Shown here: piece after piece, positions 1 to 64,000 of the stretch
How the letters are laid out: every line of letters begins with the position of its first letter
Numbering within the stretch: the first letter of the stretch is position 1
The notes under the pieces: generated by a model
What the model was told of the DNA's origin: nothing
Seen by the model: only the letters and a program-made list of their open reading frames with translations
Database searches by the model: none
DNA from: Synechococcus sp. HK05
Lineage (GTDB): Bacteria > Cyanobacteriota > Cyanobacteriia > PCC-6307 > Cyanobiaceae
Direction: 5' to 3'
Assembly (NCBI RefSeq): GCF_019104765.1
Contig: NZ_JAHRXJ010000004.1
Coordinates: forward strand, 248,001-312,000
Length of the DNA stretch: 64,000 nucleotides
Made by a program: the position numbers and the translations under genes

Positions 1-522
1 CACGAACACGGTGGGGATGCAGAGCGTGATGCCATTCGGCGTCTGCATCAGGTAGGCCGGGCTGGTCACATCCCAGGCCGTGTAGCCACGGGCCTCAAAG
101 GTGGAGCGGATGCCGCCATTGGGGAAGGAGGAACCATCCGGCTCGCCCTGCACCAGGAGCTTGCCCGTGAATTCACTGATCACCGAGCCATCGCCCTGGG
201 GGGCAATGAATCCATCGTGCTTTTCAGCGGTGAGGTTGGTGAGCGGATAAAAAACGTGGGCGTAGTAGAGAGCGCCTCTGCGTGTGGCCCAGGCCTTCAT
301 CGCCTGCGCCACCACATCCGCCACCGAGGTGTCGAGCTTGCCGCCATGGGTGATGGTGCGCTGCAGCGACTTGAACACCGGCTTGGGGAGTGCCGACTTC
401 ATCGCCTCCAGGCTGAACACATCACTGGCCCAGAGCTCCTCCAGCGGAGCAGGCGCGGAAACCGGTGCCGGCGGGCGACCCAGGATGGTGTCGAGTGCCT
501 GAAGACGCGGCTGACTGGGCAT
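1..522 (-). CDS. glnN: Glutamine synthetase type III (GlnN), N-terminal part, cut by window edge
   Basis: This would form glutamine from glutamate, ammonia and ATP in the cytoplasm. The 174 visible codons read [17 protein letters not shown] at the start and contain the GSIII N-terminal segments [55 protein letters not shown] and [19 protein letters not shown]. This order is typical of the long hexameric/dodecameric GlnN enzymes and not of GlnA. The ATG at 522-520 starts the recognisable family sequence. Most of the roughly 720-residue protein lies beyond the left edge, so the active-site residues cannot be checked. In cyanobacteria glnN is usually under nitrogen (NtcA) control; upstream there is only an imperfect NtcA-like site. 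Confidence 0.9.
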
Positions 523-558
523 GAATATGTGATGCACGTGACACCACCTAACGGGCCA

Positions 559-621
559 GAGGGGCCCCTCCCAAGCATCAATCGCTACCAGAAAACCAGA
601 AAGATCAACCTCTGTAGCGAT
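559..621. promoter_or_regulatory. Symmetric sequences upstream of glnN
   Basis: Two symmetric elements lie in the gap between divergent genes. GAGGGGCCCCTC (559-570) is a perfect 12-base palindrome. ATCGCTAC (581-588) is repeated inverted as GTAGCGAT (614-621) after a 25-base spacer. On the glnN strand one arm reads GTAGCGATTGATGC, which matches the NtcA pattern GTA-N8-TAC except for one base. No good -10 element is seen at the expected distance, so an NtcA role is only a possibility. Confidence 0.3.
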
Positions 622-704
622 CGGCACACAGCGGAATCGAGCTTCCAAGGAATGCTGAAACCCATCAACCGAACCCCAGCATTCGGTATCTTCGGCAACA
701 CATC

Positions 705-944
705 ATGGCTCTGCTGTACAAGGATCCCGCGATTGCAACCCTGATCCACAAGCAAACCCCCTATCGGGGCCAGTGGGTGATCTACCAAGCCGCCAATCTG
801 CTGTTCAAGGCCTGCCATGAAGTGCAGCAGCACAATGGCGAGCGCAAAGTGGTCGAACAGGTTTCGCTGCGGTCGTTGGCGGATGCCCAGGCGTTCTCCA
901 TTTACCTCAGCAGCTACGGATGGTCACGGGTGTTGGCACCATGA
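705..944 (+). CDS. Small hypothetical protein, 79 aa
   Basis: The product is a soluble, mixed alpha/beta-type small protein of unknown role, beginning MALLYKDPAIATLIHKQTPYRGQ and ending YGWSRVLAP. Composition is balanced, with no signal peptide or membrane segment. It has its own ATG, diverges from glnN, and its 182-base upstream gap could hold a promoter. Frame use is GC3-rich, like the neighbours. I do not recognise a named domain; it could be a lineage-specific cyanobacterial protein. Confidence 0.55.
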   Translation: MALLYKDPAIATLIHKQTPYRGQWVIYQAANLLFKACHEVQQHNGERKVVEQVSLRSLADAQAFSIYLSSYGWSRVLAP

Positions 945-1052
945 AGCTGCAGCAACCTGCGTGAACAACGGTTGATCGATCCCAAGTGAGGCATTAAGGA
1001 TTCTTGAACGCATCCCCAGCGCGGCCAGGGTGGACACAGTTCGCCCTGATTC

Positions 1053-1277
1053 ATGTATCGCCTGGAGGAACATCGGCAGAACGGATGGATGCCTGTGGCC
1101 CGCGGTTTATTCCGCAGCCGGATTCGCGCGGTGACCGCTGCACGCTCACGCACAGCCATCGCCGGCCACGCCCATCGTGTGGTGGATGTGGAGCTCAAGC
1201 TCACGACAGATCTGGTGCCCGCGGGATCGATTGATCAGCCGCACCACTGCTTAAGAGGAACCGAACCACCTCCATAA
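1053..1277 (+). CDS. Small basic hypothetical protein, 74 aa
   Basis: The first half (MYRLEEHRQNGWMPVARGLF, then an Arg/Ala-rich stretch ending in HRVVDVE) resembles short conserved picocyanobacterial proteins that I recall having a similar opening. The last 25 residues look less constrained. No membrane segment, signal or cysteine motif is present. It lies 97 bases before the chosen glycogen phosphorylase start on the same strand, so the two may be co-transcribed. Function is unknown and existence is moderately likely. Confidence 0.4.
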   Translation: MYRLEEHRQNGWMPVARGLFRSRIRAVTAARSRTAIAGHAHRVVDVELKLTTDLVPAGSIDQPHHCLRGTEPPP

Positions 1278-1373
1278 CAAGCTGTGTTTTTGTGCGGATT
1301 CACACCGCACGCACCGCCGTGTTCCGTTCCAGTGGAGCCATCACGTGATGCGATGGGCTCGGAGGAGATCGGG

Positions 1374-3764
1374 ATGACGGTTGCAACCCAGGGGTGTTTG
1401 GCGGATCAGATTCGCCGCCATTTGTTTTACAGCCAGGCGAAGTCGCCCACCCTGGCAAGCGAGCACGATTACTACATGGCGTTGTCGCTGGCTGTGCGCG
1501 ATCGCCTGCTGCAGAACTGGGTGGACACCGCCGAGGCCTACACCAACGCCGGCGTGCGCACAGCGGCGTATCTCTCCGCGGAATACCTGCTGGGGCCCCA
1601 CCTCGATAACAACCTGGTGAATCTCGGCATGCGCCGAGAGGCGGAGGAGGCCTGCGCGGCCCTGGGCCTCGATTTGGGCGCGTTGATCCGCTGTGAGCCG
1701 GAGCCTGGGCTGGGCAATGGCGGCCTCGGACGGCTGGCCGCCTGCTTTCAGGAATCCCTGGCCAGCCTGGAGCTGCCCGCCATTGGCTACGGAATCCGCT
1801 ACGAGTTCGGGATCTTTCGCCAGAGCATCAACCATCAGGGCCAGCAGGAGAGCACCGATGCCTGGCTGTCGCAAGGCAATCCCTGGGAGGTGATCCGGCC
1901 GGAATGGTGTTATCCGGTTCAGATCGGATCGCAGACGGTGCTGGGCATCGCCCACGACACGCCGATCACCGGGTATGGCGTTCGCACGGCCAACACGCTG
2001 CGACTGTGGTCGGCCATGGCACCGGAAGCGTTCGACTTTGCCTCCTTCAATGCCGGCGATTACACCCGGGCGGTGCTGGCGAAGGTGCAGAGCGAAACCC
2101 TCAGCAAGGTGCTCTACCCCAATGATGAGTTTGAGCAGGGCAAACGCCTGCGGCTGAGCCAGCAGATCTTTTTCGTATCGTGCTCCCTGCAGGACATGCT
2201 GCGCATCCTCAAGAAGCAAGGCCTGCCGGTGAGCGAGTTCCATCGCAAGTTCGCGGTGCAGCTCAACGACACCCACCCCGCCATCGCCGTGGCGGAACTG
2301 ATGCGCCTGTTGATCGATCAGGAAGGGTTGGACTGGGATCAAGCCTGGGCCATCACCACCGCCAGCCTCAGCTACACCAACCACACCCTGCTGCCGGAAG
2401 CCCTGGAAACCTGGGGGGTAGAGCTGTTTGAGCAACTGCTGCCGCGTCAGCTGCAGATCATTTACGAGATCAACGCCCGCTTCCTGCGCATGGTGCGGCT
2501 GCGCTACCCCGGCCAACCGGAGGTGCTCTCGAAGGTGTCGTTGATTGAAGAAGGCAGCAAACGGCGCGTGCGGATGGCGCACCTTGCCGTGGTGGGCTGC
2601 CACCACACCAACGGCGTGGCGGAATTGCACAGCCAACTGCTGCGCGATCAGGTGCTGGCGGATTTCGCCCGGCTGTGGCCCGAGCGCTTCACCAACGTGA
2701 CCAATGGCGTGACTCCGCGCCGCTGGCTGGCCGTGGCCAATCCCTTCCTCTCCCAGCTGCTCGACGACTCGATCGGCAGCGACTGGCGCCGTGATCTGAA
2801 TCAGCTGGAACGGCTGGAGCCCCTGCTCAGCGATGGCGGCTTCCTGGAGCGTTGGCAGCAGATGCGCGGCCAGGCCAAACAGCGGTTGGCGGAGCACATC
2901 CATCAGGAGCTGGGCGTACTGGTGGATCACACCTCCCTGTTTGATGTGCAGGTGAAGCGGATCCACGAATACAAGCGCCAACATCTGGCGGCGCTCGAGG
3001 TGGTGCAGCGCTACCTACGCCTGCGGGCCGGTGAAGATCTGCCGCCGCGCACCGTGATCTTCGGAGGCAAGGCGGCTCCGGGTTATGCGATGGCGAAGTT
3101 GATCATCCGCCTGATCGTGGGGATTGCGGAGATGGTGAACATGGATCCGGCCATGGGCGGACGCCTACGGGTGGTGTTCCTGCCCAACTTCAGCGTGAGC
3201 CTGGGGCAACTCACCTACCCGGCGGTGGATCTCTCTGAGCAAATCTCCACGGCGGGTAAGGAAGCCTCTGGCACCGGCAACATGAAGATGGCCCTGAACG
3301 GTGCCGTGACCATCGGCACGTTGGATGGCGCCAATGTGGAAATCCGCGAGAAGGTTGGCGACAACAACTTCTACCTGTTCGGGCACACGGCCGAACAGGT
3401 GCACGAGCTCAAGGCGAAGGGGTATCACCCCTGGCCTTGGCTGGAGCAGAACGGGAATCTGCGGGAGGCCCTGGCGTTGATCGCCTCCGGCCACTTCAGC
3501 GAAGGCGACCGGAGCCTGTTCCAGCCTCTGCTGAACAACCTCACGCAAACGGATCCATTTCTGGTGATGGCGGATGCGGCCGATTACAGCCGCGCCCAGA
3601 ACGCCGTGGATGCGGGTTGGCGCAACCCAGACGACTGGGCCAGGGCCTCGATCACCAACACGATGCGCTGCGGCTACTTCAGCAGCGACCGCTCGATTCA
3701 GGACTACGCCGAGCGCATCTGGAATCTGCGGCCGCTCTCGATCAACACCGCCACAAGCGGCTGA
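1374..3764 (+). CDS. glgP: Glycogen phosphorylase (GT35), 796 aa
   Basis: The enzyme releases glucose-1-phosphate from glycogen ends using orthophosphate and pyridoxal phosphate. The N-terminal third carries SLAVRDRLLQNW, YLSAEYLLGP, GNGGLGRLAACF and GYGIRYEFGIF; the middle has LNDTHPAIAVAELMRLL and TNVTNGVTPRRWL; near residue 640 the PLP signature EASGTGNMKMALN places the cofactor lysine in NMK. The frame is open from 1284, but the ATG at 1374 has GGAGGAG six bases before it and begins where family similarity begins, so I chose it. Length matches bacterial GlgP. It ends six bases before the convergent tautomerase gene. No regulatory site is evident. Confidence 0.95.
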   Translation: MTVATQGCLADQIRRHLFYSQAKSPTLASEHDYYMALSLAVRDRLLQNWVDTAEAYTNAGVRTAAYLSAEYLLGPHLDNNLVNLGMRREAEEACAALGLDLGALIRCEPEPGLGNGGLGRLAACFQESLASLELPAIGYGIRYEFGIFRQSINHQGQQESTDAWLSQGNPWEVIRPEWCYPVQIGSQTVLGIAHDTPITGYGVRTANTLRLWSAMAPEAFDFASFNAGDYTRAVLAKVQSETLSKVLYPNDEFEQGKRLRLSQQIFFVSCSLQDMLRILKKQGLPVSEFHRKFAVQLNDTHPAIAVAELMRLLIDQEGLDWDQAWAITTASLSYTNHTLLPEALETWGVELFEQLLPRQLQIIYEINARFLRMVRLRYPGQPEVLSKVSLIEEGSKRRVRMAHLAVVGCHHTNGVAELHSQLLRDQVLADFARLWPERFTNVTNGVTPRRWLAVANPFLSQLLDDSIGSDWRRDLNQLERLEPLLSDGGFLERWQQMRGQAKQRLAEHIHQELGVLVDHTSLFDVQVKRIHEYKRQHLAALEVVQRYLRLRAGEDLPPRTVIFGGKAAPGYAMAKLIIRLIVGIAEMVNMDPAMGGRLRVVFLPNFSVSLGQLTYPAVDLSEQISTAGKEASGTGNMKMALNGAVTIGTLDGANVEIREKVGDNNFYLFGHTAEQVHELKAKGYHPWPWLEQNGNLREALALIASGHFSEGDRSLFQPLLNNLTQTDPFLVMADAADYSRAQNAVDAGWRNPDDWARASITNTMRCGYFSSDRSIQDYAERIWNLRPLSINTATSG

Positions 3765-3770
3765 GGGCGA

Positions 3771-4109
3771 TCAGCCGAAGGTGCGGCCGTCCCAGCCCCA
3801 GCTGCCGGCGGCCACATCCTCGAATTGGATATAGATGCGATCGGCTGGGATGCCGGTGCGGGCACTGATCAGCTCACAGAAGGCGGCACTCATCGCCGGC
3901 GGACGCAATGATCCGATCGACTTGATCTCTACATAGGCGCTGGGGTCGGTGCCACCGCCAAAGGTCATCGACACGCCGGTTTCGAGGAGCGTCATCACAT
4001 ACATCTCCGGCTTACCGGTCTGCTGCGCCAGGGTGGAGGAGAGCTCCTGCAGCAGCTCCGTGGCGTTGGCAATCTCCGGGAGCGAGGTGCGCAGATTGAT
4101 CAGGGGCAC
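3771..4109 (-). CDS. MIF-like tautomerase (phenylpyruvate tautomerase family), 112 aa
   Basis: Members of the macrophage-migration-inhibitory-factor family tautomerise keto/enol substrates such as phenylpyruvate using an N-terminal proline. The reading starts at GTG and gives M-PLINLRTSLPE, leaving Pro2 as the catalytic base. Later segments KPEMYVMTLLETGVSMTFGG, AYVEIKSIGSL and GIPADRIYIQFEDV match the beta-alpha-beta MIF fold, and the length is exactly that of the family. Extending to upstream starts would bury the proline, which is why GTG 4109 is preferred despite a weak ribosome binding site. The physiological substrate is unknown. Confidence 0.85.
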   Translation of the reverse strand: MPLINLRTSLPEIANATELLQELSSTLAQQTGKPEMYVMTLLETGVSMTFGGGTDPSAYVEIKSIGSLRPPAMSAAFCELISARTGIPADRIYIQFEDVAAGSWGWDGRTFG

Positions 4110-4278
4110 AGCGATCGAGAAGCTCTGGCCGCATGGTGCCACGGGTGCAGAGGGCATGCGATTCCGTGAGCATTCGTTGCGCAAGCTGGCCGCCCACGGC
4201 CCATCGATGCAGGATCGATTCAGGCGCCCTGAACACCGCGCCGCTCTGAGCGCCACTCTCCCTTGCCCGGCTGCTCCG

Positions 4279-4315
4279 GAACGCCCTCGGCCACCCAGCC
4301 GGGGGCGTTCTGTTG
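4279..4315. terminator. Hairpin GAACGCCC…GGGCGTTC
   Basis: An 8-base-pair stem, GAACGCCC (4279-4286) with GGGCGTTC (4303-4310), encloses a GC-rich loop and is followed by TGTTG on the plus strand. It lies in the gap between the divergent tautomerase and SelO genes. The T-tract is poor, so it could be a leader structure instead of a terminator. Confidence 0.35.
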
Positions 4316-4357
4316 GTGAGCACAACCATGATGGGCCCAGCGTGAAACGCCCAAGCC

Positions 4358-6028
4358 ATGGCAGCCAGTATCAGCAGCTTCGCTGAATTCGCCGAGCGGG
4401 CCGATTATTCGCTGCTGGAGGCTCTCAACGCTGATCCGGATGCCACAAACGATGGCAACGACCATCAGCCGCGGCAGGTGAGATCCGGGCATTACGTGCC
4501 GGTCACGCCCACGCCGCTGCCTGAAGCGGAGTACGTGGCCCACAGCCAAGTGCTCTTCGATGAGCTTGGGCTCAGCGATGCGCTCGCCCACGATGCCTGC
4601 TTCCGCAGGCTGTTTTCAGGCGACAGCACGGTGGCAACGGGGCCGATGCGCCCCTTCGGCTGGGCGACGGGCTACGCCCTCTCGATCTACGGCACCGAAT
4701 ACACCCAGCAGTGCCCCTTCGGCACCGGCAATGGCTACGGCGATGGACGCGCCATCTCGATTTTCGAAGGGCTGTTTGAAGGCAGGCGCTGGGAGATGCA
4801 GCTCAAAGGCGGTGGGCCCACGCCCTACTGCCGCGGCGCCGATGGCCGAGCCGTGCTGCGCTCGAGCGTGCGCGAGTTTCTGGCGCAGGAATTGATGCAC
4901 GCGCTTGGGGTGCCCACCTCCCGCTCACTCACGCTCTACATGTCGCGCGCCGAAGGGGTGCGGCGGCCCTGGTACAGCGAGGGATCGCGCTCGTTTGATC
5001 CCGACGTGATGGTGAACAACCCAGCGGCGATCACCACGCGGGTGGCGCCGTCGTTTCTGCGGGTGGGGCAGCTGGAGTTGTTTGCCCGGCGGGCGCGCAG
5101 CAACGCCCATGCCGGCGCCCTGCGCGAGCTGCAGATGATCACGGCGCATCTGATTGAGCGCAATTACAGGGTTCAGATCAATGCGGCCCTGCCCTTCAAC
5201 GCGCAGGTGCTGGAGCTGGCGCGCCTGTTCCGCGGGCGGCTCACCGCTTTGGTGGCGAACTGGATGCGCGTGGGCTACTGCCAGGGCAACTTCAACAGCG
5301 ACAACTGCGCCGCCGGCGGCACCACGCTCGACTACGGCCCCTTCGGCTTCTGCGAACTGTTCGATCCGCGCTTCCAGCCGTGGACCGGCGGCGGCGAGCA
5401 CTTCTGCTTCTTCAACCAGCCGGCGGCGGCTGAAGTGAATTACGGCATGTTCGTGAAATCACTGCGGCCGTTGCTGGACGGCGACAACGCAGCCCTGGAA
5501 GAGCTGGATGCCATCCAGGCCGGCTTTGCCGAGGCAATGGCTGAGGCGCTGGAGACGATGTGGACCGCCAAGCTCGGCCTCCCCAGCTACCACCCCGAGC
5601 TGATCCAGGAGCTGCTGCAGCTGCTGGTGGGTTCGCGGGCCGACTACACCATCTTTTTCCGCCGGCTCTCAGCGATCCCCGAGAGCGTGGAAGCGCTCAA
5701 GCCGAGCTTTTATGTGCCAAGCGAAGAGGATGTCGATCAGCGCTGGATGGGCTGGCTGCAGCGCTGGCGCGCGCAGATCGGCAACCCGGAGGAGACATCC
5801 ACCGCCATGCAGCGCGTAAACCCCGCGATCACCTGGCGTGAATGGCTGATCGCCCCGGCCTATGAGCAAGCTGCCACGGGCGACTTCAGCCTGATCCGCG
5901 AGCTGCAAACCCTGTTCGGCGATCCCTACTCCACCCCAGCGGCGGAGCTAGCGGCGCGCTACGACCAGCTCAAGCCACGGGAGTTCTTCAACGCCGGCGG
6001 GGTGTCGCACTACAGCTGCTCGTCGTGA
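4358..6028 (+). CDS. selO: SelO/YdiU-family protein adenylyltransferase, 556 aa
   Basis: SelO pseudokinases transfer AMP from ATP to protein hydroxyl groups, linked in bacteria to redox stress. The family signature runs through QCPFGTGNGYGDGRAISIFEG, WEMQLKGGGPTPYCRGADGRAVLRSSVREFLAQE, GVPTSRSL, HLIERNY, NFNSDNCAAGGTTLDYGPFGF and a C-terminal FFNAGGVSHYSCSS. The lysine in MQLKGGGPTPY and the later D-Y-G segment occupy the inverted ATP-binding kinase-like site. Length is at the long end of the family. The C-terminus is rich in serine and cysteine (YSCSS), reminiscent of the position where other SelO proteins carry a C-terminal redox cysteine. It converges with the dehydrogenase after four bases. 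Confidence 0.9.
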   Translation: MAASISSFAEFAERADYSLLEALNADPDATNDGNDHQPRQVRSGHYVPVTPTPLPEAEYVAHSQVLFDELGLSDALAHDACFRRLFSGDSTVATGPMRPFGWATGYALSIYGTEYTQQCPFGTGNGYGDGRAISIFEGLFEGRRWEMQLKGGGPTPYCRGADGRAVLRSSVREFLAQELMHALGVPTSRSLTLYMSRAEGVRRPWYSEGSRSFDPDVMVNNPAAITTRVAPSFLRVGQLELFARRARSNAHAGALRELQMITAHLIERNYRVQINAALPFNAQVLELARLFRGRLTALVANWMRVGYCQGNFNSDNCAAGGTTLDYGPFGFCELFDPRFQPWTGGGEHFCFFNQPAAAEVNYGMFVKSLRPLLDGDNAALEELDAIQAGFAEAMAEALETMWTAKLGLPSYHPELIQELLQLLVGSRADYTIFFRRLSAIPESVEALKPSFYVPSEEDVDQRWMGWLQRWRAQIGNPEETSTAMQRVNPAITWREWLIAPAYEQAATGDFSLIRELQTLFGDPYSTPAAELAARYDQLKPREFFNAGGVSHYSCSS

Positions 6029-6032
6029 GGCG

Positions 6033-6854
6033 TCAGCCGAGCATGCGCGAGCGCACCAGGGAATCCCACAAGCGCGTGGGCATGAAGCGCTGCACCAGCA
6101 CCGCCTCCGATTCGCTGCCGCAGCGGTAGCGGGGATTGGGATCGCGAGCCTCCAGGGCCGTTGCAATGGTGCGAGCCACCACCTCAGGCTCTGAGCCCTT
6201 GCGGAACCCCTCAGCCCAGCCCGCAGCAACCCGGCGCATCATCGAACCCCAAACAGGGTGAAGCCCTTCGCGCTGCATGGCATCCGCGGTAACGCCCTCA
6301 AACCCCGTGCGGATCAAGCCGGGCTCTACCAGCACCACGTGAACGCCGAACTGGTGCAGCTCCAGGCGCAGGGCATCACTGATCGCCTCCACGGCATGTT
6401 TGCTCGCGCCATACCAACCGGCTCCGGGCGTCACGAAGCGGCCGGCGATGGAGGAGAGGTTCACGATGCAGCCGCGGCGCCGCTCGCGCATCGCCGGCAG
6501 CAGCAGCTGGGTGAGACCGACCAGGCCGAACACATTCACCTCAAACATCGCCCGGGCCCGATCGAGCTCCATGGTTTCCACCGGGCCCACATCGCCATAG
6601 CCGGCGTTGTTCACCAGCGCATCGAGCGCGCCAACGCGATCGTTGATGGCGTGCGCGAGCGCCTCGCGGGAGCTCGGGTCGACCAAATCGAGGGTGAAGA
6701 TCTCAGCGCCGCGGCTGCGCAGCGGTTCCATCGCCTCAACCCGGCGCGCTGCCGCCATCACCCGCCAGCCCTGATCGATCAGGCGATGTGCCGTGGCCAA
6801 GCCGATGCCGCTGGAGGCACCGGTGATCAACACACTGCGGCGGGCGTCAGCCAT
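6033..6854 (-). CDS. Short-chain dehydrogenase/reductase, 273 aa
   Basis: This is a classical SDR oxidoreductase using NAD(P)H on an unknown substrate. The nucleotide-binding motif TGASSGIG is at residues 11-18, LVNNAGYG follows, NLSSIAGRF holds the catalytic serine, and WYGASKHAVEA supplies the YxxxK pair. ARR after the second beta strand suggests NADP preference (inference). The ATG at 6854 begins just before the Rossmann strand; upstream in-frame residues look non-coding. It is divergent from the CopD-like gene. Confidence 0.9.
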   Translation of the reverse strand: MADARRSVLITGASSGIGLATAHRLIDQGWRVMAAARRVEAMEPLRSRGAEIFTLDLVDPSSREALAHAINDRVGALDALVNNAGYGDVGPVETMELDRARAMFEVNVFGLVGLTQLLLPAMRERRRGCIVNLSSIAGRFVTPGAGWYGASKHAVEAISDALRLELHQFGVHVVLVEPGLIRTGFEGVTADAMQREGLHPVWGSMMRRVAAGWAEGFRKGSEPEVVARTIATALEARDPNPRYRCGSESEAVLVQRFMPTRLWDSLVRSRMLG

Positions 6855-6926
6855 CGGATTGCAAGCGACGGCTGCACTGTGGCGAAGAAAGCCGGGTGAT
6901 GCTGCACTGGAGCAGTGCTTGTGGCA

Positions 6927-7376
6927 ATGTCGATCTTTCCCGTTCTGGTGATCGTGCATGCCCTGGCGGCCACGGTGTGGACCGGCGGGCACCTGGTGCT
7001 GGATCTGCGGGTGTTGCCCAGAGCACTCAAGGAGCAGAACGCCCAGCGCATCCGCGACTTCGAAGAGCTGTTTGAACCCCTCGGCCTCACGGCCTTGGCG
7101 ATCCAGGTGATCACGGGCCTGTGGATGGGCTGGATCTACCTTCCCGACTATCAGGGCTTGTTCGATCCCAGCAACCCGATCGGGATCTTGATTGGCACCA
7201 AGCTCGTGTTGCTAGCTGCTACCGCGGCCCTTGCGGTGCATGCGCGCCTGCGCCTGATCCCGCAGCTCAGCGACAGCAACCTCAGCGGGCTGGCCTGGCA
7301 TATCCGCGGCATCACGGCCTTGGCGATCGCGTTTGTGGTGGTGGGCGGCCTGATTCGCGTGGGTGGAGTGAGCTGA
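6927..7376 (+). CDS. CopD-like four-helix membrane protein, 149 aa
   Basis: This integral membrane protein resembles the CopD/YcnJ-type putative copper-resistance or cytochrome-like family. VLVIVHALAATVWTGGHLVLDLRVLPRAL contains histidines and the helix pattern typical of the family; three further hydrophobic segments follow near 55-75, 90-110 and 125-145. The frame is open from a GTG at 6915, but ATG 6927 fits family lengths best; a GGAG at 6909 would also suit GTG 6921. Whether it handles copper or binds heme cannot be told from sequence. Confidence 0.75.
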   Translation: MSIFPVLVIVHALAATVWTGGHLVLDLRVLPRALKEQNAQRIRDFEELFEPLGLTALAIQVITGLWMGWIYLPDYQGLFDPSNPIGILIGTKLVLLAATAALAVHARLRLIPQLSDSNLSGLAWHIRGITALAIAFVVVGGLIRVGGVS

Positions 7377-7617
7377 TTCAGCTCTGCAGCAGTACGGAAA
7401 GAGGAACCTCTACGCCCTGCCACAGGGCCACCAGTTTGATTACTTTGAAGTTGAGGGAAGGGAAGGGATCAACCCCACCTTCACCAACAAAGGAGGTGCG
7501 CCGACGATGCGTGAACCCCACAGTGAACTCGGTGATGTGGCGCGAACATCGCCCCGTAGCAGCAACAGCGATACGCCACTTTGGATGCCTGGATTGATGA
7601 TCCCCTGGGCTGGATAA
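7372..7617 (+). pseudogene. Open frame without a start codon, likely gene remnant
   Basis: Directly after the CopD-like stop, one plus-strand frame stays open for 82 codons to TAA at 7615. It encodes a natural-looking peptide with LQQYGKRNLYALPQGHQFD and YFEVEGREGINPTFTNKGG. No ATG, GTG or TTG precedes this part; the first usable start is ATG 7507. That suggests the 3' end of a gene whose beginning was lost. I do not recognise the family. Codon composition is less GC3-biased than that of the neighbours. Confidence 0.3.
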
Positions 7618-7785
7618 CCCGGGCCGCGATCACAACTGCTGAGGTCAAGCCCCGAGCATTTCTCGGCAGAGACGTGACCGCTTTCCTTGCCTGCCAGGCC
7701 CAAGACAGGTGAATCGTGAAACCCACCGACACCCGACCAAGACGACCGCGAGATGCCAGCGGTGAACCCTTGCAACCGGTGCTAA

Positions 7786-7811
7786 GGCGCCCCCTACGGG
7801 GCGCCTTGTTT
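7786..7811 (+). terminator. Intrinsic terminator, 8-bp stem and TTGTTT
   Basis: GGCGCCCC and GGGGCGCC pair perfectly around a four-base CTAC loop (7786-7805) and are followed by TTGTTT. It would end transcription coming from the CopD-like gene and the remnant after it, and insulates the operon that begins at 7839. Confidence 0.75.
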
Positions 7812-7838
7812 GGATGATGAGTATCTCAGGATCGATTG

Positions 7839-8066
7839 ATGCTTCCTCTCCTGGCCACCATCACTGCAACAGCGCTGTTGGCGCAGGCCAATCCCCTGAT
7901 GATTCCCGCCAAAAACGGCAACACCTGCCCGGGCGGCACCAGCTACGCCGGCGCGGGCTACTGCAAGGTGCGCGGCAATGTTCAGTACTTCCCTGCCAAG
8001 AACGGCACCACCTGCCCGGGCGGTAGTTCCTACGCCGGAGCCGGTTATTGCAAGGTGCGCCAGTGA
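7839..8066 (+). CDS. Exported peptide with two CPGG…GAGYC repeats, 75 aa
   Basis: A short signal peptide (MLPLLATITATALLAQA) precedes a mature chain made almost entirely of two copies of a 23-residue unit, PAKNGxTCPGG followed by xSYAGAGYCKVR. The cysteines are C30-C42 and C59-C71, each pair twelve residues apart, suggesting one disulfide loop per unit. Between the two copies 10 of 23 codons differ but 8 of those changes are silent, so the protein sequence is under selection. The ATG at 7839 follows a possible TTG. Its stop overlaps the next gene in GTGA, implying translational coupling with the HD hydrolase. Two other genes in this window share the unit. Function unknown. Confidence 0.8.
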   Translation: MLPLLATITATALLAQANPLMIPAKNGNTCPGGTSYAGAGYCKVRGNVQYFPAKNGTTCPGGSSYAGAGYCKVRQ

Positions 8067-8728
8067 GCGCCTCAGCACCGGTGATCAGCGCCCGCTACGG
8101 AGAAGCCCTGCTGTGGGCCGAGGAGCTCCACCGCGACCAATGCCGTAAGGGCAAAGCCGTTCCCTACATCTCCCACCTGATCAGCGTCAGCGCCCTGGTG
8201 TGGGAAGACGGCGGCACAGAAGAGCAAGCCATCGCCGCTCTGCTGCACGACGCCATTGAGGACGCCGGCCAGAGCCATGCCTCCATCGCTGAACGCTTTG
8301 GAGAAGCCGTGGCCGACATCGTGCGCGATTGCACCGACACCAGCGATAACGCACCACCGGGCGAAAAGGAGCCTTGGCTACTGCGCAAAACCCGCACCAT
8401 CGCCTCCCTCAAGCACAAGCCTGAGGTCTCACTGTTGGTGACAGCCGCCGATAAAGCCCACAACGCCGGCGACATGGTGCTCGATGCGAGACGTGATCCG
8501 ACGATGTGGAGCAAGTTCAACGCTGGGCTGGAGGGATCGGCCTGGTATCTGCTGCGAATCCACCAGCAGCTGAAACGCCAGCTGCCTCAGAGCCGCTCGG
8601 TGGAACGGATGGGAGAAGCCGTGAGTGAAATCCTCGCGATGGAGAGCTTTCAGCGCCTCGTGCCAGAGGGGTTCGCACCGGCTGTATGGGCAGCGGGATA
8701 TGCGGATCGCATCAGGACGCAGGAGTAA
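8063..8728 (+). CDS. MESH1/RSH-like HD-domain phosphohydrolase, 221 aa
   Basis: The protein resembles the hydrolase half of RelA/SpoT and the stand-alone MESH1 enzymes that remove pyrophosphate from (p)ppGpp or phosphate from NADPH. Expected metal ligands are present with the right spacing: H38 in YISHLISVS, H62-D63 in ALLHDAIED, and D130 in AADKAHN. No synthetase or TGS domain follows. The GTG start overlaps the stop of the exported-peptide gene (GTGA), with AAGG upstream. It is probably in one operon with the preceding peptide and the following nuclease. Substrate is inferred from fold only; it could act on another nucleotide. Confidence 0.8.
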   Translation: MSASAPVISARYGEALLWAEELHRDQCRKGKAVPYISHLISVSALVWEDGGTEEQAIAALLHDAIEDAGQSHASIAERFGEAVADIVRDCTDTSDNAPPGEKEPWLLRKTRTIASLKHKPEVSLLVTAADKAHNAGDMVLDARRDPTMWSKFNAGLEGSAWYLLRIHQQLKRQLPQSRSVERMGEAVSEILAMESFQRLVPEGFAPAVWAAGYADRIRTQE

Positions 8729-8739
8729 TTCCCCTGTCC

Positions 8740-9315
8740 TTGCCGCTGGCAGCCGTTGCCCTACTGGCCCAAACCAGCACGGCCATCGTGATCTCCATCG
8801 GCGACGGCGACAGTCTGCGCGTGCGAGAAGGCAGCCGAATCCTCAACGTGCGCCTGGCCTGCATCGATGCGCCAGAGACCAGTCAGGCACCCCATGGCGC
8901 CAGCGCCCGAGCCCAGTTACAAGCTCTGGCTCCAGTGGGAACAGCGGTTGAGCTGCGTATCAAGGCCAGCGATCGCTATGGGCGCTCCGTGGCGGAGCTG
9001 AGCCGCAACGGCCGGAACCTCAACCAGGCCCTGGTGGCATCCGGTGCAGCGTTTGTCTATTGGCAGTACATCCAGGGCTGCGACCGGCAGACCTACAGCC
9101 GCCTGGAGAAGGAGGCGCGGCTCAAACGCATGGGCATCTGGGGAGTGAGCAGTGGATTGACACGCCCTTGGGACTTCCGCTCAAACCAAAAAAAGCCGGG
9201 CGCAAGCAGCTCTGCACCATCACGCCGGCGGGGGGTCAAAGGATCGGCGCGGTGGTCCCTTTCTTCCCAGCTCAGGCGTCAGAGCTGGAATCACCCCAAT
9301 TCGGGCTGTGCTTGA
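8740..9315 (+). CDS. Exported thermonuclease-like nuclease (SNase fold)
   Basis: The chain begins with a hydrophobic leader (LPLAAVALLAQTSTA) followed by the OB-fold of staphylococcal-nuclease-type enzymes: ISIGDGDSLRV, VRLACIDAPETSQ, ELRIKASDRYGRSVAEL, LVASGAAFVYWQY and KRMGIWG. The Asp in GDGD, the Arg in VRLACID, and D-RYGR fit calcium binding and catalysis. The start is uncertain: TTG 8740 puts the leader first, with GGAG at 8721; ATG 8686 would overlap the HD gene. The last 40 residues are low-quality serine/arginine-rich sequence and overlap the convergent neighbour by 44 bases. Likely degrades DNA or RNA outside the cytoplasm. Confidence 0.8.
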   Translation: MPLAAVALLAQTSTAIVISIGDGDSLRVREGSRILNVRLACIDAPETSQAPHGASARAQLQALAPVGTAVELRIKASDRYGRSVAELSRNGRNLNQALVASGAAFVYWQYIQGCDRQTYSRLEKEARLKRMGIWGVSSGLTRPWDFRSNQKKPGASSSAPSRRRGVKGSARWSLSSQLRRQSWNHPNSGCA

Positions 9316-9715
9316 GAACAGCCGAGCAGAACTGCAACAGCTCCTGCGGTGTCATGTCGTGCTTGGCGTCATTGGTGCGCCAGGCGCAGATCACAAAGTT
9401 GGGTTCGGGTTCGTTGGTGCGGTGATCGATGGTGGGGAGCATCGCGTAGCGCTTCTTGCTCTCGCCCTTGCCCGTCGCCGCGTCGCGGTTGTCATAAGTG
9501 CCGATCAGCTCCCAATCGAGCCACTCGCCCGTCCAGTGGTCGTGCCCCTGTGAGGCCAGCACCGCTTCATGGATCGCCAGCCGGTACTGCTGCACATTGC
9601 CCACGCCGCCACGCTTCTGATCACGCTTGGCCAGCGTGACCGCCTTGCGCTGCACCCAGCCGGGGTAGGTGCCTTTCGCAGCATCGGGCATCCAGTCGGG
9701 GGCGGGGGTGCTCAT
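9272..9715 (-). CDS. Conserved hypothetical protein, possibly HNH-like, 147 aa
   Basis: The sequence shows WVQRKAVTLAKRDQKRG, YRLAIHEAVLASQGHDHWTGE, WLDWELIGTYDN, LPTIDHRTNEPEPNFVICAWRTNDAKHDM. I recall similar proteins scattered in bacteria, and the D-H pair in PTIDH, the TGE turn and the T-N-D-A-K segment are compatible with an HNH-type nuclease core. That assignment is inference, since the classical zinc cysteines are absent. It starts at a clear ATG and its 3' end overlaps the thermonuclease gene on the other strand. Patchy distribution would suit an accessory gene. Confidence 0.6.
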   Translation of the reverse strand: MSTPAPDWMPDAAKGTYPGWVQRKAVTLAKRDQKRGGVGNVQQYRLAIHEAVLASQGHDHWTGEWLDWELIGTYDNRDAATGKGESKKRYAMLPTIDHRTNEPEPNFVICAWRTNDAKHDMTPQELLQFCSAVLKHSPNWGDSSSDA

Positions 9716-9810
9716 CGCGGCTTGGTGCGCATCACCAACGATCGTTTCACTGCGGGCGGTTCTTCTGTACCCACCGGCTCGTGCCGCACCACGCCGAGCA
9801 ACGCGGCAGG

Positions 9811-9830
9811 ATGTAACGAATTCGTTACAT
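9811..9830. promoter_or_regulatory. Perfect 20-base palindrome (candidate operator)
   Basis: ATGTAACGAATTCGTTACAT is its own reverse complement over all 20 bases. Its last two bases are the first two of the ATG at 9829. A dimeric regulator bound here would cover the promoter/start region of the 9829 gene and lie 96 bases upstream of the minus-strand gene beginning at 9715. The core GTA-N10-TAC differs from the NtcA spacing of 8. Confidence 0.55.
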
Positions 9831-10098
9831 GGCTCTCATGACTGTTGGAGAGGTCTTCCTTGAGTCGCTGGTCAGCGGCGTGATCACAGAAGGCGAGATG
9901 GCCTGGATCGCCAGGCATCAGAGCTCCTTCGCCCGCCACGAGGAAGCCGTGGCCCTGCGCCTGGGCCGCCTGATCGATGAGGGGCAGGTGAATCTGGGCT
10001 GCAGGATCCCCGGCCGCGTCATCCGGCACCGACAAGTGCTGAACGACTGGATTGAGCCCCTGGGTCGGCGCCGCTCAGCGCGAGCCGCATGCGCCTGA
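9829..10098 (+). CDS. Small conserved cyanobacterial protein, 89 aa
   Basis: MTVGEVFLESLVSGVITEGE followed by MAWIARHQSSFARHEEAVALRLGRLIDEG is a predicted all-helical soluble protein of a type I have seen repeatedly in picocyanobacterial genomes, without a known function. Either ATG 9829 or ATG 9838 could be used; the second avoids placing the start inside the 20-base palindrome and begins at the conserved MTVGEVF. No signal or membrane segment. The C-terminal arginine-rich tail (GRRRSARAA) may contact nucleic acid, but that is a guess. Confidence 0.65.
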   Translation: MALMTVGEVFLESLVSGVITEGEMAWIARHQSSFARHEEAVALRLGRLIDEGQVNLGCRIPGRVIRHRQVLNDWIEPLGRRRSARAACA

Positions 10099-10228
10099 AC
10101 AAGGTTGCCCGCCGCCTGCGAGCACGAGCAGATGGGGCAGACCCGACCCAGGCGATCGGTGTGCACCACAACCAGCCCCTCAGCGCTGATCGTGGTGCCA
10201 TGGATGAACTTCCGCCATCGTGGACGGC

Positions 10229-10903
10229 ATGAACCATCCCCTGGTGTTTGTGATCGCCCCATCCGCCTCCCTTCCAGAAGGGGAGGCCAGCTGGGACGAT
10301 CTGTTGCAAGCCCAGCGCCAGGGGCCCGGCGGCGCCTTTGCCCTGCGCCTGTTCACCGCAGCGGGCACCTCTGCTGATCAGCTGGCGCAGCTGTCCTGGG
10401 AGGGCGAGCTTGATGCGCAGAACGCCGGCCAAAGCCGCCGGATGATCTGCGATGCAGTGGTGCCTCAGTTCGACCCGCGCAGCAATGCCATCGGGGTGTA
10501 TCAGCGGGCGGCCGACTCCGATCGCTTCCACTGCCTCGATCGCTTCCCCCTGATCGACGCCAGCAACGAAACCTGCTGGTTTTATCCCACCCACGACGGC
10601 TCCTTTCTCAGCTGGGAGCGAGCACTGACCCTCACCCTGAAGCCAGGCATGGTGGCGGCGGAAGCCCAACCCAAAGCACCGAGCCACTACGAGCGCAGCC
10701 AGCTCACCCTGCTCTGGAGTCTCCTGGCCGACGACGCCAGCCTCACCTGCGTTGGCCTCACCTACGGCGGGCAGCGCATCGAATGGCCCCAGGCCCACAG
10801 CCAGCCGGAGCCGATGGCCACCTGGAGCCTGTTCACGGTCGACACCCAAGCCGATGTGGCCCTCACGGTGGAGGCATTGCAGACGGTGTTTGCCAACGCA
10901 TGA
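10229..10903 (+). CDS. Hypothetical protein, 224 aa
   Basis: A soluble protein of unknown role starting MNHPLVFVIAPSASLPEGEA. Visible segments include GGAFALRLFTAAG, MICDAVVPQFDPRS, DRFPLIDASNETCWFYPTHDGSFLSWE and ATWSLFTVDTQADVAL, with no recognised catalytic motif. GTG 10220 is an alternative start. Its stop overlaps the next gene's start in ATGA, so it is translationally coupled to the PAP/fibrillin protein. Confidence 0.65.
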   Translation: MNHPLVFVIAPSASLPEGEASWDDLLQAQRQGPGGAFALRLFTAAGTSADQLAQLSWEGELDAQNAGQSRRMICDAVVPQFDPRSNAIGVYQRAADSDRFHCLDRFPLIDASNETCWFYPTHDGSFLSWERALTLTLKPGMVAAEAQPKAPSHYERSQLTLLWSLLADDASLTCVGLTYGGQRIEWPQAHSQPEPMATWSLFTVDTQADVALTVEALQTVFANA

Positions 10904-11493
10904 GCGAGGCCCCTGAGCAACAACGCCTGGAACTGCTGCAGCTGCTGCAACAAGAACCCCGCGGTAGTGCCAATCGCCATGGGGATCGCATCCGGGCTCT
11001 GATCGACGCTCTTGAGCAGGCGCAACCGGCCGATCTCTCCAGGCCGGAAGCACTGCAGCAGCTGGAAGGAGTATGGGAACTGCGCTGGAGCAGCAGCAGC
11101 CAGCCCTATCTGGCGGTGGCACCCTGGCTCGAAAACCTGCAGTGCCTCTCGCCATCGCAGGGGCGCGGGATGAACCTGTTGCGGCTGGGGGGCCCGCTCG
11201 CAGCCGTGGCCGGCATCGCCGTGGAGGCCTCCATCGCGGTGGTGCAGGCGGAGCAGTCACCGAGCCAGCGGGTGGAGGTGCGCTTTCGCCGCGGGGGCTG
11301 GCTCGGGCCAGCCCTTGGCTCCAACCGATTGCAATGGCTGCGCAGCGTGAACCAGAGCTTCCCTGCCTGGCTCGACATCACCGTGCTCGACGCAAACCTG
11401 CGCGTCTGCCGCGGCAATGCCGGCACCGTGTTTGCACTCACACGCCGCCAGGATCTCAACCTGGCGGATCTGCTGCTGACGCCCCAGAACTGA
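10900..11493 (+). CDS. PAP/fibrillin-family protein, 197 aa
   Basis: Plastid-lipid-associated (fibrillin) proteins are lipocalin-like proteins of thylakoids and lipid bodies. The diagnostic strand LEGVWELRWSSSSQPYLAVAPWLENLQ follows an N-terminal helix (LLQLLQQEPRGSANRHGDRIRALIDALE), and later strands RVEVRFRRGGWLGP, WLDITVLDANLRVCRGNAGTVFALTRR complete the beta barrel with the usual D-x-x-L-R-v-x-R-G-x-x-G ending. No transit or signal peptide is seen, as in other cyanobacterial members. It overlaps the preceding gene (ATGA) and its 3' end overlaps a convergent gene by 38 bases. Likely thylakoid-peripheral by homology. Confidence 0.85.
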   Translation: MSEAPEQQRLELLQLLQQEPRGSANRHGDRIRALIDALEQAQPADLSRPEALQQLEGVWELRWSSSSQPYLAVAPWLENLQCLSPSQGRGMNLLRLGGPLAAVAGIAVEASIAVVQAEQSPSQRVEVRFRRGGWLGPALGSNRLQWLRSVNQSFPAWLDITVLDANLRVCRGNAGTVFALTRRQDLNLADLLLTPQN

Positions 11494-11821
11494 GCGAGGC
11501 GAACACCTGCTCTATTGAAGTCAGGTCGAAATCAGTGTTCGTGAGCACGGCCGTCTCAAAGTCTTCCTGGAAATCAGAGAGGCTCTGCAGAATCTGCTCC
11601 GCCGTGCCCTCGCCCGGCATCGGCGCCGCGGATCGGCCCTGATCGTCGCGGGAAAAGATCCGCCAGAACGCCAGCACCGATTGCTGCCCAGGTGTGAGCG
11701 ACTGCGAACCGAGGGTCCACGGGTGAAGCGCGGCGAGCTGCTTCACCTGCTGCCAGCTGGGGTGATCGGCAAAGCCGGCATCCACCGCCGACAGCGCCGC
11801 CAGAAAGTCGTCGTCGCTCAT
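11456..11821 (-). CDS. Hypothetical acidic protein, 121 aa
   Basis: MSDDDFLAALSAVDAGFADHPSW begins a small acidic, mostly helical protein ending in a serine-rich tail. No motif, signal or membrane segment is recognised. Its ATG overlaps the stop of the upstream membrane protein by one base (TGATG), so the pair form an operon read leftward. The tail overlaps the PAP/fibrillin gene on the other strand. Confidence 0.65.
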   Translation of the reverse strand: MSDDDFLAALSAVDAGFADHPSWQQVKQLAALHPWTLGSQSLTPGQQSVLAFWRIFSRDDQGRSAAPMPGEGTAEQILQSLSDFQEDFETAVLTNTDFDLTSIEQVFASLSSGASAADPPG

Positions 11822-12090
11822 CACTCTTCGCGCTTGTTGGCCAAGCCGCCATTGCAGTAATTCACAGCCAAGGCGGGCCGCTCAGCCTCCGGCAGGTTGG
11901 GGATGTTGCGCTCCAACCAACCCAGGCTCGCGTTGTAGCACTTGTTCCAGCGCGAGGATTCACCAGCGATCGGCCCAAGCGACAGCGCGATCGACACAGA
12001 GCTGGCGGTGGCAATCAGAGCCAGCACCGGGAACAGATGGGCATTGATCATCTCGCGCACGGTGAGCTTGCGTCCGTCGTGATCAGCCAT
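11821..12090 (-). CDS. Small membrane-anchored hypothetical protein, 89 aa
   Basis: The ATG at 12090 gives MADHDGRKLTVREMINAHLF, then one hydrophobic helix (FPVLALIATASSVSIALSL) and a short exported or lumenal part with two cysteines (WNKCYNASLGW, AVNYCNGGLANK). The longer open frame upstream is poor sequence, so this start is favoured. It is coupled to the downstream acidic protein. Function unknown. Confidence 0.65.
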   Translation of the reverse strand: MADHDGRKLTVREMINAHLFPVLALIATASSVSIALSLGPIAGESSRWNKCYNASLGWLERNIPNLPEAERPALAVNYCNGGLANKREE

Positions 12091-12211
12091 GGCCGTGGGT
12101 GCTGCAACTGCGCGCACTCTGGCGCTCTCCTCGCATCCACGCACCCTCTTGTCATCAGCTAACGGAGCTCCTCCGGGGGCTTGGGATCCTCCGCTCAAGG
12201 TCTTGGCGTGA

Positions 12212-12514
12212 CTACTGCCCGGCAGGAGTGAAGTCGAGCACCAGATCACCGGCAGCGTCGCGCTCAATCACAAACAGGAAGCCATCCACCGTTCCGCTCC
12301 AGCTGCCTTCCTCAGGATCGGCGCTTTCCCCAAACTGCTGAGACACCTCGTGATCAAACAGCTGCTCGAACACATGGGCGGCCACGATCGCCGCCTGGTG
12401 TTCATCCATCTCATCGAGTTCGTGGGGCTCCACCGCGCAACCCTCGAGCATCTCGGCATCGAGCACATTGCCGCTGCCGAGATCCGCCACGAGAGCCTGC
12501 AGTGCGTCGTCCAT
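12212..12514 (-). CDS. Hypothetical acidic protein, 100 aa
   Basis: MDDALQALVADLGSGNVLDAEML starts a highly acidic soluble protein; the second half forms beta-like segments (SWSGTVDGFLFVIERDAAGDLVLDFTPAG). No domain recognised. It sits between two other leftward genes with gaps of 121 and 51 bases and may be separately expressed. The reading frame extends 15 codons upstream, but the family-like sequence begins at ATG 12514. Confidence 0.6.
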   Translation of the reverse strand: MDDALQALVADLGSGNVLDAEMLEGCAVEPHELDEMDEHQAAIVAAHVFEQLFDHEVSQQFGESADPEEGSWSGTVDGFLFVIERDAAGDLVLDFTPAGQ

Positions 12515-12565
12515 CAATCCGAAGCTCCTGCGTCCATGCTGAATCCAGACCAGCGCCACGGCAAC

Positions 12566-13222
12566 TCAGGGCGTGCAGGGCCCATTGGCGCTGACCACCA
12601 CCTCATCGCCCAGCTTCACCGAGCTGAGCAAGCTATTGAGCACAGGCTCGGCCACATTCACGCAGCCGCCCGTCACCTTCTGGCCAATGCGCTGATCATT
12701 GTTGCTGCCGTGGATGGCGAAGCTGTACCAGCGGAACTTGCCGTCGTAAGTGTTGAACTTGAACGGCTGCTTCACGCTGTTCACCGGCGCAAGGCTCACA
12801 TAGCCGATGCCGTATTCACCCACTTCGCCATCACCGCTGAAGTCGATCGCGTTCATGCTCTTGAACAGTGATGCCTTCAGCTCCGCTTCGCTCTTGCCGG
12901 ATTGCTTGATCAGCGCCGGATCCATTTCAAAGCGATTGTTGCTGAGAATCGCATTCACCTTGAACGTGCCCAGGGGCGTGTAGCCCTCTTCAAAGCGGCT
13001 ACCGGCGCAGGTCACGCCAAGCCGTCCGTACCCCACCTTGAAGATGGTGCGGTCGTTGCCCAAGGGCAACACGCCAAAACTTTTGGAGGGGTCCTTCAGA
13101 TCGAGCTCGATCCGGACCGGCCCAGATAGGGGCTTGGGCCCTGGCTTCTCGGGCTTGCTCGAGGTGCAGCTGCTCACCACCAAGGCCAGACCCACCAGGC
13201 CTAAAGACGAGAGTCGGCGCAT
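12566..13222 (-). CDS. L,D-transpeptidase-like (YkuD) lipoprotein, 218 aa
   Basis: YkuD-fold enzymes cross-link peptidoglycan or attach proteins to it through a cysteine nucleophile. The N-terminus MRRLSSLGLVGLALVVSSC is a lipoprotein signal with the lipidated cysteine at residue 19. The catalytic region FAIHGSNNDQRIGQKVTGGCVNV near residues 175-200 keeps the conserved His in IHGS and the Cys-Gly pattern TGGCVN. The domain is larger than minimal YkuD, with an insertion containing FDFSGDGE-type acidic residues. Acts in the periplasm by inference. Upstream in-frame ATG at 13258 is disfavoured because the signal begins at 13222. Confidence 0.8.
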   Translation of the reverse strand: MRRLSSLGLVGLALVVSSCTSSKPEKPGPKPLSGPVRIELDLKDPSKSFGVLPLGNDRTIFKVGYGRLGVTCAGSRFEEGYTPLGTFKVNAILSNNRFEMDPALIKQSGKSEAELKASLFKSMNAIDFSGDGEVGEYGIGYVSLAPVNSVKQPFKFNTYDGKFRWYSFAIHGSNNDQRIGQKVTGGCVNVAEPVLNSLLSSVKLGDEVVVSANGPCTP

Positions 13223-13288
13223 CAGGGCTTGGCAGCGTCGCGCCCATGATGCCGGCACGTGGCCAAAAGCGCCCCCGCCATGACAGCA

Positions 13289-13838
13289 CTACGACGCTGT
13301 CACCAACAAGCCATCCCGCGGGCTCGGGCTGGGGATCAGCGCCAGGCTGAGGTCTTGATCCGGAACCAGCTGCAGCGCAACCTGCTGCAGCAAGCCCACC
13401 GCCATCAAACGGATCTCCAGTTCCGCCAGGGCTTTACCTAGGCACACCCGTTCACCGCCGCCGAAGGGCAACAGCGTGAGCCCGTGATCGGGTTCCAGGT
13501 GCCGCTGAAAACAGCTGCCCCACCAACCGGCGCCGGGCGCGGTGGTCGGCGCCGTTGCGATTGGCCAGCGAACGGCTCCCCAGCAGCTGCCGCACACTCT
13601 CCGGCCACCAGCCCTCGGTGCCGTCGCTCTGGCTGAACAGATCGCTGATCGCCCGCTCACCGCGGATGAACACCAGCTGCTGGCCCAGCAACTTGGTTTC
13701 AAACACATCGCCGAGCGGCTCAAAGCGCGTGAGCGCGAAATCGGCATCGCGGAAGAAGGCCAACGCCTCCAGCACCCCGCTGACAGCGCCACTGTTTGGC
13801 AGCGGCCGCCCACTCAGGCCCTCGGGTTCACCAGCCAT
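13289..13838 (-). pseudogene. Cytochrome P450 remnant, internally deleted and frameshifted
   Basis: Two pieces of one P450 lie in different frames. The N-terminal piece from ATG 13838 reads LGDVFETKLLGQQLVFIRGE and LLGSRSLANRNGADHRARRRL, matching the beta1/helix-C region of CYP120-like enzymes. It then runs directly into the C-terminal piece with HLEPDHGLTLLPFGGGERVCLGKALAELEIRL, the heme-binding FGGGxRxCxG loop. About 270-290 codons that normally lie between them are absent. The frame changes at about 13505. The heme cysteine survives, but helices D-K do not, so no functional P450 can be made. Confidence 0.85.
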
Positions 13839-13975
13839 GGCACTGACCCTAAATGGGGTAGTGGCCGCCGTGCGACTCACAGGAGACTGCAACCATCAGG
13901 ACACGAGGACAAGGCGATGACCTGCCTCAGACCGCCCAGCCCAGATCCAACCGAACCTGCCTGGGATCCACCTGC

Positions 13976-14125
13976 ATGAAGTGGACCCCCAGCGGAGAGC
14001 TCTCCGAGCTGGACCTCCACACCATCCTCGAGCGGCTGGCCCGCGTGGATCCCAATCTGGCTGGATCAGAAGATGCCGAGGGTCTTTTTCTTGCAGTACC
14101 CAGCGCCGATGTTCATCCAGCCTGA
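13976..14125 (+). CDS. Possible 49-aa peptide
   Basis: ATG 13976 opens MKWTPSGELSELDLHTILER followed by LARVDPNLAGSEDAEG, a plausible acidic helical peptide. Its last 60 bases lie on the opposite strand of the GAGYC-motif gene at 14066. No homology is recognised. It could be the 5' fragment of a lost gene; existence as a protein is uncertain. Confidence 0.25.
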   Translation: MKWTPSGELSELDLHTILERLARVDPNLAGSEDAEGLFLAVPSADVHPA

Positions 14126-14326
14126 GGGGCAGGCCTTCCCGTCTGTGGGCTGCACCTGGTAGTAGATCGGCGAATAGCAGCTCTGCTTGAGGTCGTTCAC
14201 GTAGCCGAGCGGGCACTGGTCATAGCCAGGCAGCTTGGGAATCCGGTTCTGCGCCATGGCTGCACCGGCACTCAACAACGGTGCACCCGCGAGGGTGATG
14301 GCTGCGGCAATACGGAGCGAGCTCAC
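14066..14326 (-). CDS. Exported protein with CPxG-x8-C units, 86 aa
   Basis: A GTG start gives a signal peptide (SSLRIAAAITLAGAPLLSAGAAMAQ) with a likely cut after AMA. The mature part has two 13-residue cysteine units: C38-C50 (CPLGYVNDLKQSC), which has lost the GAGY end, and C66-C78 (CPSGWMNIGAGYC), which matches the unit of the 7839 and 18580 proteins. The cysteine spacing is the same in both, consistent with two disulfide loops. No ribosome binding site is clear ahead of GTG 14326. Function unknown; exported by inference. Confidence 0.7.
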   Translation of the reverse strand: MSSLRIAAAITLAGAPLLSAGAAMAQNRIPKLPGYDQCPLGYVNDLKQSCYSPIYYQVQPTDGKACPSGWMNIGAGYCKKKTLGIF

Positions 14327-14378
14327 CGGTAATCAGGCAACTCGATGCACCCTAAGCAGATGCTGAAAAGCTGTCAGG

Positions 14379-14612
14379 ATGCATCCCATGACCTATTCCG
14401 TGCTCAGCCACGACGCTTGGGGCAGCGCCAATGTGGGCAGCTTTCCCAGCTTGGAGCAGGCCCGTGAGGTGTTCCAGGCCCTGCAGAACGACCGTTGGTT
14501 CCTCGCAGACGGCACGGTGCGGGGCCTCTCAATCGTCGAAACCAGCTCCGGCGCTGAGGCCCTCACAGCCGATGCCCGCACCGTGGAGCGCTTCAGCTTC
14601 CCGCCGGCCTGA
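14379..14612 (+). CDS. Small hypothetical protein, 77 aa
   Basis: MTYSVLSHDAWGSANVGSFP then SLEQAREVFQALQNDRWFLADGTVRGLSIVETS reads like a compact alpha/beta domain that binds or mimics a short regulatory fold. ATG 14388 (MTYSV) is an alternative to ATG 14379. It is divergent from the exported gene at 14326 with 52 bases between. No named family recognised. Confidence 0.6.
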   Translation: MHPMTYSVLSHDAWGSANVGSFPSLEQAREVFQALQNDRWFLADGTVRGLSIVETSSGAEALTADARTVERFSFPPA

Positions 14613-14709
14613 AGATTGCTGAAGCAATCCTTAAAACAGTTGGATTGAACACCGTTAGATCTGCCCAACTTGCATCAGGGTGTCGTTTCAAGAGAAGACC
14701 GGGGGTGCG

Positions 14710-14934
14710 ATGGATCGGATTTATCGGCTGATTGATGCCTGCTTTGAGCCCCATCAGCAGCTCGATGATTGCTATTCCAGCCTCGATGAGGCGATCACTG
14801 ATGCGGTGACGTGGCTGCAACAGATCTGCGCCGAACCGCAGCAACAGCTCATCGGCGTTGAGGTGTGCGCCGCCAATGGCGACTGGCGCACCTGCCGGCT
14901 CCCCACGCAGCTGATCTGCAACCTGCCCAACTGA
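14710..14934 (+). CDS. Small hypothetical protein, 74 aa
   Basis: MDRIYRLIDACFEPHQQLDD followed by CYSSLDEAITDAVTWLQQICAEP is a short, probably helical protein of a style common in picocyanobacteria. The ATG at 14710 has GGGGG about nine bases ahead; a GTG at 14680 in frame is the longer alternative. Three cysteines lie without a metal-binding spacing. Converges with the membrane protein at 14940 after five bases. Confidence 0.6.
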   Translation: MDRIYRLIDACFEPHQQLDDCYSSLDEAITDAVTWLQQICAEPQQQLIGVEVCAANGDWRTCRLPTQLICNLPN

Positions 14935-14939
14935 GCCGT

Positions 14940-15154
14940 TCAGCTGGCGTCAGGCTTCGTCCAGTAGCGGTACAACCAAACGCCGCCGCCGCCCCAGAGC
15001 AGCGTCCACAACACAAAGGTGGTGGCAGTGCCGAGTTGCCCGGTTTCGAGCGAATACACGCCGGCCTGGATCAAGCCCGCATCAATCAAGGAGCCACCGA
15101 TCCCCCAGCCCAGCACCCAGGTGAGCAGAAAGCCGATGGCCTGAAGATTGGTGG

Positions 15155-15158
<4 letters not shown>
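14940..15158 (-). CDS. Two-helix membrane protein coupled to superoxide dismutase, 72 aa
   Basis: MTTNLQAIGFLLTWVLGWGIG followed by GSLIDAGLIQAGVY and TATTFVLWTLLWGGGGVWLYRYW gives two predicted membrane helices with a short polar C-terminus. Its ATG overlaps the stop of the sod gene (ATGA), so it is translated from the same message. Role unknown; the coupling suggests an envelope or thylakoid protein expressed with the exported dismutase. Confidence 0.75.
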
Positions 15159-15844
<686 letters not shown>

Positions 15845-15921
15845 CCATCCACCATCAGATCAGCCCAGCCTGGCAGCTTCACGCAACCCGCTGCCGGCTT
15901 CGACAGAGTGGGGATCCAGCC

Positions 15922-16167
15922 ATGGCGGCCATGCTCCTCTTCAATCCCTTCTGCCCGATCAGTGCAGCCCGGATCGCCGGCCTGAAGGCCACCGTGATGC
16001 TGCTGTTGGTGATGCTGATCAAATCGAAGCTGCTGCGCGTGAAGATGTCGCTGCTTGGATCCCTGCTGGGGCTGTTGATGCTCACGGGCTTCCTGATCAG
16101 CACCGGCCTGCTCACCGTGGTGGCCGGGGGTGCCGTGCTCTATGCCGCCAGCCAGAAGCGCGGATGA
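15922..16167 (+). CDS. Two-helix membrane hypothetical protein, 81 aa
   Basis: MAAMLLFNPFCPISAARIAG leads into a first hydrophobic helix (LKATVMLLLVMLI) and, after a basic turn KSKLLRVK, a second long one (SLLGSLLGLLMLTGFLISTGLLTVVAGGAVLYAA). The stop overlaps the following gene's ATG (ATGA), which supports real translation. Function unknown. Confidence 0.6.
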   Translation: MAAMLLFNPFCPISAARIAGLKATVMLLLVMLIKSKLLRVKMSLLGSLLGLLMLTGFLISTGLLTVVAGGAVLYAASQKRG

Positions 16168-16361
16168 GCCAGGCCCGCCCTGCTCTTGAGGGCCTCCGCT
16201 GCGACCGCTGCCAGGCCCTGGGTCCGATCCACTACCGGGTGAGGTCGGCGTTGGCGCCCCAATGGCAACTGGTGTGCCCGCTGTGCTGGCCCACCCTGCG
16301 CGCGCAGCCCGGCTACCGCTATGGCGGCACACGCAAGGCCAATCGCCGCCGGCGCTCTTAG
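16164..16361 (+). CDS. Small zinc-ribbon-like protein, 65 aa
   Basis: Two CxxC pairs, LRCDRCQALGP and LVCPLCWPTLR, are 26 residues apart and could bind one zinc. The C-terminus is strongly basic (RYGGTRKANRRRRS), which suggests contact with RNA or DNA. The ATG overlaps the stop of the preceding membrane-protein gene. No family name recognised. Confidence 0.65.
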   Translation: MSQARPALEGLRCDRCQALGPIHYRVRSALAPQWQLVCPLCWPTLRAQPGYRYGGTRKANRRRRS

Positions 16362-16390
16362 CTAGAACCCAACAACGCTGAACGCCACCC

Positions 16391-16564
16391 ATGCCGCTCG
16401 TTCCTCGCTGGAAATACATGACGGACGACGCCAAAGCGCTCACGCGTCGCGTTGCGGTGTCGGCGTTGGCGGTGATCGGCGCCCTGGTGTTGTTGCGGGC
16501 CTTGCTGCCCTGGGTGATCGTGGGAGTGATTGCCTGGTGGATCTGGACAACCGTGAAGCGCTGA
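16391..16564 (+). CDS. Single-helix membrane protein, 57 aa
   Basis: This short gene starts at ATG 16391 and reads MPLVPRWKYMTDDAKALTRR, then a hydrophobic helix (VAVSALAVIGALVLLRALLPWVIVGVIAWWIW) and ends TTVKR. It lies 29 bases after the zinc-ribbon gene and overlaps the start of the GH57-like gene by 28 bases, so it is probably part of that transcript. Function unknown. Confidence 0.6.
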   Translation: MPLVPRWKYMTDDAKALTRRVAVSALAVIGALVLLRALLPWVIVGVIAWWIWTTVKR

Positions 16565-17967
16565 ATCCGCTGCCCCCGATTGCCGGGCGCGAAGCTCATC
16601 TGCGCGCCCTGATGGCGCAGGCAGCGCCGCCCCACCCAGCGACAAGCCTCCGCGAGGTGCACGCCTGCTTCTGCTGCGCGCTGCACATGCACCAGCCCAC
16701 CATTCCCGCTGGTGCCGGGGGTGAACTGATCAGCCATCTCCAGTACATGCTGGAGCACCCCGGAGAAGGCGATAACCACAACGCCGAACCCTTTGCCCAG
16801 TGCTACCGCCGCATGGCGGATTTGATCCCGCAACTAATCAGCGAAGGCTGCAACCCGCGGATCATGCTCGATTACTCCGGCACCCTGCTCTGGGGCTTCG
16901 AGCAGATGAATCGGCGCGACATCCTCGATGCGCTGCGCTTTCTTGCCTGCGACGCCACGATGCAAACCCATGTGGAGTGGCTCGGCAGCTTCTGGGGCCA
17001 CGCCGTGGCCAGCTCCACGCCGGTGGCGGATGTCGCGCTGCAGATCCAGGCCTGGCAGCATCACTTTGCCGCTCTCTTTGGTGATGCGGCCCTGCAACGG
17101 GTTCGTGGTTTCTCCCTACCGGAGATGCACCTGCCCAACGATCCCGATGTGCTCTACGCCTTGGTGATGGCCCTGAAGCAGGCGGGTTACCGCTGGCTGC
17201 TGGTGCAGGAACACAGCGTGGAGCACCCCGATGGATCCGGGCTGAGCCACGCAGACTGCCTGGTGCCCCATCAGCTCGTGGCCATCAATCGCAGTGGGGA
17301 GCGCGCCGAGATCACGGCACTGATCAAAACCCAGGGCTCCGATACCAAGCTGGTGGGGCAGATGCAGCCTTTCTATGAAGCGCTGGGGTTGAATCCCGTT
17401 CCGCTTGGAGGCACCACGATTCCACCCGTGGTCGCCCAGATCGCCGATGGTGAAAACGGCGGCGTGATGATGAACGAATTCCCGCCAGCCTTCATCCAGA
17501 GCTATCAGCGCCTGCGCGACACAGCCGATTCCCGCACCACCGCCATCAACGGCAGTGAATACCTCGATGCACTCGCTGCCAGCGGTGTAACGGAGACGGA
17601 TTTCAGCCCGATTCAGGCCGCTGGCCAACACGCCTTCTGGGCCCAGACCGCGGCGGAATCAAGCAACGCTGTAGTCCTTGATGGGTCGTCCTGGACCAAC
17701 GACATCAGTTGGGTGGAGGGCTACACCAACGTGCTGGAGCCGATGCAAGAGCTGAGCGCCCGGTTTCACCAACGCTTTGATACCGCGGTCGCCAACGACC
17801 CCAGCGTGACCTGCAGCCCCGCCTATCAGAACGCGCTCTTGCATCTGCTGTTGCTGGAAACCAGCTGCTTCCGCTACTGGGGCCAGGGCACCTGGACCGA
17901 GTACGCCAAGGAGCTCTACGCCAGTGGACTGGCACTGATCGAACAGCCGTACGCACAACCGGCCTGA
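16537..17967 (+). CDS. Glycoside hydrolase family 57-like protein, 476 aa
   Basis: The N-terminal HACFCCALHMHQPTIPAG carries the HxHQP signature of GH57 (amylopullulanases, branching enzymes and relatives). Further GH57-like landmarks are PRIMLDYSGTLLWGFEQM, WLGSFWGHAVASSTPV, FSLPEMHLPN with a candidate catalytic glutamate, and a conserved ending LLLETSCFRYWGQGTWTEYAKEL. Substrate is unknown; in a glycogen-storing cell an alpha-glucan is likely. GTG 16537 is used because the alternative starts would cut conserved sequence; GGGAG lies ten bases upstream. It overlaps the 57-aa membrane-protein gene. Confidence 0.85.
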   Translation: MDLDNREALNPLPPIAGREAHLRALMAQAAPPHPATSLREVHACFCCALHMHQPTIPAGAGGELISHLQYMLEHPGEGDNHNAEPFAQCYRRMADLIPQLISEGCNPRIMLDYSGTLLWGFEQMNRRDILDALRFLACDATMQTHVEWLGSFWGHAVASSTPVADVALQIQAWQHHFAALFGDAALQRVRGFSLPEMHLPNDPDVLYALVMALKQAGYRWLLVQEHSVEHPDGSGLSHADCLVPHQLVAINRSGERAEITALIKTQGSDTKLVGQMQPFYEALGLNPVPLGGTTIPPVVAQIADGENGGVMMNEFPPAFIQSYQRLRDTADSRTTAINGSEYLDALAASGVTETDFSPIQAAGQHAFWAQTAAESSNAVVLDGSSWTNDISWVEGYTNVLEPMQELSARFHQRFDTAVANDPSVTCSPAYQNALLHLLLLETSCFRYWGQGTWTEYAKELYASGLALIEQPYAQPA

Positions 17968-18041
17968 TCCCCAGGCGCCCACAGCCCCAGGACGCCGTGC
18001 GCAATCTTTCGTTACACTTCTAAGGAACGCTTCATGCCTCA

Positions 18042-18143
18042 GTGGTCGCCACCGTTGCCATCGACTTTGTGAGCCTGCTGTTCGGCATTCCCCTGCGTCA
18101 GCTGGCCACGGCAGCAAGCCTGATGCGCCTTATCCCTGGCTGA
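18042..18143 (+). CDS. Possible 33-aa membrane peptide
   Basis: A GTG at 18042 opens MVATVAIDFVSLLFGIPLRQ then LATAASLMRLIPG, a single amphipathic or membrane-associated helix. A promoter-like TTACAC at 18011 and AAGGA at 18022 precede it. It overlaps the 3' end of the convergent MAPEG gene by 14 bases. The size resembles cyanobacterial photosynthetic small subunits, but it matches none I know. Confidence 0.3.
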   Translation: MVATVAIDFVSLLFGIPLRQLATAASLMRLIPG

Positions 18144-18519
18144 ACGCTCCCACGATCGCCATCACCAGCAGGGCGATCGAGCTCAGGAAGCTGATGCCAA
18201 AGCCTGGGCCGCGCTTGCCCGGTGCCAGCCTGTACCCCACGCCATAGGCCACGCGACCACCCACCCAGATAAACCCGAGCAGGCAAGCCCAGGTTTCGTT
18301 GCCCATCAGAGCAGCCAGCCAGAACACCGGCAGGAAGAACACCAACTGCTCAAGGGTGTTCTGTTGCACCCGCAGAGCGCACTCAAACGGCTCCGGGCCG
18401 GAGGTGGCCGGCGGCATCACCTTGTGCTTCACCCGCGCCTGACCTACGGCCATGGCCGTGCCCTGATAGGTGATCAACGCCGCAAGGCTCACCACCGCGG
18501 GCAATGCAGGAACGCTCAT
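18130..18519 (-). CDS. MAPEG-family membrane protein, 129 aa
   Basis: MAPEG proteins are four-helix membrane enzymes with glutathione transferase or peroxidase activity. The family pattern is visible in GQARVKHKVMPPATSGPEPFECALRVQQNTLEQLVFFLPVFWLAAL, including the conserved R-x-Q-x-N-x-x-E turn, then GFIWVGGRVAYGVGY. Four hydrophobic segments fit the family. It starts at a clean ATG. Bacterial members of this type have few tested substrates. Confidence 0.85.
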   Translation of the reverse strand: MSVPALPAVVSLAALITYQGTAMAVGQARVKHKVMPPATSGPEPFECALRVQQNTLEQLVFFLPVFWLAALMGNETWACLLGFIWVGGRVAYGVGYRLAPGKRGPGFGISFLSSIALLVMAIVGAFSQG

Positions 18520-18579
18520 CTAGGAAAGAACTCAAGAGGCCAGTGATAGCAGCAGCTAGGGTCAGCCCAACGCAACGAC

Positions 18580-19074
18580 ATGGCCGCCGCCGTGGGGAAA
18601 GCCTTCCTGCTCAGCTCAACAGTTCTCGCATCGACTGCCGTTCCAGCGTTCGCCAATGTTGATCCCGAGCTGCACAAGCTCTGTATGGATGCCCGTGATT
18701 ACTCCGGATGCATCCAAATGCAGCAAAAGGGTGCCGAAAGCCCAACGAAGCTCAGTCTTAATGCTTGTCCGGCGGGTCATGCCTACTCAGGTGCCGGCTA
18801 CTGCACCCGCGTGATCTGCGATTCACCCCGCGGCGGAATGCTGACCCGCATGGTGCTGAGCTCAGATGGCCACGACCCAGAACTAGCGGGCAAAGGCAAC
18901 AAATGCCCCAGAACCGGTCTGTTCTCCCGCAACGGTTCCCTGCGCTGGGGCACCGACACGGTGGCCGCAGCTCACGATTCCGCCTGTCCCAATGTGCCAT
19001 TACAGGTGGGTTGGCAGAACGCTTGCCTCATGGAAAGTGGCGAGATCAAACCAACGGCGCTTGGGGCGCGCTAA
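18580..19074 (+). CDS. Exported cysteine-rich protein with one GAGYC unit, 164 aa
   Basis: The signal peptide (MAAAVGKAFLLSSTVLASTA then VPAFA) is followed by a DPELHKLCMDARDYSGCIQM segment, the 13-residue unit CPAGHAYSGAGYC at C63-C75, and a longer cysteine-bearing tail (RVICDSPRGG, NKCPRTGLF, SACPNVPLQVGWQNACLM). The unit is the same as in the proteins at 7839 and 14066. The even cysteine content fits several disulfides outside the cytoplasm. It overlaps the convergent exported gene by four bases. Function unknown. Confidence 0.75.
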   Translation: MAAAVGKAFLLSSTVLASTAVPAFANVDPELHKLCMDARDYSGCIQMQQKGAESPTKLSLNACPAGHAYSGAGYCTRVICDSPRGGMLTRMVLSSDGHDPELAGKGNKCPRTGLFSRNGSLRWGTDTVAAAHDSACPNVPLQVGWQNACLMESGEIKPTALGAR

Positions 19075-19391
19075 CGCCCGCACACCTGCCGCATCTCCAA
19101 GAGAGCATCCGACGAATCCTTCTGGTGATCAGCCGTAAGCGTGGCAGCGATCATCTCCGCTTCTGCTCCGAGCACGGCGGTGTAGCAGCGCCAGCGCTTG
19201 CTCGCTTCCGCCCAGTTCTTGAGCCGGTGGGAGTGCTCCAGAGCCGCGCGGCACGAAGCGGGAGAACCCGAGTCACGACACTGCTGCGCCAGCTGGCCAT
19301 AGGCCGCCATGTGCTGCGCGGCCCCTGGCGCAGGCCACAGGAGGGGCAGCAGCAATAACGGACGAAGCCATCCGGCGCGCCCAGATCCCAT
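19071..19391 (-). CDS. Small exported hypothetical protein, 106 aa
   Basis: A signal peptide (LRPLLLLPLLWPAPGAAQ) precedes a helical mature chain with spaced cysteines (QQCRDSGSPASCRAAL, RWRCYTAVLG, RQVCGR), compatible with two disulfides pinning helices, as in Sel1/CHCH-like helical hairpins. ATG 19391 is chosen over TTG 19397. It converges with the GAGYC-motif gene. No family recognised. Confidence 0.6.
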   Translation of the reverse strand: MGSGRAGWLRPLLLLPLLWPAPGAAQHMAAYGQLAQQCRDSGSPASCRAALEHSHRLKNWAEASKRWRCYTAVLGAEAEMIAATLTADHQKDSSDALLEMRQVCGR

Positions 19392-19454
19392 CGCCAACCA
19401 CTCGTTGCTGCCAGGCCCAAACCCCTAGGACAAAGTGCCCGGAAACACAACAAA

Positions 19455-19477
19455 GCCCGGAGCGGAAGGCCCCGGGC
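19455..19477. terminator. Hairpin GCCCGG…CCGGGC, terminator-like
   Basis: GCCCGG (19455-19460) pairs with CCGGGC (19472-19477), flanked by ACAAA on the left and GTTTG on the right, so it could work weakly in both directions. No annotated gene ends directly at it, which hints at an unannotated transcript in this gap. Confidence 0.4.
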
Positions 19478-19544
19478 GTTTGCCTGCTCAGCTGATCTGC
19501 CCGCGAATTGGGGCCAGCGTTGCCATCGTGATGCTCTTGAACAA

Positions 19545-19564
19545 CCTTGATCAAGGGATCAAGG
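19545..19564. repeat. Inverted repeat CCTTGATC-AAGG-GATCAAGG
   Basis: Two perfect 8-base arms around a four-base centre. The first twelve bases (CCTTGATCAAGG) are also a palindrome on their own, so the site can fold or be bound in two registers. It could be an operator or an RNA hairpin. Confidence 0.5.
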
Positions 19565-19930
19565 CGTGAACTCTTTGGTTGTGGGGCGGAGCTGCCGGCG
19601 CTGGCACCTGGGGCCAGGTGTCTAGGGGGACGTCCCACTGAGTCCGGGGCACCTCAGGCGGTGCGGTGGACGGCGCACGGGTTGCGCACGGGGGACATCA
19701 GAGATCCGTTGAGAGTGTTGGAGCAGGGGCCGGATCGTCAGCGCGCTCCTATCTGATGCTCAGGGGGGGTGTCGTCCATCAATGGCGCCTCCGAATCCCG
19801 ATGAGCACACGATGAACCGGCGTGTGGGCGCTGGCAATGGGTGGAGCAGCATCGACATCGCTCTTCACCCAACGCAATCAGGGTTCATGAAGCGACCTTC
19901 ATGGGAGCAGCAGACTGAGCGGCAGTTCGC

Positions 19931-20143
19931 ATGCAACTGATGCGCCGGATCTACCTGGTCACCACCCTCACTGGGGCTCTGTTGCTACTGATGCCTCTGG
20001 CCGCCGAAGCCAAAACAACCCGCACCTTCAGCGGCTCCAACCCGGGGGAAGTGGAGAAGAACGCCCGCAAGGCCGGCTTCAACTACCCGGAAGGTGAGAT
20101 GAAGTGCTCCAGCCGCTGTGAGCAGCGCTGGGCCAAGGAGTAA
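19931..20143 (+). CDS. Small exported protein with a cysteine pair, 70 aa
   Basis: The signal peptide (RRIYLVTTLTGALLLLMPLA then AEA) ends before KTTRTFSGSNPGEVEKNARK. The mature chain is about 43 residues with a C-terminal CSSRC pair (EMKCSSRCEQRWAKE). ATG 19940 is a second possible start. It converges with the omega-amidase gene, leaving one base between the stops. No family recognised; the CxxxC pair could form a loop or bind metal. Confidence 0.6.
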   Translation: MQLMRRIYLVTTLTGALLLLMPLAAEAKTTRTFSGSNPGEVEKNARKAGFNYPEGEMKCSSRCEQRWAKE

Positions 20144-20144
20144 C

Positions 20145-21074
20145 TCAGGTGGGGCCTTCAGCCTCACGCAGCTGATACAGGTCGCGCCGGCGCTGCAGGC
20201 CGGTGGGAATGGCCTGGCGTGCCAGCCCCACCTGGCTCAGATCCAGCTGCGCGTGGAGCACTTGCTCCCCTTCACCGGCTTCGGCAATCACCGCTCCCCA
20301 GGGATCCACCACCAGCGAATGGCCGTAGCTGGGATAGCCCTCTCCCTGGGGCCTGGCACTGGAGCAAGCGAGCACAAAGCACTGGGTATCGATGGCACGG
20401 GCCCGCATCACCAGATGCCAGTGCCGCGGACCGGTGGTGGTGTTGAACGCAGCGGGACAAGCCAACACAGTGCAGCCGTGGCGCTGCTGCATCAGCAACG
20501 CCAGCTCAGGGAAGCGGATGTCGTAACAGATCAGCAGGCCGAGGTTGGGAGGCTCCAGCAGACCGGTGCCAAGGGGATCGCCGGCACCGCTGAGCACGGT
20601 GAGGGATTCCCCGGCCGTGAGGCTGTCGGATTCGCGAAAGCAGATCCCGCCGGGCACATCCACATCAAACAAATGCACCTTGCGGTGCTTCGCCAGAAGC
20701 ACACCACGGGGATCGATCAGCGTGGCGGTGTTGTACACACGCCCGGCGTCGCCCTGCTCCGGAATCGAACCGGCGATCACCGCCACGCCATGGCGACGGG
20801 CCAGGCTCGCCACCATGGCCAACGAAGGCGAAGGCCCCTGCGTGAGGTCGGCGCCAGGCTCCGGGATCGGCTCGGCAAAGGCGGCGAAGCGATCCACTGC
20901 ATAGGGCGCATTCCACACCTCGGGCAGCATCAGCACCCGCGGCCGCACGCCTCCGGGAGCGTCTAGCACAGCCCGCTCCAGCCAGGCCTCGGTCTGGCGG
21001 CGATTCAGCGCTGGATCCTCCGTGGCACAAAGCTGCACCAGAGCAAGAGGCAACCCCGACGCGACGGTGCTCAT
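20145..21074 (-). CDS. Carbon-nitrogen hydrolase (Nit2/omega-amidase-like), 309 aa
   Basis: Nitrilase-superfamily amidase, most like Nit2/omega-amidase, which hydrolyses alpha-ketoglutaramate or alpha-ketosuccinamate, or Nit1-type deaminated-glutathione amidase. The E-K-C triad is visible as E in VLMLPEVWNAPY, K in LLAKHRKVHLFD and C in LGLLICYDIRFPE. GGICFRESDSLTAGE and PAAFNTTTGPRHWHLVMRARAID are also typical. The ATG overlaps the stop of the upstream exported-protein gene (ATGA). Which amide it uses is not determined. Confidence 0.9.
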   Translation of the reverse strand: MSTVASGLPLALVQLCATEDPALNRRQTEAWLERAVLDAPGGVRPRVLMLPEVWNAPYAVDRFAAFAEPIPEPGADLTQGPSPSLAMVASLARRHGVAVIAGSIPEQGDAGRVYNTATLIDPRGVLLAKHRKVHLFDVDVPGGICFRESDSLTAGESLTVLSGAGDPLGTGLLEPPNLGLLICYDIRFPELALLMQQRHGCTVLACPAAFNTTTGPRHWHLVMRARAIDTQCFVLACSSARPQGEGYPSYGHSLVVDPWGAVIAEAGEGEQVLHAQLDLSQVGLARQAIPTGLQRRRDLYQLREAEGPT

Positions 21075-21841
21075 GGCCGTTCTTCCAAGAGGTCCCTCAG
21101 GTATGTGGAAAGCCGAAAGGATGGCTCCCGCATGTAGACGATGTCGGCAATACGCCAACCCTCATTCGACGTTGAGCGGAAGACAACATCCAGCTGCTGC
21201 TGCGGCTCCGCCGTGCGGCCCCTCAATCCAGCCTGCACAGACACCCGAGCCATCAGGCGGCCCTCATGATCAGGGCTGCAGCCCTGGAGGGTGGCCCCAA
21301 AGGTGTTCACCTGGGTGCCACTGAAGGGATCGAAATCCACAAAGCGCCCATCCGCTGGCGTGAGGGCATAGGCCCGCTCCAGCAGCGAAAACAGCTGGGG
21401 CGTGAACCGCTCACGCTGGCTGGCCATCGCCACCGGACCTGATTGCTCCTGCCGCGCGAGCTGCCAGCGATAGAGCTGATCCACCTGGGCTCGCACGGCC
21501 GCCGGACACTCCAGCGCCGCATCCGCTCGCAAGGGCACCATGATCCGATTGCCGTTGTGCGCGTGGGTGAACACGGCATTGCCCTGCACCAGCACCTCCC
21601 GCTGCCACAGGCCGCCCAGGGAATCCCGCAGGGTGGAGCGAGGCACGCCCTCCCGCACGAGCGTGTAGGTCATCGCCAGACCATCGCTCCATTCGATCGT
21701 GAGGCTGCCATCCGCATGGTGCCGATCCCGGCAGCCCATGGGCTGGTCGTTGAACCAGCAGGTTTTCCAGGGTTCCGCAGCAACCGGCAGCGCGCTGCCC
21801 CACAGAGCTGTGATGCCGCAAACCAGCGCCGCGCCACCCAT
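21071..21841 (-). CDS. Exported hypothetical protein, 256 aa
   Basis: The ATG at 21841 opens a signal peptide (GGAALVCGITALWGSALPVAA) followed by EPWKTCWFNDQPMGCRDRHH with a cysteine pair. The N-terminal half resembles a small beta domain (GSLTIEWSDGLAMTYTLVREG); the C-terminal half (RFTPQLFSLLERAYALTPAD, FDPFSGTQVNTFGATLQGC, GWRIADIVYMREPSF) resembles DUF3828/NTF2-like exported domains. Function unknown. It is upstream of and coupled to the omega-amidase. Residues encoded upstream of 21841 look non-coding. Confidence 0.65.
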   Translation of the reverse strand: MGGAALVCGITALWGSALPVAAEPWKTCWFNDQPMGCRDRHHADGSLTIEWSDGLAMTYTLVREGVPRSTLRDSLGGLWQREVLVQGNAVFTHAHNGNRIMVPLRADAALECPAAVRAQVDQLYRWQLARQEQSGPVAMASQRERFTPQLFSLLERAYALTPADGRFVDFDPFSGTQVNTFGATLQGCSPDHEGRLMARVSVQAGLRGRTAEPQQQLDVVFRSTSNEGWRIADIVYMREPSFRLSTYLRDLLEERP

Positions 21842-21866
21842 AGTGAGCAGGTGAGCGCAGCCGCCC

Positions 21867-22013
21867 GTGAAAGAAATCAGCCTGCTTGAACTGGTCCTTC
21901 GTGCTGCGGGGAAAGTCGCAGCGGTGTCGGGCGTGATTGGGCTGCTGGTGTGGCTCACGTGGGTGATGCTCGACGTCAAGAACATGCAGTCGGGCTTCAC
22001 CCTGCCCTACTGA
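21867..22013 (+). CDS. Single-helix membrane peptide, 48 aa
   Basis: GTG 21867 opens M-KEISLLELVLRAAGKVA, a hydrophobic helix (AVSGVIGLLVWLTWVML) and a short tail DVKNMQSGFTLPY. It is divergent from the exported-protein gene at 21841 and overlaps the convergent Nif11-type gene by seven bases. Composition fits a small thylakoid or plasma-membrane protein; no family recognised. Confidence 0.5.
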   Translation: MKEISLLELVLRAAGKVAAVSGVIGLLVWLTWVMLDVKNMQSGFTLPY

Positions 22014-22198
22014 GCTTCCTGCTCGAGCTGCTGGTGTTCCTGCCAGGCCCGCTGGAGATCGATCCGGGTGATCCGGTAGCCCAAACGGCGTGCGGCCAGG
22101 ATCAGCTCCTTGCGCGAACGGCAGTGCTTGAGCGCGCGCCGCATGGCGGCGTCGGCCTCGGCATCGCAGACCAGCCGCTCCAGCTCAGACCAGCTCAT
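22007..22198 (-). CDS. Nif11-type small protein, 63 aa
   Basis: MSWSELERLVCDAEADAAMR then RALKHCRSRKELILAARRLGYRITRIDLQRAW follows the Nif11 domain pattern: an N-terminal S-x-x-x-L-x-x-L helix, a D-x-x-L/M-x-x-x-L helix and a G-Y/F-x-I-x-x-x-D/E-L ending. Nif11 domains act as leader peptides of modified peptides (nitrile-hydratase/LanM type) or as stand-alone proteins. Here no double-glycine or core peptide follows and no modifying enzyme is nearby, so it is probably a stand-alone member. Confidence 0.7.
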   Translation of the reverse strand: MSWSELERLVCDAEADAAMRRALKHCRSRKELILAARRLGYRITRIDLQRAWQEHQQLEQEAQ

Positions 22199-22288
22199 GG
22201 GAAGCAATCCCTGGGTCTCTCACCATGCCAAGCCCCAGCGGGGTGCGCCAGGTTCCGCAGAACACACAAGCCGAAAGCTGGCATGAAG

Positions 22289-22313
22289 AAGGGGGCTTGG
22301 TGTGCGCCCCCTT
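22289..22313. terminator. Hairpin AAGGGGGC…GCCCCCTT
   Basis: Perfect 8-base-pair stem (22289-22296 with 22306-22313), nine-base loop, in the 204-base gap between the Nif11-type gene and the broken exported gene. Downstream T content is low (TGCCCC). It probably ends or attenuates leftward transcription arriving from the gene at 22403. Confidence 0.5.
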
Positions 22314-22402
22314 GCCCCTGAAGACCTGATTGGACAAGCGGTCTCGTCGGGTCTGCCCCCGTCTTAGACGCAGCCACTCAAGGGATGCATGGGCACAAAT
22401 GC

Positions 22403-22970
22403 TCAGCTTCCGAAGGGCAGCGACGAGTGGTGCAGCACGATCCGGATCGAGCCATCGGGCTCCTTCATGAAGGCCCAGGTCTTATCCACTGTGGTGGTTT
22501 TACCAGCCGCATCGGTGAAGCTCACATTGCCCATGGTGTTGGCATAGCTGCCATTGAGCTGGATCACCTGGTTGGTGACCTCGCAGGAGCGCCAGGGCTT
22601 GATCGCAAAGCCTTTGTCGTTCGGGAAGGCTGGATCACCACCCACGAAATAGGCCAGGGCTCCAGCGCGGGTCGCGCGGAAGGTTTTGCGATCCAGACGC
22701 CAGGGTGGGCTTGAACGCCACAGGGCCGAATTGATAGGCATAGCCCTGATCGATCACGGCCTCCGCCGTGGCTTTGGCCTTGCTGAAACCGCCACTGGCA
22801 TAGGCAGCGCTGATCTTCAGCAGCCCCTGACACCAGCCGTTCTGGGCAGCGACCACTTCAGCCTGCGTGATGTTGCCGTTGAGCACCTGAACTGTGGGGG
22901 CGGCCTGAGCCTGGAGGCCGAGGCCCAGGGCAAGAGCAGGAACAGCCTGAAGAAAACGGGATCGGAACAC
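22403..22970 (-). pseudogene. Exported protein related to the family often named phosphoribosyl-AMP cyclohydrolase, one-base frameshift
   Basis: The first frame, from GTG 22970, encodes a signal peptide and NITQAEVVAAQNGWCQGLLK, YAYQFGPVAFKPTLASG. The second frame continues with TFRATRAGALAYFVGGDPAF, DKGFAIKPWRSCEV, NTMGNVSFTDAAGKTT and a final RIVLHHSSLPFGS. These are consecutive parts of one exported family that databases often mislabel as phosphoribosyl-AMP cyclohydrolase. Removing one A from the four-A run at 22684-22687 (TTTT on plus) restores SQTFRAT. It is therefore a recent frameshift or a base-call error in a homopolymer. Without the fix the product stops shortly after the shift. Confidence 0.8.
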
Positions 22971-23075
22971 GGCGGTGCCAGAACATTCCCCACACCCTGG
23001 GCAGGCCAAGCCAGCGGGACAACCCGCATGCAAAACACCGTTGCATCAGTACATTTGCACCACAGCAACCGGTGG

Positions 23076-23402
23076 ATGGACGAACCTCGTTTTCTGGCCG
23101 TGCGCGTGGGCGACCTCGTGGCCGTGCGCCGCACCCCGGATTGGTGGGTGGGGCAGGTGATCCACGCCGAGGGCGGAGCACGCTGCAACGCCAACTCGCT
23201 GTTTCAGATCGCCTGCATCGACACGGGCGTAATCCGCACCGTGAATGCCGATGCCGTGATCGACATCCTCTGCCCGCGCGATCAGCAGAGCTCAGGACCG
23301 CTCGAGCCGGCGCACAATCACAGCCATCAGGCCAAGCGAACCGGCCAGTGCGATCAGGAGGGCAATCGTCATGGAGCGGTCCGGCAACGGCGCCGATTCT
23401 GA
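23076..23402 (+). CDS. DUF3104 protein, 108 aa
   Basis: DUF3104 proteins are short beta-rich proteins found almost only in picocyanobacteria. FLAVRVGDLVAVRRTPDWWVGQV, IHAEGGARCNANSLFQIACIDTGVIRTVNADAVIDI matches the family's G-D-x-V … W-W-x-G-x-V … N-S-x-F-Q-x-x-x-x-D-T-G … V-N-A-D order. The final 40 residues are histidine/glutamine-rich and do not look like the family, so the true domain ends near residue 65. ATG 23028 in frame is an alternative start. It overlaps the next gene by 32 bases. Confidence 0.75.
   Translation: MDEPRFLAVRVGDLVAVRRTPDWWVGQVIHAEGGARCNANSLFQIACIDTGVIRTVNADAVIDILCPRDQQSSGPLEPAHNHSHQAKRTGQCDQEGNRHGAVRQRRRF
23292..23372 (-). CDS. Possible 26-aa single-helix membrane peptide
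   Basis: On the minus strand ATG 23372 opens MTIALLIALAGSLGLMAVIV then RRLERS. It is a perfect short membrane helix with a positive C-terminus, the shape of cyanobacterial photosystem or cytochrome b6f small subunits. It lies wholly opposite the non-conserved tail of the DUF3104 frame and shares its CATG with the start of the plus-strand gene at 23371. It may be the reason that region is conserved; unproven. Confidence 0.3.
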   Translation of the reverse strand: MTIALLIALAGSLGLMAVIVRRLERS

Positions 23403-23889
23403 CCCCTTGCTGTTCGTGTACGGCAGCCTCAAGCGCGGCATGGCCAACCACCAGGAGCTGCAAGGGGCCACCGGACTGGGCGACGCACGCCTGCACGGGC
23501 TGGCGCTCTACGACCTGGGCCCCTTCCCGATGGCGATTGCCTGCAGCGAGCCAGGCAGCGCGATCGAAGGCGAGCTCTACCGGGTGAGTGCGGCGCTGCT
23601 GGAGCAGCTCGATCGCTTTGAGGGAGCACCACGCCTCTACCAACGCGAGCTGCACCACCTCAGCAGCGGTGAGGCGATCTGGGTGTATGTGGGGCGCGCA
23701 CGGCAGGTGCGCCACGTGCAGCGGCTGAGCTCCGGGTGCTGGCAGGGGCCAGCGGCAGGCTTCAGGCGAGGGGAAGCGCCACCAGCCAACGGCCCGCCGC
23801 GGCCAGCAGCAGCGCCAGAGCTGAAGCCCCCAGCCAGGCCTGACGCGAGCGGGCCAGCTGACGGCGCAGCAGCACCACCGCCCAGCTGA
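23371..23889 (+). CDS. Gamma-glutamylcyclotransferase-like (GGCT/AIG2) protein, 172 aa
   Basis: The GGCT fold begins with LLFVYGSLKRGMANHQELQG, holding the YGSL substrate loop, and continues ARLHGLALYDLGPFPMAI, AIEGELYRVSAALLEQLDRFEGAPRLYQR, where the glutamate of EGELY is the usual catalytic acid. The domain is complete by about residue 125. The remaining residues are proline/alanine-rich and lie opposite the last 128 bases of the polyferredoxin gene, so a stop codon seems to have been lost. Substrate (gamma-glutamyl amine or peptide) unknown. Confidence 0.8.
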   Translation: MERSGNGADSDPLLFVYGSLKRGMANHQELQGATGLGDARLHGLALYDLGPFPMAIACSEPGSAIEGELYRVSAALLEQLDRFEGAPRLYQRELHHLSSGEAIWVYVGRARQVRHVQRLSSGCWQGPAAGFRRGEAPPANGPPRPAAAPELKPPARPDASGPADGAAAPPPS

Positions 23890-25843
23890 GCCCCAGCACC
23901 ACGGTGGCGCTCTGGCAGAACGCGATCACATGGGGATCCGCGCTCCAGGCCGGGCCAGCGAGCAGACCCGACACCGGCAGCAGCGTGCCGGCTTCAGCCA
24001 TCCCGAGCGGCAAATGGCGCGCCACCAGCAGCGCCCAGATCAAGGGCAAGAGCCCGTAGAGGGTGCGGATCAGCCGAGCCGGAGAGAACCAGATCCGGGC
24101 CGCAAGAAACAGCGCCGAAGGCAGTGCCAGCGCAAGGGTTGCCGCTGCCAAGCGCGGCAGCCAGGGCCCCTCATGCAGGCTGACCGGCGCTAGCGCACTC
24201 CAGCCCAGGAAGCGCTGCCAGTGGTGGAGGCACACATCGCCGGCCAGCACCAGCACCAAAGCCGGCTCGCCGGGCGGCAGGCTCATCTCCCGCTGAATAT
24301 CGGCCGCAGGAGGTCGCAAGGCAAGCTGCACCGAGCGATGCGGACAGGCCTGAGCGCAGGTGAGGCAGAGCACGCAGTTGCGGTTGTCGGCCAGGTGGGC
24401 CGGGTGGGTGCCCAAAGGGCAACCTGCGGTGGCCAGGCCTTCACCATCGGCAGGGCCACCCTTGAAACAGGCGTAGGTGCTGCAGCTGCCGCTGCAGGTG
24501 CCCACCTGGGCCCGCAGTTCGGTGATGGCGAGCTTGGCGAACAGCCCGTTCATGCCGCCCACCGGGCAGAGATAACGGCACCAGAAGCGCTTCTCGAAGC
24601 GCAGCGAACCGATCACGGCGCCGGCGGTGATCAGCAGCAACAGACAACTGCTCAACCAGGCGGTGTTCTGCAGGTTGCAGAGCTCCTCCCACAGCAGGAT
24701 CAGCGCAAAGCCGCCCGCCAGCAGCGGTGAGGCCCAGCGATCGCTGTCGCCCCGCGGCCAGCGCTGCGGCTGAAAGCCCAGGCGCCGAGCCAGCCGCTGG
24801 CTGATCTCCCCCCACACCATGAAGGGGCAGAAGGAGCACCAGAGGCGCCCCACCAGCGGGAACCCCAGCAGGATCAGCGGCCACCACCAGGCCCAGAACA
24901 GATTGAGGGCACCGTTGTGCTGGCGGTCCTGGGGCCCAAGCCACAGCCACAGATTCACCAGCACAAACAGCCAGCTCACCAGGCCGAACAGCAACCCGTT
25001 CCAGAGCCATGGCGCCCGCATCCACTCCCTGAGCTGAGGCTTCCAGCGCCAGATGTCGAAGCGCAGGCGCTGCTGGCGCGGAGCGGTCCAGAACACGTCG
25101 TCGGGCAGCACGGCAGGCCAGTCCTGCCCCTGGCGGCGCACCTGCTGCAGGGCGCGATAGATCAGCACCTCCAGCTCCCGCAGGTTGTTGGGGAAGTCGT
25201 AGCTCTGCAGGCGCTTCACCACCGCCTCCGGCACCTCCGGTGGCACCGGCCAACCGAGCTTGCGGCTGCGTTGGCGCACGCCATAGCGGAGCCATTCGCC
25301 GAGGTCCTGGCGGCGCACCCGCAGCGGCGGCACCCGGATCAACGTGCAACAGCGATCCAGGGCCGGCAGGCTGCTCTCCGCCGTGAAAAACAGGCGGCCC
25401 GCAAACGTGTGGGTGAGGCCGCCCGCACACCACTGGCCGCTGCGCGCCAGCTCCAACAGCTGTTCCTGCAGCGGAGCAGGCACTTGATCGATCTTGTCGA
25501 TCAGCAGTGAGCCCTCTCCCACCAGATCGAGCAAGGGCGGTTCCGCGCCATCGGATCCCGTGCCAAACACCTCGCTGCCGTCGGCCTTCAACAGCGCTCC
25601 ATCGAGCCGCAGCATCAACTGCTGCCGTTGCGCCGAGCCGTAGTGGATCAGCGCGGCGAGGTTGTCTTTCTCAAGGCCCGGTTCACCGCTGATCAGCACC
25701 GGCCGGCGCTGCGGATCCTGGGCCGCAAGCCGCACGGCATCGCGCAGGCTGCGGGCATAACGGCTACTGCCCACCACACCGCGGCGTGGCTGGGGAACCA
25801 GCAGCGGAGCCAGGCGCAACAGCTCGGCGTTGGGCGAGGGCAC
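23762..25843 (-). CDS. NtrC-type AAA domain fused to membrane polyferredoxin, 693 aa
   Basis: Residues 20-235 resemble the sigma-54 activator AAA domain, but the motifs are decayed: Walker A is GEPGLEKD (53-60), Walker B GSLLIDKID (111-119) has Lys for the catalytic Glu, and no GAFTGA loop is present; the sensor-2 arginine in FPNNLREL remains. Residues 280-450 have several membrane helices with NapH/CcoG-like cysteines (C336/C339, C422/C426), then C450/C454/C459/C475 and a ferredoxin motif C490-x2-C-x2-C-x3-C-P. Further membrane helices follow. It starts at GTG. It cannot act as a normal sigma-54 activator; a membrane electron-transfer or redox-sensing role is inferred. Related fusions exist in other cyanobacteria. 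Confidence 0.85.
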   Translation of the reverse strand: MPSPNAELLRLAPLLVPQPRRGVVGSSRYARSLRDAVRLAAQDPQRRPVLISGEPGLEKDNLAALIHYGSAQRQQLMLRLDGALLKADGSEVFGTGSDGAEPPLLDLVGEGSLLIDKIDQVPAPLQEQLLELARSGQWCAGGLTHTFAGRLFFTAESSLPALDRCCTLIRVPPLRVRRQDLGEWLRYGVRQRSRKLGWPVPPEVPEAVVKRLQSYDFPNNLRELEVLIYRALQQVRRQGQDWPAVLPDDVFWTAPRQQRLRFDIWRWKPQLREWMRAPWLWNGLLFGLVSWLFVLVNLWLWLGPQDRQHNGALNLFWAWWWPLILLGFPLVGRLWCSFCPFMVWGEISQRLARRLGFQPQRWPRGDSDRWASPLLAGGFALILLWEELCNLQNTAWLSSCLLLLITAGAVIGSLRFEKRFWCRYLCPVGGMNGLFAKLAITELRAQVGTCSGSCSTYACFKGGPADGEGLATAGCPLGTHPAHLADNRNCVLCLTCAQACPHRSVQLALRPPAADIQREMSLPPGEPALVLVLAGDVCLHHWQRFLGWSALAPVSLHEGPWLPRLAAATLALALPSALFLAARIWFSPARLIRTLYGLLPLIWALLVARHLPLGMAEAGTLLPVSGLLAGPAWSADPHVIAFCQSATVVLGLSWAVVLLRRQLARSRQAWLGASALALLLAAAGRWLVALPLA

Positions 25844-25949
25844 GGGCGATCAAGCCATCAACACCACTGTGATGCCATGAGCAAGCCACGCCCACAGCCG
25901 CCCCCACGCAGCCCGATACTGAGCAGCCCGCTTCCCCACGCTCGCTCCA

Positions 25950-26528
25950 ATGGCCCTCACCCTCTACGGCGGCGCCCGCAGCCGGGCCTCCATGCCCCGC
26001 TGGTACATGGAGGAGAAGGGCATCCCTTACACCTGGCAGCTGCTCGACATGGAAGCTGGCGAGCACCGGCAGGACGCGTTCAAGGCGATCAACCCCTTCG
26101 GCAAGGTGCCGGCCTTGGTGGATGAGGATCCGGCTTTGCCGGGCAGCCGCCTGCAACTGTTTGAAAGCGGCGCCATCCTTCTGTATCTGGCAGAGCGCTA
26201 CGGCGGCGAATGTCAAACGGCGGCCGAGCGGGGGCTAGCGCAGCAGTGGGTGCTGTTCGCCAACGCCACCCTGGCCACGGCGCTGTTTGTGCCCTCCAAC
26301 CGCGAGCGCGAATTCCCGCGGCTGATGGAGGTGCTCGATCGCAAGCTCGGCGAGGGGCCGCTGATGGGCACCGCCTGGAGCGTGGCCGACTGCGCCGTGA
26401 ACGCCTACCTCGCCTACCTGCCGATCTTCTTCCCCCAGATCGACCTGAGCCCCTTCCCTCAGGTGCAGGCCACGATCGCGGCCACCCAGCAGCGGCCCGC
26501 GTATCAGTTGGTGATGGGCCAGCGGTGA
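25950..26528 (+). CDS. Glutathione S-transferase, 192 aa
   Basis: The N-terminal thioredoxin-like domain has LTLYGGARSRASMPRWYMEE, in which Ser/Arg near residue 10-13 would contact glutathione, the cis-proline region KVPALVDED and the ESGAILLYLAERYGG signature. The C-terminal helical domain includes GPLMGTAWSVADCAVNAYLA, the N-capping motif. Length is slightly short. It is translationally coupled (GTGA) to the following phosphoesterase. Divergent from the polyferredoxin gene across 106 bases, which should contain both promoters. Confidence 0.9.
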   Translation: MALTLYGGARSRASMPRWYMEEKGIPYTWQLLDMEAGEHRQDAFKAINPFGKVPALVDEDPALPGSRLQLFESGAILLYLAERYGGECQTAAERGLAQQWVLFANATLATALFVPSNREREFPRLMEVLDRKLGEGPLMGTAWSVADCAVNAYLAYLPIFFPQIDLSPFPQVQATIAATQQRPAYQLVMGQR

Positions 26529-27184
26529 TCAAAGCCGCGCCCGCCAGCGGCCACGCCGCCCTCACCTGGCAGGGCACCAGCCTGGAGCTGTTGCCGCAGC
26601 GGGCGTTATGGCAAGCCGCCACCGGTCTGCTGCTGGTGGCGGATCTGCATCTGGGCAAAGCCGAGAGCTTTCAGGCCAGCGGCATCCCCCTACCGAGCGA
26701 TGGAGACCTCAGCACGCTCAACCAGCTGCTCGATCTGGCCGCGCAGCTGCAGCCTCAGCGGATCGTGGTGCTGGGGGATCTGATCCACAGCCGGCTGGGC
26801 CTCACAGCGGAGTTACGCGAGAAGATCAAGGCACTGCCCGAGTTGCTTGGATGCCAGCTCGAGCTGATCGGCGGCAACCACGATCAGGGCAGCTGGCTGG
26901 AAGGGCTCAGCGCAGGGCCCCCGCGGCGCTGCGGTGAACTCTGGTTGAGCCACGAACCCTGCACAGGGCCAGAGCCCGGGCTGCTGAATGTGGCCGGCCA
27001 CGTGCATCCGGTGGCCGTGCTCGGCCAAGGGGGTGATCGCCTGCGCTTGCCCTGTTTCGCGCTGGAACGCCAGCAGCGCCAGCTGCTGTTGCCCGCCTTC
27101 GGAACCCTCACCGGTGGCTATGCCGTGTCGCCGGCGTATCAGCGCTGGGTGATTGCCGATGCCCAGGTGCTAGCGGTGCCCTGA
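26525..27184 (+). CDS. PdeM-like metallophosphoesterase, 219 aa
   Basis: Calcineurin-like phosphoesterase of the ligase-associated PdeM type. Metal motifs are LLVADLHLGKAESFQ (D-x-H), VVLGDLIHSR (G-D), LIGGNHDQGS (G-N-H-D) and VAGHVHPV (G-H-x-H). In other bacteria PdeM sits with an ATP-dependent DNA ligase and helicase; here it follows a glutathione transferase, so the DNA-repair link is not supported by context. GTG start overlaps the upstream stop. Confidence 0.85.
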   Translation: MIKAAPASGHAALTWQGTSLELLPQRALWQAATGLLLVADLHLGKAESFQASGIPLPSDGDLSTLNQLLDLAAQLQPQRIVVLGDLIHSRLGLTAELREKIKALPELLGCQLELIGGNHDQGSWLEGLSAGPPRRCGELWLSHEPCTGPEPGLLNVAGHVHPVAVLGQGGDRLRLPCFALERQQRQLLLPAFGTLTGGYAVSPAYQRWVIADAQVLAVP

Positions 27185-27320
27185 GGCCTGATCCGGCAAC
27201 GGCCCGTAGATTTGCAGCAACGGGCCTGCGCACCTGGACACTGCTTCCCCGCCACCTCCCGCCGCCCGTCGCAAGGACCCGCGGCCGCAGTGGCAGCGCA
27301 AGCGCTGGCTCACGATCGGC

Positions 27321-28670
27321 GTGCCGCTGGCCGGCCTGGCGTTTCTGGTGGCGATCGCGCCGCCCCTGCCAGAACCCCAGGACAACTCCGAGATCAGCGT
27401 GCCCGCCGCCAGCGGCGAGGCGTTTCGCTATCTCCCCAACGACGAGGTTTACGCCCTCGATTTCGATCCCCGCCAGGTGCAACTCGACCTGCTCGAGGGC
27501 TGGGACCGCGAGCAGGACGCCTTTGAAGACAGCGCTGCTCTGGCCTACGTGTCGGGCCCGATGTATGAGCGGCACGTCAACGACAACGGCCAGGAGATCA
27601 CCGTTCCGCTGGGCGACATCAAGCTCGGTGCACGCGTGTGGCGGGGCCGCAACCGCACCGCTGCCCGCCAGCGCGCCTTCATCGGCATCCGCCGCGATGG
27701 CCAGGTCGACTTCGGCTACGGCGAGCTCACCCCGGAGCGTGCCGCCGTTTACGACAGCTTCATCGGCGGGCTGCACAGCATCTACAACGACCTCGAACCA
27801 CCACCCTCCAGCTATCGCGGTGCTTACAGCATCTCGATGGGCCAACAGATCCGTTACTACCTGCCCCGCATCCGCATGGTGATGGGGCTGCGGCGTGATG
27901 GGCGCCTGGAGGTGTTGATGAGCCGCGACGGCCTCACGCTGGAGCAAACCAAGGCCCTGGCCCGTCGGCGCGGCCTGCAGGCCGCTTACCTGCCCGACCA
28001 TGCCTCCAAAAGCCGGTTGATTATCCCCGGCGTGAAGGGCTTCACCGAGGACGACGCCAACTGGATCAGCGGCGGTGCCACCAGCTTTGTGCACGTGCCC
28101 TACATGCTGCGCATCAGCCAGCGCGCCACGCCCCTGCAGGGCAACCTGATGGAGGCAATCGCGAGCCGAAGCCGCAAACGGAGCTGCGGGAATCCGCTGG
28201 AGTGCGGCCAATCGCTGGGAACGCAGATCCTGGATCGCGCCCTGGCCGGATTCAACCGTGTGATGGAACAGGGCGTGGAGCCCCTGGCCCGCTTGATCTG
28301 GGAGCCCAAAGGCCAGCGCTCACCCAAGCGCGACGGCCTGCAATCGCCGCTGCGTGAACCGCCGATCACCGCCGATCCGATGGCGCTGCGGCTCCAGGAG
28401 AACAATCCCGAAACTCTTAGCGCCGATGAGGGCGCACCTCTGGCACCCGATCTGCCGCCGCCGCTGCTGCTGCAAGACGGGCAGGAGCTTCCCGCCGATC
28501 CCGACGCCACCACAGCTGATCCAGCGCTGGTGCCCGCCCAGCCCCAGGCCGATGCGCTCAACCCTGGGGTGAATCAACCGCCTGGGACGATGCCGCAGGG
28601 GGCTCCGCCGCCCCCACCCTTGCTTCCACCGCTGATGCCGCCGCCAGCGGCGCCACCACCGCTGCCCTAG
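27321..28670 (+). CDS. Conserved cyanobacterial membrane-anchored protein, proline-rich end, 449+ aa
   Basis: The N-terminal hydrophobic stretch (PLAGLAFLVAIAPPLPEP) preceded in frame by RKRWLTIGV suggests an uncleaved anchor or signal. A central domain contains YLPNDEVYALDFDPRQVQ, YGELTPERAAVYDSFIGGLH and LIIPGVKGFTEDDANWISGG; the last 90 residues are Pro/Ala-rich. The frame is open from 27210 yet has no ATG, GTG or TTG before GTG 27321, although the basic residues before it look coding; CTG 27234 could be the real start. Function unknown. Its TAG and the stop of the convergent CBS gene share one CTAG. Confidence 0.7.
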   Translation: MPLAGLAFLVAIAPPLPEPQDNSEISVPAASGEAFRYLPNDEVYALDFDPRQVQLDLLEGWDREQDAFEDSAALAYVSGPMYERHVNDNGQEITVPLGDIKLGARVWRGRNRTAARQRAFIGIRRDGQVDFGYGELTPERAAVYDSFIGGLHSIYNDLEPPPSSYRGAYSISMGQQIRYYLPRIRMVMGLRRDGRLEVLMSRDGLTLEQTKALARRRGLQAAYLPDHASKSRLIIPGVKGFTEDDANWISGGATSFVHVPYMLRISQRATPLQGNLMEAIASRSRKRSCGNPLECGQSLGTQILDRALAGFNRVMEQGVEPLARLIWEPKGQRSPKRDGLQSPLREPPITADPMALRLQENNPETLSADEGAPLAPDLPPPLLLQDGQELPADPDATTADPALVPAQPQADALNPGVNQPPGTMPQGAPPPPPLLPPLMPPPAAPPPLP

Positions 28671-29131
28671 GCGCCGGCGAGGGCGCGCACCACATCCCCG
28701 CGGGTGAGCACACCGACGGGCTTGTTGGCTGCATCGAGCACGAACAGGCGCTGGGTGCTGCGGTCGTGAAGCTGACGGGCCGCTGCCGGCAGTTGGGTAT
28801 CGGGGCTGCAGTGATGCGGGTGCTTGCTCATCAGTTCACCCACGGTGCTGCCGAGCACCTGATGCACCTCCTTATCCCAGTTGAGAGGGTTGCGCAGATA
28901 GATCACCGAATCGAGCAGCAGCACGTACGGGCCGGCATCGAAGCCGCTCTCGCGCACCATCAGGTCCTGCTCGGTGAGCTCACCCACCAGGGCGCCGCTC
29001 TCATCCACCACGGGCAGGCCACTGATGTGGTGCTCGCTCATCAGCTTCACCGCCTCCTGCAGCGGTGTGGTGGTGGAGACACTGCGCACCGGCGTGGTCA
29101 TCACTTCGGACACGCGGCGTTCAACGACCAT
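28667..29131 (-). CDS. Two-CBS-domain protein, 154 aa
   Basis: Two CBS repeats form one adenine-nucleotide-binding Bateman module: first VSEVMTTPVRSVSTTTPLQEAV, HHISGLPVVDESGALVGELTEQDLM; second TVGELMSKHPHHCSPDTQLPAAARQ, RLFVLDAANKPVGVLTRGDVVRAL. No attached enzyme domain, so it probably regulates a partner in response to ATP/AMP or SAM. The ATG at 29131 directly precedes the first repeat. Divergent from pgsA by 34 bases. Confidence 0.9.
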   Translation of the reverse strand: MVVERRVSEVMTTPVRSVSTTTPLQEAVKLMSEHHISGLPVVDESGALVGELTEQDLMVRESGFDAGPYVLLLDSVIYLRNPLNWDKEVHQVLGSTVGELMSKHPHHCSPDTQLPAAARQLHDRSTQRLFVLDAANKPVGVLTRGDVVRALAGA

Positions 29132-29165
29132 GGCAGGCTCGGGACTGGCGCCATTGTGACCCGCC

Positions 29166-29696
29166 ATGAACGCAGTCCAGTGCCGCCGCCTGGCGGATGG
29201 CCTCACCGTGGGCCGCGCCGCAATCGGCCTACCCTTGATTGCTGCCCTGAGCATTGGCCAGTCAGCCCTGGCCTGGTGGCTGTTGCTGCTGGGCGGCCTC
29301 AGCGATGCCGCCGACGGCTGGCTGGCCCGGCGAGCCGGCGGCGGTTCGGTGTGGGGGGCCCGCCTGGATCCCCTCACCGACAAGATCCTGATCCTGGCGC
29401 CGCTGCTCTGGCTGGGCGCTAGCGGCAGCCTGCCCCTGTGGGCGATCTGGCTGCTGTTGGCCCGTGAGCTGCTGATCTCCGGCTGGCGTGCCGGCCAGGG
29501 CAGCGGCGGCCCCGCCTCCTGGAGCGGCAAGGCCAAAACGATCCTGCAATTCGCGTCTCTGTTGTTGCTGCTCTGGCCCCAGGGCTGGGGGCCCGCCACA
29601 ACGATCGAAGCGCTCCACAGCCTTGGCTTCTGGCTGTTCTGGCCCTCGCTGCTGCTGGCCCTCAGCTCCGCCTGGGGCTATGTGCGCAAGGCCTGA
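29166..29696 (+). CDS. pgsA: CDP-diacylglycerol–glycerol-3-phosphate 3-phosphatidyltransferase, 176 aa
   Basis: Makes phosphatidylglycerophosphate, the precursor of phosphatidylglycerol, the only phospholipid of thylakoids. The CDP-alcohol phosphotransferase motif D-x2-D-G-x2-A-R…G-x3-D-x3-D is complete in LSDAADGWLARRAGG followed by WGARLDPLTDK. Multiple membrane helices surround it. Length is typical. RBS is not obvious; the ATG at 29166 lies just before the conserved N-terminal helix. Confidence 0.85.
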   Translation: MNAVQCRRLADGLTVGRAAIGLPLIAALSIGQSALAWWLLLLGGLSDAADGWLARRAGGGSVWGARLDPLTDKILILAPLLWLGASGSLPLWAIWLLLARELLISGWRAGQGSGGPASWSGKAKTILQFASLLLLLWPQGWGPATTIEALHSLGFWLFWPSLLLALSSAWGYVRKA

Positions 29697-29702
29697 ACAA
29701 CC

Positions 29703-30647
29703 TCAGCCAATCAGGGCCTCATCGCCGCTGAAATCAGGACTGGTGGGCATCCGCTTGGCGTAGTCGTTGGTGTAGCTGTCGGCCATCGCCGCCTCCACGC
29801 TGTAGGCCGGGGTCCAGGCGAGCTCGCGCTGCACGCGGGTCACATCGGTGAGGAAATGGGCCATCCGCAGCGGGAAGGCTTTGCGCGCTTTTTTGTCGAG
29901 CCCAGCGGGATCAAAGCTGCGGATCTCCACCGACGCCGGATCCTTGCCGCAGGCGCGGGCCGCAGCGGCCACCAGGCCGCGGAAGGTGATGCCCTGCACG
30001 CTGCTGCAGTTGTAAATGCGGTTGGCGGCGGCATCCACACCGAGGCTCAGGGCCATCGCCGCAGCCAGATCGTTCACGTGGCCCAGCTGCGTGATCGTGC
30101 TGCCGTCGCCAGGCAGCGGCACCGGCCGGCCGTGCACGATCCGATCAAAGAACCAGCTCTCCACCGGGTTGTAGTTGCCGGCACCCACGATGTAGGTGGG
30201 GCGGAAGCTGGTGAAGGGGATCTTCTCGGCCGTGAGCCAGGCCTCGGTGTCGAGCTTGCCGCTGTGGCGGCTCTGGGGATCGGTGGGGGAGTCTTCAGTG
30301 AGGGGCCAGAGCTCGCTGTCGGCGTACACGCCGGCGGAGCTCACGTAGAGGAAGCGGTGGCTGGGAGCACCGGTGCACTCGATCACGGCGCGGCTGTCGT
30401 CGAGGGTGCGGCCGGAGCTGTCGACGATCACATCGAAGCTGCGGCCCTGCAGGGCCGCTAGGCCTTCAGCGGTGCTGCGGTCGCCGCAGAGGTGCTCCAC
30501 ACCCGCGGGCACAGGGTTCTTACCGCGGGTGAAGAGAGTGAGTTCGTGGCCCTCGGAGAGCAGCTGCGCCACCAGGGGCTTGCCCACAAAGCGGGTGCCG
30601 CCCATCACGAGGATCTTCACGCCGGAGCTGATCAAACAGGCGGCCAT
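29703..30647 (-). CDS. CSP41-like NAD-dependent epimerase/RNA-binding protein, 314 aa
   Basis: Extended-SDR fold with VKILVMGGTRFVGKPL as the nucleotide site (GGTRFVG) and FLYVSSAGVYAD. The sequence follows the plastid CSP41/cyanobacterial homologue family, which binds RNA stem-loops and has endoribonuclease activity in chloroplasts; the catalytic Y-x3-K of true epimerases is altered, Y being followed by SELW. PTYIVGAGNYNPVESWFFDRI and GHVNDLAAAMAL are family segments. GTG 30620 (VKILVMGG) may be the real start; ATG 30647 is the longer choice. Confidence 0.8.
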   Translation of the reverse strand: MAACLISSGVKILVMGGTRFVGKPLVAQLLSEGHELTLFTRGKNPVPAGVEHLCGDRSTAEGLAALQGRSFDVIVDSSGRTLDDSRAVIECTGAPSHRFLYVSSAGVYADSELWPLTEDSPTDPQSRHSGKLDTEAWLTAEKIPFTSFRPTYIVGAGNYNPVESWFFDRIVHGRPVPLPGDGSTITQLGHVNDLAAAMALSLGVDAAANRIYNCSSVQGITFRGLVAAAARACGKDPASVEIRSFDPAGLDKKARKAFPLRMAHFLTDVTRVQRELAWTPAYSVEAAMADSYTNDYAKRMPTSPDFSGDEALIG

Positions 30648-30693
30648 TCAAAGCCTTGCCGCCCCACACTGGGGGGAACAGGCAGATGGCCGG

Positions 30694-31383
30694 ATGGGAC
30701 GGTTCCAAGAGGTGCTGCGCTCGCTCAACAACCTCAAGTTGCTGGCGGCGATCGGGCGCAGCGGCGGTGACCTGAGCAACGTGGCCGACCTGGTGGACAG
30801 CTTCATCGACAGCCCCCAGATGGCCGACTGCATCCGCCGTTTCCGAGCGCTGCCCGGCGGAGCCGAGCTAATGGACAGCCGCTATCCCCCGCTGCAGCCC
30901 GACATCGAACGCCTGCGCCAGCTGCCCGCCGGCAGCCTCGGGGAGCGCTACGCCCGCCTGATCACCAAACTCGGCTACGACCCGGAGTTCTTCCGCCCGC
31001 GGCCCACCGACACCGAGGCCCAGTGGCTCACGCAACGCATCGCCACCACCCACGACATCCATCACGTGGTGTGCGGCTTCGGTACCGAACCTCAGGGGGA
31101 AGGCGGTGTACTGGCGGTGACCGCCGCCCAGATCGGCTTCCCGGCCTATGTGCTGCTCACCAGCGCCAGCCAGCTGGCCAGCTTCCGCTTCCAGATCGAG
31201 CGCTTTGAAGCGATCAGCCGCGCCATCAGCCACGGCCATGCGATGGCGCGGCAGGCCAGCTGCCTGGCGGCCGCCCGCTGGGAGGAGGGCTGGGAACAAC
31301 CGGTGAGCCAATGGCGCCTGGAGCTGGGCATCAGCGATCCCGCCGACGCGGAGAGTTACGGCCTGGCCGCCCAGCTGCCATGA
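30694..31383 (+). CDS. Coq4-family protein, 229 aa
   Basis: Coq4 proteins take part in ubiquinone synthesis in respiring organisms; cyanobacterial members, which lack ubiquinone, may act in plastoquinone or another quinone pathway (inference). The metal-site sequence HDIHHVVCGFGTEPQGEGGV matches Coq4 HDxxH-x11-E. LGERYARLITKLGYDPEFF precedes it. ATG 30694 begins near the family N-terminus; the open frame further upstream is antisense to the CSP41-like gene. Stop overlaps the next start (ATGA). Confidence 0.85.
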   Translation: MGRFQEVLRSLNNLKLLAAIGRSGGDLSNVADLVDSFIDSPQMADCIRRFRALPGGAELMDSRYPPLQPDIERLRQLPAGSLGERYARLITKLGYDPEFFRPRPTDTEAQWLTQRIATTHDIHHVVCGFGTEPQGEGGVLAVTAAQIGFPAYVLLTSASQLASFRFQIERFEAISRAISHGHAMARQASCLAAARWEEGWEQPVSQWRLELGISDPADAESYGLAAQLP

Positions 31384-31601
31384 AGCTGCCTCAGCGCTGG
31401 ACGGCCCAGCCCGCAAGCCTCGGCCTCAGCCAGGGCTACCGCCACTTCCAGCTGCTGGGAGAGCAAGGCAAAGGAGCCGAGCGGGCTGCTCGCCTGGAAG
31501 CCGTGCTCGATCGCCAGTGCCGGCTGCTGGTGCCCCTGCGCCAGCTGAAGGATCGGGGCCTCTGGCAGCCTGGCTGGCAATCGTTGCGCCGGCCGGCCGC
31601 C
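31380..31601 (+). other. TIGR02450/DUF2389-like N-terminal segment of the hisA frame
   Basis: Seventy-four codons beginning MKLPQRWTAQPASLGLSQGY. The block W-T-A…G-x-R-H-F-x-L-L-G…L-x-A-V-L-D…V-P-L-R-Q-L-K-D-R…W-Q-P-G-W matches the stand-alone tryptophan-containing TIGR02450 proteins of cyanobacteria. Function of the family is unknown. Loss of its stop codon joins it to HisA. Confidence 0.75.
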
Positions 31602-32375
31602 ATGCAGATCATCCCCGCCATCGACCTGCTCGACGGCCACTGCGTGCGGCTGCACCAGGGCGACTACGACCAGGTGACCCGCTTCAACGACGACCCGGTG
31701 GCCCAGGCGCTCGACTGGCAGCGCCAGGGTGCCAAGCGGCTCCACCTGGTGGACCTCGATGGCGCAAAAACCGGCCAGCCGATCAACGATCAGGCCGTCA
31801 AGGCCATCACCGCAGCCCTCTCCATCCCCGTGCAGCTGGGCGGCGGCGTGCGCAGCGCCGAGCGCGCTGAAGAGCTGCTGGCCTGCGGCCTCGATCGCGT
31901 GATCCTCGGCACCGTGGCGATCGAGAAGCCCGAGCTGGTGAAGGAGCTGGCCGCGCGCCATCCCGGCAAGGTGGTGGTGGGCATTGATGCCAAAGACGGC
32001 CTGGTGGCCACCCGCGGCTGGATCGAAACCAGCACCGTGAAGGCCACCGATCTGGCCAAGAGCTTCGAAGGCTGCGGCGTCGCCGCGATCATCAGCACCG
32101 ATATCGCCACCGACGGCACCCTGGCGGGCCCGAACCTCGAGGCGCTGCGCGCCATGGCCGAGGCCAGCAGCATCCCGGTGATCGCCTCGGGCGGTATCGG
32201 CACCCTCGAAGACATCCTCTCGCTGCTCTCGATCGCACCACTTGGGGTGGAAGGCGTGATCGTGGGCCGCGCCCTCTACGACGGCACCGTGGATCTGGCG
32301 GAGGCGTTGCAAGCGATTGGTCCGGAACGCTTACAAGACGCACTCACTTCGCCTACGGGTTCTATAACGGTGTAA
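31380..32375 (+). CDS. hisA: TIGR02450 domain in frame with HisA, 331 aa
   Basis: HisA isomerises ProFAR to PRFAR in histidine synthesis. The canonical start MQIIPAIDLLDGHCVRLHQG is at 31602, and DLDGAK, GGGVRS, VVGIDAKDG and ISTDIATDGTLAGPN show a normal (beta-alpha)8 barrel with both catalytic aspartates. The frame has no stop between ATG 31380 (overlapping coq4, ATGA) and 31602. That 74-residue extension is itself a conserved TIGR02450 tryptophan-containing domain (RHFQLLGEQGKGAERAAR, PLRQLKDRGLWQPGWQ), normally a separate gene in this position. Either a fusion protein is made or HisA starts internally; no ribosome binding site precedes ATG 31602. Confidence 0.85.
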   Translation: MKLPQRWTAQPASLGLSQGYRHFQLLGEQGKGAERAARLEAVLDRQCRLLVPLRQLKDRGLWQPGWQSLRRPAAMQIIPAIDLLDGHCVRLHQGDYDQVTRFNDDPVAQALDWQRQGAKRLHLVDLDGAKTGQPINDQAVKAITAALSIPVQLGGGVRSAERAEELLACGLDRVILGTVAIEKPELVKELAARHPGKVVVGIDAKDGLVATRGWIETSTVKATDLAKSFEGCGVAAIISTDIATDGTLAGPNLEALRAMAEASSIPVIASGGIGTLEDILSLLSIAPLGVEGVIVGRALYDGTVDLAEALQAIGPERLQDALTSPTGSITV

Positions 32376-32391
32376 GCCACACACGCCTGTT

Positions 32392-32838
32392 TTGGGGGCG
32401 ACATCCCTTCCTCACACCGCTGAGCAGCAGATCCATAGCGGTCTTGAGGGGGCGATTGCGCGCTGCCGCGATCTGGGCATGCGGCTCTCGCGGCAGCGCC
32501 GCATGGTGCTGGAGCTGCTCTGGGATGTGAAAGATCACCTGAGCGCCCGCGACATCTTCGAGAAGCTCAATGCCCGGGGCCGCAACATTGGCCACACCTC
32601 GGTGTATCAAAACCTCGAGGCCCTGCAGAGCGCTGGTGTGATCGAGTGCCTGGATCGCGCCAGCGGCCGGCTGTATGGCTACCGCAGCGATCCCCACAGC
32701 CACCTCACCTGCCTCAACACCGGCGCCATTCAGGATCTCGATGTGGAACTGCCACCGGAGCTGCTGCGCCAGATCGAGGAGCACACCGGCTTCTCCATCG
32801 AGACCTACACCCTGCATTTGAGCGGCCGCCCCCGCTGA
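32392..32838 (+). CDS. Fur-family metal/peroxide regulator, 148 aa
   Basis: Winged-helix DNA-binding half: RLSRQRRMVLELLWDVKDHLSARDIFEKLNARGRNIGHTSVYQNLEAL. Dimerisation/metal half: YGYRSDPHSHLTCLNTGAI, keeping the H-x-H pair and one Cys, but the usual C-x-x-C is C-L-N-T, and no C-terminal CxxC exists. The structural zinc site of typical Fur/PerR is therefore missing, so metal identity (Fe, Mn, Zn or heme) cannot be assigned. No ATG or GTG begins the frame; TTG 32392, 16 bases after hisA, is the only start giving the full N-terminus. Confidence 0.85.
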   Translation: MGATSLPHTAEQQIHSGLEGAIARCRDLGMRLSRQRRMVLELLWDVKDHLSARDIFEKLNARGRNIGHTSVYQNLEALQSAGVIECLDRASGRLYGYRSDPHSHLTCLNTGAIQDLDVELPPELLRQIEEHTGFSIETYTLHLSGRPR

Positions 32839-32867
32839 GCTGGAGATCTCTGGCCGAGGCCGTTAAC

Positions 32868-34505
32868 GTGCGCGCCAGATTGCATCACCTGGCGCACGTG
32901 CCTGAGGCCAAGGCCGCACCTCACTTGCTGATCCTGGCCGAACCGCTGCTGCGCGAGGGCTTGGTGCGGCTGCTGGAGCGCGAACACCGCATCAGCACCG
33001 AGCCCGCCGGCTCCGTTGGCGCCGTGCAGCTGGTGGTGTGGAGCTGCGGCGGCGACCTGCCCCTCGCCAGCCTCCAGCACGAACTGCAGCAGTTGAAGGA
33101 GCGCTGGCAACCGGCACCTGTGTTGCTGCTCTTACCAGGCCAAACGCCTTATCCCAGCGAAGCGCTGCTGCGCCTCAGCACGGAGGGATTGCTGCAGCAG
33201 GCCGAGCCCAGCGAGATCCCTGCAGCGGTGGCCACCCTGTTGAACGGTGGCCGCGTTGTGGAACTGCGTCCCCTGGCGGCCAGCACCCCTGAGGCCGAAC
33301 CCGTTGGCTTCGGCCAGTGGCTGCTGCGCAGTGGCCTCCTCCAGATTCAGGCGGAACAGCGCCGCTGCGAGCGTTGGCTGGAGCAGTGCGGTGGGGGCCT
33401 GAGCCGGCTGCTGCTGCAAGGCCGGCTGAGGGAGCTTGCGGCGGCACGCCGGCTCCTGCTCTGGCTCTGGGGGCCGGTGAGCATGGCGTTCCCGGAACCG
33501 GTGGCTCCACGTGCGTCCCACCCCGCGCCGCCCCAGAGCCTGGCGATCACCGTGCGACAACGCACCGCCGAAGGGGTGTGGCAAGCGATCCAACAACGCA
33601 TCACCGCGGCTATCTCTGCCGAGTTGAGCAACCGCAGCGGCCAGCTGTTGGCCCTCGACGGCCTCACCGAGGAGCACCGCCGCGATCTGCTGCTGGCCCT
33701 GATCAGCCAGCTGGATCTGCTGATCACCCGTCTGCGCCATGAACAGCTGCGGGGCGAAGAGCTCGAGAAGCGCTGGCTTCAACAGCAGCCGGAGCTGCGC
33801 CGCCTATCGCTGCGGGCGATGGCCGGCGACTACGTGCAGCTCCCCCAACAGGGTGGATTGCTGCCGGTGGCCGAAAGCCTGAGCAGCGCCAGCCAGCTGG
33901 ACGGTCTGGATCCCGATCTGCCTCTGGCGCTGCCGATGCTCGCGGCCCTGGTGCAGGCCCAGCCGCTGCTGGTGGACGGCCGGCTGTTGGCACCGGATGA
34001 ACCCCAGGCGCTGCTGCATCTGGAACTGCTGATCAGCAACTGGTTGATCCGGACTGCGGAATTGATCAGTGCCGAAATCCTGAGCTGCTGCAGCACCTGG
34101 CCCGAACTGCGCCGCTACCTGCTCCGGCCCGAGCTGCTGGCTACCCGCAACCTTGAGCGGCTGCGCAACCAACTCAACTCCCAGCAGCGCTGGGACAACC
34201 TGTTTGAACGGCCCGTGCAGCTCTACGAAAGCCGCCGCCTGCTGTTTGGGATGCAAGAGGGAGCGATCACCCCGCTGCTGCTCACCGAACCCCGCGACGG
34301 TGAGCTGCGCCAGCTCAGCTGGAGCCAACAGTTGATCACCCTCAGCCTGGAGGCCCGCGACGCGCTCGCACCCCAGCTCCAGAGCTTTGTGAGACGGGTC
34401 GGCGATCTTCTGGTGGTGGTGCTCACCCAAGTGATCGGCCGCGCCATCGGCCTGGTGGGCCGCGGAATCCTGCAGGGCATGGGCCGCAGCGTGGGCCGGA
34501 GCTGA
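32868..34505 (+). CDS. DUF3685 protein with response-regulator-like N-terminus, 545 aa
   Basis: Residues 10-110 resemble a degenerate receiver domain (PHLLILAEPLLREGLVRLLE, then VLLLLPGQTPYPSEALLRLSTEGLLQ) without the phosphate-accepting Asp pair. The remainder matches DUF3685, a family shared by cyanobacteria and plastids: RQRTAEGVWQAIQQRITAAIS, LFERPVQLYESRRLLFGMQ and a hydrophobic end LLVVVLTQVIGRAIGLVGRG that could anchor it in a membrane. GTG 32868 is chosen; GTG 32898 is possible. Function unknown. Confidence 0.75.
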   Translation: MRARLHHLAHVPEAKAAPHLLILAEPLLREGLVRLLEREHRISTEPAGSVGAVQLVVWSCGGDLPLASLQHELQQLKERWQPAPVLLLLPGQTPYPSEALLRLSTEGLLQQAEPSEIPAAVATLLNGGRVVELRPLAASTPEAEPVGFGQWLLRSGLLQIQAEQRRCERWLEQCGGGLSRLLLQGRLRELAAARRLLLWLWGPVSMAFPEPVAPRASHPAPPQSLAITVRQRTAEGVWQAIQQRITAAISAELSNRSGQLLALDGLTEEHRRDLLLALISQLDLLITRLRHEQLRGEELEKRWLQQQPELRRLSLRAMAGDYVQLPQQGGLLPVAESLSSASQLDGLDPDLPLALPMLAALVQAQPLLVDGRLLAPDEPQALLHLELLISNWLIRTAELISAEILSCCSTWPELRRYLLRPELLATRNLERLRNQLNSQQRWDNLFERPVQLYESRRLLFGMQEGAITPLLLTEPRDGELRQLSWSQQLITLSLEARDALAPQLQSFVRRVGDLLVVVLTQVIGRAIGLVGRGILQGMGRSVGRS

Positions 34506-34546
34506 GCTCCGGAGTCCACAATGGCCGCAGCCTTCTTGTCGTCTTG

Positions 34547-35116
34547 ATGCCCGGCCACCTGGCCCGGTTGCTGAAACCCCTGGCAGCCCTGGTCCTCTCC
34601 GCTCTGCTCGCGCTCGGACTGGCTCCTGGTGCGGCCCACGCCGCCCGCGACACCAACAGCTACGACGGCAACATCTACGCCCTCTATGCCGGCAACGGCT
34701 CCCTGGTGCCGCCCCGCAGCACCCTGGCGGATGCCATGGCTGAGCACCGGCCGATCGTGCTGGGCTTCTTCCTCGACGACAGCGCCGCCAGCAAGCAGTA
34801 CGCCGTGGTGTTCAACGAGCTGCAGCGCCTTTGGGGCCGCAGCGCCGAGCTGATCCTGCTCTCCACCGATCCGCTGCAGAACCGCGAGACCCACGGTCCC
34901 ACCGATCCCGCCAGCTACTGGAAGGGTGTGATCCCGCAGGTGGTGGTGTTCAACACCGATGGCAAGGCGGTGCTGGATGAAACCGGCCCGGTGAGCATCG
35001 ATGCCATCAATGCTGCCCTCACCGAGGTGACCGGCCTCAAGCCCCAGGGCGACGTGAAGCTGAGCCTGAGCCGCGATGTGAACGAGCTCAACAGCGAAAT
35101 CGTTCCCTCCAGCTGA
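34547..35116 (+). CDS. Exported thioredoxin-fold protein (PSI accumulation factor-like), 189 aa
   Basis: Signal peptide (LLKPLAALVLSALLALGLAP then GAAHA) followed by YDGNIYALYAGNGSLVPPRS, RPIVLGFFLDDSAASKQYAVVFNELQ, YWKGVIPQVVVFNTDGKAVLDETG. The thioredoxin-like fold is visible but the CxxC is replaced by DDSAASKQ, so it is not a disulfide oxidoreductase. I recall this family being named thylakoid membrane photosystem I accumulation factor in cyanobacterial annotations; that name is from memory. Lumenal by signal peptide. Confidence 0.7.
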   Translation: MPGHLARLLKPLAALVLSALLALGLAPGAAHAARDTNSYDGNIYALYAGNGSLVPPRSTLADAMAEHRPIVLGFFLDDSAASKQYAVVFNELQRLWGRSAELILLSTDPLQNRETHGPTDPASYWKGVIPQVVVFNTDGKAVLDETGPVSIDAINAALTEVTGLKPQGDVKLSLSRDVNELNSEIVPSS

Positions 35117-35134
35117 TCAGCAAGCCCAGAGCCG

Positions 35135-36511
<1,377 letters not shown>

Positions 36512-36591
36512 ACCGTTCGGTGGGCTGTTCAGGCTGAACGGCCAGCGGTGTGGGCGCTGACAGACAGTGCGCTCGCTCGTTCCATCCAGCG

Positions 36592-37509
36592 ATGGCCGCC
36601 AACCCACTCAGCCCTGCGCTGATTCCACCCGACGCTCTGCGCAGCCTCAACGAACGATCAGACGCCCCCGGCTGGCGCCAGAGCCTCGCCCATGCGGCAT
36701 TCATCGCCGTAGCCGCGTCGGTTTGGCTACGCAGCGACCTGCCGCTCCCTCTGCGGCTGGTGGCGCTGGTGTTGCTGGGAGCTGGCCTGGCCTTCTGCTT
36801 TTGCGCGATGCACGAGTGCGGTCACCGCACCGCCTTCGCCAACCGTCGCCTCAACGACACGGTGGCTTGGTGGGCCGGGGTGTTGAGCTTCTACAACGCC
36901 GATTTCTATCGCCGCTACCACCAGTGGCACCACCGCTACACCCATCAGCCCGGGCTCGATCCAGAACTGGAGGATCCGGCGCCCACCACCCCTGCCGCCT
37001 ATCTCCTGGAGCTCAGCGGAGTGACCTGGTGGATCGGCAAGTTGCGGGGCCATACCCGGGCGTTGCGGGGAGATTTCAGCGGCTGCCCCTACATCCCGGA
37101 GGAAGCCGCCGCCCAGGTGACCCGATCGGTGCGTCTGCAGTTCGGCGTGTATGCCGTGCTGCTGCTGGCCTCGTTTCCCGCCGCCAATGGGCTGTTGGTG
37201 TGGGCCTGGCTGCTGCCCCTGGCGGTGGGACAGCCCCTGCTGCGCTTCGTGCTGCTGGCGGAGCACGGCGGCTGCAGCTTCAGCGATGACGGCACCCGCA
37301 ACACCCGCACCACGCTGACGCTGCAGCCGCTGCGCTGGCTGATGTGGAACATGCCGTTCCATGCCGAGCACCATCTCTACGCCTCGATTCCCTTCCACGC
37401 CCTGCCCGAAGCCCACCGCTACGTGGCTCCCGCCTTGCACCATCTCGATCAGGGCTATCTGAACGTGCATCGCGGCCTGCAACGCAACCTGGCGGCCCTG
37501 GCCGCATGA
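36592..37509 (+). CDS. Membrane fatty acid desaturase-family protein, 305 aa
   Basis: Di-iron membrane desaturase/hydroxylase with three histidine boxes: MHECGHRTAFAN, YHQWHHRYTH and MPFHAEHHLYASIPFHALPEAH. Membrane helices flank the boxes. This could be an acyl-lipid desaturase or a carotenoid ketolase/hydroxylase relative; H-E-C-G-H and H-A-E-H-H fit both, and the substrate is not decided. ATG 36592 (MAANPLSPAL) is preferred to the 36550 frame start. ATGA overlap with the next gene. Confidence 0.85.
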   Translation: MAANPLSPALIPPDALRSLNERSDAPGWRQSLAHAAFIAVAASVWLRSDLPLPLRLVALVLLGAGLAFCFCAMHECGHRTAFANRRLNDTVAWWAGVLSFYNADFYRRYHQWHHRYTHQPGLDPELEDPAPTTPAAYLLELSGVTWWIGKLRGHTRALRGDFSGCPYIPEEAAAQVTRSVRLQFGVYAVLLLASFPAANGLLVWAWLLPLAVGQPLLRFVLLAEHGGCSFSDDGTRNTRTTLTLQPLRWLMWNMPFHAEHHLYASIPFHALPEAHRYVAPALHHLDQGYLNVHRGLQRNLAALAA

Positions 37510-38495
37510 GAGGCGAACTGCGGCAGCACCCGCTTGGGGATTGGCCGCTGGGCTGCGGCCACACCATCCCGGATGCCCAGATCACCTACCTGAAGATCGG
37601 CGAGCTCAATGCCGATGGCTCCAACCTGATCCTGGTGCCCAGCTCCTACGGCGCCCGGCCCGGCGATCTCGCCTGGCTGGCTGGCCCCGTGCTCGATTCC
37701 GATCGCTATTGCATCGTGATCGCCGGGCAGTTCGGCAACGGCGCCTCCAGCAGCCCCAGCCACGGAGCCATGGGCCTGGCGGAGCAGGGCTGGGTGGTCA
37801 CCCATCGCGACAACGTCGCCGCGCAACGCCACCTACTCGAGGAGGCGTTAGGGGTGGATCGGCTCGCCCTGATCTACGGCTGGTCGATGGGAGCGCAGCA
37901 GGCCTACCAATGGGCGGTGGATCAGCCCGAGTGGGTGGAGCGCATCTGCTGCGTTTGCGGCACCGCGCGCACCTCCCCTCACAACCGCCTGTTCTGTCTG
38001 AGCCTTCGCCAAGCGCTCACCGCCGATGCCCACTGGACGGGCGCTGGCTTCTCATCCCCTCCGGAGCAGGGTCTGCGCACCTACGCGCTGATCTATGCCA
38101 GTTGGGCGGCGAGTCAGCCGTTCTTCCGCGGCGTGCAGGAGCCGGTGGAGCACCACGTGGAACAGCAGTGGTTACCCCACTACCAGCGCCATGATCCGCG
38201 CGACCTGATCGCCATGCTCGACACCTGGCTCGCCCACGACGTGGCAGCCGGCGCAGATCTCCACTCCACCCTCGCGGCGATCCGCGCCCGCACGGCGGTG
38301 GTGGCCGGCAGCCACGACCTCTACTTCACCCCAGACGATCTGGCGGCCGACGCCGCAGCGATTCCCGGGGCGAAGTGGCACCTGATCCAGTCCGAACTGG
38401 GGCATCGCGCCGGCAACCCCCACAGCAGCGCGGCCGAGCAACAGCAGCTGCAGCGCATCGTGGCTGACCTGCTCGCCCAACCCATCACCCTCTGA
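37506..38495 (+). CDS. MetX-like alpha/beta hydrolase, 329 aa
   Basis: Belongs to the homoserine O-acetyltransferase branch of alpha/beta hydrolases. Nucleophile elbow ALIYGWSMGAQQAYQWA with Ser, later Asp in VAGSHDLYFTPDD and His in SELGHRAGNP form the triad. Cyanobacteria of this group usually carry several such proteins whose acyl acceptor is unknown. Translation is coupled to the desaturase gene, hinting at a linked lipid or acyl function (inference). Confidence 0.85.
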   Translation: MRGELRQHPLGDWPLGCGHTIPDAQITYLKIGELNADGSNLILVPSSYGARPGDLAWLAGPVLDSDRYCIVIAGQFGNGASSSPSHGAMGLAEQGWVVTHRDNVAAQRHLLEEALGVDRLALIYGWSMGAQQAYQWAVDQPEWVERICCVCGTARTSPHNRLFCLSLRQALTADAHWTGAGFSSPPEQGLRTYALIYASWAASQPFFRGVQEPVEHHVEQQWLPHYQRHDPRDLIAMLDTWLAHDVAAGADLHSTLAAIRARTAVVAGSHDLYFTPDDLAADAAAIPGAKWHLIQSELGHRAGNPHSSAAEQQQLQRIVADLLAQPITL

Positions 38496-38515
38496 TTCCC
38501 CTTCCCCAGACCGGC

Positions 38516-39844
38516 ATGAGCACCACGTCCCCAACCCTGATCACGCGGATGCAGGAGCTCGAGCTGCAATTCCTGCTGGTGTCATTCACCGATCTCTTCG
38601 GGATGCAGCGGGCCAAGTTGGTTCCTGCGGCTGCGGCGGCAACCATGGCGAGCGATGGAGCTGGCTTTGCCGGCTTTGCCGCCTGGCTCGACCTCTCGCC
38701 CGCCGATGGGGATGTAATGGCGATTCCCGATGCCAGCAGCCTCACCCCACTGCCCTGGCAACCGGGCGTGGGCTGGGTAGCCGCCGAACTCACGCTCAAT
38801 GGCGAACCGATGGCGCAATGCCCGCGCCGATTGCTGCGCCGGCAACAGCAACGGGCAGCGGCACTTGGCTACGAACTGCGCAGCGGCGTGGAGGCGGAGT
38901 TCTTCCTGCTCAGCCCCGATGGCTCCGCCATCGCCGACACGGCCGACCACCAGGAAAAACCCTGCTACGACCAACTGGCGCTGATGCGCCAGTTCGGGTT
39001 GATCGGGCCCCTGCTCACCGCGATGGAACAGCTGGGTTGGGGTCCCTACCAAGCTGACCACGAGGATGCCAACGGCCAGTTCGAAATCAACTGGACCTTC
39101 GCTGAAGCCCTCACCACCGCCGATCGCCACGCCTTCTTCAAGGTGATGGTGAAGGCCATGGCCGAGCAACAAGACCTGAGGGCCAGCTTCATGGCCAAAC
39201 CCTTCGCCGCCCTCACCGGCAACGGCTGCCACACCCATCTCTCCCTCTGGGGCAGCACCGGCACAGCGATGGCCGGGCGCAATCTGTTCCACGACCCCGA
39301 GGGTGAGCTCGGCCTCTCCTCAATCGCTTACCACTTCCTGGGCGGGCTGATCGAGCATGCCCCGGCGCTGTGCGCCATCACCAACCCCACGGTGAACAGC
39401 TACCGGCGCCTCGCCGCACCGCCCACCACCTCCGGCGCCACCTGGAGCCCAGGCGGCATCAGCTACACCGGCAACAACCGCACCCACATGGTGCGCATCC
39501 CCGATGGGCAACGCCTCGAGTTGCGCCTGCCGGACGGCTCCACTCACCCCTACTTGCTGCAGGCCGCCGTGCTGGCGGCTGGCCTCGATGGGCTGGAGCG
39601 GCAGCTCAACCCGGGGCAGCGGCGCGAGAATGACAACTACGCCAACCCGCTCACGCCAGGGCAATGCCAGCGGCTACCCGCCGATCTGGGTGAGGCGCTG
39701 GATGCCTTCAGCGCCGACAGCCACCTGCGAGCGGCACTGGGCGAAGAGTTTTGCCAGGCCTATGAGCGGCTACGGCGGCGCCAATGGCAACGGGAGCGCG
39801 GCGACATCAGCGACACCGAACGCCGCTCCTGCCTCGACTGCTAA
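38516..39844 (+). CDS. glnT: GlnT-type glutamine synthetase-like enzyme, 442 aa
   Basis: Glutamine-synthetase superfamily member of the group called type III glutamate–ammonia ligase (GlnT, close to gamma-glutamylmethylamide synthetase). GVEAEFFLL and QADHEDANGQFEINW provide the metal-binding glutamates, KPFAALTGNGCHTHLSLW the loop with catalytic His, and NNRTHMVRIPDGQRLELRLPDG the ATP/glutamate arginines. It is shorter than GlnN and different in sequence from it. The amine used may not be ammonia. Converges with the PhoH gene. Confidence 0.85.
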   Translation: MSTTSPTLITRMQELELQFLLVSFTDLFGMQRAKLVPAAAAATMASDGAGFAGFAAWLDLSPADGDVMAIPDASSLTPLPWQPGVGWVAAELTLNGEPMAQCPRRLLRRQQQRAAALGYELRSGVEAEFFLLSPDGSAIADTADHQEKPCYDQLALMRQFGLIGPLLTAMEQLGWGPYQADHEDANGQFEINWTFAEALTTADRHAFFKVMVKAMAEQQDLRASFMAKPFAALTGNGCHTHLSLWGSTGTAMAGRNLFHDPEGELGLSSIAYHFLGGLIEHAPALCAITNPTVNSYRRLAAPPTTSGATWSPGGISYTGNNRTHMVRIPDGQRLELRLPDGSTHPYLLQAAVLAAGLDGLERQLNPGQRRENDNYANPLTPGQCQRLPADLGEALDAFSADSHLRAALGEEFCQAYERLRRRQWQRERGDISDTERRSCLDC

Positions 39845-39857
39845 GCCAAGGCGCCCC

Positions 39858-41264
39858 TCAGAGCAGATTGGCCGCCAGCTCCGCCAGTTCGCTGCGCTCG
39901 CCGCGGATCAGGGTGACGTGGCCGGCGAGGCGTTGCCCCTTGAAGCGCTCCACCAGCCAGGTGAGGCCGTTGCTCTCGGCATCCACATAGGGGTTATCGA
40001 TCTGATACGGGTCGCCGGTGAACACGATCTTGGTGCCCTCGCCCACGCGGGTCACGATCGTTTTCACCTCATGGGGCGTGAGGTTCTGGGCCTCATCCAC
40101 CACCATGAATTGCCGCGGAATCGAGCGGCCGCGGATGTAGCTGATCGCCTCCACCTCCAGCAGGCCCATGCCCTTGAGGTCGGTCCAGTTGCTGCGGTTG
40201 CCGCGCTGCGCTCCGGGGCGATTGCTGCCGCCGCTGGGGCGCGGTGAGCGGCCGTCGTCGGCGTCGGCGCCGCCCAGCAGGAAATCAAGGTTGTCGATGA
40301 TCGGCTGCATCCAGGGGCCCATCTTTTCCTCGAGGCTTCCGGGCAGAAAGCCGATCTCCTTGCCCAGGGAAATCACCGGGCGCGTGACCAGCAGCCGCTC
40401 ATAGAGATGCTCATCGGCCACCTGGTGCAGGCCGGCCGCCAGGGCCAGAAGGGTTTTGCCAGTGCCGGCCTTACCCACGAGCGTGAGCAGCTGCACCGAA
40501 GGATCGAGAAGCAGATCCAGGGCGAAGGTTTGCTCGCGGTTGCGGGCGCTCACCTTGCCGAGCCGCACCTTGCCGGCCCGTTGCAGGGGAAGCAGGCGAC
40601 CACTTCCCGCCTCATAACGGGCCAGCAGGGTGTGATTGGGCTGGGCCTGATCCACGAGGGTGACGCCCTCGTTGGCTTGAAGCTTGGCGCCCGCAGCGGA
40701 CGGCAACTCAGCCAGGGCCAACCCGCCATCACCCTTGAGCTGCTCCATCGCCGAAGCGCTGGCCATCAGCTCACACACCCCGGGATAGAGGTCGGCGATG
40801 TCGACCTTGTCGGTGGTGTAGTCCTGCGCCGTGAGGCCCACCGCATCGGCCTTGATGCGCAGGTTGGTGTCTTTGGTCACCAGCACCACCGGCGGCTGAT
40901 CGCTGATCAGGCCGGAGCGCAGCTGCTCCAGCGCCACCGCCAGGATGTTGTTGTCGCCGTTGCCGCCCTTGAGCTCAGGCGGAAGCTGCGCCAGGGTTTC
41001 ACTGCGGCAGAACACCACCTGCAGGGTGCCGCCGCTGGCATCGTCGATTGGCACGCCATCGGCCAGGTTGCCCTTCTCCCGCAACGCATCCAGCAGCCGA
41101 GAGATCTGGCGGGCATTGCGGCCCTTCTCCGAAGGATCACGCTTGAAGCGATCGATCTCCTCCACCACCTCGATCGGGATCACCACCGCGTTGTCTTCGA
41201 AGCGGGTGAGCGCCTGCGGGTCGTGGAGCAACACATTCGTATCGAGAACGAAGGTCTTGCGCAT
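39858..41264 (-). CDS. PIN–PhoH ATPase (YlaK-like), 468 aa
   Basis: The N-terminal PIN nuclease domain starts KTFVLDTNVLLHDPQALTRF with further acids in EVVEEID and TKDTNLRIKA. The PhoH domain has Walker [35 protein letters not shown] and Walker B QFMVVDEAQNLTPHEVKTI. PIN-PhoH fusions act as RNA helicase/nucleases in mycobacteria. A low-complexity Asn/Arg/Gly-rich loop (about residues 335-360) interrupts the PhoH part. ATG 41264 is preferred to GTG 41267. Confidence 0.9.
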   Translation of the reverse strand: MRKTFVLDTNVLLHDPQALTRFEDNAVVIPIEVVEEIDRFKRDPSEKGRNARQISRLLDALREKGNLADGVPIDDASGGTLQVVFCRSETLAQLPPELKGGNGDNNILAVALEQLRSGLISDQPPVVLVTKDTNLRIKADAVGLTAQDYTTDKVDIADLYPGVCELMASASAMEQLKGDGGLALAELPSAAGAKLQANEGVTLVDQAQPNHTLLARYEAGSGRLLPLQRAGKVRLGKVSARNREQTFALDLLLDPSVQLLTLVGKAGTGKTLLALAAGLHQVADEHLYERLLVTRPVISLGKEIGFLPGSLEEKMGPWMQPIIDNLDFLLGGADADDGRSPRPSGGSNRPGAQRGNRSNWTDLKGMGLLEVEAISYIRGRSIPRQFMVVDEAQNLTPHEVKTIVTRVGEGTKIVFTGDPYQIDNPYVDAESNGLTWLVERFKGQRLAGHVTLIRGERSELAELAANLL

Positions 41265-41350
41265 CACGGCCCTCCCATGGAGATGCCCGCACGCTAAGCG
41301 GCTTTTTCGGCTGCAAGCCCTACGCTCCCGCAGAACTCAAAGCACTGGCG

Positions 41351-42529
41351 TTGTCTGCACTGTTGGCTGTGTTGTTGATCGCCGCCCTGGTCTTCGGGCT
41401 GGCGCTGCTGTGGCTTGAAGCTCGCCATCGGTTGCGGCCGGCCTCGCCCCTGCAGCTGAGCAGCGCCAATTGGAGCGTGAAGCGCAAGGGCGACGAGCGC
41501 CTCGACGTGAAAGGCACGATCGCGATCCGCAATCCCCATGCGCGCATGGAGGTGTTTGTGCCGGAGATCGAGCTCAAACCCACCCTGCTGGGCCGCGCCG
41601 ATCTGGCCGACGTGAAGGTGAGCACCAGCCTCAACCCGCAGCACCCGGATGAGGAAGCCAGGCCGGATGGCTACTGGTTCGCCTACATCGTGAAGGGCCA
41701 CAAAACCACCCAGGCCGAGGTGCGCATCAGCATCAGCGGCCCCGCTGGCTGTGATCTGCGCAAGCTGGTGGACACCCTCTGGCTGGAGATCCTTTGGACC
41801 AACTACGGCCCCTTCGGCCGGCTCCAGAAGCGCGATGGCGTGCTGATCCCGCTGCGTCGCCCGGCAGCCGCTCAGCCGGACTCTGCCAACTGGCGCCAGG
41901 GAGATCGCTGCTCGGTGTTGCCGATCCGCACCCATTTGCTCGGGACCCTCGACGATCCCGCTGAGGTGCTGCGCCACTACGCCGGCGCCGTGTTCCAACC
42001 CGGCGATGTGCTCACCATCGGCGAAACCCCGCTCGCGGTGATGCAGGGCCGCTACAACCACCCCGCCAACCTGCAGCCCTCGAGCCTGGCTCGGCTGCTC
42101 TGCCGGGTGTTCCACCCCACCAGCTCTCTGGCCACCGCCTGCGGCCTGCAAACCCTCATCGACAACGTGGGCCCCGCTCGCGTGCTCTGCGCCTGGCTGC
42201 TGGGAACGGCCCTCAAGCTCGTGGGCTCCAAAGGCTGGTTCTATCGCCTGGCCGGCGAACAGGCCCGTCTGATCGACGATGTGACCGGCACCACGCCCCC
42301 TTACGACCAAACGATCGTGCTCGGCCCTGCCGACAGTGCGGCGGTCTGCCGCCAACTGGCGGCTGAACTGGGCGTGGCCGTGGCCGTGGTGGATGTGAAC
42401 GACCTCGGGCGGGTGAAGGTGCTGGCCTCCAGCCCGGGCTGCGATGAAGCACTGCTGATGCGAGCGCTCAAGCCCAACCCCGCCGGCAATGCCAATGAGC
42501 GCACACCCCTGGTGCTGGTGCGCCCATAA
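41351..42529 (+). CDS. CofE-like (F420-0:gamma-glutamyl ligase-related) protein, 392 aa
   Basis: The N-terminus is one membrane helix (LLAVLLIAALVFGLALLWLE) and a cytoplasmic beta domain; the C-terminal two thirds resemble F420-0:gamma-glutamyl ligase (RCSVLPIRTHLLGTLDD, QPGDVLTIGETPLAVMQGR). Picocyanobacteria are not known to make much F420, so the substrate may differ. No ATG is available; TTG 41351 starts just before the helix. Divergent from PhoH by 86 bases. Confidence 0.75.
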   Translation: MSALLAVLLIAALVFGLALLWLEARHRLRPASPLQLSSANWSVKRKGDERLDVKGTIAIRNPHARMEVFVPEIELKPTLLGRADLADVKVSTSLNPQHPDEEARPDGYWFAYIVKGHKTTQAEVRISISGPAGCDLRKLVDTLWLEILWTNYGPFGRLQKRDGVLIPLRRPAAAQPDSANWRQGDRCSVLPIRTHLLGTLDDPAEVLRHYAGAVFQPGDVLTIGETPLAVMQGRYNHPANLQPSSLARLLCRVFHPTSSLATACGLQTLIDNVGPARVLCAWLLGTALKLVGSKGWFYRLAGEQARLIDDVTGTTPPYDQTIVLGPADSAAVCRQLAAELGVAVAVVDVNDLGRVKVLASSPGCDEALLMRALKPNPAGNANERTPLVLVRP

Positions 42530-42559
42530 CATGGGTTCAGGCCCGATCAGGCCAGAGCC

Positions 42560-43615
42560 GTGTCTTCAGCTGCTTCTGCCCAGCGACCCGCTCAGGCCCC
42601 GTGCCTGCACGTGGTTGCGCTGCGCGGCTGGCACTTGCCGCTCCTGCAGGATCGCTGCTTCGCCGACCTCCTGCCCCTGCTGCAGCGCGCGGTGTTGCTG
42701 CAGGGGCCCGATCGCCTGCTCAACAGCCTCACCGCCCGGCCACCGCTAGTGCCCGAGGTGCTGCTGGCCTACCGGGAACCACAACACCCGCTGGGTTTGC
42801 TGCTCAGCCAGCGCCTCAACCGCAGCGGCAGCTGCTGGCAACTGCTCCAGCTGCGCAGCAGCGAAGCCAGCCTCGCGGCCGGTGAAGCCGGTCGCATGGC
42901 GATCGAAGCCGCGCTGATTCGTGAAGCCATTCAGCGCAGCCGCGGGGCCGCCAGCTGGATCGCCACAGCCGCCACCACCGACAGCGATCGGCTGGCCCTG
43001 CTGCGGCAGCAGGGCTTCCAGCCCCTGCGCCGCGAAACCCTTTGGCGTTGGGAGCCTTCGGCATCGCCCCAGGAGCGGGTCTTGCCCAGCGATCTGCAAT
43101 TGCGCCCGCTCAATCGCCGCACCGCTGCTGCCATGTGGCAGCTGGAGCAGGCGGCGCTGCCGGCCCAGCTACGCCAGCTGCTCGATCGCCGCGTGGAGGA
43201 TCTGCTCGACCAGAGCGAGCAACCAAGCCTGATGCTGTTCGACTGCAGCCGCCAGCAGGCCGTGGCCGGAGCCCGGCGCCTGCGCCCCGGCAACCGGGGC
43301 CTGCCTGAACTGGAGCTGAGCGTGCACCCCGGCTGGCAACACCTGCTTGGTGCCCCGCTGCAGCTGCTGCTGGAGCGCGGCGCGGCCGGGGCCGATGAAG
43401 TGCTGGTGCGCAGCGATGTGCTCGATTCCGAGCGCAGCAGCTGGCTGCAGAGCCTTGGCATGGCGCCCGAAGGTGAGGAGGTGGTGATGGCTCGCAGCGT
43501 CTGGCGCCGCCATGCTCCCCAGGCCAGCACCCAGGTGGCCCAGCGGCTGGAAGCGGTGCTCGGCCGGCTGCAACCCGGCCAGCGGCCCATTCCCACCCCC
43601 CTGGGTCGGCCTTGA
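42560..43615 (+). CDS. GNAT-like acetyltransferase, 351 aa
   Basis: Long cyanobacterial protein with weak similarity to two GNAT domains: the N-terminal half HVVALRGWHLPLLQDRCFAD … LREAIQRSRGAASWIATAATTDS… LLRQQGFQPLRRETLWRW resembles the GNAT end motif (x-G-F-x-x-x), and the C-terminal half (LQLRPLNRRTAAAMWQLEQAAL … WLQSLGMAPEGEEVVMAR) repeats the pattern. Acceptor substrate unknown. GTG start. TTGA overlap with ruvX suggests coupling. Confidence 0.65.
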   Translation: MSSAASAQRPAQAPCLHVVALRGWHLPLLQDRCFADLLPLLQRAVLLQGPDRLLNSLTARPPLVPEVLLAYREPQHPLGLLLSQRLNRSGSCWQLLQLRSSEASLAAGEAGRMAIEAALIREAIQRSRGAASWIATAATTDSDRLALLRQQGFQPLRRETLWRWEPSASPQERVLPSDLQLRPLNRRTAAAMWQLEQAALPAQLRQLLDRRVEDLLDQSEQPSLMLFDCSRQQAVAGARRLRPGNRGLPELELSVHPGWQHLLGAPLQLLLERGAAGADEVLVRSDVLDSERSSWLQSLGMAPEGEEVVMARSVWRRHAPQASTQVAQRLEAVLGRLQPGQRPIPTPLGRP

Positions 43616-44091
43616 GTCGGCCGGCGCCGCGCTCTGTGCTGGCCCTCGATGTGGGCCGGAAACGCATCGGGCTGGCCGGCTGTGATGCCCTAGGGCTCAC
43701 GGTGACGCCCCTGCCCGCCCTGCGGCGTGGCCGCTACCCAGCCGACCTCGACCATCTGCGCAGCCTGGTAGCCCAGCGGCGCATCACGGCGCTGGTGGTG
43801 GGTTTACCCCTCGATGCCCAGCAGCAACCCACCGAACAGGCCGAGCACTGCCGCCGTTACGGCGAGCGGCTGGCCCGCCATCTCGAGCTACCGCTGGCCC
43901 TGGTGAATGAATTCGCCAGCAGCTGGGCCGCCGCCGAACGCCATGGGCTGCACGGCGATCGCAGCGGCGCCCTCGACAGTGCCGCCGCAGCGCTGCTGCT
44001 GGAGCAGTGGCTGCAGGAGGGCCCTGAACCGGCGCCGGTGGCCGCGCAGGCCCCTGGCGTTGGCTCCGGGGCCGGCGCCCAGGCATCCTGA
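43612..44091 (+). CDS. ruvX: RuvX/YqgF Holliday-junction resolvase-like nuclease, 159 aa
   Basis: RNase H-like fold of the YqgF family, linked to 16S rRNA processing and junction resolution. The first catalytic Asp is in SVLALDVGRKRIGLAGCD; VVGLPLDAQQQPTEQAEHCR follows; the usual D/E-E-R-x-S/T is NEFASSWAAAE, as in other cyanobacteria; the last Asp is in GALDSAAAALLLEQW. TTG start overlaps the upstream stop. Confidence 0.85.
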   Translation: MSRPAPRSVLALDVGRKRIGLAGCDALGLTVTPLPALRRGRYPADLDHLRSLVAQRRITALVVGLPLDAQQQPTEQAEHCRRYGERLARHLELPLALVNEFASSWAAAERHGLHGDRSGALDSAAAALLLEQWLQEGPEPAPVAAQAPGVGSGAGAQAS

Positions 44092-44115
44092 GGACAACAA
44101 GGCCTCCCCTCACCC

Positions 44116-44685
44116 ATGAGCTCAGACGGTCCCAGCACCAACGGTGCCGGCGATGTGCCCACCGTGCTGGTGCGCGACAGCGACGGGCGTCAGCTGCTCT
44201 GCTTCCTCGAACAGCTGATCCCGCTCGATGGCAACGACTACGCCCTGCTCACCCCGGTGGACACCCCGGTGTGCCTGGTGAAGATCGCGGACGACGACGA
44301 CAGCGACGACGAGGTGATCGATGAGCTCAGCGGCGCTGAGCCGATCCTCTCTGTTGCGGATGTGGTGCTCCAAGAGCACGACCTCACCCTGGTGCGCTCG
44401 GCTGTGACCCTCACCGTGAGCGGTGAGCTGGACGAGCCCGACCCCGAAGACCTCGACGACGAGATCGAAGAGGGCGACGACGACGAGGAGAGCGATCTCT
44501 ACGAAATGCTGATTCAGTTCCGCGCTGAAGGCGAGGAATACGGCCTGTTCATCCCCCTCGATCCCTTCTTCGTGGTGGCCCGCATGGAGAACGGCGAAGG
44601 CCGGCTGGTGGAAGGCGAAGAGTTCGAGCGGATCCAGCCCCGCATCGAGGCCGAACTCGACGAGCGCGAGCTCGGCGAAGGCTGA
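44116..44685 (+). CDS. DUF3727 acidic protein, 189 aa
   Basis: Conserved cyanobacterial/plastid protein: PTVLVRDSDGRQLLCFLEQLIPLDGNDYALLTPVDTPVCLV begins the domain, and a second similar beta unit (MLIQFRAEGEEYGLFIPLDPFFVVARM) closes it. Between them is a very acidic stretch rich in Asp/Glu. Function unknown. It stays in the ruvX–yqeG order seen in picocyanobacteria. Confidence 0.85.
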   Translation: MSSDGPSTNGAGDVPTVLVRDSDGRQLLCFLEQLIPLDGNDYALLTPVDTPVCLVKIADDDDSDDEVIDELSGAEPILSVADVVLQEHDLTLVRSAVTLTVSGELDEPDPEDLDDEIEEGDDDEESDLYEMLIQFRAEGEEYGLFIPLDPFFVVARMENGEGRLVEGEEFERIQPRIEAELDERELGEG

Positions 44686-44702
44686 TCCCAACCCCTCCCA
44701 CC

Positions 44703-45224
44703 GTGAGCAACCTGTCTCTGCCCGAGCTGCTGCAGCCCAACCTGGTGGCCCCCGGCACCCTGGCGGAGCTGCCGTTGCATCAGCTGCTGGCCCAGGGCAT
44801 CCGCGCCCTGGTGCTGGATGTGGATCGCACCCTGCTGCCGCGCCGGGGCAACGATCTGCCCCCGGCGGTGGAGGCCTGGTTGCGCCGCGCGCAGCAGACG
44901 CTGCCCCTGCACCTGTTCAGCAACAACCCCTCCCGCAGCCGCATTGGCGCCGTGGCCGCTCAGCTGGGCGTCGACTACACCACCAGCGCTGGCAAACCGC
45001 GGCGGGGGCCATTGCGGCGGGTGCTGGAGCAGCTGGATCTGCCCCATGCCCAGGTGGCAATCGTGGGGGATCGGGTGTTCACCGACGTTCTGGCCGGCAA
45101 TCGCCTCGGCCTCTACACGGTTCTGGTGAAGCCGGTGAACCCCCAGGGCGAACCCTGCCCGCACGACCACTGGCAACGGCTGGAGGTGAAGCTGGCCCGG
45201 CTGGCCGGAGCGCCGCTGCGCTGA
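44703..45224 (+). CDS. YqeG-family HAD phosphatase, 173 aa
   Basis: HAD IIIA phosphatase: motif I IRALVLDVDRTLLP (D-x-D), motif II LHLFSNNPSRSR, motif III lysine in AGKPRRGPLRRV and motif IV QVAIVGDRVFTDVLAGNRLG. YqeG proteins have unknown substrates, with plant relatives acting on phosphatidylglycerophosphate, which would pair with pgsA in this window (inference). GTG start 17 bases after DUF3727. Confidence 0.85.
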   Translation: MSNLSLPELLQPNLVAPGTLAELPLHQLLAQGIRALVLDVDRTLLPRRGNDLPPAVEAWLRRAQQTLPLHLFSNNPSRSRIGAVAAQLGVDYTTSAGKPRRGPLRRVLEQLDLPHAQVAIVGDRVFTDVLAGNRLGLYTVLVKPVNPQGEPCPHDHWQRLEVKLARLAGAPLR

Positions 45225-45260
45225 AGATGGGCCGCTGCTGATGACGGGACGGAGATAACG

Positions 45261-46337
45261 ATGCGCCGCGTGATCAAGGTGGGCACCAGCGTGCTGCGTG
45301 GTGCCGGCGGCCGCAGCACCGATGCGGTGATCGGCGATCTAGCCGCCAGCCTGTGCAGCCTTTGGGAGCGGCAGGAGCCGGTGGTGCTGGTCACCAGCGG
45401 GGCCGTGGGCCTGGGCTGCACCGCCCTCGACCGTGAGGAACGCCCCACGGAGCTGGAGGGTCTTCAGGCAGCCGCAGCTGTGGGCCAGGGCCGTTTGATG
45501 ACCCTCTATGACCAAGCCTTCGCCCGCCACGGCCGCTGCGTGGCCCAGGTGCTACTCACCCGCGGGGATCTGGCCTCCCGTCGCCGCTACCAGAACGCCT
45601 GCCGCACCCTCGAGCAGTTGCTGGCCTGGGGCGTGACGCCGGTGATCAACGAAAACGACACCCTCGCCACCGACGAGCTGCGCTTCGGCGACAACGACAC
45701 CCTCTCCGCCCTGGTGGCGGTGGCGGTGCAGGCCGATGAGCTGGTGCTGCTCACCGATATCGACAGCCTCTATTCCGGCGACCCCCGCAGCGATGCCAAC
45801 GCCCGCCCGATTCCAGAGGTGAACAACCTGGCCGAGTTGGAAGCGCTGAGCGGCGTGGCCAAGGGAGGCGGGCGCTGGGGCACCGGCGGCATGACCACCA
45901 AACTCGCCGCCGCCCGCATCGCCACCGCCAGCGGCATCCAGGTGCGCCTGGCCGATGGCCGCGATCCAGCCGTGCTGAACGCTCTGCTGGCCGGTGAACC
46001 CCGCGGCACCCTGTTCCGCCCCAGCGACACCCCCCTGAGCGACCGCAAGGGTTGGCTGGCCCACGCTCTGCTCCCCAAAGGCAGCGTCACCGTGGATGCC
46101 GGCGCCGAGAGGGCCTTGCTGGAGCAGGGGGCCTCTCTGCTTGCGGTTGGCGTGCGCGCAGTGGCGGGCGACTTCCAGCGCCGCGATGCGGTGCGGCTGC
46201 TGAGCCTGGATGGCCGGGAACTAGCGCGCGGCCTGAGCGAGATGGACAGCGACGAGCTGCAACAGCGCAAAGGCCAGCGCGGGCTGGTGGTGCATCGCGA
46301 TCAATTGGTGATCACCCCCGGAGCGAACAACACCTGA
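45261..46337 (+). CDS. proB: Glutamate 5-kinase with PUA domain, 358 aa
   Basis: First step of proline synthesis, phosphorylating glutamate's gamma-carboxyl. Amino-acid-kinase domain: VIKVGTSVLRG, VVLVTSGAVGLG, PVINENDTLATDELRFGDND and LLTDIDSLYSGDPR. C-terminal PUA domain starts at about residue 275 (KGSVTVDAGAERALLEQGASLLAVGV). GGAG lies 9 bases ahead of ATG. Confidence 0.95.
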   Translation: MRRVIKVGTSVLRGAGGRSTDAVIGDLAASLCSLWERQEPVVLVTSGAVGLGCTALDREERPTELEGLQAAAAVGQGRLMTLYDQAFARHGRCVAQVLLTRGDLASRRRYQNACRTLEQLLAWGVTPVINENDTLATDELRFGDNDTLSALVAVAVQADELVLLTDIDSLYSGDPRSDANARPIPEVNNLAELEALSGVAKGGGRWGTGGMTTKLAAARIATASGIQVRLADGRDPAVLNALLAGEPRGTLFRPSDTPLSDRKGWLAHALLPKGSVTVDAGAERALLEQGASLLAVGVRAVAGDFQRRDAVRLLSLDGRELARGLSEMDSDELQQRKGQRGLVVHRDQLVITPGANNT

Positions 46338-46409
46338 TCTGCCCGGGCGGCAGTCCTTCAGGGCCGATCCACCTACGATCCGGCCGACCTCCAGGTTTCT
46401 GCGGCTCCC

Positions 46410-47477
46410 ATGCGCTTCAGCCAATTGCTCAGCCACCTGAGCGAAGTGCAGGCCGCTGGCGGCACCCAGGGCCTGAGCCACAACCTGTCGGAGGATCCAG
46501 AGCTGCGCGGCGCCGCCGCCCTCGATCAATCTGGCCAGGGTGACCTGAGCTTTCTGGAACCGGGCAACGCCCTGGCCGCAGCCCTCGCCGCCAGCGGAGC
46601 CAGTGCGGTGCTGTTGCCGGCCAAGGGCGATGAGGCCGAAGCCCTGCAGCAACAGGCCACGGAGCGGGGTCAGGCCTGGGTTGCTCTGCGCGATCCACGC
46701 CTCGCCTTCGCCGAGGCCCTCGATGCCCTCTACCCGCGCCAGCCGAAGGCTCCCGGCATTCATACCAGCGCTGTGGTGGATCCCGAGGCTGTGGTGGGCA
46801 TGGGCAGCCATGTGGGCGCCCATGTGGTGATTGGCGCCAAGGTGCAGATCGGCGCCAGCTGCACGATCCACCCCAACGTGGTGATCTACGACGATGTGCA
46901 GATCGGCGACGGCTGCGAACTGCACGCCGGTGCGGTGCTGCATCCCGGCTCTCGCCTGGGCCGCGCCTGCGTGGTGCACTCCAATGCCGTGGTGGGCAGC
47001 GAGGGCTTCGGCTTCGTGCCCACAGCCAGCGGCTGGCGCAAGATGCCCCAGACCGGCCTGGTGGTGCTCGAAGACGGCGTGGAGGTGGGCTGCGGCAGCA
47101 CCATCGATCGCCCTTCGGTAGGCGAAACGCGCATCGGTGCCGGCAGCAAGATCGACAACCTGGTGCACATCGGCCATGGCGTCACCACCGGCCAGGGCTG
47201 CGCCCTGGCGGCCCAGGTGGGCATCGCCGGCGGCGCCCGCCTCGGCAACGGCGTGATCCTGGCGGGCCAGGTGGGCCTGGCCAACAAGGCCGTGATGGGG
47301 GATCGCTCGATCGCCTCCTCCAAATCCGGCATCCACGGCGAGGTGGCCGCCGGCGAGGTGGTGAGCGGCTACCCCGCGATCCCCAACCGCCTCTGGCTGC
47401 GCTGCTCCGCCGCCTTCAACAAGCTGCCCGAACTCACGAAAGCGATCCGCAGCCTGGAGAAACAAGCCAAGCCGTAG
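46410..47477 (+). CDS. lpxD: UDP-3-O-acylglucosamine N-acyltransferase LpxD, 355 aa
   Basis: Third enzyme of lipid A synthesis, in the cytoplasm. After an N-terminal uridine-binding domain ([12 protein letters not shown]) comes a left-handed beta-helix of hexapeptide repeats ([21 protein letters not shown] and following), with the LpxD-type catalytic histidine in [37 protein letters not shown] is the typical ending. Supports an LPS-bearing outer membrane. Confidence 0.95.
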
Positions 47478-47502
47478 CCTCGCGCCCAGCACCCGCTCGG
47501 CC

Positions 47503-48588
47503 ATGACCTCCAGCTACCGGATCACCCTGCTCCCCGGCGACGGCATCGGTCCGGAGATCACGGCCGTGGCCCGCCAGCTGCTGGATGCCGTGAGCCGCAA
47601 GCACGGCTTCGCGCTCAACTACAACGAGCAGCCGATGGGCGGCGCCGCCATCGACGCCACCGGTGAACCGCTGCCCGCCAGCACCTTGGAGGCCTGCAAG
47701 GCCGCCGATGCCGTGCTGCTCGCCGCCATCGGCTCCCCCCAATACGACACCCTTCCCCGCGAGAAGCGCCCGGAAACCGGCCTGCTGGGCCTGCGCGCCG
47801 GCATGGGTCTATTCGCCAACCTGCGGCCGGTGAAGATCATCCCCGCCCTGATCGATGCCTCCACCCTCAAGCGTGAGGTGATCGAAGGGGTGGATCTGAT
47901 GGTGGTGCGCGAGCTCACCGGCGGCGTGTATTTCGGCACCCCCAAGGGCCGGGTGGAGAGCGAGGGCCGCGTGCGCGGCTTCAACACCATGGCCTACTTC
48001 GACGATGAGATCGATCGCATCGCCAAGGTGGGCTTCGATCTGGCCCAGCAGCGCAGTGGCCGCCTCTGCAGTGTGGACAAAGCCAATGTGCTCGACGTGA
48101 GCCAGCTCTGGCGCGACCAGGTGGAGGCCCTCCACGCCGCCAGCTACCCGGGCGTGGAGCTCAGCCACATGTATGTGGACAACGCCGCCATGCAGCTGGT
48201 GCGCAACCCGCGCCAGTTCGACGTGCTGCTCACCAGCAACCTCTTCGGCGACATCCTCAGCGATGAAGCCGCCATGCTCAGCGGCTCCATCGGCATGCTG
48301 CCCTCGGCATCACTCGGCGAGGGCGGCCCTGGTCTGTTCGAGCCGATCCACGGCTCCGCCCCCGACATCGCCCGCCAGGACAAGGCCAATCCGATGGCCA
48401 TGGTGCTGAGCGCCGCGATGATGCTGCGGGTGGGCCTGGGCGAAGACGCCGCTGCTTCTGACCTCGAGGCTTGCGTGGATCAGGTGCTCGCCGGCGGCTA
48501 TCGAACCGGCGACCTGATGGCTGAGGGCTGCACCCAACTGGGCTGCAAGGCGATGGGCGATCAGCTCCTGGCAGCCCTGGCTGGCTGA
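47503..48588 (+). CDS. leuB: 3-isopropylmalate dehydrogenase, 361 aa
   Basis: NAD-dependent oxidative decarboxylation in leucine synthesis. [51 protein letters not shown], and the signature [27 protein letters not shown] identify LeuB and not isocitrate dehydrogenase. Substrate arginines and magnesium aspartates (DN-A-A-MQ-L, GDILSDE) are intact. Starts 26 bases after lpxD. Confidence 0.95.
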
Positions 48589-48668
48589 GCCGAAGCAGCG
48601 CTGACCGGAATTCCGGGGAGCTGGCACCGCGACCTGCCAAACTCCCCCCAGTTCTGCTGTTCTCGCGC

Positions 48669-49571
48669 ATGTCGAAGCGTCACCCGGTCGTGTCGGTCAC
48701 CGGTTCCTCCGGCGCGGGAACCAGCACCGTGAAGCGCGCCTTCGAGCACATCTTCAAGCGCGAAGGCATCACCCCGGCCGTGGTGGAGGGCGACAGCTAC
48801 CACCGTTACGAGCGTGGCCCCATGAAGGAGGCCATGGCCGCAGCCCTGGCCAAGGGCGAGAACTTCAGCCACTTCGGCCCTGAAGCCAACCTGTTCGACA
48901 AGCTGGCCGAGCTGTTCAAGACCTACGGGGAGACCGGCAGCGGCCAGAAGCGTTACTACCTGCACTCCGTGGAGGAGGCCGCCGAGCACAACGCCCGCCT
49001 CGGCACCAACCTCGAGCCCGGCCAGTTCACCCCCTGGGAAAACATCCCTGCCGGCACCGACCTGCTCTTCTACGAAGGCCTGCACGGCGGTGTGAAGGGT
49101 GACGGCTACGACGTGGCTGGCCTGGCCGACCTGCTGGTGGGCGTGGTGCCGATCGTGAACCTGGAATGGATCCAGAAGATCGCCCGCGACAACAAGGAGC
49201 GCGGCTACTCGGCTGAGGCCACCGTGGACACGATCCTGCGCCGCATGCCGGATTACATCAACCACATCTGCCCGCAGTTCAGCCAGACCGACATCAACTT
49301 CCAGCGTGTCCCCACCGTTGACACCTCGAACCCCTTCATGATCCGCGACATCCCCACCCCGGATGAATCGTTCGTGATCATTCACTTCCGCAAGGGTGCC
49401 CGTGAGAAGTGGGGGATCGATTTCACCTACCTGCTCGACATGATCCACGATTCGTTCATGTCCAGCCCCACCTCGATCGTGGTGAACGGCGGCAAGATGG
49501 GCTTCGCCATGGAGCTGATCCTCACTCCGATCATTCACCGCATGATCGAAGAGAAGAAGCGACTGGCCTGA
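48669..49571 (+). CDS. prkB: Phosphoribulokinase, proteobacterial (class I) type, 300 aa
   Basis: Would phosphorylate ribulose-5-phosphate to RuBP. P-loop VVSVTGSSGAGTSTVKRAFEHIF, VVEGDSYHRYERGPMKEAM, LLFYEGLHGGVKGDGYDVAGL and NLEWIQKIARDNKERGYS. Length and motifs are those of the octameric proteobacterial enzymes, not the longer redox-regulated cyanobacterial/plant PRK; the regulatory cysteine pair of that type is absent. A second, canonical prk probably exists elsewhere in the genome. Confidence 0.9.
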   Translation: MSKRHPVVSVTGSSGAGTSTVKRAFEHIFKREGITPAVVEGDSYHRYERGPMKEAMAAALAKGENFSHFGPEANLFDKLAELFKTYGETGSGQKRYYLHSVEEAAEHNARLGTNLEPGQFTPWENIPAGTDLLFYEGLHGGVKGDGYDVAGLADLLVGVVPIVNLEWIQKIARDNKERGYSAEATVDTILRRMPDYINHICPQFSQTDINFQRVPTVDTSNPFMIRDIPTPDESFVIIHFRKGAREKWGIDFTYLLDMIHDSFMSSPTSIVVNGGKMGFAMELILTPIIHRMIEEKKRLA

Positions 49572-49644
49572 GCCTTCACTGCACCTAGGCTGGGCTCAAT
49601 CGGCGGACAGGGTCCACCCATCTCGGTTGCTCCTCAGCCCAACC

Positions 49645-49664
49645 GCGCCGGGGTTCCCCGGCGC
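49645..49664. terminator. Hairpin GCGCCGGGG-TT-CCCCGGCGC
   Basis: Perfect nine-base arms around two T residues, 73 bases after the phosphoribulokinase stop. It has no T-tract, so it may stabilise the prk mRNA 3' end or work together with the larger hairpin just downstream. Confidence 0.5.
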
Positions 49665-49667
49665 AAC

Positions 49668-49713
49668 AACCCACCGGCCTCCCCATCCTTTGTGATTCGG
49701 GGGGCGGTGGGTT
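49668..49713 (+). terminator. Long hairpin AACCCACCG…CGGTGGGTT followed by CTTCTG
   Basis: Outer arms AACCCACCG (49668-49676) and CGGTGGGTT (49705-49713) pair perfectly, and inner CTCCCC/GGGGGG can extend the stem. The loop is ATCCTTTGTGATT. It is probably the main terminator for the leuB–prk transcript. The GTG at 49692 lies inside it, arguing against that as a translation start. Confidence 0.6.
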
Positions 49714-49718
49714 CTTCT

Positions 49719-49979
49719 GTGCAGCCGGCCGCAGCACAACCCCGCTGGGATCGCATCAACAGTGCCGAGGTGATCGCCCAGGCTCGGCGCGTTTATTTCC
49801 ACTTTCTGGAAAGCTCCCCCACCCACCCCGATCCACTGGGTGTGGTGATTGGCCCGCTGCAGGGCCGCGTGGTGTTCGAGCTGCCGGTGTTGCTGCCTGA
49901 AGAACACTTCATCTCCTTGGAGCTGGTGCGCGGCCGCAGCCCGCGCAGCCGTTCCGCTCGATCCCCTCTGCGCGGCTGA
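49719..49979 (+). CDS. Small hypothetical protein, 86 aa
   Basis: WDRINSAEVIAQARRVYFHF followed by LESSPTHPDPLGVVIGPLQGRVVFELPVLLPEEHFISLEL looks like a conserved compact domain; the ending is an Arg/Ser tail. GTG 49719 is chosen because earlier in-frame GTGs fall in the hairpin. Stop and the next ATG overlap by one base (TGATG), coupling it to pilD. Function unknown. Confidence 0.6.
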   Translation: MQPAAAQPRWDRINSAEVIAQARRVYFHFLESSPTHPDPLGVVIGPLQGRVVFELPVLLPEEHFISLELVRGRSPRSRSARSPLRG

Positions 49980-50839
49980 TGCAGCCTCCCCTCTCCCCCG
50001 AGCTCGCCCTGATCGCGGCCCTGCTGGGGGCCTGCATCGGCAGCTTTCTCAACGTGGTGGCCTGGCGCCTACCCCGCCAGGAATCGGTGGTGAAGCCCCG
50101 CAGCCATTGCCCCCGCTGCGGCAGCACCCTTCGCTGGTTCGAGAACATCCCCGTGCTGAGCTGGCTGCTGCTGCGGGGCCGTTGCCGCCATTGCGGCACA
50201 GCCATCGCCGTGCGGTACCCCGCTGTGGAGCTCCTCTGCGCAGGCTTATTTGTGGCGGCCGCAGCCGCGCCCGCGGCCGTGAGCGCGGCGGGCTCCAGCC
50301 TGCCGGGAGCCCCCCAATGGCTGGTGGTGGGGGGCGGTTGGCTGCTGATCAGCCTGTTGCTGCCGATGCTGCTGATCGATCTCGATCAGCTCTGGCTGCC
50401 CGAGCCCCTGTGCCGCTGGGGCGTGGTGCTCGGTTTGGGGGTGAGTGCCATGGCGGGCTTCAGCCAAGGCGATGCAACCGGCCGCCAGCTGTTGCTATGG
50501 CATCTGCTGGCGGCTAGCGCCGGCCTGCTGGGCTTCGAAGCCACCAGTGCTCTGGCCCAGAAGCTGCTGGGCAAACCAGCCCTGGGCCTGGGCGACGCCA
50601 AGCTGGCGGCGCTGCTTGGCGCTTGGCTCGGCCTCACCGGCGTGGGGCTCAGCGTGATCCTCTCGGTGTTTGCGGGGGCCCTGTTTGGAGTGCTTGGCCT
50701 GCTCAGCGGCCGGCTCAAGCGCGGGCAGCCCTTCCCCTTTGGCCCGTTTCTGGGCGGTGCCGGCCTGGCGGTGTGGTGCGCCGGCAATGGCTTCTGGCTG
50801 CAACGCTTCAGCGAATGGCTGGGCTGGGGCGCCCTTTAA
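49979..50839 (+). CDS. pilD: Prepilin peptidase/N-methyltransferase, 286 aa
   Basis: Cleaves type IV prepilin leaders at the plasma membrane and methylates the new N-terminus. N-terminal methyltransferase part: GACIGSFLNVVAWRLPRQES, then the zinc cysteines CPRCGSTLRWFENIPVLSW and RCRHCGTAIAVRYPAVELL. Peptidase aspartates: LLIDLDQLWLPE and GLGDAKLAALLGAW (G-x-G-D). About eight membrane helices. Supports type IV pili or competence. Confidence 0.9.
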   Translation: MQPPLSPELALIAALLGACIGSFLNVVAWRLPRQESVVKPRSHCPRCGSTLRWFENIPVLSWLLLRGRCRHCGTAIAVRYPAVELLCAGLFVAAAAAPAAVSAAGSSLPGAPQWLVVGGGWLLISLLLPMLLIDLDQLWLPEPLCRWGVVLGLGVSAMAGFSQGDATGRQLLLWHLLAASAGLLGFEATSALAQKLLGKPALGLGDAKLAALLGAWLGLTGVGLSVILSVFAGALFGVLGLLSGRLKRGQPFPFGPFLGGAGLAVWCAGNGFWLQRFSEWLGWGAL

Positions 50840-50874
50840 TGGACTGACCTGTAGTTGCGGACACCGCTGGCCCG

Positions 50875-51750
50875 ATGTCGCTGTTCGACTGGTTCGCCGA
50901 TCGCCGCAAAACCGCCCCAGCGGTGCGCGTCGCCCAGGAGGTCAACGAAGACGATGGCCTCTGGAGCAAATGCCCCGAGTGCGGCCTGGTGGTGTACCGC
51001 AAGGATCTGGCTGCCAATGCCAGCGTGTGCGCCGGCTGCGGCTACCACCACCGCATCTTCAGCGACGAGCGCATCAGCCTGATTTCCGATGAAGGCAGCT
51101 TCGAAGCCCTCGACAGCGACCTCTGCCCCACTGATCCGCTGGCCTTCAAAGATCGCCGCAGTTATGCCGACCGTATCCGCGACACCCAGCGCGCCACCGG
51201 CCTTAAAGACGGTGTGATCACCGGGCTCTGCCGGGTAGACGGCCTGCCCCTGGCCCTGGGGGTGATGGATTTCCGCTTCATGGGCGGCTCGATGGGATCG
51301 GTGGTGGGCGAAAAGTTGGCCCGCTTAATCGAAGAGGCCACCGCACGCCGTTATCCCGTGCTGATCGTGTGTGCGTCCGGCGGCGCGCGCATGCAGGAGG
51401 GGATGCTCTCGCTGATGCAGATGGCCAAAATCTCCGGCGCCTTGGAGCGGCACCGCCAGGCTGAGCTGCTGTACATGCCGCTGCTCACCCACCCCACCAC
51501 CGGCGGAGTGACGGCCAGCTTCGCCATGCTCGGCGACCTGATCCTGGCCGAACCCAAAGCCCTGATCGGCTTTGCCGGCCGCCGGGTGATCGAGCAGACC
51601 CTGCGCGAAAAGCTCCCCGACGACTTCCAAACAGCCGAATACCTGCGCGATCACGGCTTCGTGGATCACATCGTGCCCCGCACCAAATTGCGCAGCACCC
51701 TGGTGAGCCTGCTCAAGATGCATGGCGTGAACAAAGCCATGGCGGCATGA
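50875..51750 (+). CDS. accD: Acetyl-CoA carboxylase carboxyltransferase beta subunit, 291 aa
   Basis: Beta half of the carboxyltransferase that makes malonyl-CoA with AccA. N-terminal zinc finger [31 protein letters not shown]; crotonase-like core [67 protein letters not shown] and [17 protein letters not shown] with the oxyanion glycines. Full length. ATGA overlap with the next gene. Confidence 0.95.
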
Positions 51751-52196
51751 ACCACACCACAGGCACTCAGGGTCTGATCAGCCGTGCGCTGGCTCTGCTT
51801 CTTGGCGTGCTGGTGCTGGTGGGCGGCTGGACGGCACCTGCCTGGGCCGGTCCTGTGGATTGGCACGAAGTGCCCGCCAGCGATGACGGGCGCCAGTGGT
51901 GGGATGCCGGCAGCCTGCGGGTGAATCGCAGCGGCAACCTCACGGTGCTGAGCCGTTTCCAGCCCGCACCGCCCGCCGACCAGGCCCGCAACGCCGATGG
52001 CAGTGAGCCGCGCCCTCCCGCCAGCGACCTCTATGTGATGGAAATCGACTGCGGTCAGACCCTGTTCCGCGACACCTCCATCAATGGCATTCCCCAGTGG
52101 GGGAGCAGCTGGCAGGCCGCCACCGGCGACGATCTGATCAGCTCCACCATCAGCGAAGCCTGTGCCGCCGGGGAGAGCCTGCTGGCAGGCTTCTGA
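51747..52196 (+). CDS. Exported hypothetical protein, 149 aa
   Basis: A signal peptide ([22 protein letters not shown]) precedes [34 protein letters not shown] and [20 protein letters not shown]. The beta-rich mature part with two cysteines resembles exported surface-adhesion or fibronectin-like small domains (DUF-type). Coupled to accD by ATGA, an order I consider conserved in picocyanobacteria (inference). Confidence 0.7.
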
Positions 52197-52213
52197 GGCG
52201 TGACCAACCGCCC

Positions 52214-53323
52214 GTGACGGCAGCCCCCTCTTCGCAGCGTCCCCTCGGCGTGGCCCTGGTGGGCCTTGGCTTCGGCGAAAAGGTGCACCTGCCAGCCCTG
52301 AGGGATTGCCCCCTCACCGAACCGGTGGCCCTCTGGCACCACCGGCCTGAGCGGCTCGAACAGGCCTGTGCCGCCACGGGGTTAGCGGGTTTCACCAGCT
52401 TCGACGCACTACTGGCGGATGCCCGCGTGGATGCGCTGGTGATCGCCACCCCGCCCGAGCCCCGTTTCGCCCTCGCCCAGGCCGCGATCGCCGCCGGTAA
52501 GCACCTGCTGCTGGAGAAACCGGTGGCCCTGGAGGCCCCCCAGATTGAAGAGCTGCAACGCCAGGCCCTCAGCGCTGGGGTGAGCGTGGGGGTGGATTTC
52601 GAATACCGCGCCGTGCCGGCCTTCATGCAACTGGCGGCCCTGCTGCAGCAAGGCGTGATCGGCACCCCCTGGCTGGTGAAGCTGGATTGGCTGATGGGCA
52701 GCCGCGCCGACGCCAGCCGTCCCTGGAATTGGTACTCGCAGCGCGCGGCCGGCGGCGGGGTGCTGGGCTCCCTCGGCACCCACGCCTTCGACACCCTGCA
52801 TTGGCTGATCGGTCCAGCCCGGCAGGTGAGCTGCCTGCGCAGCATGGCCATTCCCCATCGCCCCCTGGCCGATGGCAGCGGCCGACTGGCGGCGGTGGAT
52901 GCCGAAGACATCGCCCTGCTGCAGCTGGAGCTCGAAACCGCCCAAGGCCAGAGCCTGCCGGCCCAGGTGAGCCTGGCGTCGGTGACCCGACCCGGGCGGG
53001 GCTACTGGATTGAGGTGTACGGCAGCGAAGGCAGCCTGGTGCTCGGCTCCGGCAACCAGAGCGACTACGTGCACGGCTTCCAGCTCTGGCGCTCCAGCCC
53101 CGACGGAACGCGCGAGGAGATCAGCCCCGATCCGCAGCTGGCCTTCAGCCACACCTGGCCCGATGGCCGGGTGGCCCCGGTGCGGCGCCTGATCCAGTGG
53201 TGGGCTGAAGCAGCCCTCGAGCAACGGCCCATGCGCCCGGGGTTGAGCGAGGCGGTGCACAGCCAGCTGATCTGCGACCGAGCCCTGCAAGCCGCCGACA
53301 GCGGCATCCGCCAGCCGATTTAA
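52214..53323 (+). CDS. Gfo/Idh/MocA-family oxidoreductase, 369 aa
   Basis: NAD(P)-dependent sugar or cyclitol oxidoreductase. Rossmann part: GVALVGLGFGEKVHLPAL, VDALVIATPPEPRFALAQAAI and the signature KHLLLEKPVALEAPQIEEL with the catalytic lysine of EKP. C-terminal domain: VGVDFEYRAVPAFMQL, GGGVLGSLGTHAFDTLHWL. GTG 52214 starts right before the Rossmann strand. Substrate unknown. Confidence 0.85.
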   Translation: MTAAPSSQRPLGVALVGLGFGEKVHLPALRDCPLTEPVALWHHRPERLEQACAATGLAGFTSFDALLADARVDALVIATPPEPRFALAQAAIAAGKHLLLEKPVALEAPQIEELQRQALSAGVSVGVDFEYRAVPAFMQLAALLQQGVIGTPWLVKLDWLMGSRADASRPWNWYSQRAAGGGVLGSLGTHAFDTLHWLIGPARQVSCLRSMAIPHRPLADGSGRLAAVDAEDIALLQLELETAQGQSLPAQVSLASVTRPGRGYWIEVYGSEGSLVLGSGNQSDYVHGFQLWRSSPDGTREEISPDPQLAFSHTWPDGRVAPVRRLIQWWAEAALEQRPMRPGLSEAVHSQLICDRALQAADSGIRQPI

Positions 53324-53374
53324 CCGAAAAAGGCGCCAGTTAGGATCGCCCGCATTCACTCTCCCGGTGTCCCC

Positions 53375-54448
53375 ATGGCGCTCGTCCCGCTTCGGCTGCT
53401 GCTCGACCACGCCGCTGAAAACGGCTACGGCATCCCTGCTTTCAACGTGAACAACCTGGAGCAGGTGCAGTCGATCATGGAGGCGGCCTACGAGACCGAC
53501 TCCCCGGTGATCCTGCAGGCCTCCCGCGGCGCCCGTCAGTACGCCGGTGAGAACTTCCTGCGCCACCTGATCCTGGCTGCCGTGGAAACCTATCCCGACA
53601 TCCCGGTTGTGATGCACCAGGACCACGGCAATAGCCCCGCCACCTGCTTCGGTGCCGCCGCCAACGGCTTCACCTCGGTGATGATGGACGGCTCGCTGAT
53701 GGCCGACGCCAAGACCCCCGCCAGCTACGAGTACAACGTGGCTGTAACCAAGGAAGTGGTGGATGTGGCCCACGCCATCGGCGTGAGCGTGGAAGGTGAG
53801 CTGGGCTGCCTGGGCTCCCTGGAAACCGGCATGGGCGAGGCCGAGGACGGCCACGGTTTCGAAGGCAAGCTCGACCACAGCCAGCTGCTCACCGATCCCG
53901 CTGAGGCTGCCGACTTCGTGGCCAAGACCAAGGTGGATGCCCTGGCCATTGCCATCGGCACCAGCCACGGCGCTTACAAGTTCACCCGCAAGCCCACCGG
54001 CGAAGTGCTGGCCATCAGCCGCATCGCTGAAATCCACAAGGCCATCCCCAACACCCACCTGGTGATGCACGGCTCCTCCTCGGTGCCCCAGGAGTGGCTC
54101 GACATGATCAACAAGTTCGGTGGTGCCATCCCCGAGACCTACGGCGTGCCCGTGGAAGAAATCCAGGAAGGCATCCGCAACGGCGTGCGCAAGGTGAACA
54201 TCGACACCGACAACCGCCTCGCCTTCACCGCCGCTGTGCGTGAAGCTGCCGCTAAGGATCCCGCCAACTTCGATCCCCGCCACTTCAACAAGCCCGCCCG
54301 GGCCTACATGAAGCAGGTGTGCCTCGATCGTTACCAGCAGTTCTGGTGTGCCGGCAACGCCAGCAAGATCAAGCAGCGCGACATCAACTACTACGCCGGT
54401 CTGTACGCCAAGGGCGAACTCGACCCCAAGACCGCTGTCGCCGCCTGA
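53375..54448 (+). CDS. fba: Fructose-bisphosphate aldolase, class II (Calvin-cycle type), 357 aa
   Basis: Metal-dependent aldolase acting on FBP and sedoheptulose-bisphosphate. [37 protein letters not shown] (first zinc His/catalytic Asp), [33 protein letters not shown] and [13 protein letters not shown] provide zinc ligands and phosphate loop; [16 protein letters not shown] is the typical ending. Followed by a strong terminator. Confidence 0.95.
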
Positions 54449-54469
54449 TCAGCGCCAAGCACGGATTGC

Positions 54470-54494
54470 AAGGGGCCTAACGGCCCCTTTTTTT
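54470..54494 (+). terminator. Strong intrinsic terminator after aldolase
   Basis: AAGGGGCC (54470-54477), loop TAAC, GGCCCCTT (54482-54489) with a run of seven T residues through 54494. It ends the aldolase transcript and separates it from the convergent UPF0182 gene. The best terminator in the window. Confidence 0.9.
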
Positions 54495-54502
54495 GTGCCC
54501 AC

Positions 54503-57412
54503 TTAAGGCAGCGGTAAGGCGGAGGCTGGATCCGGCAAGGTGAGGGCCTGAGGCCGTGGTTGCACCGCCACAAGCTGCTCTAGTGCCTCATCGAGGTTGC
54601 GCTCCATCACGAAGCGCCGGCCATCGGTCACCACCACCCGCACCAGCGTGGGCAGACCGTTGTTATTGCTCTGCAGGTAGATGGGCTCCACATAGAGCAG
54701 CCCTTTGCCCACCGGCAGCACCAGCAAATTGCCCCGGATCAGGGTGGACCCACCACGGTTCCACAGGCCGAACTGATAGCTGATCGCCGGGTCCTGCTCA
54801 ATCAGGGCAGACACCTGCTGGGGCCCGAGCAGTAGCCGCTGCTGCGGGAAGCGGGCGAGCAACAGCTCGCCGTAATTGGGGGTGTCGTTGCGGGCCGCCA
54901 GCCACCCCACCATGTTGGCGCGGCGCAGCGGCGTGAACGGCAACAACAGCACGAACTCCGGGCGCGCCTCCCCCGGAAGCTGCATCGTCACGTGATACGG
55001 CCGCACAGGCGCGTTGCTGTCGCCGTAGATCTCCTGAGGGATCGCCCACACGTCGTCACCGTTGTAGAAGGTGCGCACGTCGGTGACGTGGTACCGGAGT
55101 AACCGCTCGGCCTGCACCTGGAACTGGCTCTGGGGCACCTGAATGTGGGCCAGCAACTCCGGCGGCATCGCCGAGAGCGGTTTGAACAGATCCGGGAAGG
55201 CCCGCTTCCAGGTGCGCAGCACCGGGTCGGTGGGATCGCTCACATAGAGCCACACATGGCCGTTGTAGGCATCCACCACCGCCTTCACCGGATTGCGGAA
55301 ATAGCGGATGCCGCTGGGGTTGGGATCGGAATAGGGATAGCTGCGGCTCACGGTGAAACCATCCAGCAGCCAGTACTGGTGATGGTCGTTCTTGAAGCCC
55401 GGCACGCCGTTCACCCGGGCGGTCACCAGGTAAGGCTTGCTCTCGAACCGCAGGAAGGGGGCCAGGGCCGTGAGCCGCTCATTCACCTGGCGGCGCATCA
55501 GCAGGCGCGAATCCGGTGTGAGCGAACCGGTGAACAGCAGCCGCGGCTCCCAGAGGTAGAGCGCCGCCATCACCCGATCCAGCGGCCCATGGATCGGCAC
55601 GCCCGCTAGCCCGTCGTAATGGGAGTAAACGTTGAGATCGCCCTCTGGGTAATCAAACTCGCGCACCTCGGTGGGAGCGATGGCGTAGGGGGCGCGATCG
55701 GAGGCGAAATAGAGCTTGGGGCGACCCACCGGCAGGGCGCGCTGGGCCTGCGCATCACTGATACCCAATTGCGGTATGCCCTGCACCTTGCCGCTGCGCC
55801 CCAGATCCTTCACGAAATAGAGCGGCAACCCATCGGGGGCGGAGGCATTCACCGTGGACACGGTGAAGCCATAGCCATGGGTAAACACCAGATGGCGGTT
55901 CAGCCAGGTGCGCGAGTTCTTGGCCAGGGCAGAGCTATCGAGCTCGCGGGCGGCGATCAGCACCTGCTGCTTGCCCTGGCGCTCCGGATCGGCGTTGAGC
56001 GGGTAGCGATCGACCGCTGCCGAGGGGAAGCGGTAGTAGAGGCGAAGCTGCTGCAGCTGCCGGTTCGCCTCCAGCAGAGGTCCGCTGTCCCAGAGGCGCA
56101 CATTGGCGAGGGTGCCGGGCGCCGCCTTCAGATCCGCCTGGGTGAGCGCTTGGCGCGGAGCCAGATCCACCTCACGCACGGCCTCCAGGCCAAAGGCACG
56201 GCGGGTAGCGGCAATGGTGCGCTTGAGATACGGAGTTTCCAGCACCAGCTCCCGCGGCTGCACCCAGATGCGCTGCACCACCGGCGCCACAACCCACTCC
56301 GCAAACGGCACCAGAGCGGTGGTGGAGAGCAGCGGCAGCAGCACACCGCGGCGCAGCCAGCGGCGCGGAATCGGCACCAGCAAACCGATCCCGGTGAGCA
56401 GCAACAGCAATGCCAAGAGCAGGCGCAGCGGCAGCCGTACATGCAGATCCACGAAGCCGGCACCGGCGGCCACACCGCTGCCGTGCAGCATCAGATCAAA
56501 GGGAGCCAGGGCATTGCTGAGGGCCGCCATCAGCGCCAGCACCGCCAACTGGGGTTGCAGCACCCGCTGCTGTTCGCGGCTGAGGCCTGGGAAACGCAAC
56601 TCCGAAAGGCTGTTGCCCTCGCTGAACGTGAGCCAGAGGCAGCCGGCCAGTCCCACCAGGCCCTGCACCAGCACCACGCTCACCAGCAGATGCAGCGCCG
56701 GCAGCCGCAGCACCGTGAAGCTCAGATCAAAGCCGGTGAGGGGATCCGATTCACCAAATGGAACGGCCAACAGGGCGGGCAGCCAGAGGCTCCAGCCACG
56801 GGCCACGGCCGTGGCCGAACCCGCCAGGGCGGCCGCCAGCGCCACCCGCAGGCTTGTGTAGGGCCAGATCAGCAACAGCGGCAGCAAGGCCGCCGCCAAC
56901 CCCAGGAACAACCAGGGGGGCAGATCCGCCAGCACTGGAATCCAGGTGATCACATCACCGCTGAAGGGAGCGGCGATCAGATCGCTCGCCTGAACCATCA
57001 GATAGGTGAGCCCGCCAGCCAGCAGCAGCAACAGCAGGGCGAACAGGCTCACCAGCAGCGGCGGCCCGAGCGGCACCAGGGGGTCGGCGGGCAGGGGTTT
57101 GCGGGCGGCCTGCTGGCGCAGCCGCCAGCAGCGCTGCAGCTGCTGCAACTGCAGCGGCACGCCAAGCCCGAACACCAGCGCGAAGGCGAGCAGTTGGAGC
57201 AGCCAACGGCGCATCACCACCGACTGGCTCTGGAACTGCGCAAACCACTGGGCTTCGATCACCAGCCGCGGCAGCAGCACCACCAACCCCAGCGCAATCG
57301 CCAGCCAGCCCAGCCAGCGCAGACCCCGTTTGAGGGCGTTAACGGAAAGCCGCAAGGAGGGAACCGTGCACAGGCCGAGGCTAGGCAGCCGCACCGATGG
57401 GTCAAGGCGCAA
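54503..57412 (-). CDS. UPF0182 family membrane protein, 969 aa
   Basis: UPF0182 proteins are large bacterial membrane proteins of unknown function. The N-terminal third has about seven membrane helices (for example WLGWLAIALGLVVLLP, LLQLLAFALVFGLGV, SLFALLLLLLAGGLTYLM); the rest is a large exported domain with the family landmarks NVRLWDSGPL, THGYGFTVSTVN, PRLYFA-like KLYFASD, YSHYDGLAGVPI and RRANMVGWLAARND. The start is uncertain: TTG 57412 gives the track length, GTG 57394 is an alternative. Divergent from thrC. Confidence 0.9.
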   Translation of the reverse strand: MRLDPSVRLPSLGLCTVPSLRLSVNALKRGLRWLGWLAIALGLVVLLPRLVIEAQWFAQFQSQSVVMRRWLLQLLAFALVFGLGVPLQLQQLQRCWRLRQQAARKPLPADPLVPLGPPLLVSLFALLLLLLAGGLTYLMVQASDLIAAPFSGDVITWIPVLADLPPWLFLGLAAALLPLLLIWPYTSLRVALAAALAGSATAVARGWSLWLPALLAVPFGESDPLTGFDLSFTVLRLPALHLLVSVVLVQGLVGLAGCLWLTFSEGNSLSELRFPGLSREQQRVLQPQLAVLALMAALSNALAPFDLMLHGSGVAAGAGFVDLHVRLPLRLLLALLLLLTGIGLLVPIPRRWLRRGVLLPLLSTTALVPFAEWVVAPVVQRIWVQPRELVLETPYLKRTIAATRRAFGLEAVREVDLAPRQALTQADLKAAPGTLANVRLWDSGPLLEANRQLQQLRLYYRFPSAAVDRYPLNADPERQGKQQVLIAARELDSSALAKNSRTWLNRHLVFTHGYGFTVSTVNASAPDGLPLYFVKDLGRSGKVQGIPQLGISDAQAQRALPVGRPKLYFASDRAPYAIAPTEVREFDYPEGDLNVYSHYDGLAGVPIHGPLDRVMAALYLWEPRLLFTGSLTPDSRLLMRRQVNERLTALAPFLRFESKPYLVTARVNGVPGFKNDHHQYWLLDGFTVSRSYPYSDPNPSGIRYFRNPVKAVVDAYNGHVWLYVSDPTDPVLRTWKRAFPDLFKPLSAMPPELLAHIQVPQSQFQVQAERLLRYHVTDVRTFYNGDDVWAIPQEIYGDSNAPVRPYHVTMQLPGEARPEFVLLLPFTPLRRANMVGWLAARNDTPNYGELLLARFPQQRLLLGPQQVSALIEQDPAISYQFGLWNRGGSTLIRGNLLVLPVGKGLLYVEPIYLQSNNNGLPTLVRVVVTDGRRFVMERNLDEALEQLVAVQPRPQALTLPDPASALPLP

Positions 57413-57495
57413 GGCGCCGCCCAGACAAGCCGGTGCGATACCCGACTACGCAGATCGGGTTTTATTCGGAGCGGCGAACAGCGCTGCTAGCTTCC

Positions 57496-58797
57496 ATGCA
57501 CCTCAACGGTGAGATCGTGACGGCGACCCTTTCCCTCTCCACCCTCGGCCCCACCTTCACCGGGCTGAAGTGCAAGGAATGCGGCCAGCCCTACGAAGCT
57601 GGTGCCCGCCACGTCTGTGAAGACGTGTGCTTCGGGCCGCTGGAAGTGGTCTACGACTACGAAGCGATCAAGAGCCGCGTCAGCCGCGCCACGATCGAAG
57701 CCGGCCCCGCTTCGATCTGGCGCTACCGCGAGTTTCTGCCCATCGAGGGCGACCCGATCGATGTGGGCACCGGCTTCACACCGCTGCTCAAGGCCAACAA
57801 CCTGGCCAAGCGCCTGGGCCTCAAGAGCCTTTACATCAAGAACGACGGCGTGAACATGCCGACGCTCTCCTTCAAGGACCGCGTGGTGAGCGTGGCCCTC
57901 ACCCGTGCCCGCGAGCTTGGCTTCAAAACGGTGAGCTGCGCCTCCACCGGCAACCTAGCCAACTCCACCGCCGCCATCGCCGCCCACGCCGGCCTTGATT
58001 GCTGCGTGTTCATCCCCAGCGATCTGGAGCTGGGCAAGGTGCTCGGCACCCTCATCTACAACCCCACCTTGATGGCGGTGAAGGGCAACTACGACCAGGT
58101 GAACCGCCTGTGCTCGGAGGTGGCCAACACCTACGGCTGGGGCTTCGTGAACATCAACCTGCGCCCCTACTACTCCGAAGGCTCCAAGACCCTCGGCTAC
58201 GAGGTGATCGAACAGCTGGGCTGGGAACTGCCCGACCACATCGTGGCGCCCCTGGCCTCCGGCTCCCTGTTCACCAAGATCCGCAAGGGCTTTGATGAAT
58301 TCATCAAGTGCGGCCTGGTGGAGGAGAAGGCCGTGCGCTTCAGCGGCGCCCAGGCTGAGGGCTGCAACCCCATCGCCACCGCCTTCCGCGAAGGCCGCGA
58401 CTTCATCACCCCGGTGAAGCCCAATACCATCGCCAAGTCGATCGCGATCGGCAACCCGGCCGATGGCCCCTACGCCATCGACATTGCCAATCGCACCGGC
58501 GGCAGCATCGCCGATGTGACCGATGCCGAAATCATCGACGGCATCAAGCTCCTGGCCGAAACCGAGGGCGTGTTCACCGAAACCGCTGGTGGCACCACGA
58601 TCGCGGTGCTCAAGAAGCTGGTGGAGCAGGGCAAGATCAACCCAGAAGAGCGCACGGTGGCCTACATCACCGGCAATGGTCTGAAGACCACCGAAGCGGT
58701 GGTCGACCACATCGGCCAGCCCTACACGATCGAAGCCCAGCTCGACAGCTTCAACGCCGCCTGGCAGCAAGCCCAAGCCGATCACGGCCAGGCCTGA
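57496..58797 (+). CDS. thrC: Threonine synthase, 433 aa
   Basis: PLP enzyme converting O-phosphohomoserine to threonine. An N-terminal zinc-ribbon-like segment (GLKCKECGQPYEAGARHVCE) precedes YIKNDGVNMPTLSFKDRVV, with the PLP lysine in SFKDR, CASTGNLANSTAAIAAHAG and VAPLASGSLFTKIRKGF, the phosphate loop. ATG 57496 is chosen; GTG 57517 also fits. Followed after 43 bases by a MoaD/ThiS-like carrier, an association seen in several bacteria. Confidence 0.95.
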   Translation: MHLNGEIVTATLSLSTLGPTFTGLKCKECGQPYEAGARHVCEDVCFGPLEVVYDYEAIKSRVSRATIEAGPASIWRYREFLPIEGDPIDVGTGFTPLLKANNLAKRLGLKSLYIKNDGVNMPTLSFKDRVVSVALTRARELGFKTVSCASTGNLANSTAAIAAHAGLDCCVFIPSDLELGKVLGTLIYNPTLMAVKGNYDQVNRLCSEVANTYGWGFVNINLRPYYSEGSKTLGYEVIEQLGWELPDHIVAPLASGSLFTKIRKGFDEFIKCGLVEEKAVRFSGAQAEGCNPIATAFREGRDFITPVKPNTIAKSIAIGNPADGPYAIDIANRTGGSIADVTDAEIIDGIKLLAETEGVFTETAGGTTIAVLKKLVEQGKINPEERTVAYITGNGLKTTEAVVDHIGQPYTIEAQLDSFNAAWQQAQADHGQA

Positions 58798-58840
58798 TCC
58801 TTAACCCAACCCAATCCCCGTTCCCGACAATTCACCCGCG

Positions 58841-59116
58841 ATGGCCGTTCAGGTTCTGATCCCCACCCCGCTTCAGAAGTTCACCAACGACGAGGCCAGC
58901 GTTGAGCTGGAGGCCACCAGCGTCGACGCCCTAGTGGACGCGCTCGACAGTCGCTATCCCGGCCTGAAAGGCCGCCTCTGCGATGAGGGCGGCAAGCTGC
59001 GCCGCTTCCTCAACGTGTACGTGAACAGCGAAGACATTCGCTTCCTCGACAACCAAGCCACCGCCCTCAAGGACGGTGATGAAGTGAGCATCGTTCCTGC
59101 TGTCGCCGGCGGCTGA
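58841..59116 (+). CDS. MoaD/ThiS-like sulfur-carrier protein, 91 aa
   Basis: Ubiquitin-like fold ending in the di-glycine AVAGG needed for adenylation and thiocarboxylation. [39 protein letters not shown] and [13 protein letters not shown] fit the family. Carriers encoded next to thrC in other bacteria have been linked to sulfur incorporation into amino acids (CysO-like), so this may serve cysteine or methionine synthesis and not molybdopterin (inference). Confidence 0.85.
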
Positions 59117-59130
59117 GCCCCGTCGTATCG

Positions 59131-59166
59131 ATTCATGCAGTGCCTGAGGCAGGCGTCTGCATGAAT
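59131..59166 (+). repeat. Long hairpin ATTCATGCAG…CTGCATGAAT
   Basis: Ten-base arms (59131-59140 and 59157-59166) pair perfectly; inside them GCCT/AGGC add four more pairs around a GAGGC loop. The structure is between the carrier gene and the cupin gene, 40 bases before ATG 59207. There is no T-tract, so it may be an operator, mRNA leader or weak terminator. Confidence 0.65.
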
Positions 59167-59206
59167 GACCACTTGCCAGGGCAACATCAATCAGAGGCCT
59201 GAAGCG

Positions 59207-60217
59207 ATGACTCAGACTCCAGATACCCGTATGGCCAACCCGTACTCCGACACGGCTGCTCCCTCGGACACTGTTGTTCCATGGGACCCCTCTGGTCCCG
59301 CAGAAACACACGCGGAGAAGGCGCTGCTGTTTGATTACCGGCAAGCGGCCAACCCGGTGCGACCCGGGCTGACCGAGCCGATTCCTTACCGCTGTTGGGG
59401 GCCTGAGCTCCACAGCAGCGGTCCCAGCGGGGTCATCCCCCTCGACCTCAGCGCTGAGCTTGGGGTCGCCGGTCCCGCCACCAGTCCAGGGCTCGCAGCA
59501 CACTTCATCCGCATCCAGGCGGGTGAAGGGGTGCGTGCCTCCGCCGTGGCCACGAGCTCACTCTTCTATGTGCTCTCCGGCTCGGGCCGTTGCGATAACC
59601 GCGATGCGGACAGCAACACGAGCATCCGCTGGGAGACAGGCGATCTGTTCGTCCTCCCCGCAGGCGGCACACCGCTACTGGAAGCTGACCATGACAGCGT
59701 TCTCTACTGGGTGCACGACGCTCCCTTGCTGCGCTACCTGGGCGTCGCACCCACCACACCCCGCTTTGCACCGACCCACTACCGGGGGGAGTGGCTCCGC
59801 TCGGAGCTGCACAAGCTGGCCGATCAGCCGGGCAGCGAACGGAGCAACCGGCTAGCTCTGCTGCTGGCCAACAAGGATCTTCCCCAAACCCGCACCGTCA
59901 CCCACGTGCTCTGGGCGATGTTCGGCATCGGACCGGCAGGTGCCCGGCAAGCGCCACACCGTCACCAGTCGGTAGCCCTTGATCTGATCGTCGATTGCCA
60001 GCCAGGGGTCTACACCCTGGTCGGCACGGAGCTGAACAGCGATGGCAGCATTCGCAATCCACGCCGGATCGATTGGGAAGCCGGCGGAGCATTCATCACC
60101 CCGCCAGGCCACTGGCACGCCCACGTGAACGAGAGCGATCAGCCCGCCTATCTGCTGCCGATCCAAGACGCCGGCCTCCAGACCTATCTGCGCAGCCTCG
60201 ATATCCGCTTCGCCTGA
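59207..60217 (+). CDS. Bicupin protein (gentisate-dioxygenase-like), 336 aa
   Basis: Two cupin barrels. N-terminal: HFIRIQAGEGVRASAVATSSLFYVLSGSGRCDNRD, lacking the usual metal histidines. C-terminal: HVLWAMFGIGPAGARQAPHRHQSVALDLIVD and ITPPGHWHAHVNES keep H-x-H and a distal His, so this barrel can hold metal. Resembles gentisate 1,2-dioxygenase and related bicupins; a ring-cleaving activity is only possible. ATG 59207 preferred; ATG 59165 would begin inside the hairpin arm. Confidence 0.75.
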   Translation: MTQTPDTRMANPYSDTAAPSDTVVPWDPSGPAETHAEKALLFDYRQAANPVRPGLTEPIPYRCWGPELHSSGPSGVIPLDLSAELGVAGPATSPGLAAHFIRIQAGEGVRASAVATSSLFYVLSGSGRCDNRDADSNTSIRWETGDLFVLPAGGTPLLEADHDSVLYWVHDAPLLRYLGVAPTTPRFAPTHYRGEWLRSELHKLADQPGSERSNRLALLLANKDLPQTRTVTHVLWAMFGIGPAGARQAPHRHQSVALDLIVDCQPGVYTLVGTELNSDGSIRNPRRIDWEAGGAFITPPGHWHAHVNESDQPAYLLPIQDAGLQTYLRSLDIRFA

Positions 60218-60219
60218 GC

Positions 60220-62031
60220 TCAGGCCTGAGCCGGTGTCGCTAGACCTGCGGGGCGCTGCTCGTGGCGCTCCACCAGGGCTGCGAAGGCGTCGCCCTCGAT
60301 CGTTTCACGCTCGATCAGCAGGTTCACCAGCTCATCCATCAGCTCGCGGCGAGGCTGGAGCAGGGCCACCGCCTGCTCCAGCGACTCACGGGCCAATTGC
60401 TGCACCAGGGCATCAATCCGGTTGCCCGTTTCCTGGGAATAGTGGGGCTCAGAGCGCAGCCAATCGCGCCCGAGAAACACCTCCTCACCTGCTCCTTCAA
60501 GCGAGACGGGCCCCAGCGACGAAAAGCCATAGCGGGTGACCATCTCACGGCCGATTCGACTGACCATCTCGAGATCGGAGGAAGCCCCCTGGGTGATCTC
60601 GCTGGGGCCGAACACCACCAGTTCGGCGGCACGGCCACCCATAGCCACCACCATGCGGGCGTGCAAATAGGCCTTGGAGATCAGTCCGGAGTCGAGCACC
60701 TCCTCATCGGGCATGGTGCGGGCAAAGCCGCCAACCCCACCGGCCCGGGGCAGCAACGTCACCTTGTCGAGCCGGTCTGCCGCCGGCAGCAGGGTGGTGA
60801 TCAGGGCATGACCGATCTCGTGATAAGCGATCAGACGCTTTTTGGCGCTGTCCTGCAGGGGTGCCGCGCTGAGGCCCATAGTGATGCGCTCCAGGGCGTC
60901 ACCCATCGCCGCATCGTCAATGCAGCTGCGCTCACGCCGGGCCGTGAGGATCGCAGCTTCGTTGAGCAGGTTGGACAGATCCGCGCCGGAGAAGCCGGGC
61001 GTGCGGCTGGCCCAATCCGCCAGCGACACCTCGGGATCGAGGGGCCGGCTGCGGGCGTGCACCGCCAGGATCGCCTCGCGGCCGCGGCGATCGGGCAGAT
61101 CCACGTGGATGCGGCGATCAAAGCGCCCGGGCCGCATCAGGGCTGTATCCAGCACATCGGGGCGGTTGGTGGCCGCCAGCAGGATCACGCCGGAGTTTTC
61201 GGCGAAACCATCCATCTCGGTGAGCAACTGGTTGAGGGTCTGCTCGCGTTCGTCGTTGCCGCCACCGATACCGGCGCCGCGCTGGCGGCCCACCGCATCG
61301 ATTTCATCAATAAACACGATGCAGGGGGCCTTCTCCTTGGCCTGGCGGAACAGATCGCGCACGCGACTGGCCCCCACCCCCACAAACAACTCCACAAACT
61401 CCGAGGCCGCCATCGAAAAGAAGGGCACCCCGGCTTCTCCGGCAATCGCCTTGGCCAAGAGAGTTTTGCCGGTGCCCGGCGGCCCCACCAGCAGCACGCC
61501 CTTCGGGATCCGCGCCCCCACGGTGGTGAAGCGCTCCGGCTCCTTCAGGAAGGCCACCACCTCCTGCAGCTCTTCCTTGGCTTCCTGGATGCCCGCCACA
61601 TCTTCAAAGCGCACGGGCACGGCTGCTTCGCTCTGCACCATGCGCGCTTTGCTCCGGCCGAAGCCCATGGCCCGATTGGCCACCTGAGCCGAGCGCCGCA
61701 GCAACAGTGCCAGGCCACCGAACAACAACAGCAACAGCAACCCGTTCGAAACCAGGCTGGCCGTGGCCTGGTCTTGCCGCTCATCGCGCACCGTGAGCGG
61801 CACCCGCGCATCTTGAGCGGTGCGCAGCAACACCTGATCGTTGCTGAACACCGGCACCGTGACCTGCTTGCCATCGGTGTAGGTGACCTTCACCTGCCGC
61901 TGGCCAGGGGAGAGGAGCAATTCTTTCACCGATCCAGCCCTGAGCTGTTGAAGCAGCTGGGTGTAACTGGGCTGCGGAGCTCGCGCCTGGCCCAGATCAA
62001 CCGGCAGATCAGAAGAAATGCTGCTGCTCAC
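60220..62031 (-). CDS. ftsH: FtsH-family AAA protease with one predicted membrane segment, 603 aa
   Basis: Membrane-bound zinc protease that removes damaged membrane proteins. Walker [12 protein letters not shown] (to residue 190), Walker B IVFIDEID, second region of homology [20 protein letters not shown], and zinc motif HEIGHA at 404-409. The N-terminal domain (residues 20-90) is followed by one helix (92-111); the first helix of typical FtsH is missing because the GTG start at 62031 is the only one before the divergent rpmF. Similar to the short FtsH4-like forms of picocyanobacteria. Confidence 0.9.
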
Positions 62032-62119
62032 GCCGGTCTGAATCTTGGAATTGAGCTTAGCGATTTGACGAAAGGGAAGGCGGCAATGGAAACTCTTGGT
62101 TTGGCTGAAATCAAGCGGG

Positions 62120-62296
62120 ATGGCTGTTCCCAAGAAGAAAACGTCCAAGGGCAAGCGCAACCAGCGCCATGCCACCTGGAAGGGCAAGGCTGCCATTGCC
62201 GCCCAAAAGGCTCTGTCGATTGGTAAGGCCGTGCTGAGTGGCCGCGCCCAGGGCTTCGTCTACCCCGTGGCCGAAGACGAAACCGAGCAGGGCTGA
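62120..62296 (+). CDS. rpmF: 50S ribosomal protein L32, 58 aa
   Basis: [20 protein letters not shown] is the family's N-terminus; the chain is strongly basic and ends in the acidic VAEDETEQG. The zinc cysteines found in some L32 proteins are absent, as usual in cyanobacteria. Divergent from ftsH across 88 bases and overlapping the convergent kinase gene by 37 bases. Confidence 0.95.
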
Positions 62297-63108
62297 GCCC
62301 AGCGCGCCAGGGCAGCCTCACCGCTGCCCTCCCACACACTGCGTCTGCGTTGATCGAGCACCCGCACGCTGTTGGCTCGGGCCAGCACGGGTTGCTGATA
62401 CAGATCAGGCGGTAGCGACTGCAACGTGGCCGTCACCAGACGGTTGAGTTCCGCAGCGGGCATCCAGCCCCCGCCGCGGCGGCGTTGCCGCGCTTCGGCC
62501 TGAAGCCGCCAGCGGCGCGGCCAACGCCAACTGCTCGGCCACAACATCACCAGTTGATCGAGCTCCTGCCAGAGCGGCAGGTAGCCCTCCAGTGCCTGAT
62601 TGCAGCGCTGCCACCACGCCAGCTCGGCAGCACTGAAACGGCCCTGCAACGCCGAGATGGCAATCTCAAGATCCTCGACGGGTCGGCAGGCCAGCATCCA
62701 GCCCTCCAGCAGCAGCGCATCGGCCGGCCCGCGCCAGGGCTCCACACGGTCGCCCTGGCCACCGCGCAGGGTTTTCTCGAAGCGGGGCAACTCCAGGATC
62801 CGATCGGGGGCAGAGCGCCAGCGGCGCACCCCCTGCCTCAGCGCCTCGGGCTCATGGCTGCCGGGGGGCACGCGGTTCACGCCATAGGGATTGCCAGCCA
62901 TGGCGGCCAGCCGCTGCGGCCAGGGCAGATAGGCATCGTCGATGGAGGCCACCGCCAACTCCAAACCGGCCGCGGCAAAAAGCTCCTGCAGGCGCCGCGC
63001 CAGGGTGCTCTTTCCAGCGCCCACCGGTCCGTTCAAGCCGATGACAGGACGCTGGCCATGGCGGATCTGCAACGCACACCAGCGCAGCACCTGCTCCTCG
63101 AGGCTCAT
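62260..63108 (-). CDS. glyK: D-glycerate 3-kinase, 282 aa
   Basis: Last step of photorespiration, phosphorylating D-glycerate to 3-phosphoglycerate. P-loop [69 protein letters not shown], and [14 protein letters not shown] match the plant/cyanobacterial GLYK family. ATG 63108 overlaps the stop of ycf20 (ATGA). Confidence 0.85.
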
Positions 63109-63446
63109 GACCCGAGCTTGAACGCTTCCAGCACCACGGCGTACACCACACCCAGCCGGAGGTTGTCGGTCACGATCCAGCCCAGACCGGGCCGCTCTCC
63201 CACCAGGCGGGTGCGCAAGCGCACCAGCAGCTCGAGCATCAGAACTAGCGTCAACACCACCACCGGTCGCTGACCCACCCGCTCCAGCCACAGCGCCGTC
63301 ACGTTCTCGCCCGCATAGAAGCCGAGCAGCAGAGCCAGCACCGCCAGGCTGCGGCGCCGCCAACTGCCCCGAAATCCACCGAGCAGCAGCTCACCCGCAC
63401 GGCGTTGCACGCCATCCAAGCGGGTGCGCTGGAGCGGAAGCGTCAT
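63105..63446 (-). CDS. ycf20: Ycf20/DUF565 membrane protein, 113 aa
   Basis: Small membrane protein of cyanobacteria and plastids linked in algae to non-photochemical quenching. MTLPLQRTRLDGVQRRAG then GSWRRRSLAVLALLLGFYAGENV shows the family's Q-R-T-R-L-D start and W-R-x-x-S-L…L-L-G-F helix; two more hydrophobic stretches follow. ATG 63446 overlaps the upstream stop by one base (TGATG). Confidence 0.8.
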   Translation of the reverse strand: MTLPLQRTRLDGVQRRAGELLLGGFRGSWRRRSLAVLALLLGFYAGENVTALWLERVGQRPVVVLTLVLMLELLVRLRTRLVGERPGLGWIVTDNLRLGVVYAVVLEAFKLGS

Positions 63447-64000
63447 CAGGCGGCCAGCAGCTGCTGCAGATAGGAGAGCGTGATCCAGCCCTGGGGGCAA
63501 GCCGGGCCGCTCAGAACGCTGAGCGGCTGCTCCGGATCGCCAAGATGATCGAGCACCGCCGCTGCCGCCGCAAACGCCTCAGGCGCTTCCGTGGCGCTGG
63601 AGCCGCTGCGGGTGACCAGGGTGGTGAGGCCAGCACCGCTGGCTGCCGCCACGCCATTGCCGGAATCCTCGAGGGCAATCACGCCAGCCGCCGGCAGATC
63701 GAGCTGGGCGAGGGCCAGGGCATAGGCCGCCGGATCAGGCTTTTTGCGGCGCACATCCTCGCCGCACACCCACAACGCAAAGCAGGTGCTGTGATCCGGC
63801 AACAGCCGATCCAAGAGTGCCTGCACCGCTGGGCGGGAGCTCGTGGTCACGATGGCTTGAACCACACCCGCTCGCGCAGCGCTGCGAATCAACCGCTCCA
63901 CCCCGGGGCGCAGCCGCAATGCGCCCTGCTCCACCAACGCGTTGTAGTGGCGCTGCTTCGCTGCCTGGAGTTGCTCCACCCGCTGCGGATCCGGGGCCAG
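63446..64000 (-). CDS. HAD-family phosphatase (CbbY/PGMB-like), cut by window edge
   Basis: The visible 184 codons are the C-terminal part: motif II VQAIVTTSSRPAVQALLDRL, motif III VRRKKPDPAAYALALAQL and motif IV ALEDSGNGVAAASGAGLTTL. These fit CbbY/beta-phosphoglucomutase-like HAD enzymes. The N-terminal motif I lies beyond the right edge. First gene of the leftward HAD–ycf20–glyK operon visible here. Confidence 0.85.
   Translation of the reverse strand: MAPDPQRVEQLQAAKQRHYNALVEQGALRLRPGVERLIRSAARAGVVQAIVTTSSRPAVQALLDRLLPDHSTCFALWVCGEDVRRKKPDPAAYALALAQLDLPAAGVIALEDSGNGVAAASGAGLTTLVTRSGSSATEAPEAFAAAAAVLDHLGDPEQPLSVLSGPACPQGWITLSYLQQLLAA

Follow-up and report, generated by a model that had tools for sequence, protein, structure and literature searches.

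The locus and its product

A 64,000-nt stretch of the Synechococcus sp. HK05 genome (the window) contains a minus-strand ORF at positions 23762-25843 that begins with GTG, encodes 693 amino acids and proved to be a real gene. In the predicted protein, an AAA domain of sigma-54-activator (bEBP) type is followed by a membrane polyferredoxin of NapH/FtrD type with nine helices. A preliminary description had recognized a degenerate activator domain fused to a polyferredoxin from the sequence alone, and Pfam, a sequence match to PspF and Foldseek supported that anatomy far beyond chance. Pfam models matched the protein at residues 25-137 (Sigma54_activat, E = 4e-8, above the cut-off), at residues 175-235 (AAA_lid_14, E = 1e-5, marginally below the cut-off), in two stretches of Fer4_5 (E = 1e-6) and, weakly, at residues 487-502 (Fer4). 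The AlphaFold model had a mean pLDDT of 79, with low confidence in the iron-sulfur loop. Coordinates of the features are given in Table 1.

Table 1. Features of the fusion gene, by position in the window
Feature	Residues	Coordinates	Strand	Evidence
Whole gene, putative pseudo-AAA (sigma-54-activator type) plus membrane polyferredoxin		23762..25843	-	Near full-length relatives, 60-97% identity
AAA core	21-175	25319..25783	-	Sigma54_activat 25-137; AF2 model; Foldseek
AAA lid, NNLREL with sensor II Arg kept	176-240	25124..25318	-	AAA_lid_14; alignment
Altered Walker A, GEPGLEKDN; retains Lys59 and Asp60, has Glu in place of the second Gly	53-61	25661..25687	-	Lys in 147/147 family members
Degenerate Walker B, LLIDK; Asp116 kept, Lys117 replaces catalytic Glu	113-117	25493..25507	-	Glu in 0/147
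Site of deleted GAFTGA (sigma-54-contact) loop	94-103	25535..25564	-	Alignment with E. coli activators
Membrane polyferredoxin core, four helices, most conserved part	278-516	24296..25012	-	Fer4_5 x2; conservation 0.79; dN/dS 0.03-0.16
CX2CP motif	Cys336, Cys339	24824..24838	-	Invariant
CX3CP motif	Cys422, Cys426	24563..24580	-	Invariant
Ferredoxin-like segment	Cys450, 454, 459, 475, 490, 493, 496, 500	24341..24496	-	12-Cys pattern in 144/145 full-length members
C-terminal five-helix membrane extension	517-693	23765..24295	-	AF2 helices 526-688; positive-inside charges

Vulcanococcus is a near relative of the host (genome 2.53 Mb, 99.97% complete) and has a locus that is 94% identical; another relative reaches 97%. 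A domain search found the fusion to be the only Fer4_5 protein of the host. Its gene overlaps a gamma-glutamylcyclotransferase ORF (plus strand, 23371-23889) tail to tail by 128 bp (23762-23889). No nap or ftr genes lie beside it, the neighbors being the gamma-glutamylcyclotransferase (GGACT), a glutathione S-transferase (GST) and a phosphoesterase. A phage or viral origin was rejected, as IMG/VR held no relative. No paper describing this architecture was found in the open-licence literature.

Ancestry of the AAA half and absence of sigma-54

Among solved structures, PspF was the top sequence match (E = 2e-13), and the top 50 Foldseek matches of the AlphaFold model were sigma-54 activators only. 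Searches with the AAA part using phmmer matched 8/8 activators and left RuvB unmatched, in agreement with the likeness to an NtrC central domain pointed out earlier. Another AAA clade as the origin was rejected on the RuvB result and because no other AAA Pfam family was found on the window protein. The domain shares its fold and lid with bEBPs such as PspF, NtrC and NorR (PF00158 plus PF25601), with PspF, NtrC1 and their relatives heading both the sequence and the structure matches; the P-loop Lys is common to both and, in the window's family, so is the sensor-II Arg. Unlike the bEBPs, the fusion has neither GAFTGA loop, Arg fingers, catalytic Glu nor DNA-binding domain, its genome has no sigma-54, and it carries Fe-S membrane helices.

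A profile search with PF04552 found no sigma-54 in the host genome while detecting its positive controls, and only one convincing fragment turned up among 292 genomes of the phylum. Both results uphold the preliminary statement that cyanobacteria lack sigma-54, as does a published report that they are essentially without it (PMC3162934). A cyanobacterial genome that also has the fusion (G125) contains an orphan 207-aa ORF (L159:1917-2537, minus strand) in which the sigma-54 DNA-binding domain is convincing (PF04552, E = 2e-16); the ORF may be what is left of an RpoN that was lost or acquired. Another genome of the phylum (G106), in which PF04552 detected no sigma-54, encodes a protein (L152:748-2709, minus strand) with a tandem pair of sigma-54-activator AAA domains; the first of the pair has GAYTGA, and its Walker motifs are intact.

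Distribution and phylogeny of the family

Matches to the fusion protein were found in 120/292 sampled genomes of the phylum, so that it represents a conserved family and not a one-off. Near full-length matches among the 292 genomes were confined to the window's class; in genomes outside the class the match was limited to one half of the protein, in a single case the AAA half and otherwise the membrane half. A scan of genome contigs yielded at least 567 relatives, and almost all of the 80 that were kept carry labels such as Synechococcus or Cyanobium. Genera of the window's family with small genomes (1.6-1.9 Mb) do not have the gene. Two contigs titled Bifidobacterium breve (L069) and Prochlorococcus marinus MIT 9215 (L099) carry it at 70% and 59% identity, respectively, and the former, at least, looks like a mislabelled metagenome bin. 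In one genome (G257, locus L020) the gene is frameshifted near the ferredoxin segment, and is either a pseudogene or the product of a sequencing error. The AAA half was kept in every intact relative examined.

Relatives beyond the window's family are mostly ~850 aa long and begin with a CRP-like cNMP_binding domain, a feature outside the view of the preliminary description. Pfam found no such domain (PF00027, CAP_ED) in the window protein or its family, and 106 bp separate the window gene from the next gene. The CRP-like part of the relatives is without its helix-turn-helix (HTH); its phosphate-binding cassette aligns poorly to CRP, and the cAMP-contacting Arg was not seen.

An AAA tree separated the family into clade A, to which the window protein belongs, and clade B, a supported group of ~900-aa proteins with about 33-40% identity to the window protein. 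Support was 94/87 for clade A, 99/99 for clade B and 100/100 for the activators, and the tree leaves the branching order among the three without resolution. The shared architecture makes it likely that the fusion arose only once, although the AAA tree does not prove it. Within clade A, the AAA part has evolved faster than the Fe-S part, and a long branch leads to the window's family. Clade B members such as WP_281009908 (Pseudanabaena galeata) and BAZ78296 (Aulosira laxa) have the three-part architecture of the class-wide relatives; they differ from the window protein in their CRP-like N-terminus, a GxGKT P-loop, adjacency to cysK and, sometimes, a plasmid location.

State of the ATPase site

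The ATPase motifs were surveyed in 147 family members aligned with seven E. coli activators. The P-loop Lys was present in 147/147, the catalytic Walker-B Glu and the GAFTGA loop in 0/147, and both Arg fingers were absent throughout, their segment having been deleted. The preliminary description had reported the Walker motifs and the GAFTGA loop of the window protein as altered or gone. The loop is indeed deleted, and Walker B is altered, with Lys117 in place of the catalytic Glu but Asp116 still present; Walker A is changed, mainly at its second Gly, rather than lost, and is less damaged than had been claimed. The deleted Arg-finger segment extends that list. Compared with GExGTGKE in true activators, the window's GEPGLEKD still has the Lys and ends in an acidic residue. 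The second Gly is altered in 101/112 clade A rows and kept in 35/35 of clade B, where 35/35 also have the Thr of GxGKT and hence an intact P-loop. Clade A members near the base of the AAA tree retain GEPGLGKD, which points to an apparently stepwise erosion. At Walker B, D-x predominates in the window's family and NN in the rest of clade A, and clade B has a mixture of DN, NN and SN.

The AAA part is under purifying selection, with dN/dS of 0.07-0.31 between close relatives, and GEPGLxKDN and much of the lid are strictly conserved across the class. Its overall conservation is 0.61 vs. 0.79 for the Fe-S part. A loop of the AAA domain is deleted in genus g9, and some genomes have further loop deletions. 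Pfam found no helix-turn-helix domain in any member scanned; in the window protein the C-terminus consists of membrane helices. By its motif pattern the AAA half would be a pseudo-ATPase, in which hydrolysis is unlikely in both clades, while nucleotide binding appears plausible for clade B and doubtful for clade A. Since the genome has no sigma-54 and no DNA-binding domain was found, the AAA half is better described as a pseudo-AAA module than as a working activator.

The membrane polyferredoxin half

Twelve Cys residues, arranged as CX2CP, CX3CP and an eight-Cys ferredoxin-like segment, are conserved in 144/145 full-length members. Positive charges alternate over the loops (7/1/5/0/10/0/2/0/2/0) in a positive-inside pattern, from which nine helices are predicted, with all of the Cys residues on the cytosolic side together with the AAA part. 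This half is also under purifying selection (dN/dS 0.03-0.16) and is more strongly conserved than the AAA part.

NapH/MauN-type ferredoxins and FtrD (Fer4_5, PF12801) likewise have membrane helices in which paired CX2-3CP motifs precede a ferredoxin-like segment; the fusion differs in its additional five-helix C-terminal part, its pseudo-AAA domain and the absence of adjacent nap or ftr genes. The NapH model matched the membrane half with E = 2e-9 but at 37 bits, which does not reach the curated cut-off of 213. Of the "NapH/CcoG-like" affinity proposed earlier, the relation to NapH is detectable and that to CcoG was not shown; the relatives also include stand-alone proteins of Deinococcus and polyferredoxins of the FtrD type. 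A Rhizobium FtrD-like protein is homologous to the membrane half (phmmer, E = 1e-13). The closest proteins found outside the cyanobacteria, along with haloarchaeal ones, were those represented by the Deinococcus ficus "4Fe-4S binding protein" WP_027463891, which aligned with the membrane half along its full length, C-terminal helices included (phmmer, E = 1e-37); the Deinococcus and haloarchaeal proteins have neither an AAA nor a CRP-like domain. Stand-alone homologs, known from Deinococcus, haloarchaea and Rhizobium, occur with ferrous-iron permease operons and metal genes. The Rhizobium one adjoins FTR1, a cupredoxin and an Iron_transport protein in an FtrABCD-type locus, a system that takes up ferrous iron (PMC11966278, PMC5681537). 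Existence of these stand-alone homologs with iron-permease and metal genes argues that the membrane half is a self-sufficient module. In a plasmid collection searched with the membrane half, only the two cyanobacterial matches were seen as fusions. Fed9 (Slr2059) of Synechocystis was considered as a described relative and rejected, because neither its published cysteine numbering (84-125) nor its description as a two-cluster protein agrees with this family (PMC4284462).

Gene neighborhoods

In clade B, which the preliminary description had not seen, a cysteine synthase gene (TIGR01139) lies on the same strand and <=35 bp downstream of the fusion gene at 14/30 loci. It was the commonest recognizable neighbor in the 23 clade B neighborhoods, followed by petC, DUF2892, a nitronate-monooxygenase-like gene, psbA and rhodanese. 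Cysteine synthase occurred in 14/23 clade B neighborhoods vs. 1/18 in clade A (Fisher p = 3e-4, indicative only, as the loci come from related genomes). Pseudanabaena and Aulosira plasmids (L170, L171) carry islands in which the clade B fusion is accompanied by cysK, psbA, petC, a rhodanese-like gene and either DsrE or a DsbA-like gene. These islands look like sulfide-response cassettes; polysulfide is known to induce psbA, petC, cysK2 and rhodanese genes in Synechococcus PCC 7002 (PMC12466478).

The 18 clade A neighborhoods showed no conserved partner and, outside the Cyanobiaceae, no conserved sulfur neighbor. A clade A operon was looked for in 19 kb around the 18 class-wide members and rejected: the genes that recurred were a SasA-like kinase, at 8 loci, and a glycosyltransferase, at 4, and this was judged weak synteny. 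Within the window's family, glutathione S-transferase was a neighbor at 32/45 loci and gamma-glutamylcyclotransferase at 19/45.

Proposed function

On balance, we favor the view that the fusion is a membrane electron-transfer protein regulated or assembled by a cytosolic pseudo-AAA domain derived from a sigma-54 activator, and we give this reading a little better than an even chance. The chemistry would be done by the NapH/FtrD-type half, whose 12 conserved Cys residues may hold [4Fe-4S] clusters on the cytosolic face and which, by analogy with NapH only, probably exchanges electrons with the quinone pool. Lacking the means for ATP hydrolysis, Arg-finger active sites or sigma-54 contact, the AAA half would serve as a regulatory or assembly module, perhaps sensing nucleotides in clade B with its intact P-loop, while in the window's clade A its part may be no more than structural. 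The sequences themselves show the domains, the missing catalytic parts, their conservation and the lack of sigma-54; what we infer for the fusion protein is its cluster content, topology, exchange with quinones and regulation. For clade B, the best reading of the neighborhoods adds a link to sulfur metabolism. Points against the favored reading are the faster evolution of the AAA part in clade A, the gene's absence from small genomes of the window's family, its frameshift in G257 and the low confidence of the modeled iron-sulfur loop. Reuse of an activator-derived AAA domain in a cyanobacterial redox protein is likely, judging from sequence, because the domain is under purifying selection and the fusion is kept throughout the family. 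The earlier suggestion of a redox-linked regulator of electron flow is compatible with all of the findings, and its component of domain reuse is well supported anatomically; its regulatory component is putative. A more specific scenario, which we regard as possible but speculative, is that cyanobacteria early on took up the AAA domain as a sensor that binds nucleotide without hydrolysing it and gates the Fe-S carrier. Clade B would then couple electron flow to the synthesis of cysteine when sulfide is stressful, and clade A, its site further eroded, would maintain a constitutive electron balance.

The AAA half might instead be a functionless passenger, slowly decaying after the loss of its activator job while the membrane polyferredoxin does everything. 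Its lower conservation relative to the Fe-S part, a Walker B eroded differently in each clade and the loop deleted in genus g9 fit such decay, and in clade A the faster evolution, long basal branch and loop deletions could mean exactly that; yet dN/dS values well below 1 between close relatives, the class-wide invariance of GEPGLxKDN and much of the lid, and retention of the AAA half in all intact relatives examined make this explanation unlikely. We consider it slightly less probable still that both clades are sulfur- or thiol-specific carriers that pass electrons to or from the metabolism of sulfide, persulfide or cystine, with clade A as the housekeeping version and clade B adapted to sulfide stress. 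The cysteine synthase beside clade B, the nearby psbA, petC, rhodanese, DsrE and DsbA-like genes, several of kinds that polysulfide induces, and the gamma-glutamylcyclotransferase and glutathione S-transferase beside the gene in the window's relatives are all in line with such a carrier. However, clade A has no conserved sulfur neighbor outside the Cyanobiaceae, where the gene order may be plain synteny, and the stand-alone homologs adjoin iron transport genes.

It is very improbable that the protein is a membrane-tethered, redox-sensing transcription regulator acting with sigma-70-type RNA polymerase, in the manner of GAFTGA-lacking activators of the TyrR type. TyrR likewise has no GAFTGA loop, the AAA half is of activator ancestry and the relatives have a CRP-like N-terminal domain; but no helix-turn-helix occurs at either end of any member scanned, the CRP-like part included, and the Arg fingers and catalytic Glu that TyrR keeps are absent. 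If the favored electron-transfer reading is true, the family would be a rare case in which the engine of a transcription activator was turned into the control module of an electron-transfer protein and conserved across much of a class, and the adjacency of cysK in clade B provides a concrete hypothesis for its role. The findings also explain "sigma-54 activator" annotations in cyanobacteria without sigma-54: what has been annotated is a membrane redox protein, and it is misleading to call it a "nitrogen assimilation regulatory protein", as in the case of BAZ78296.
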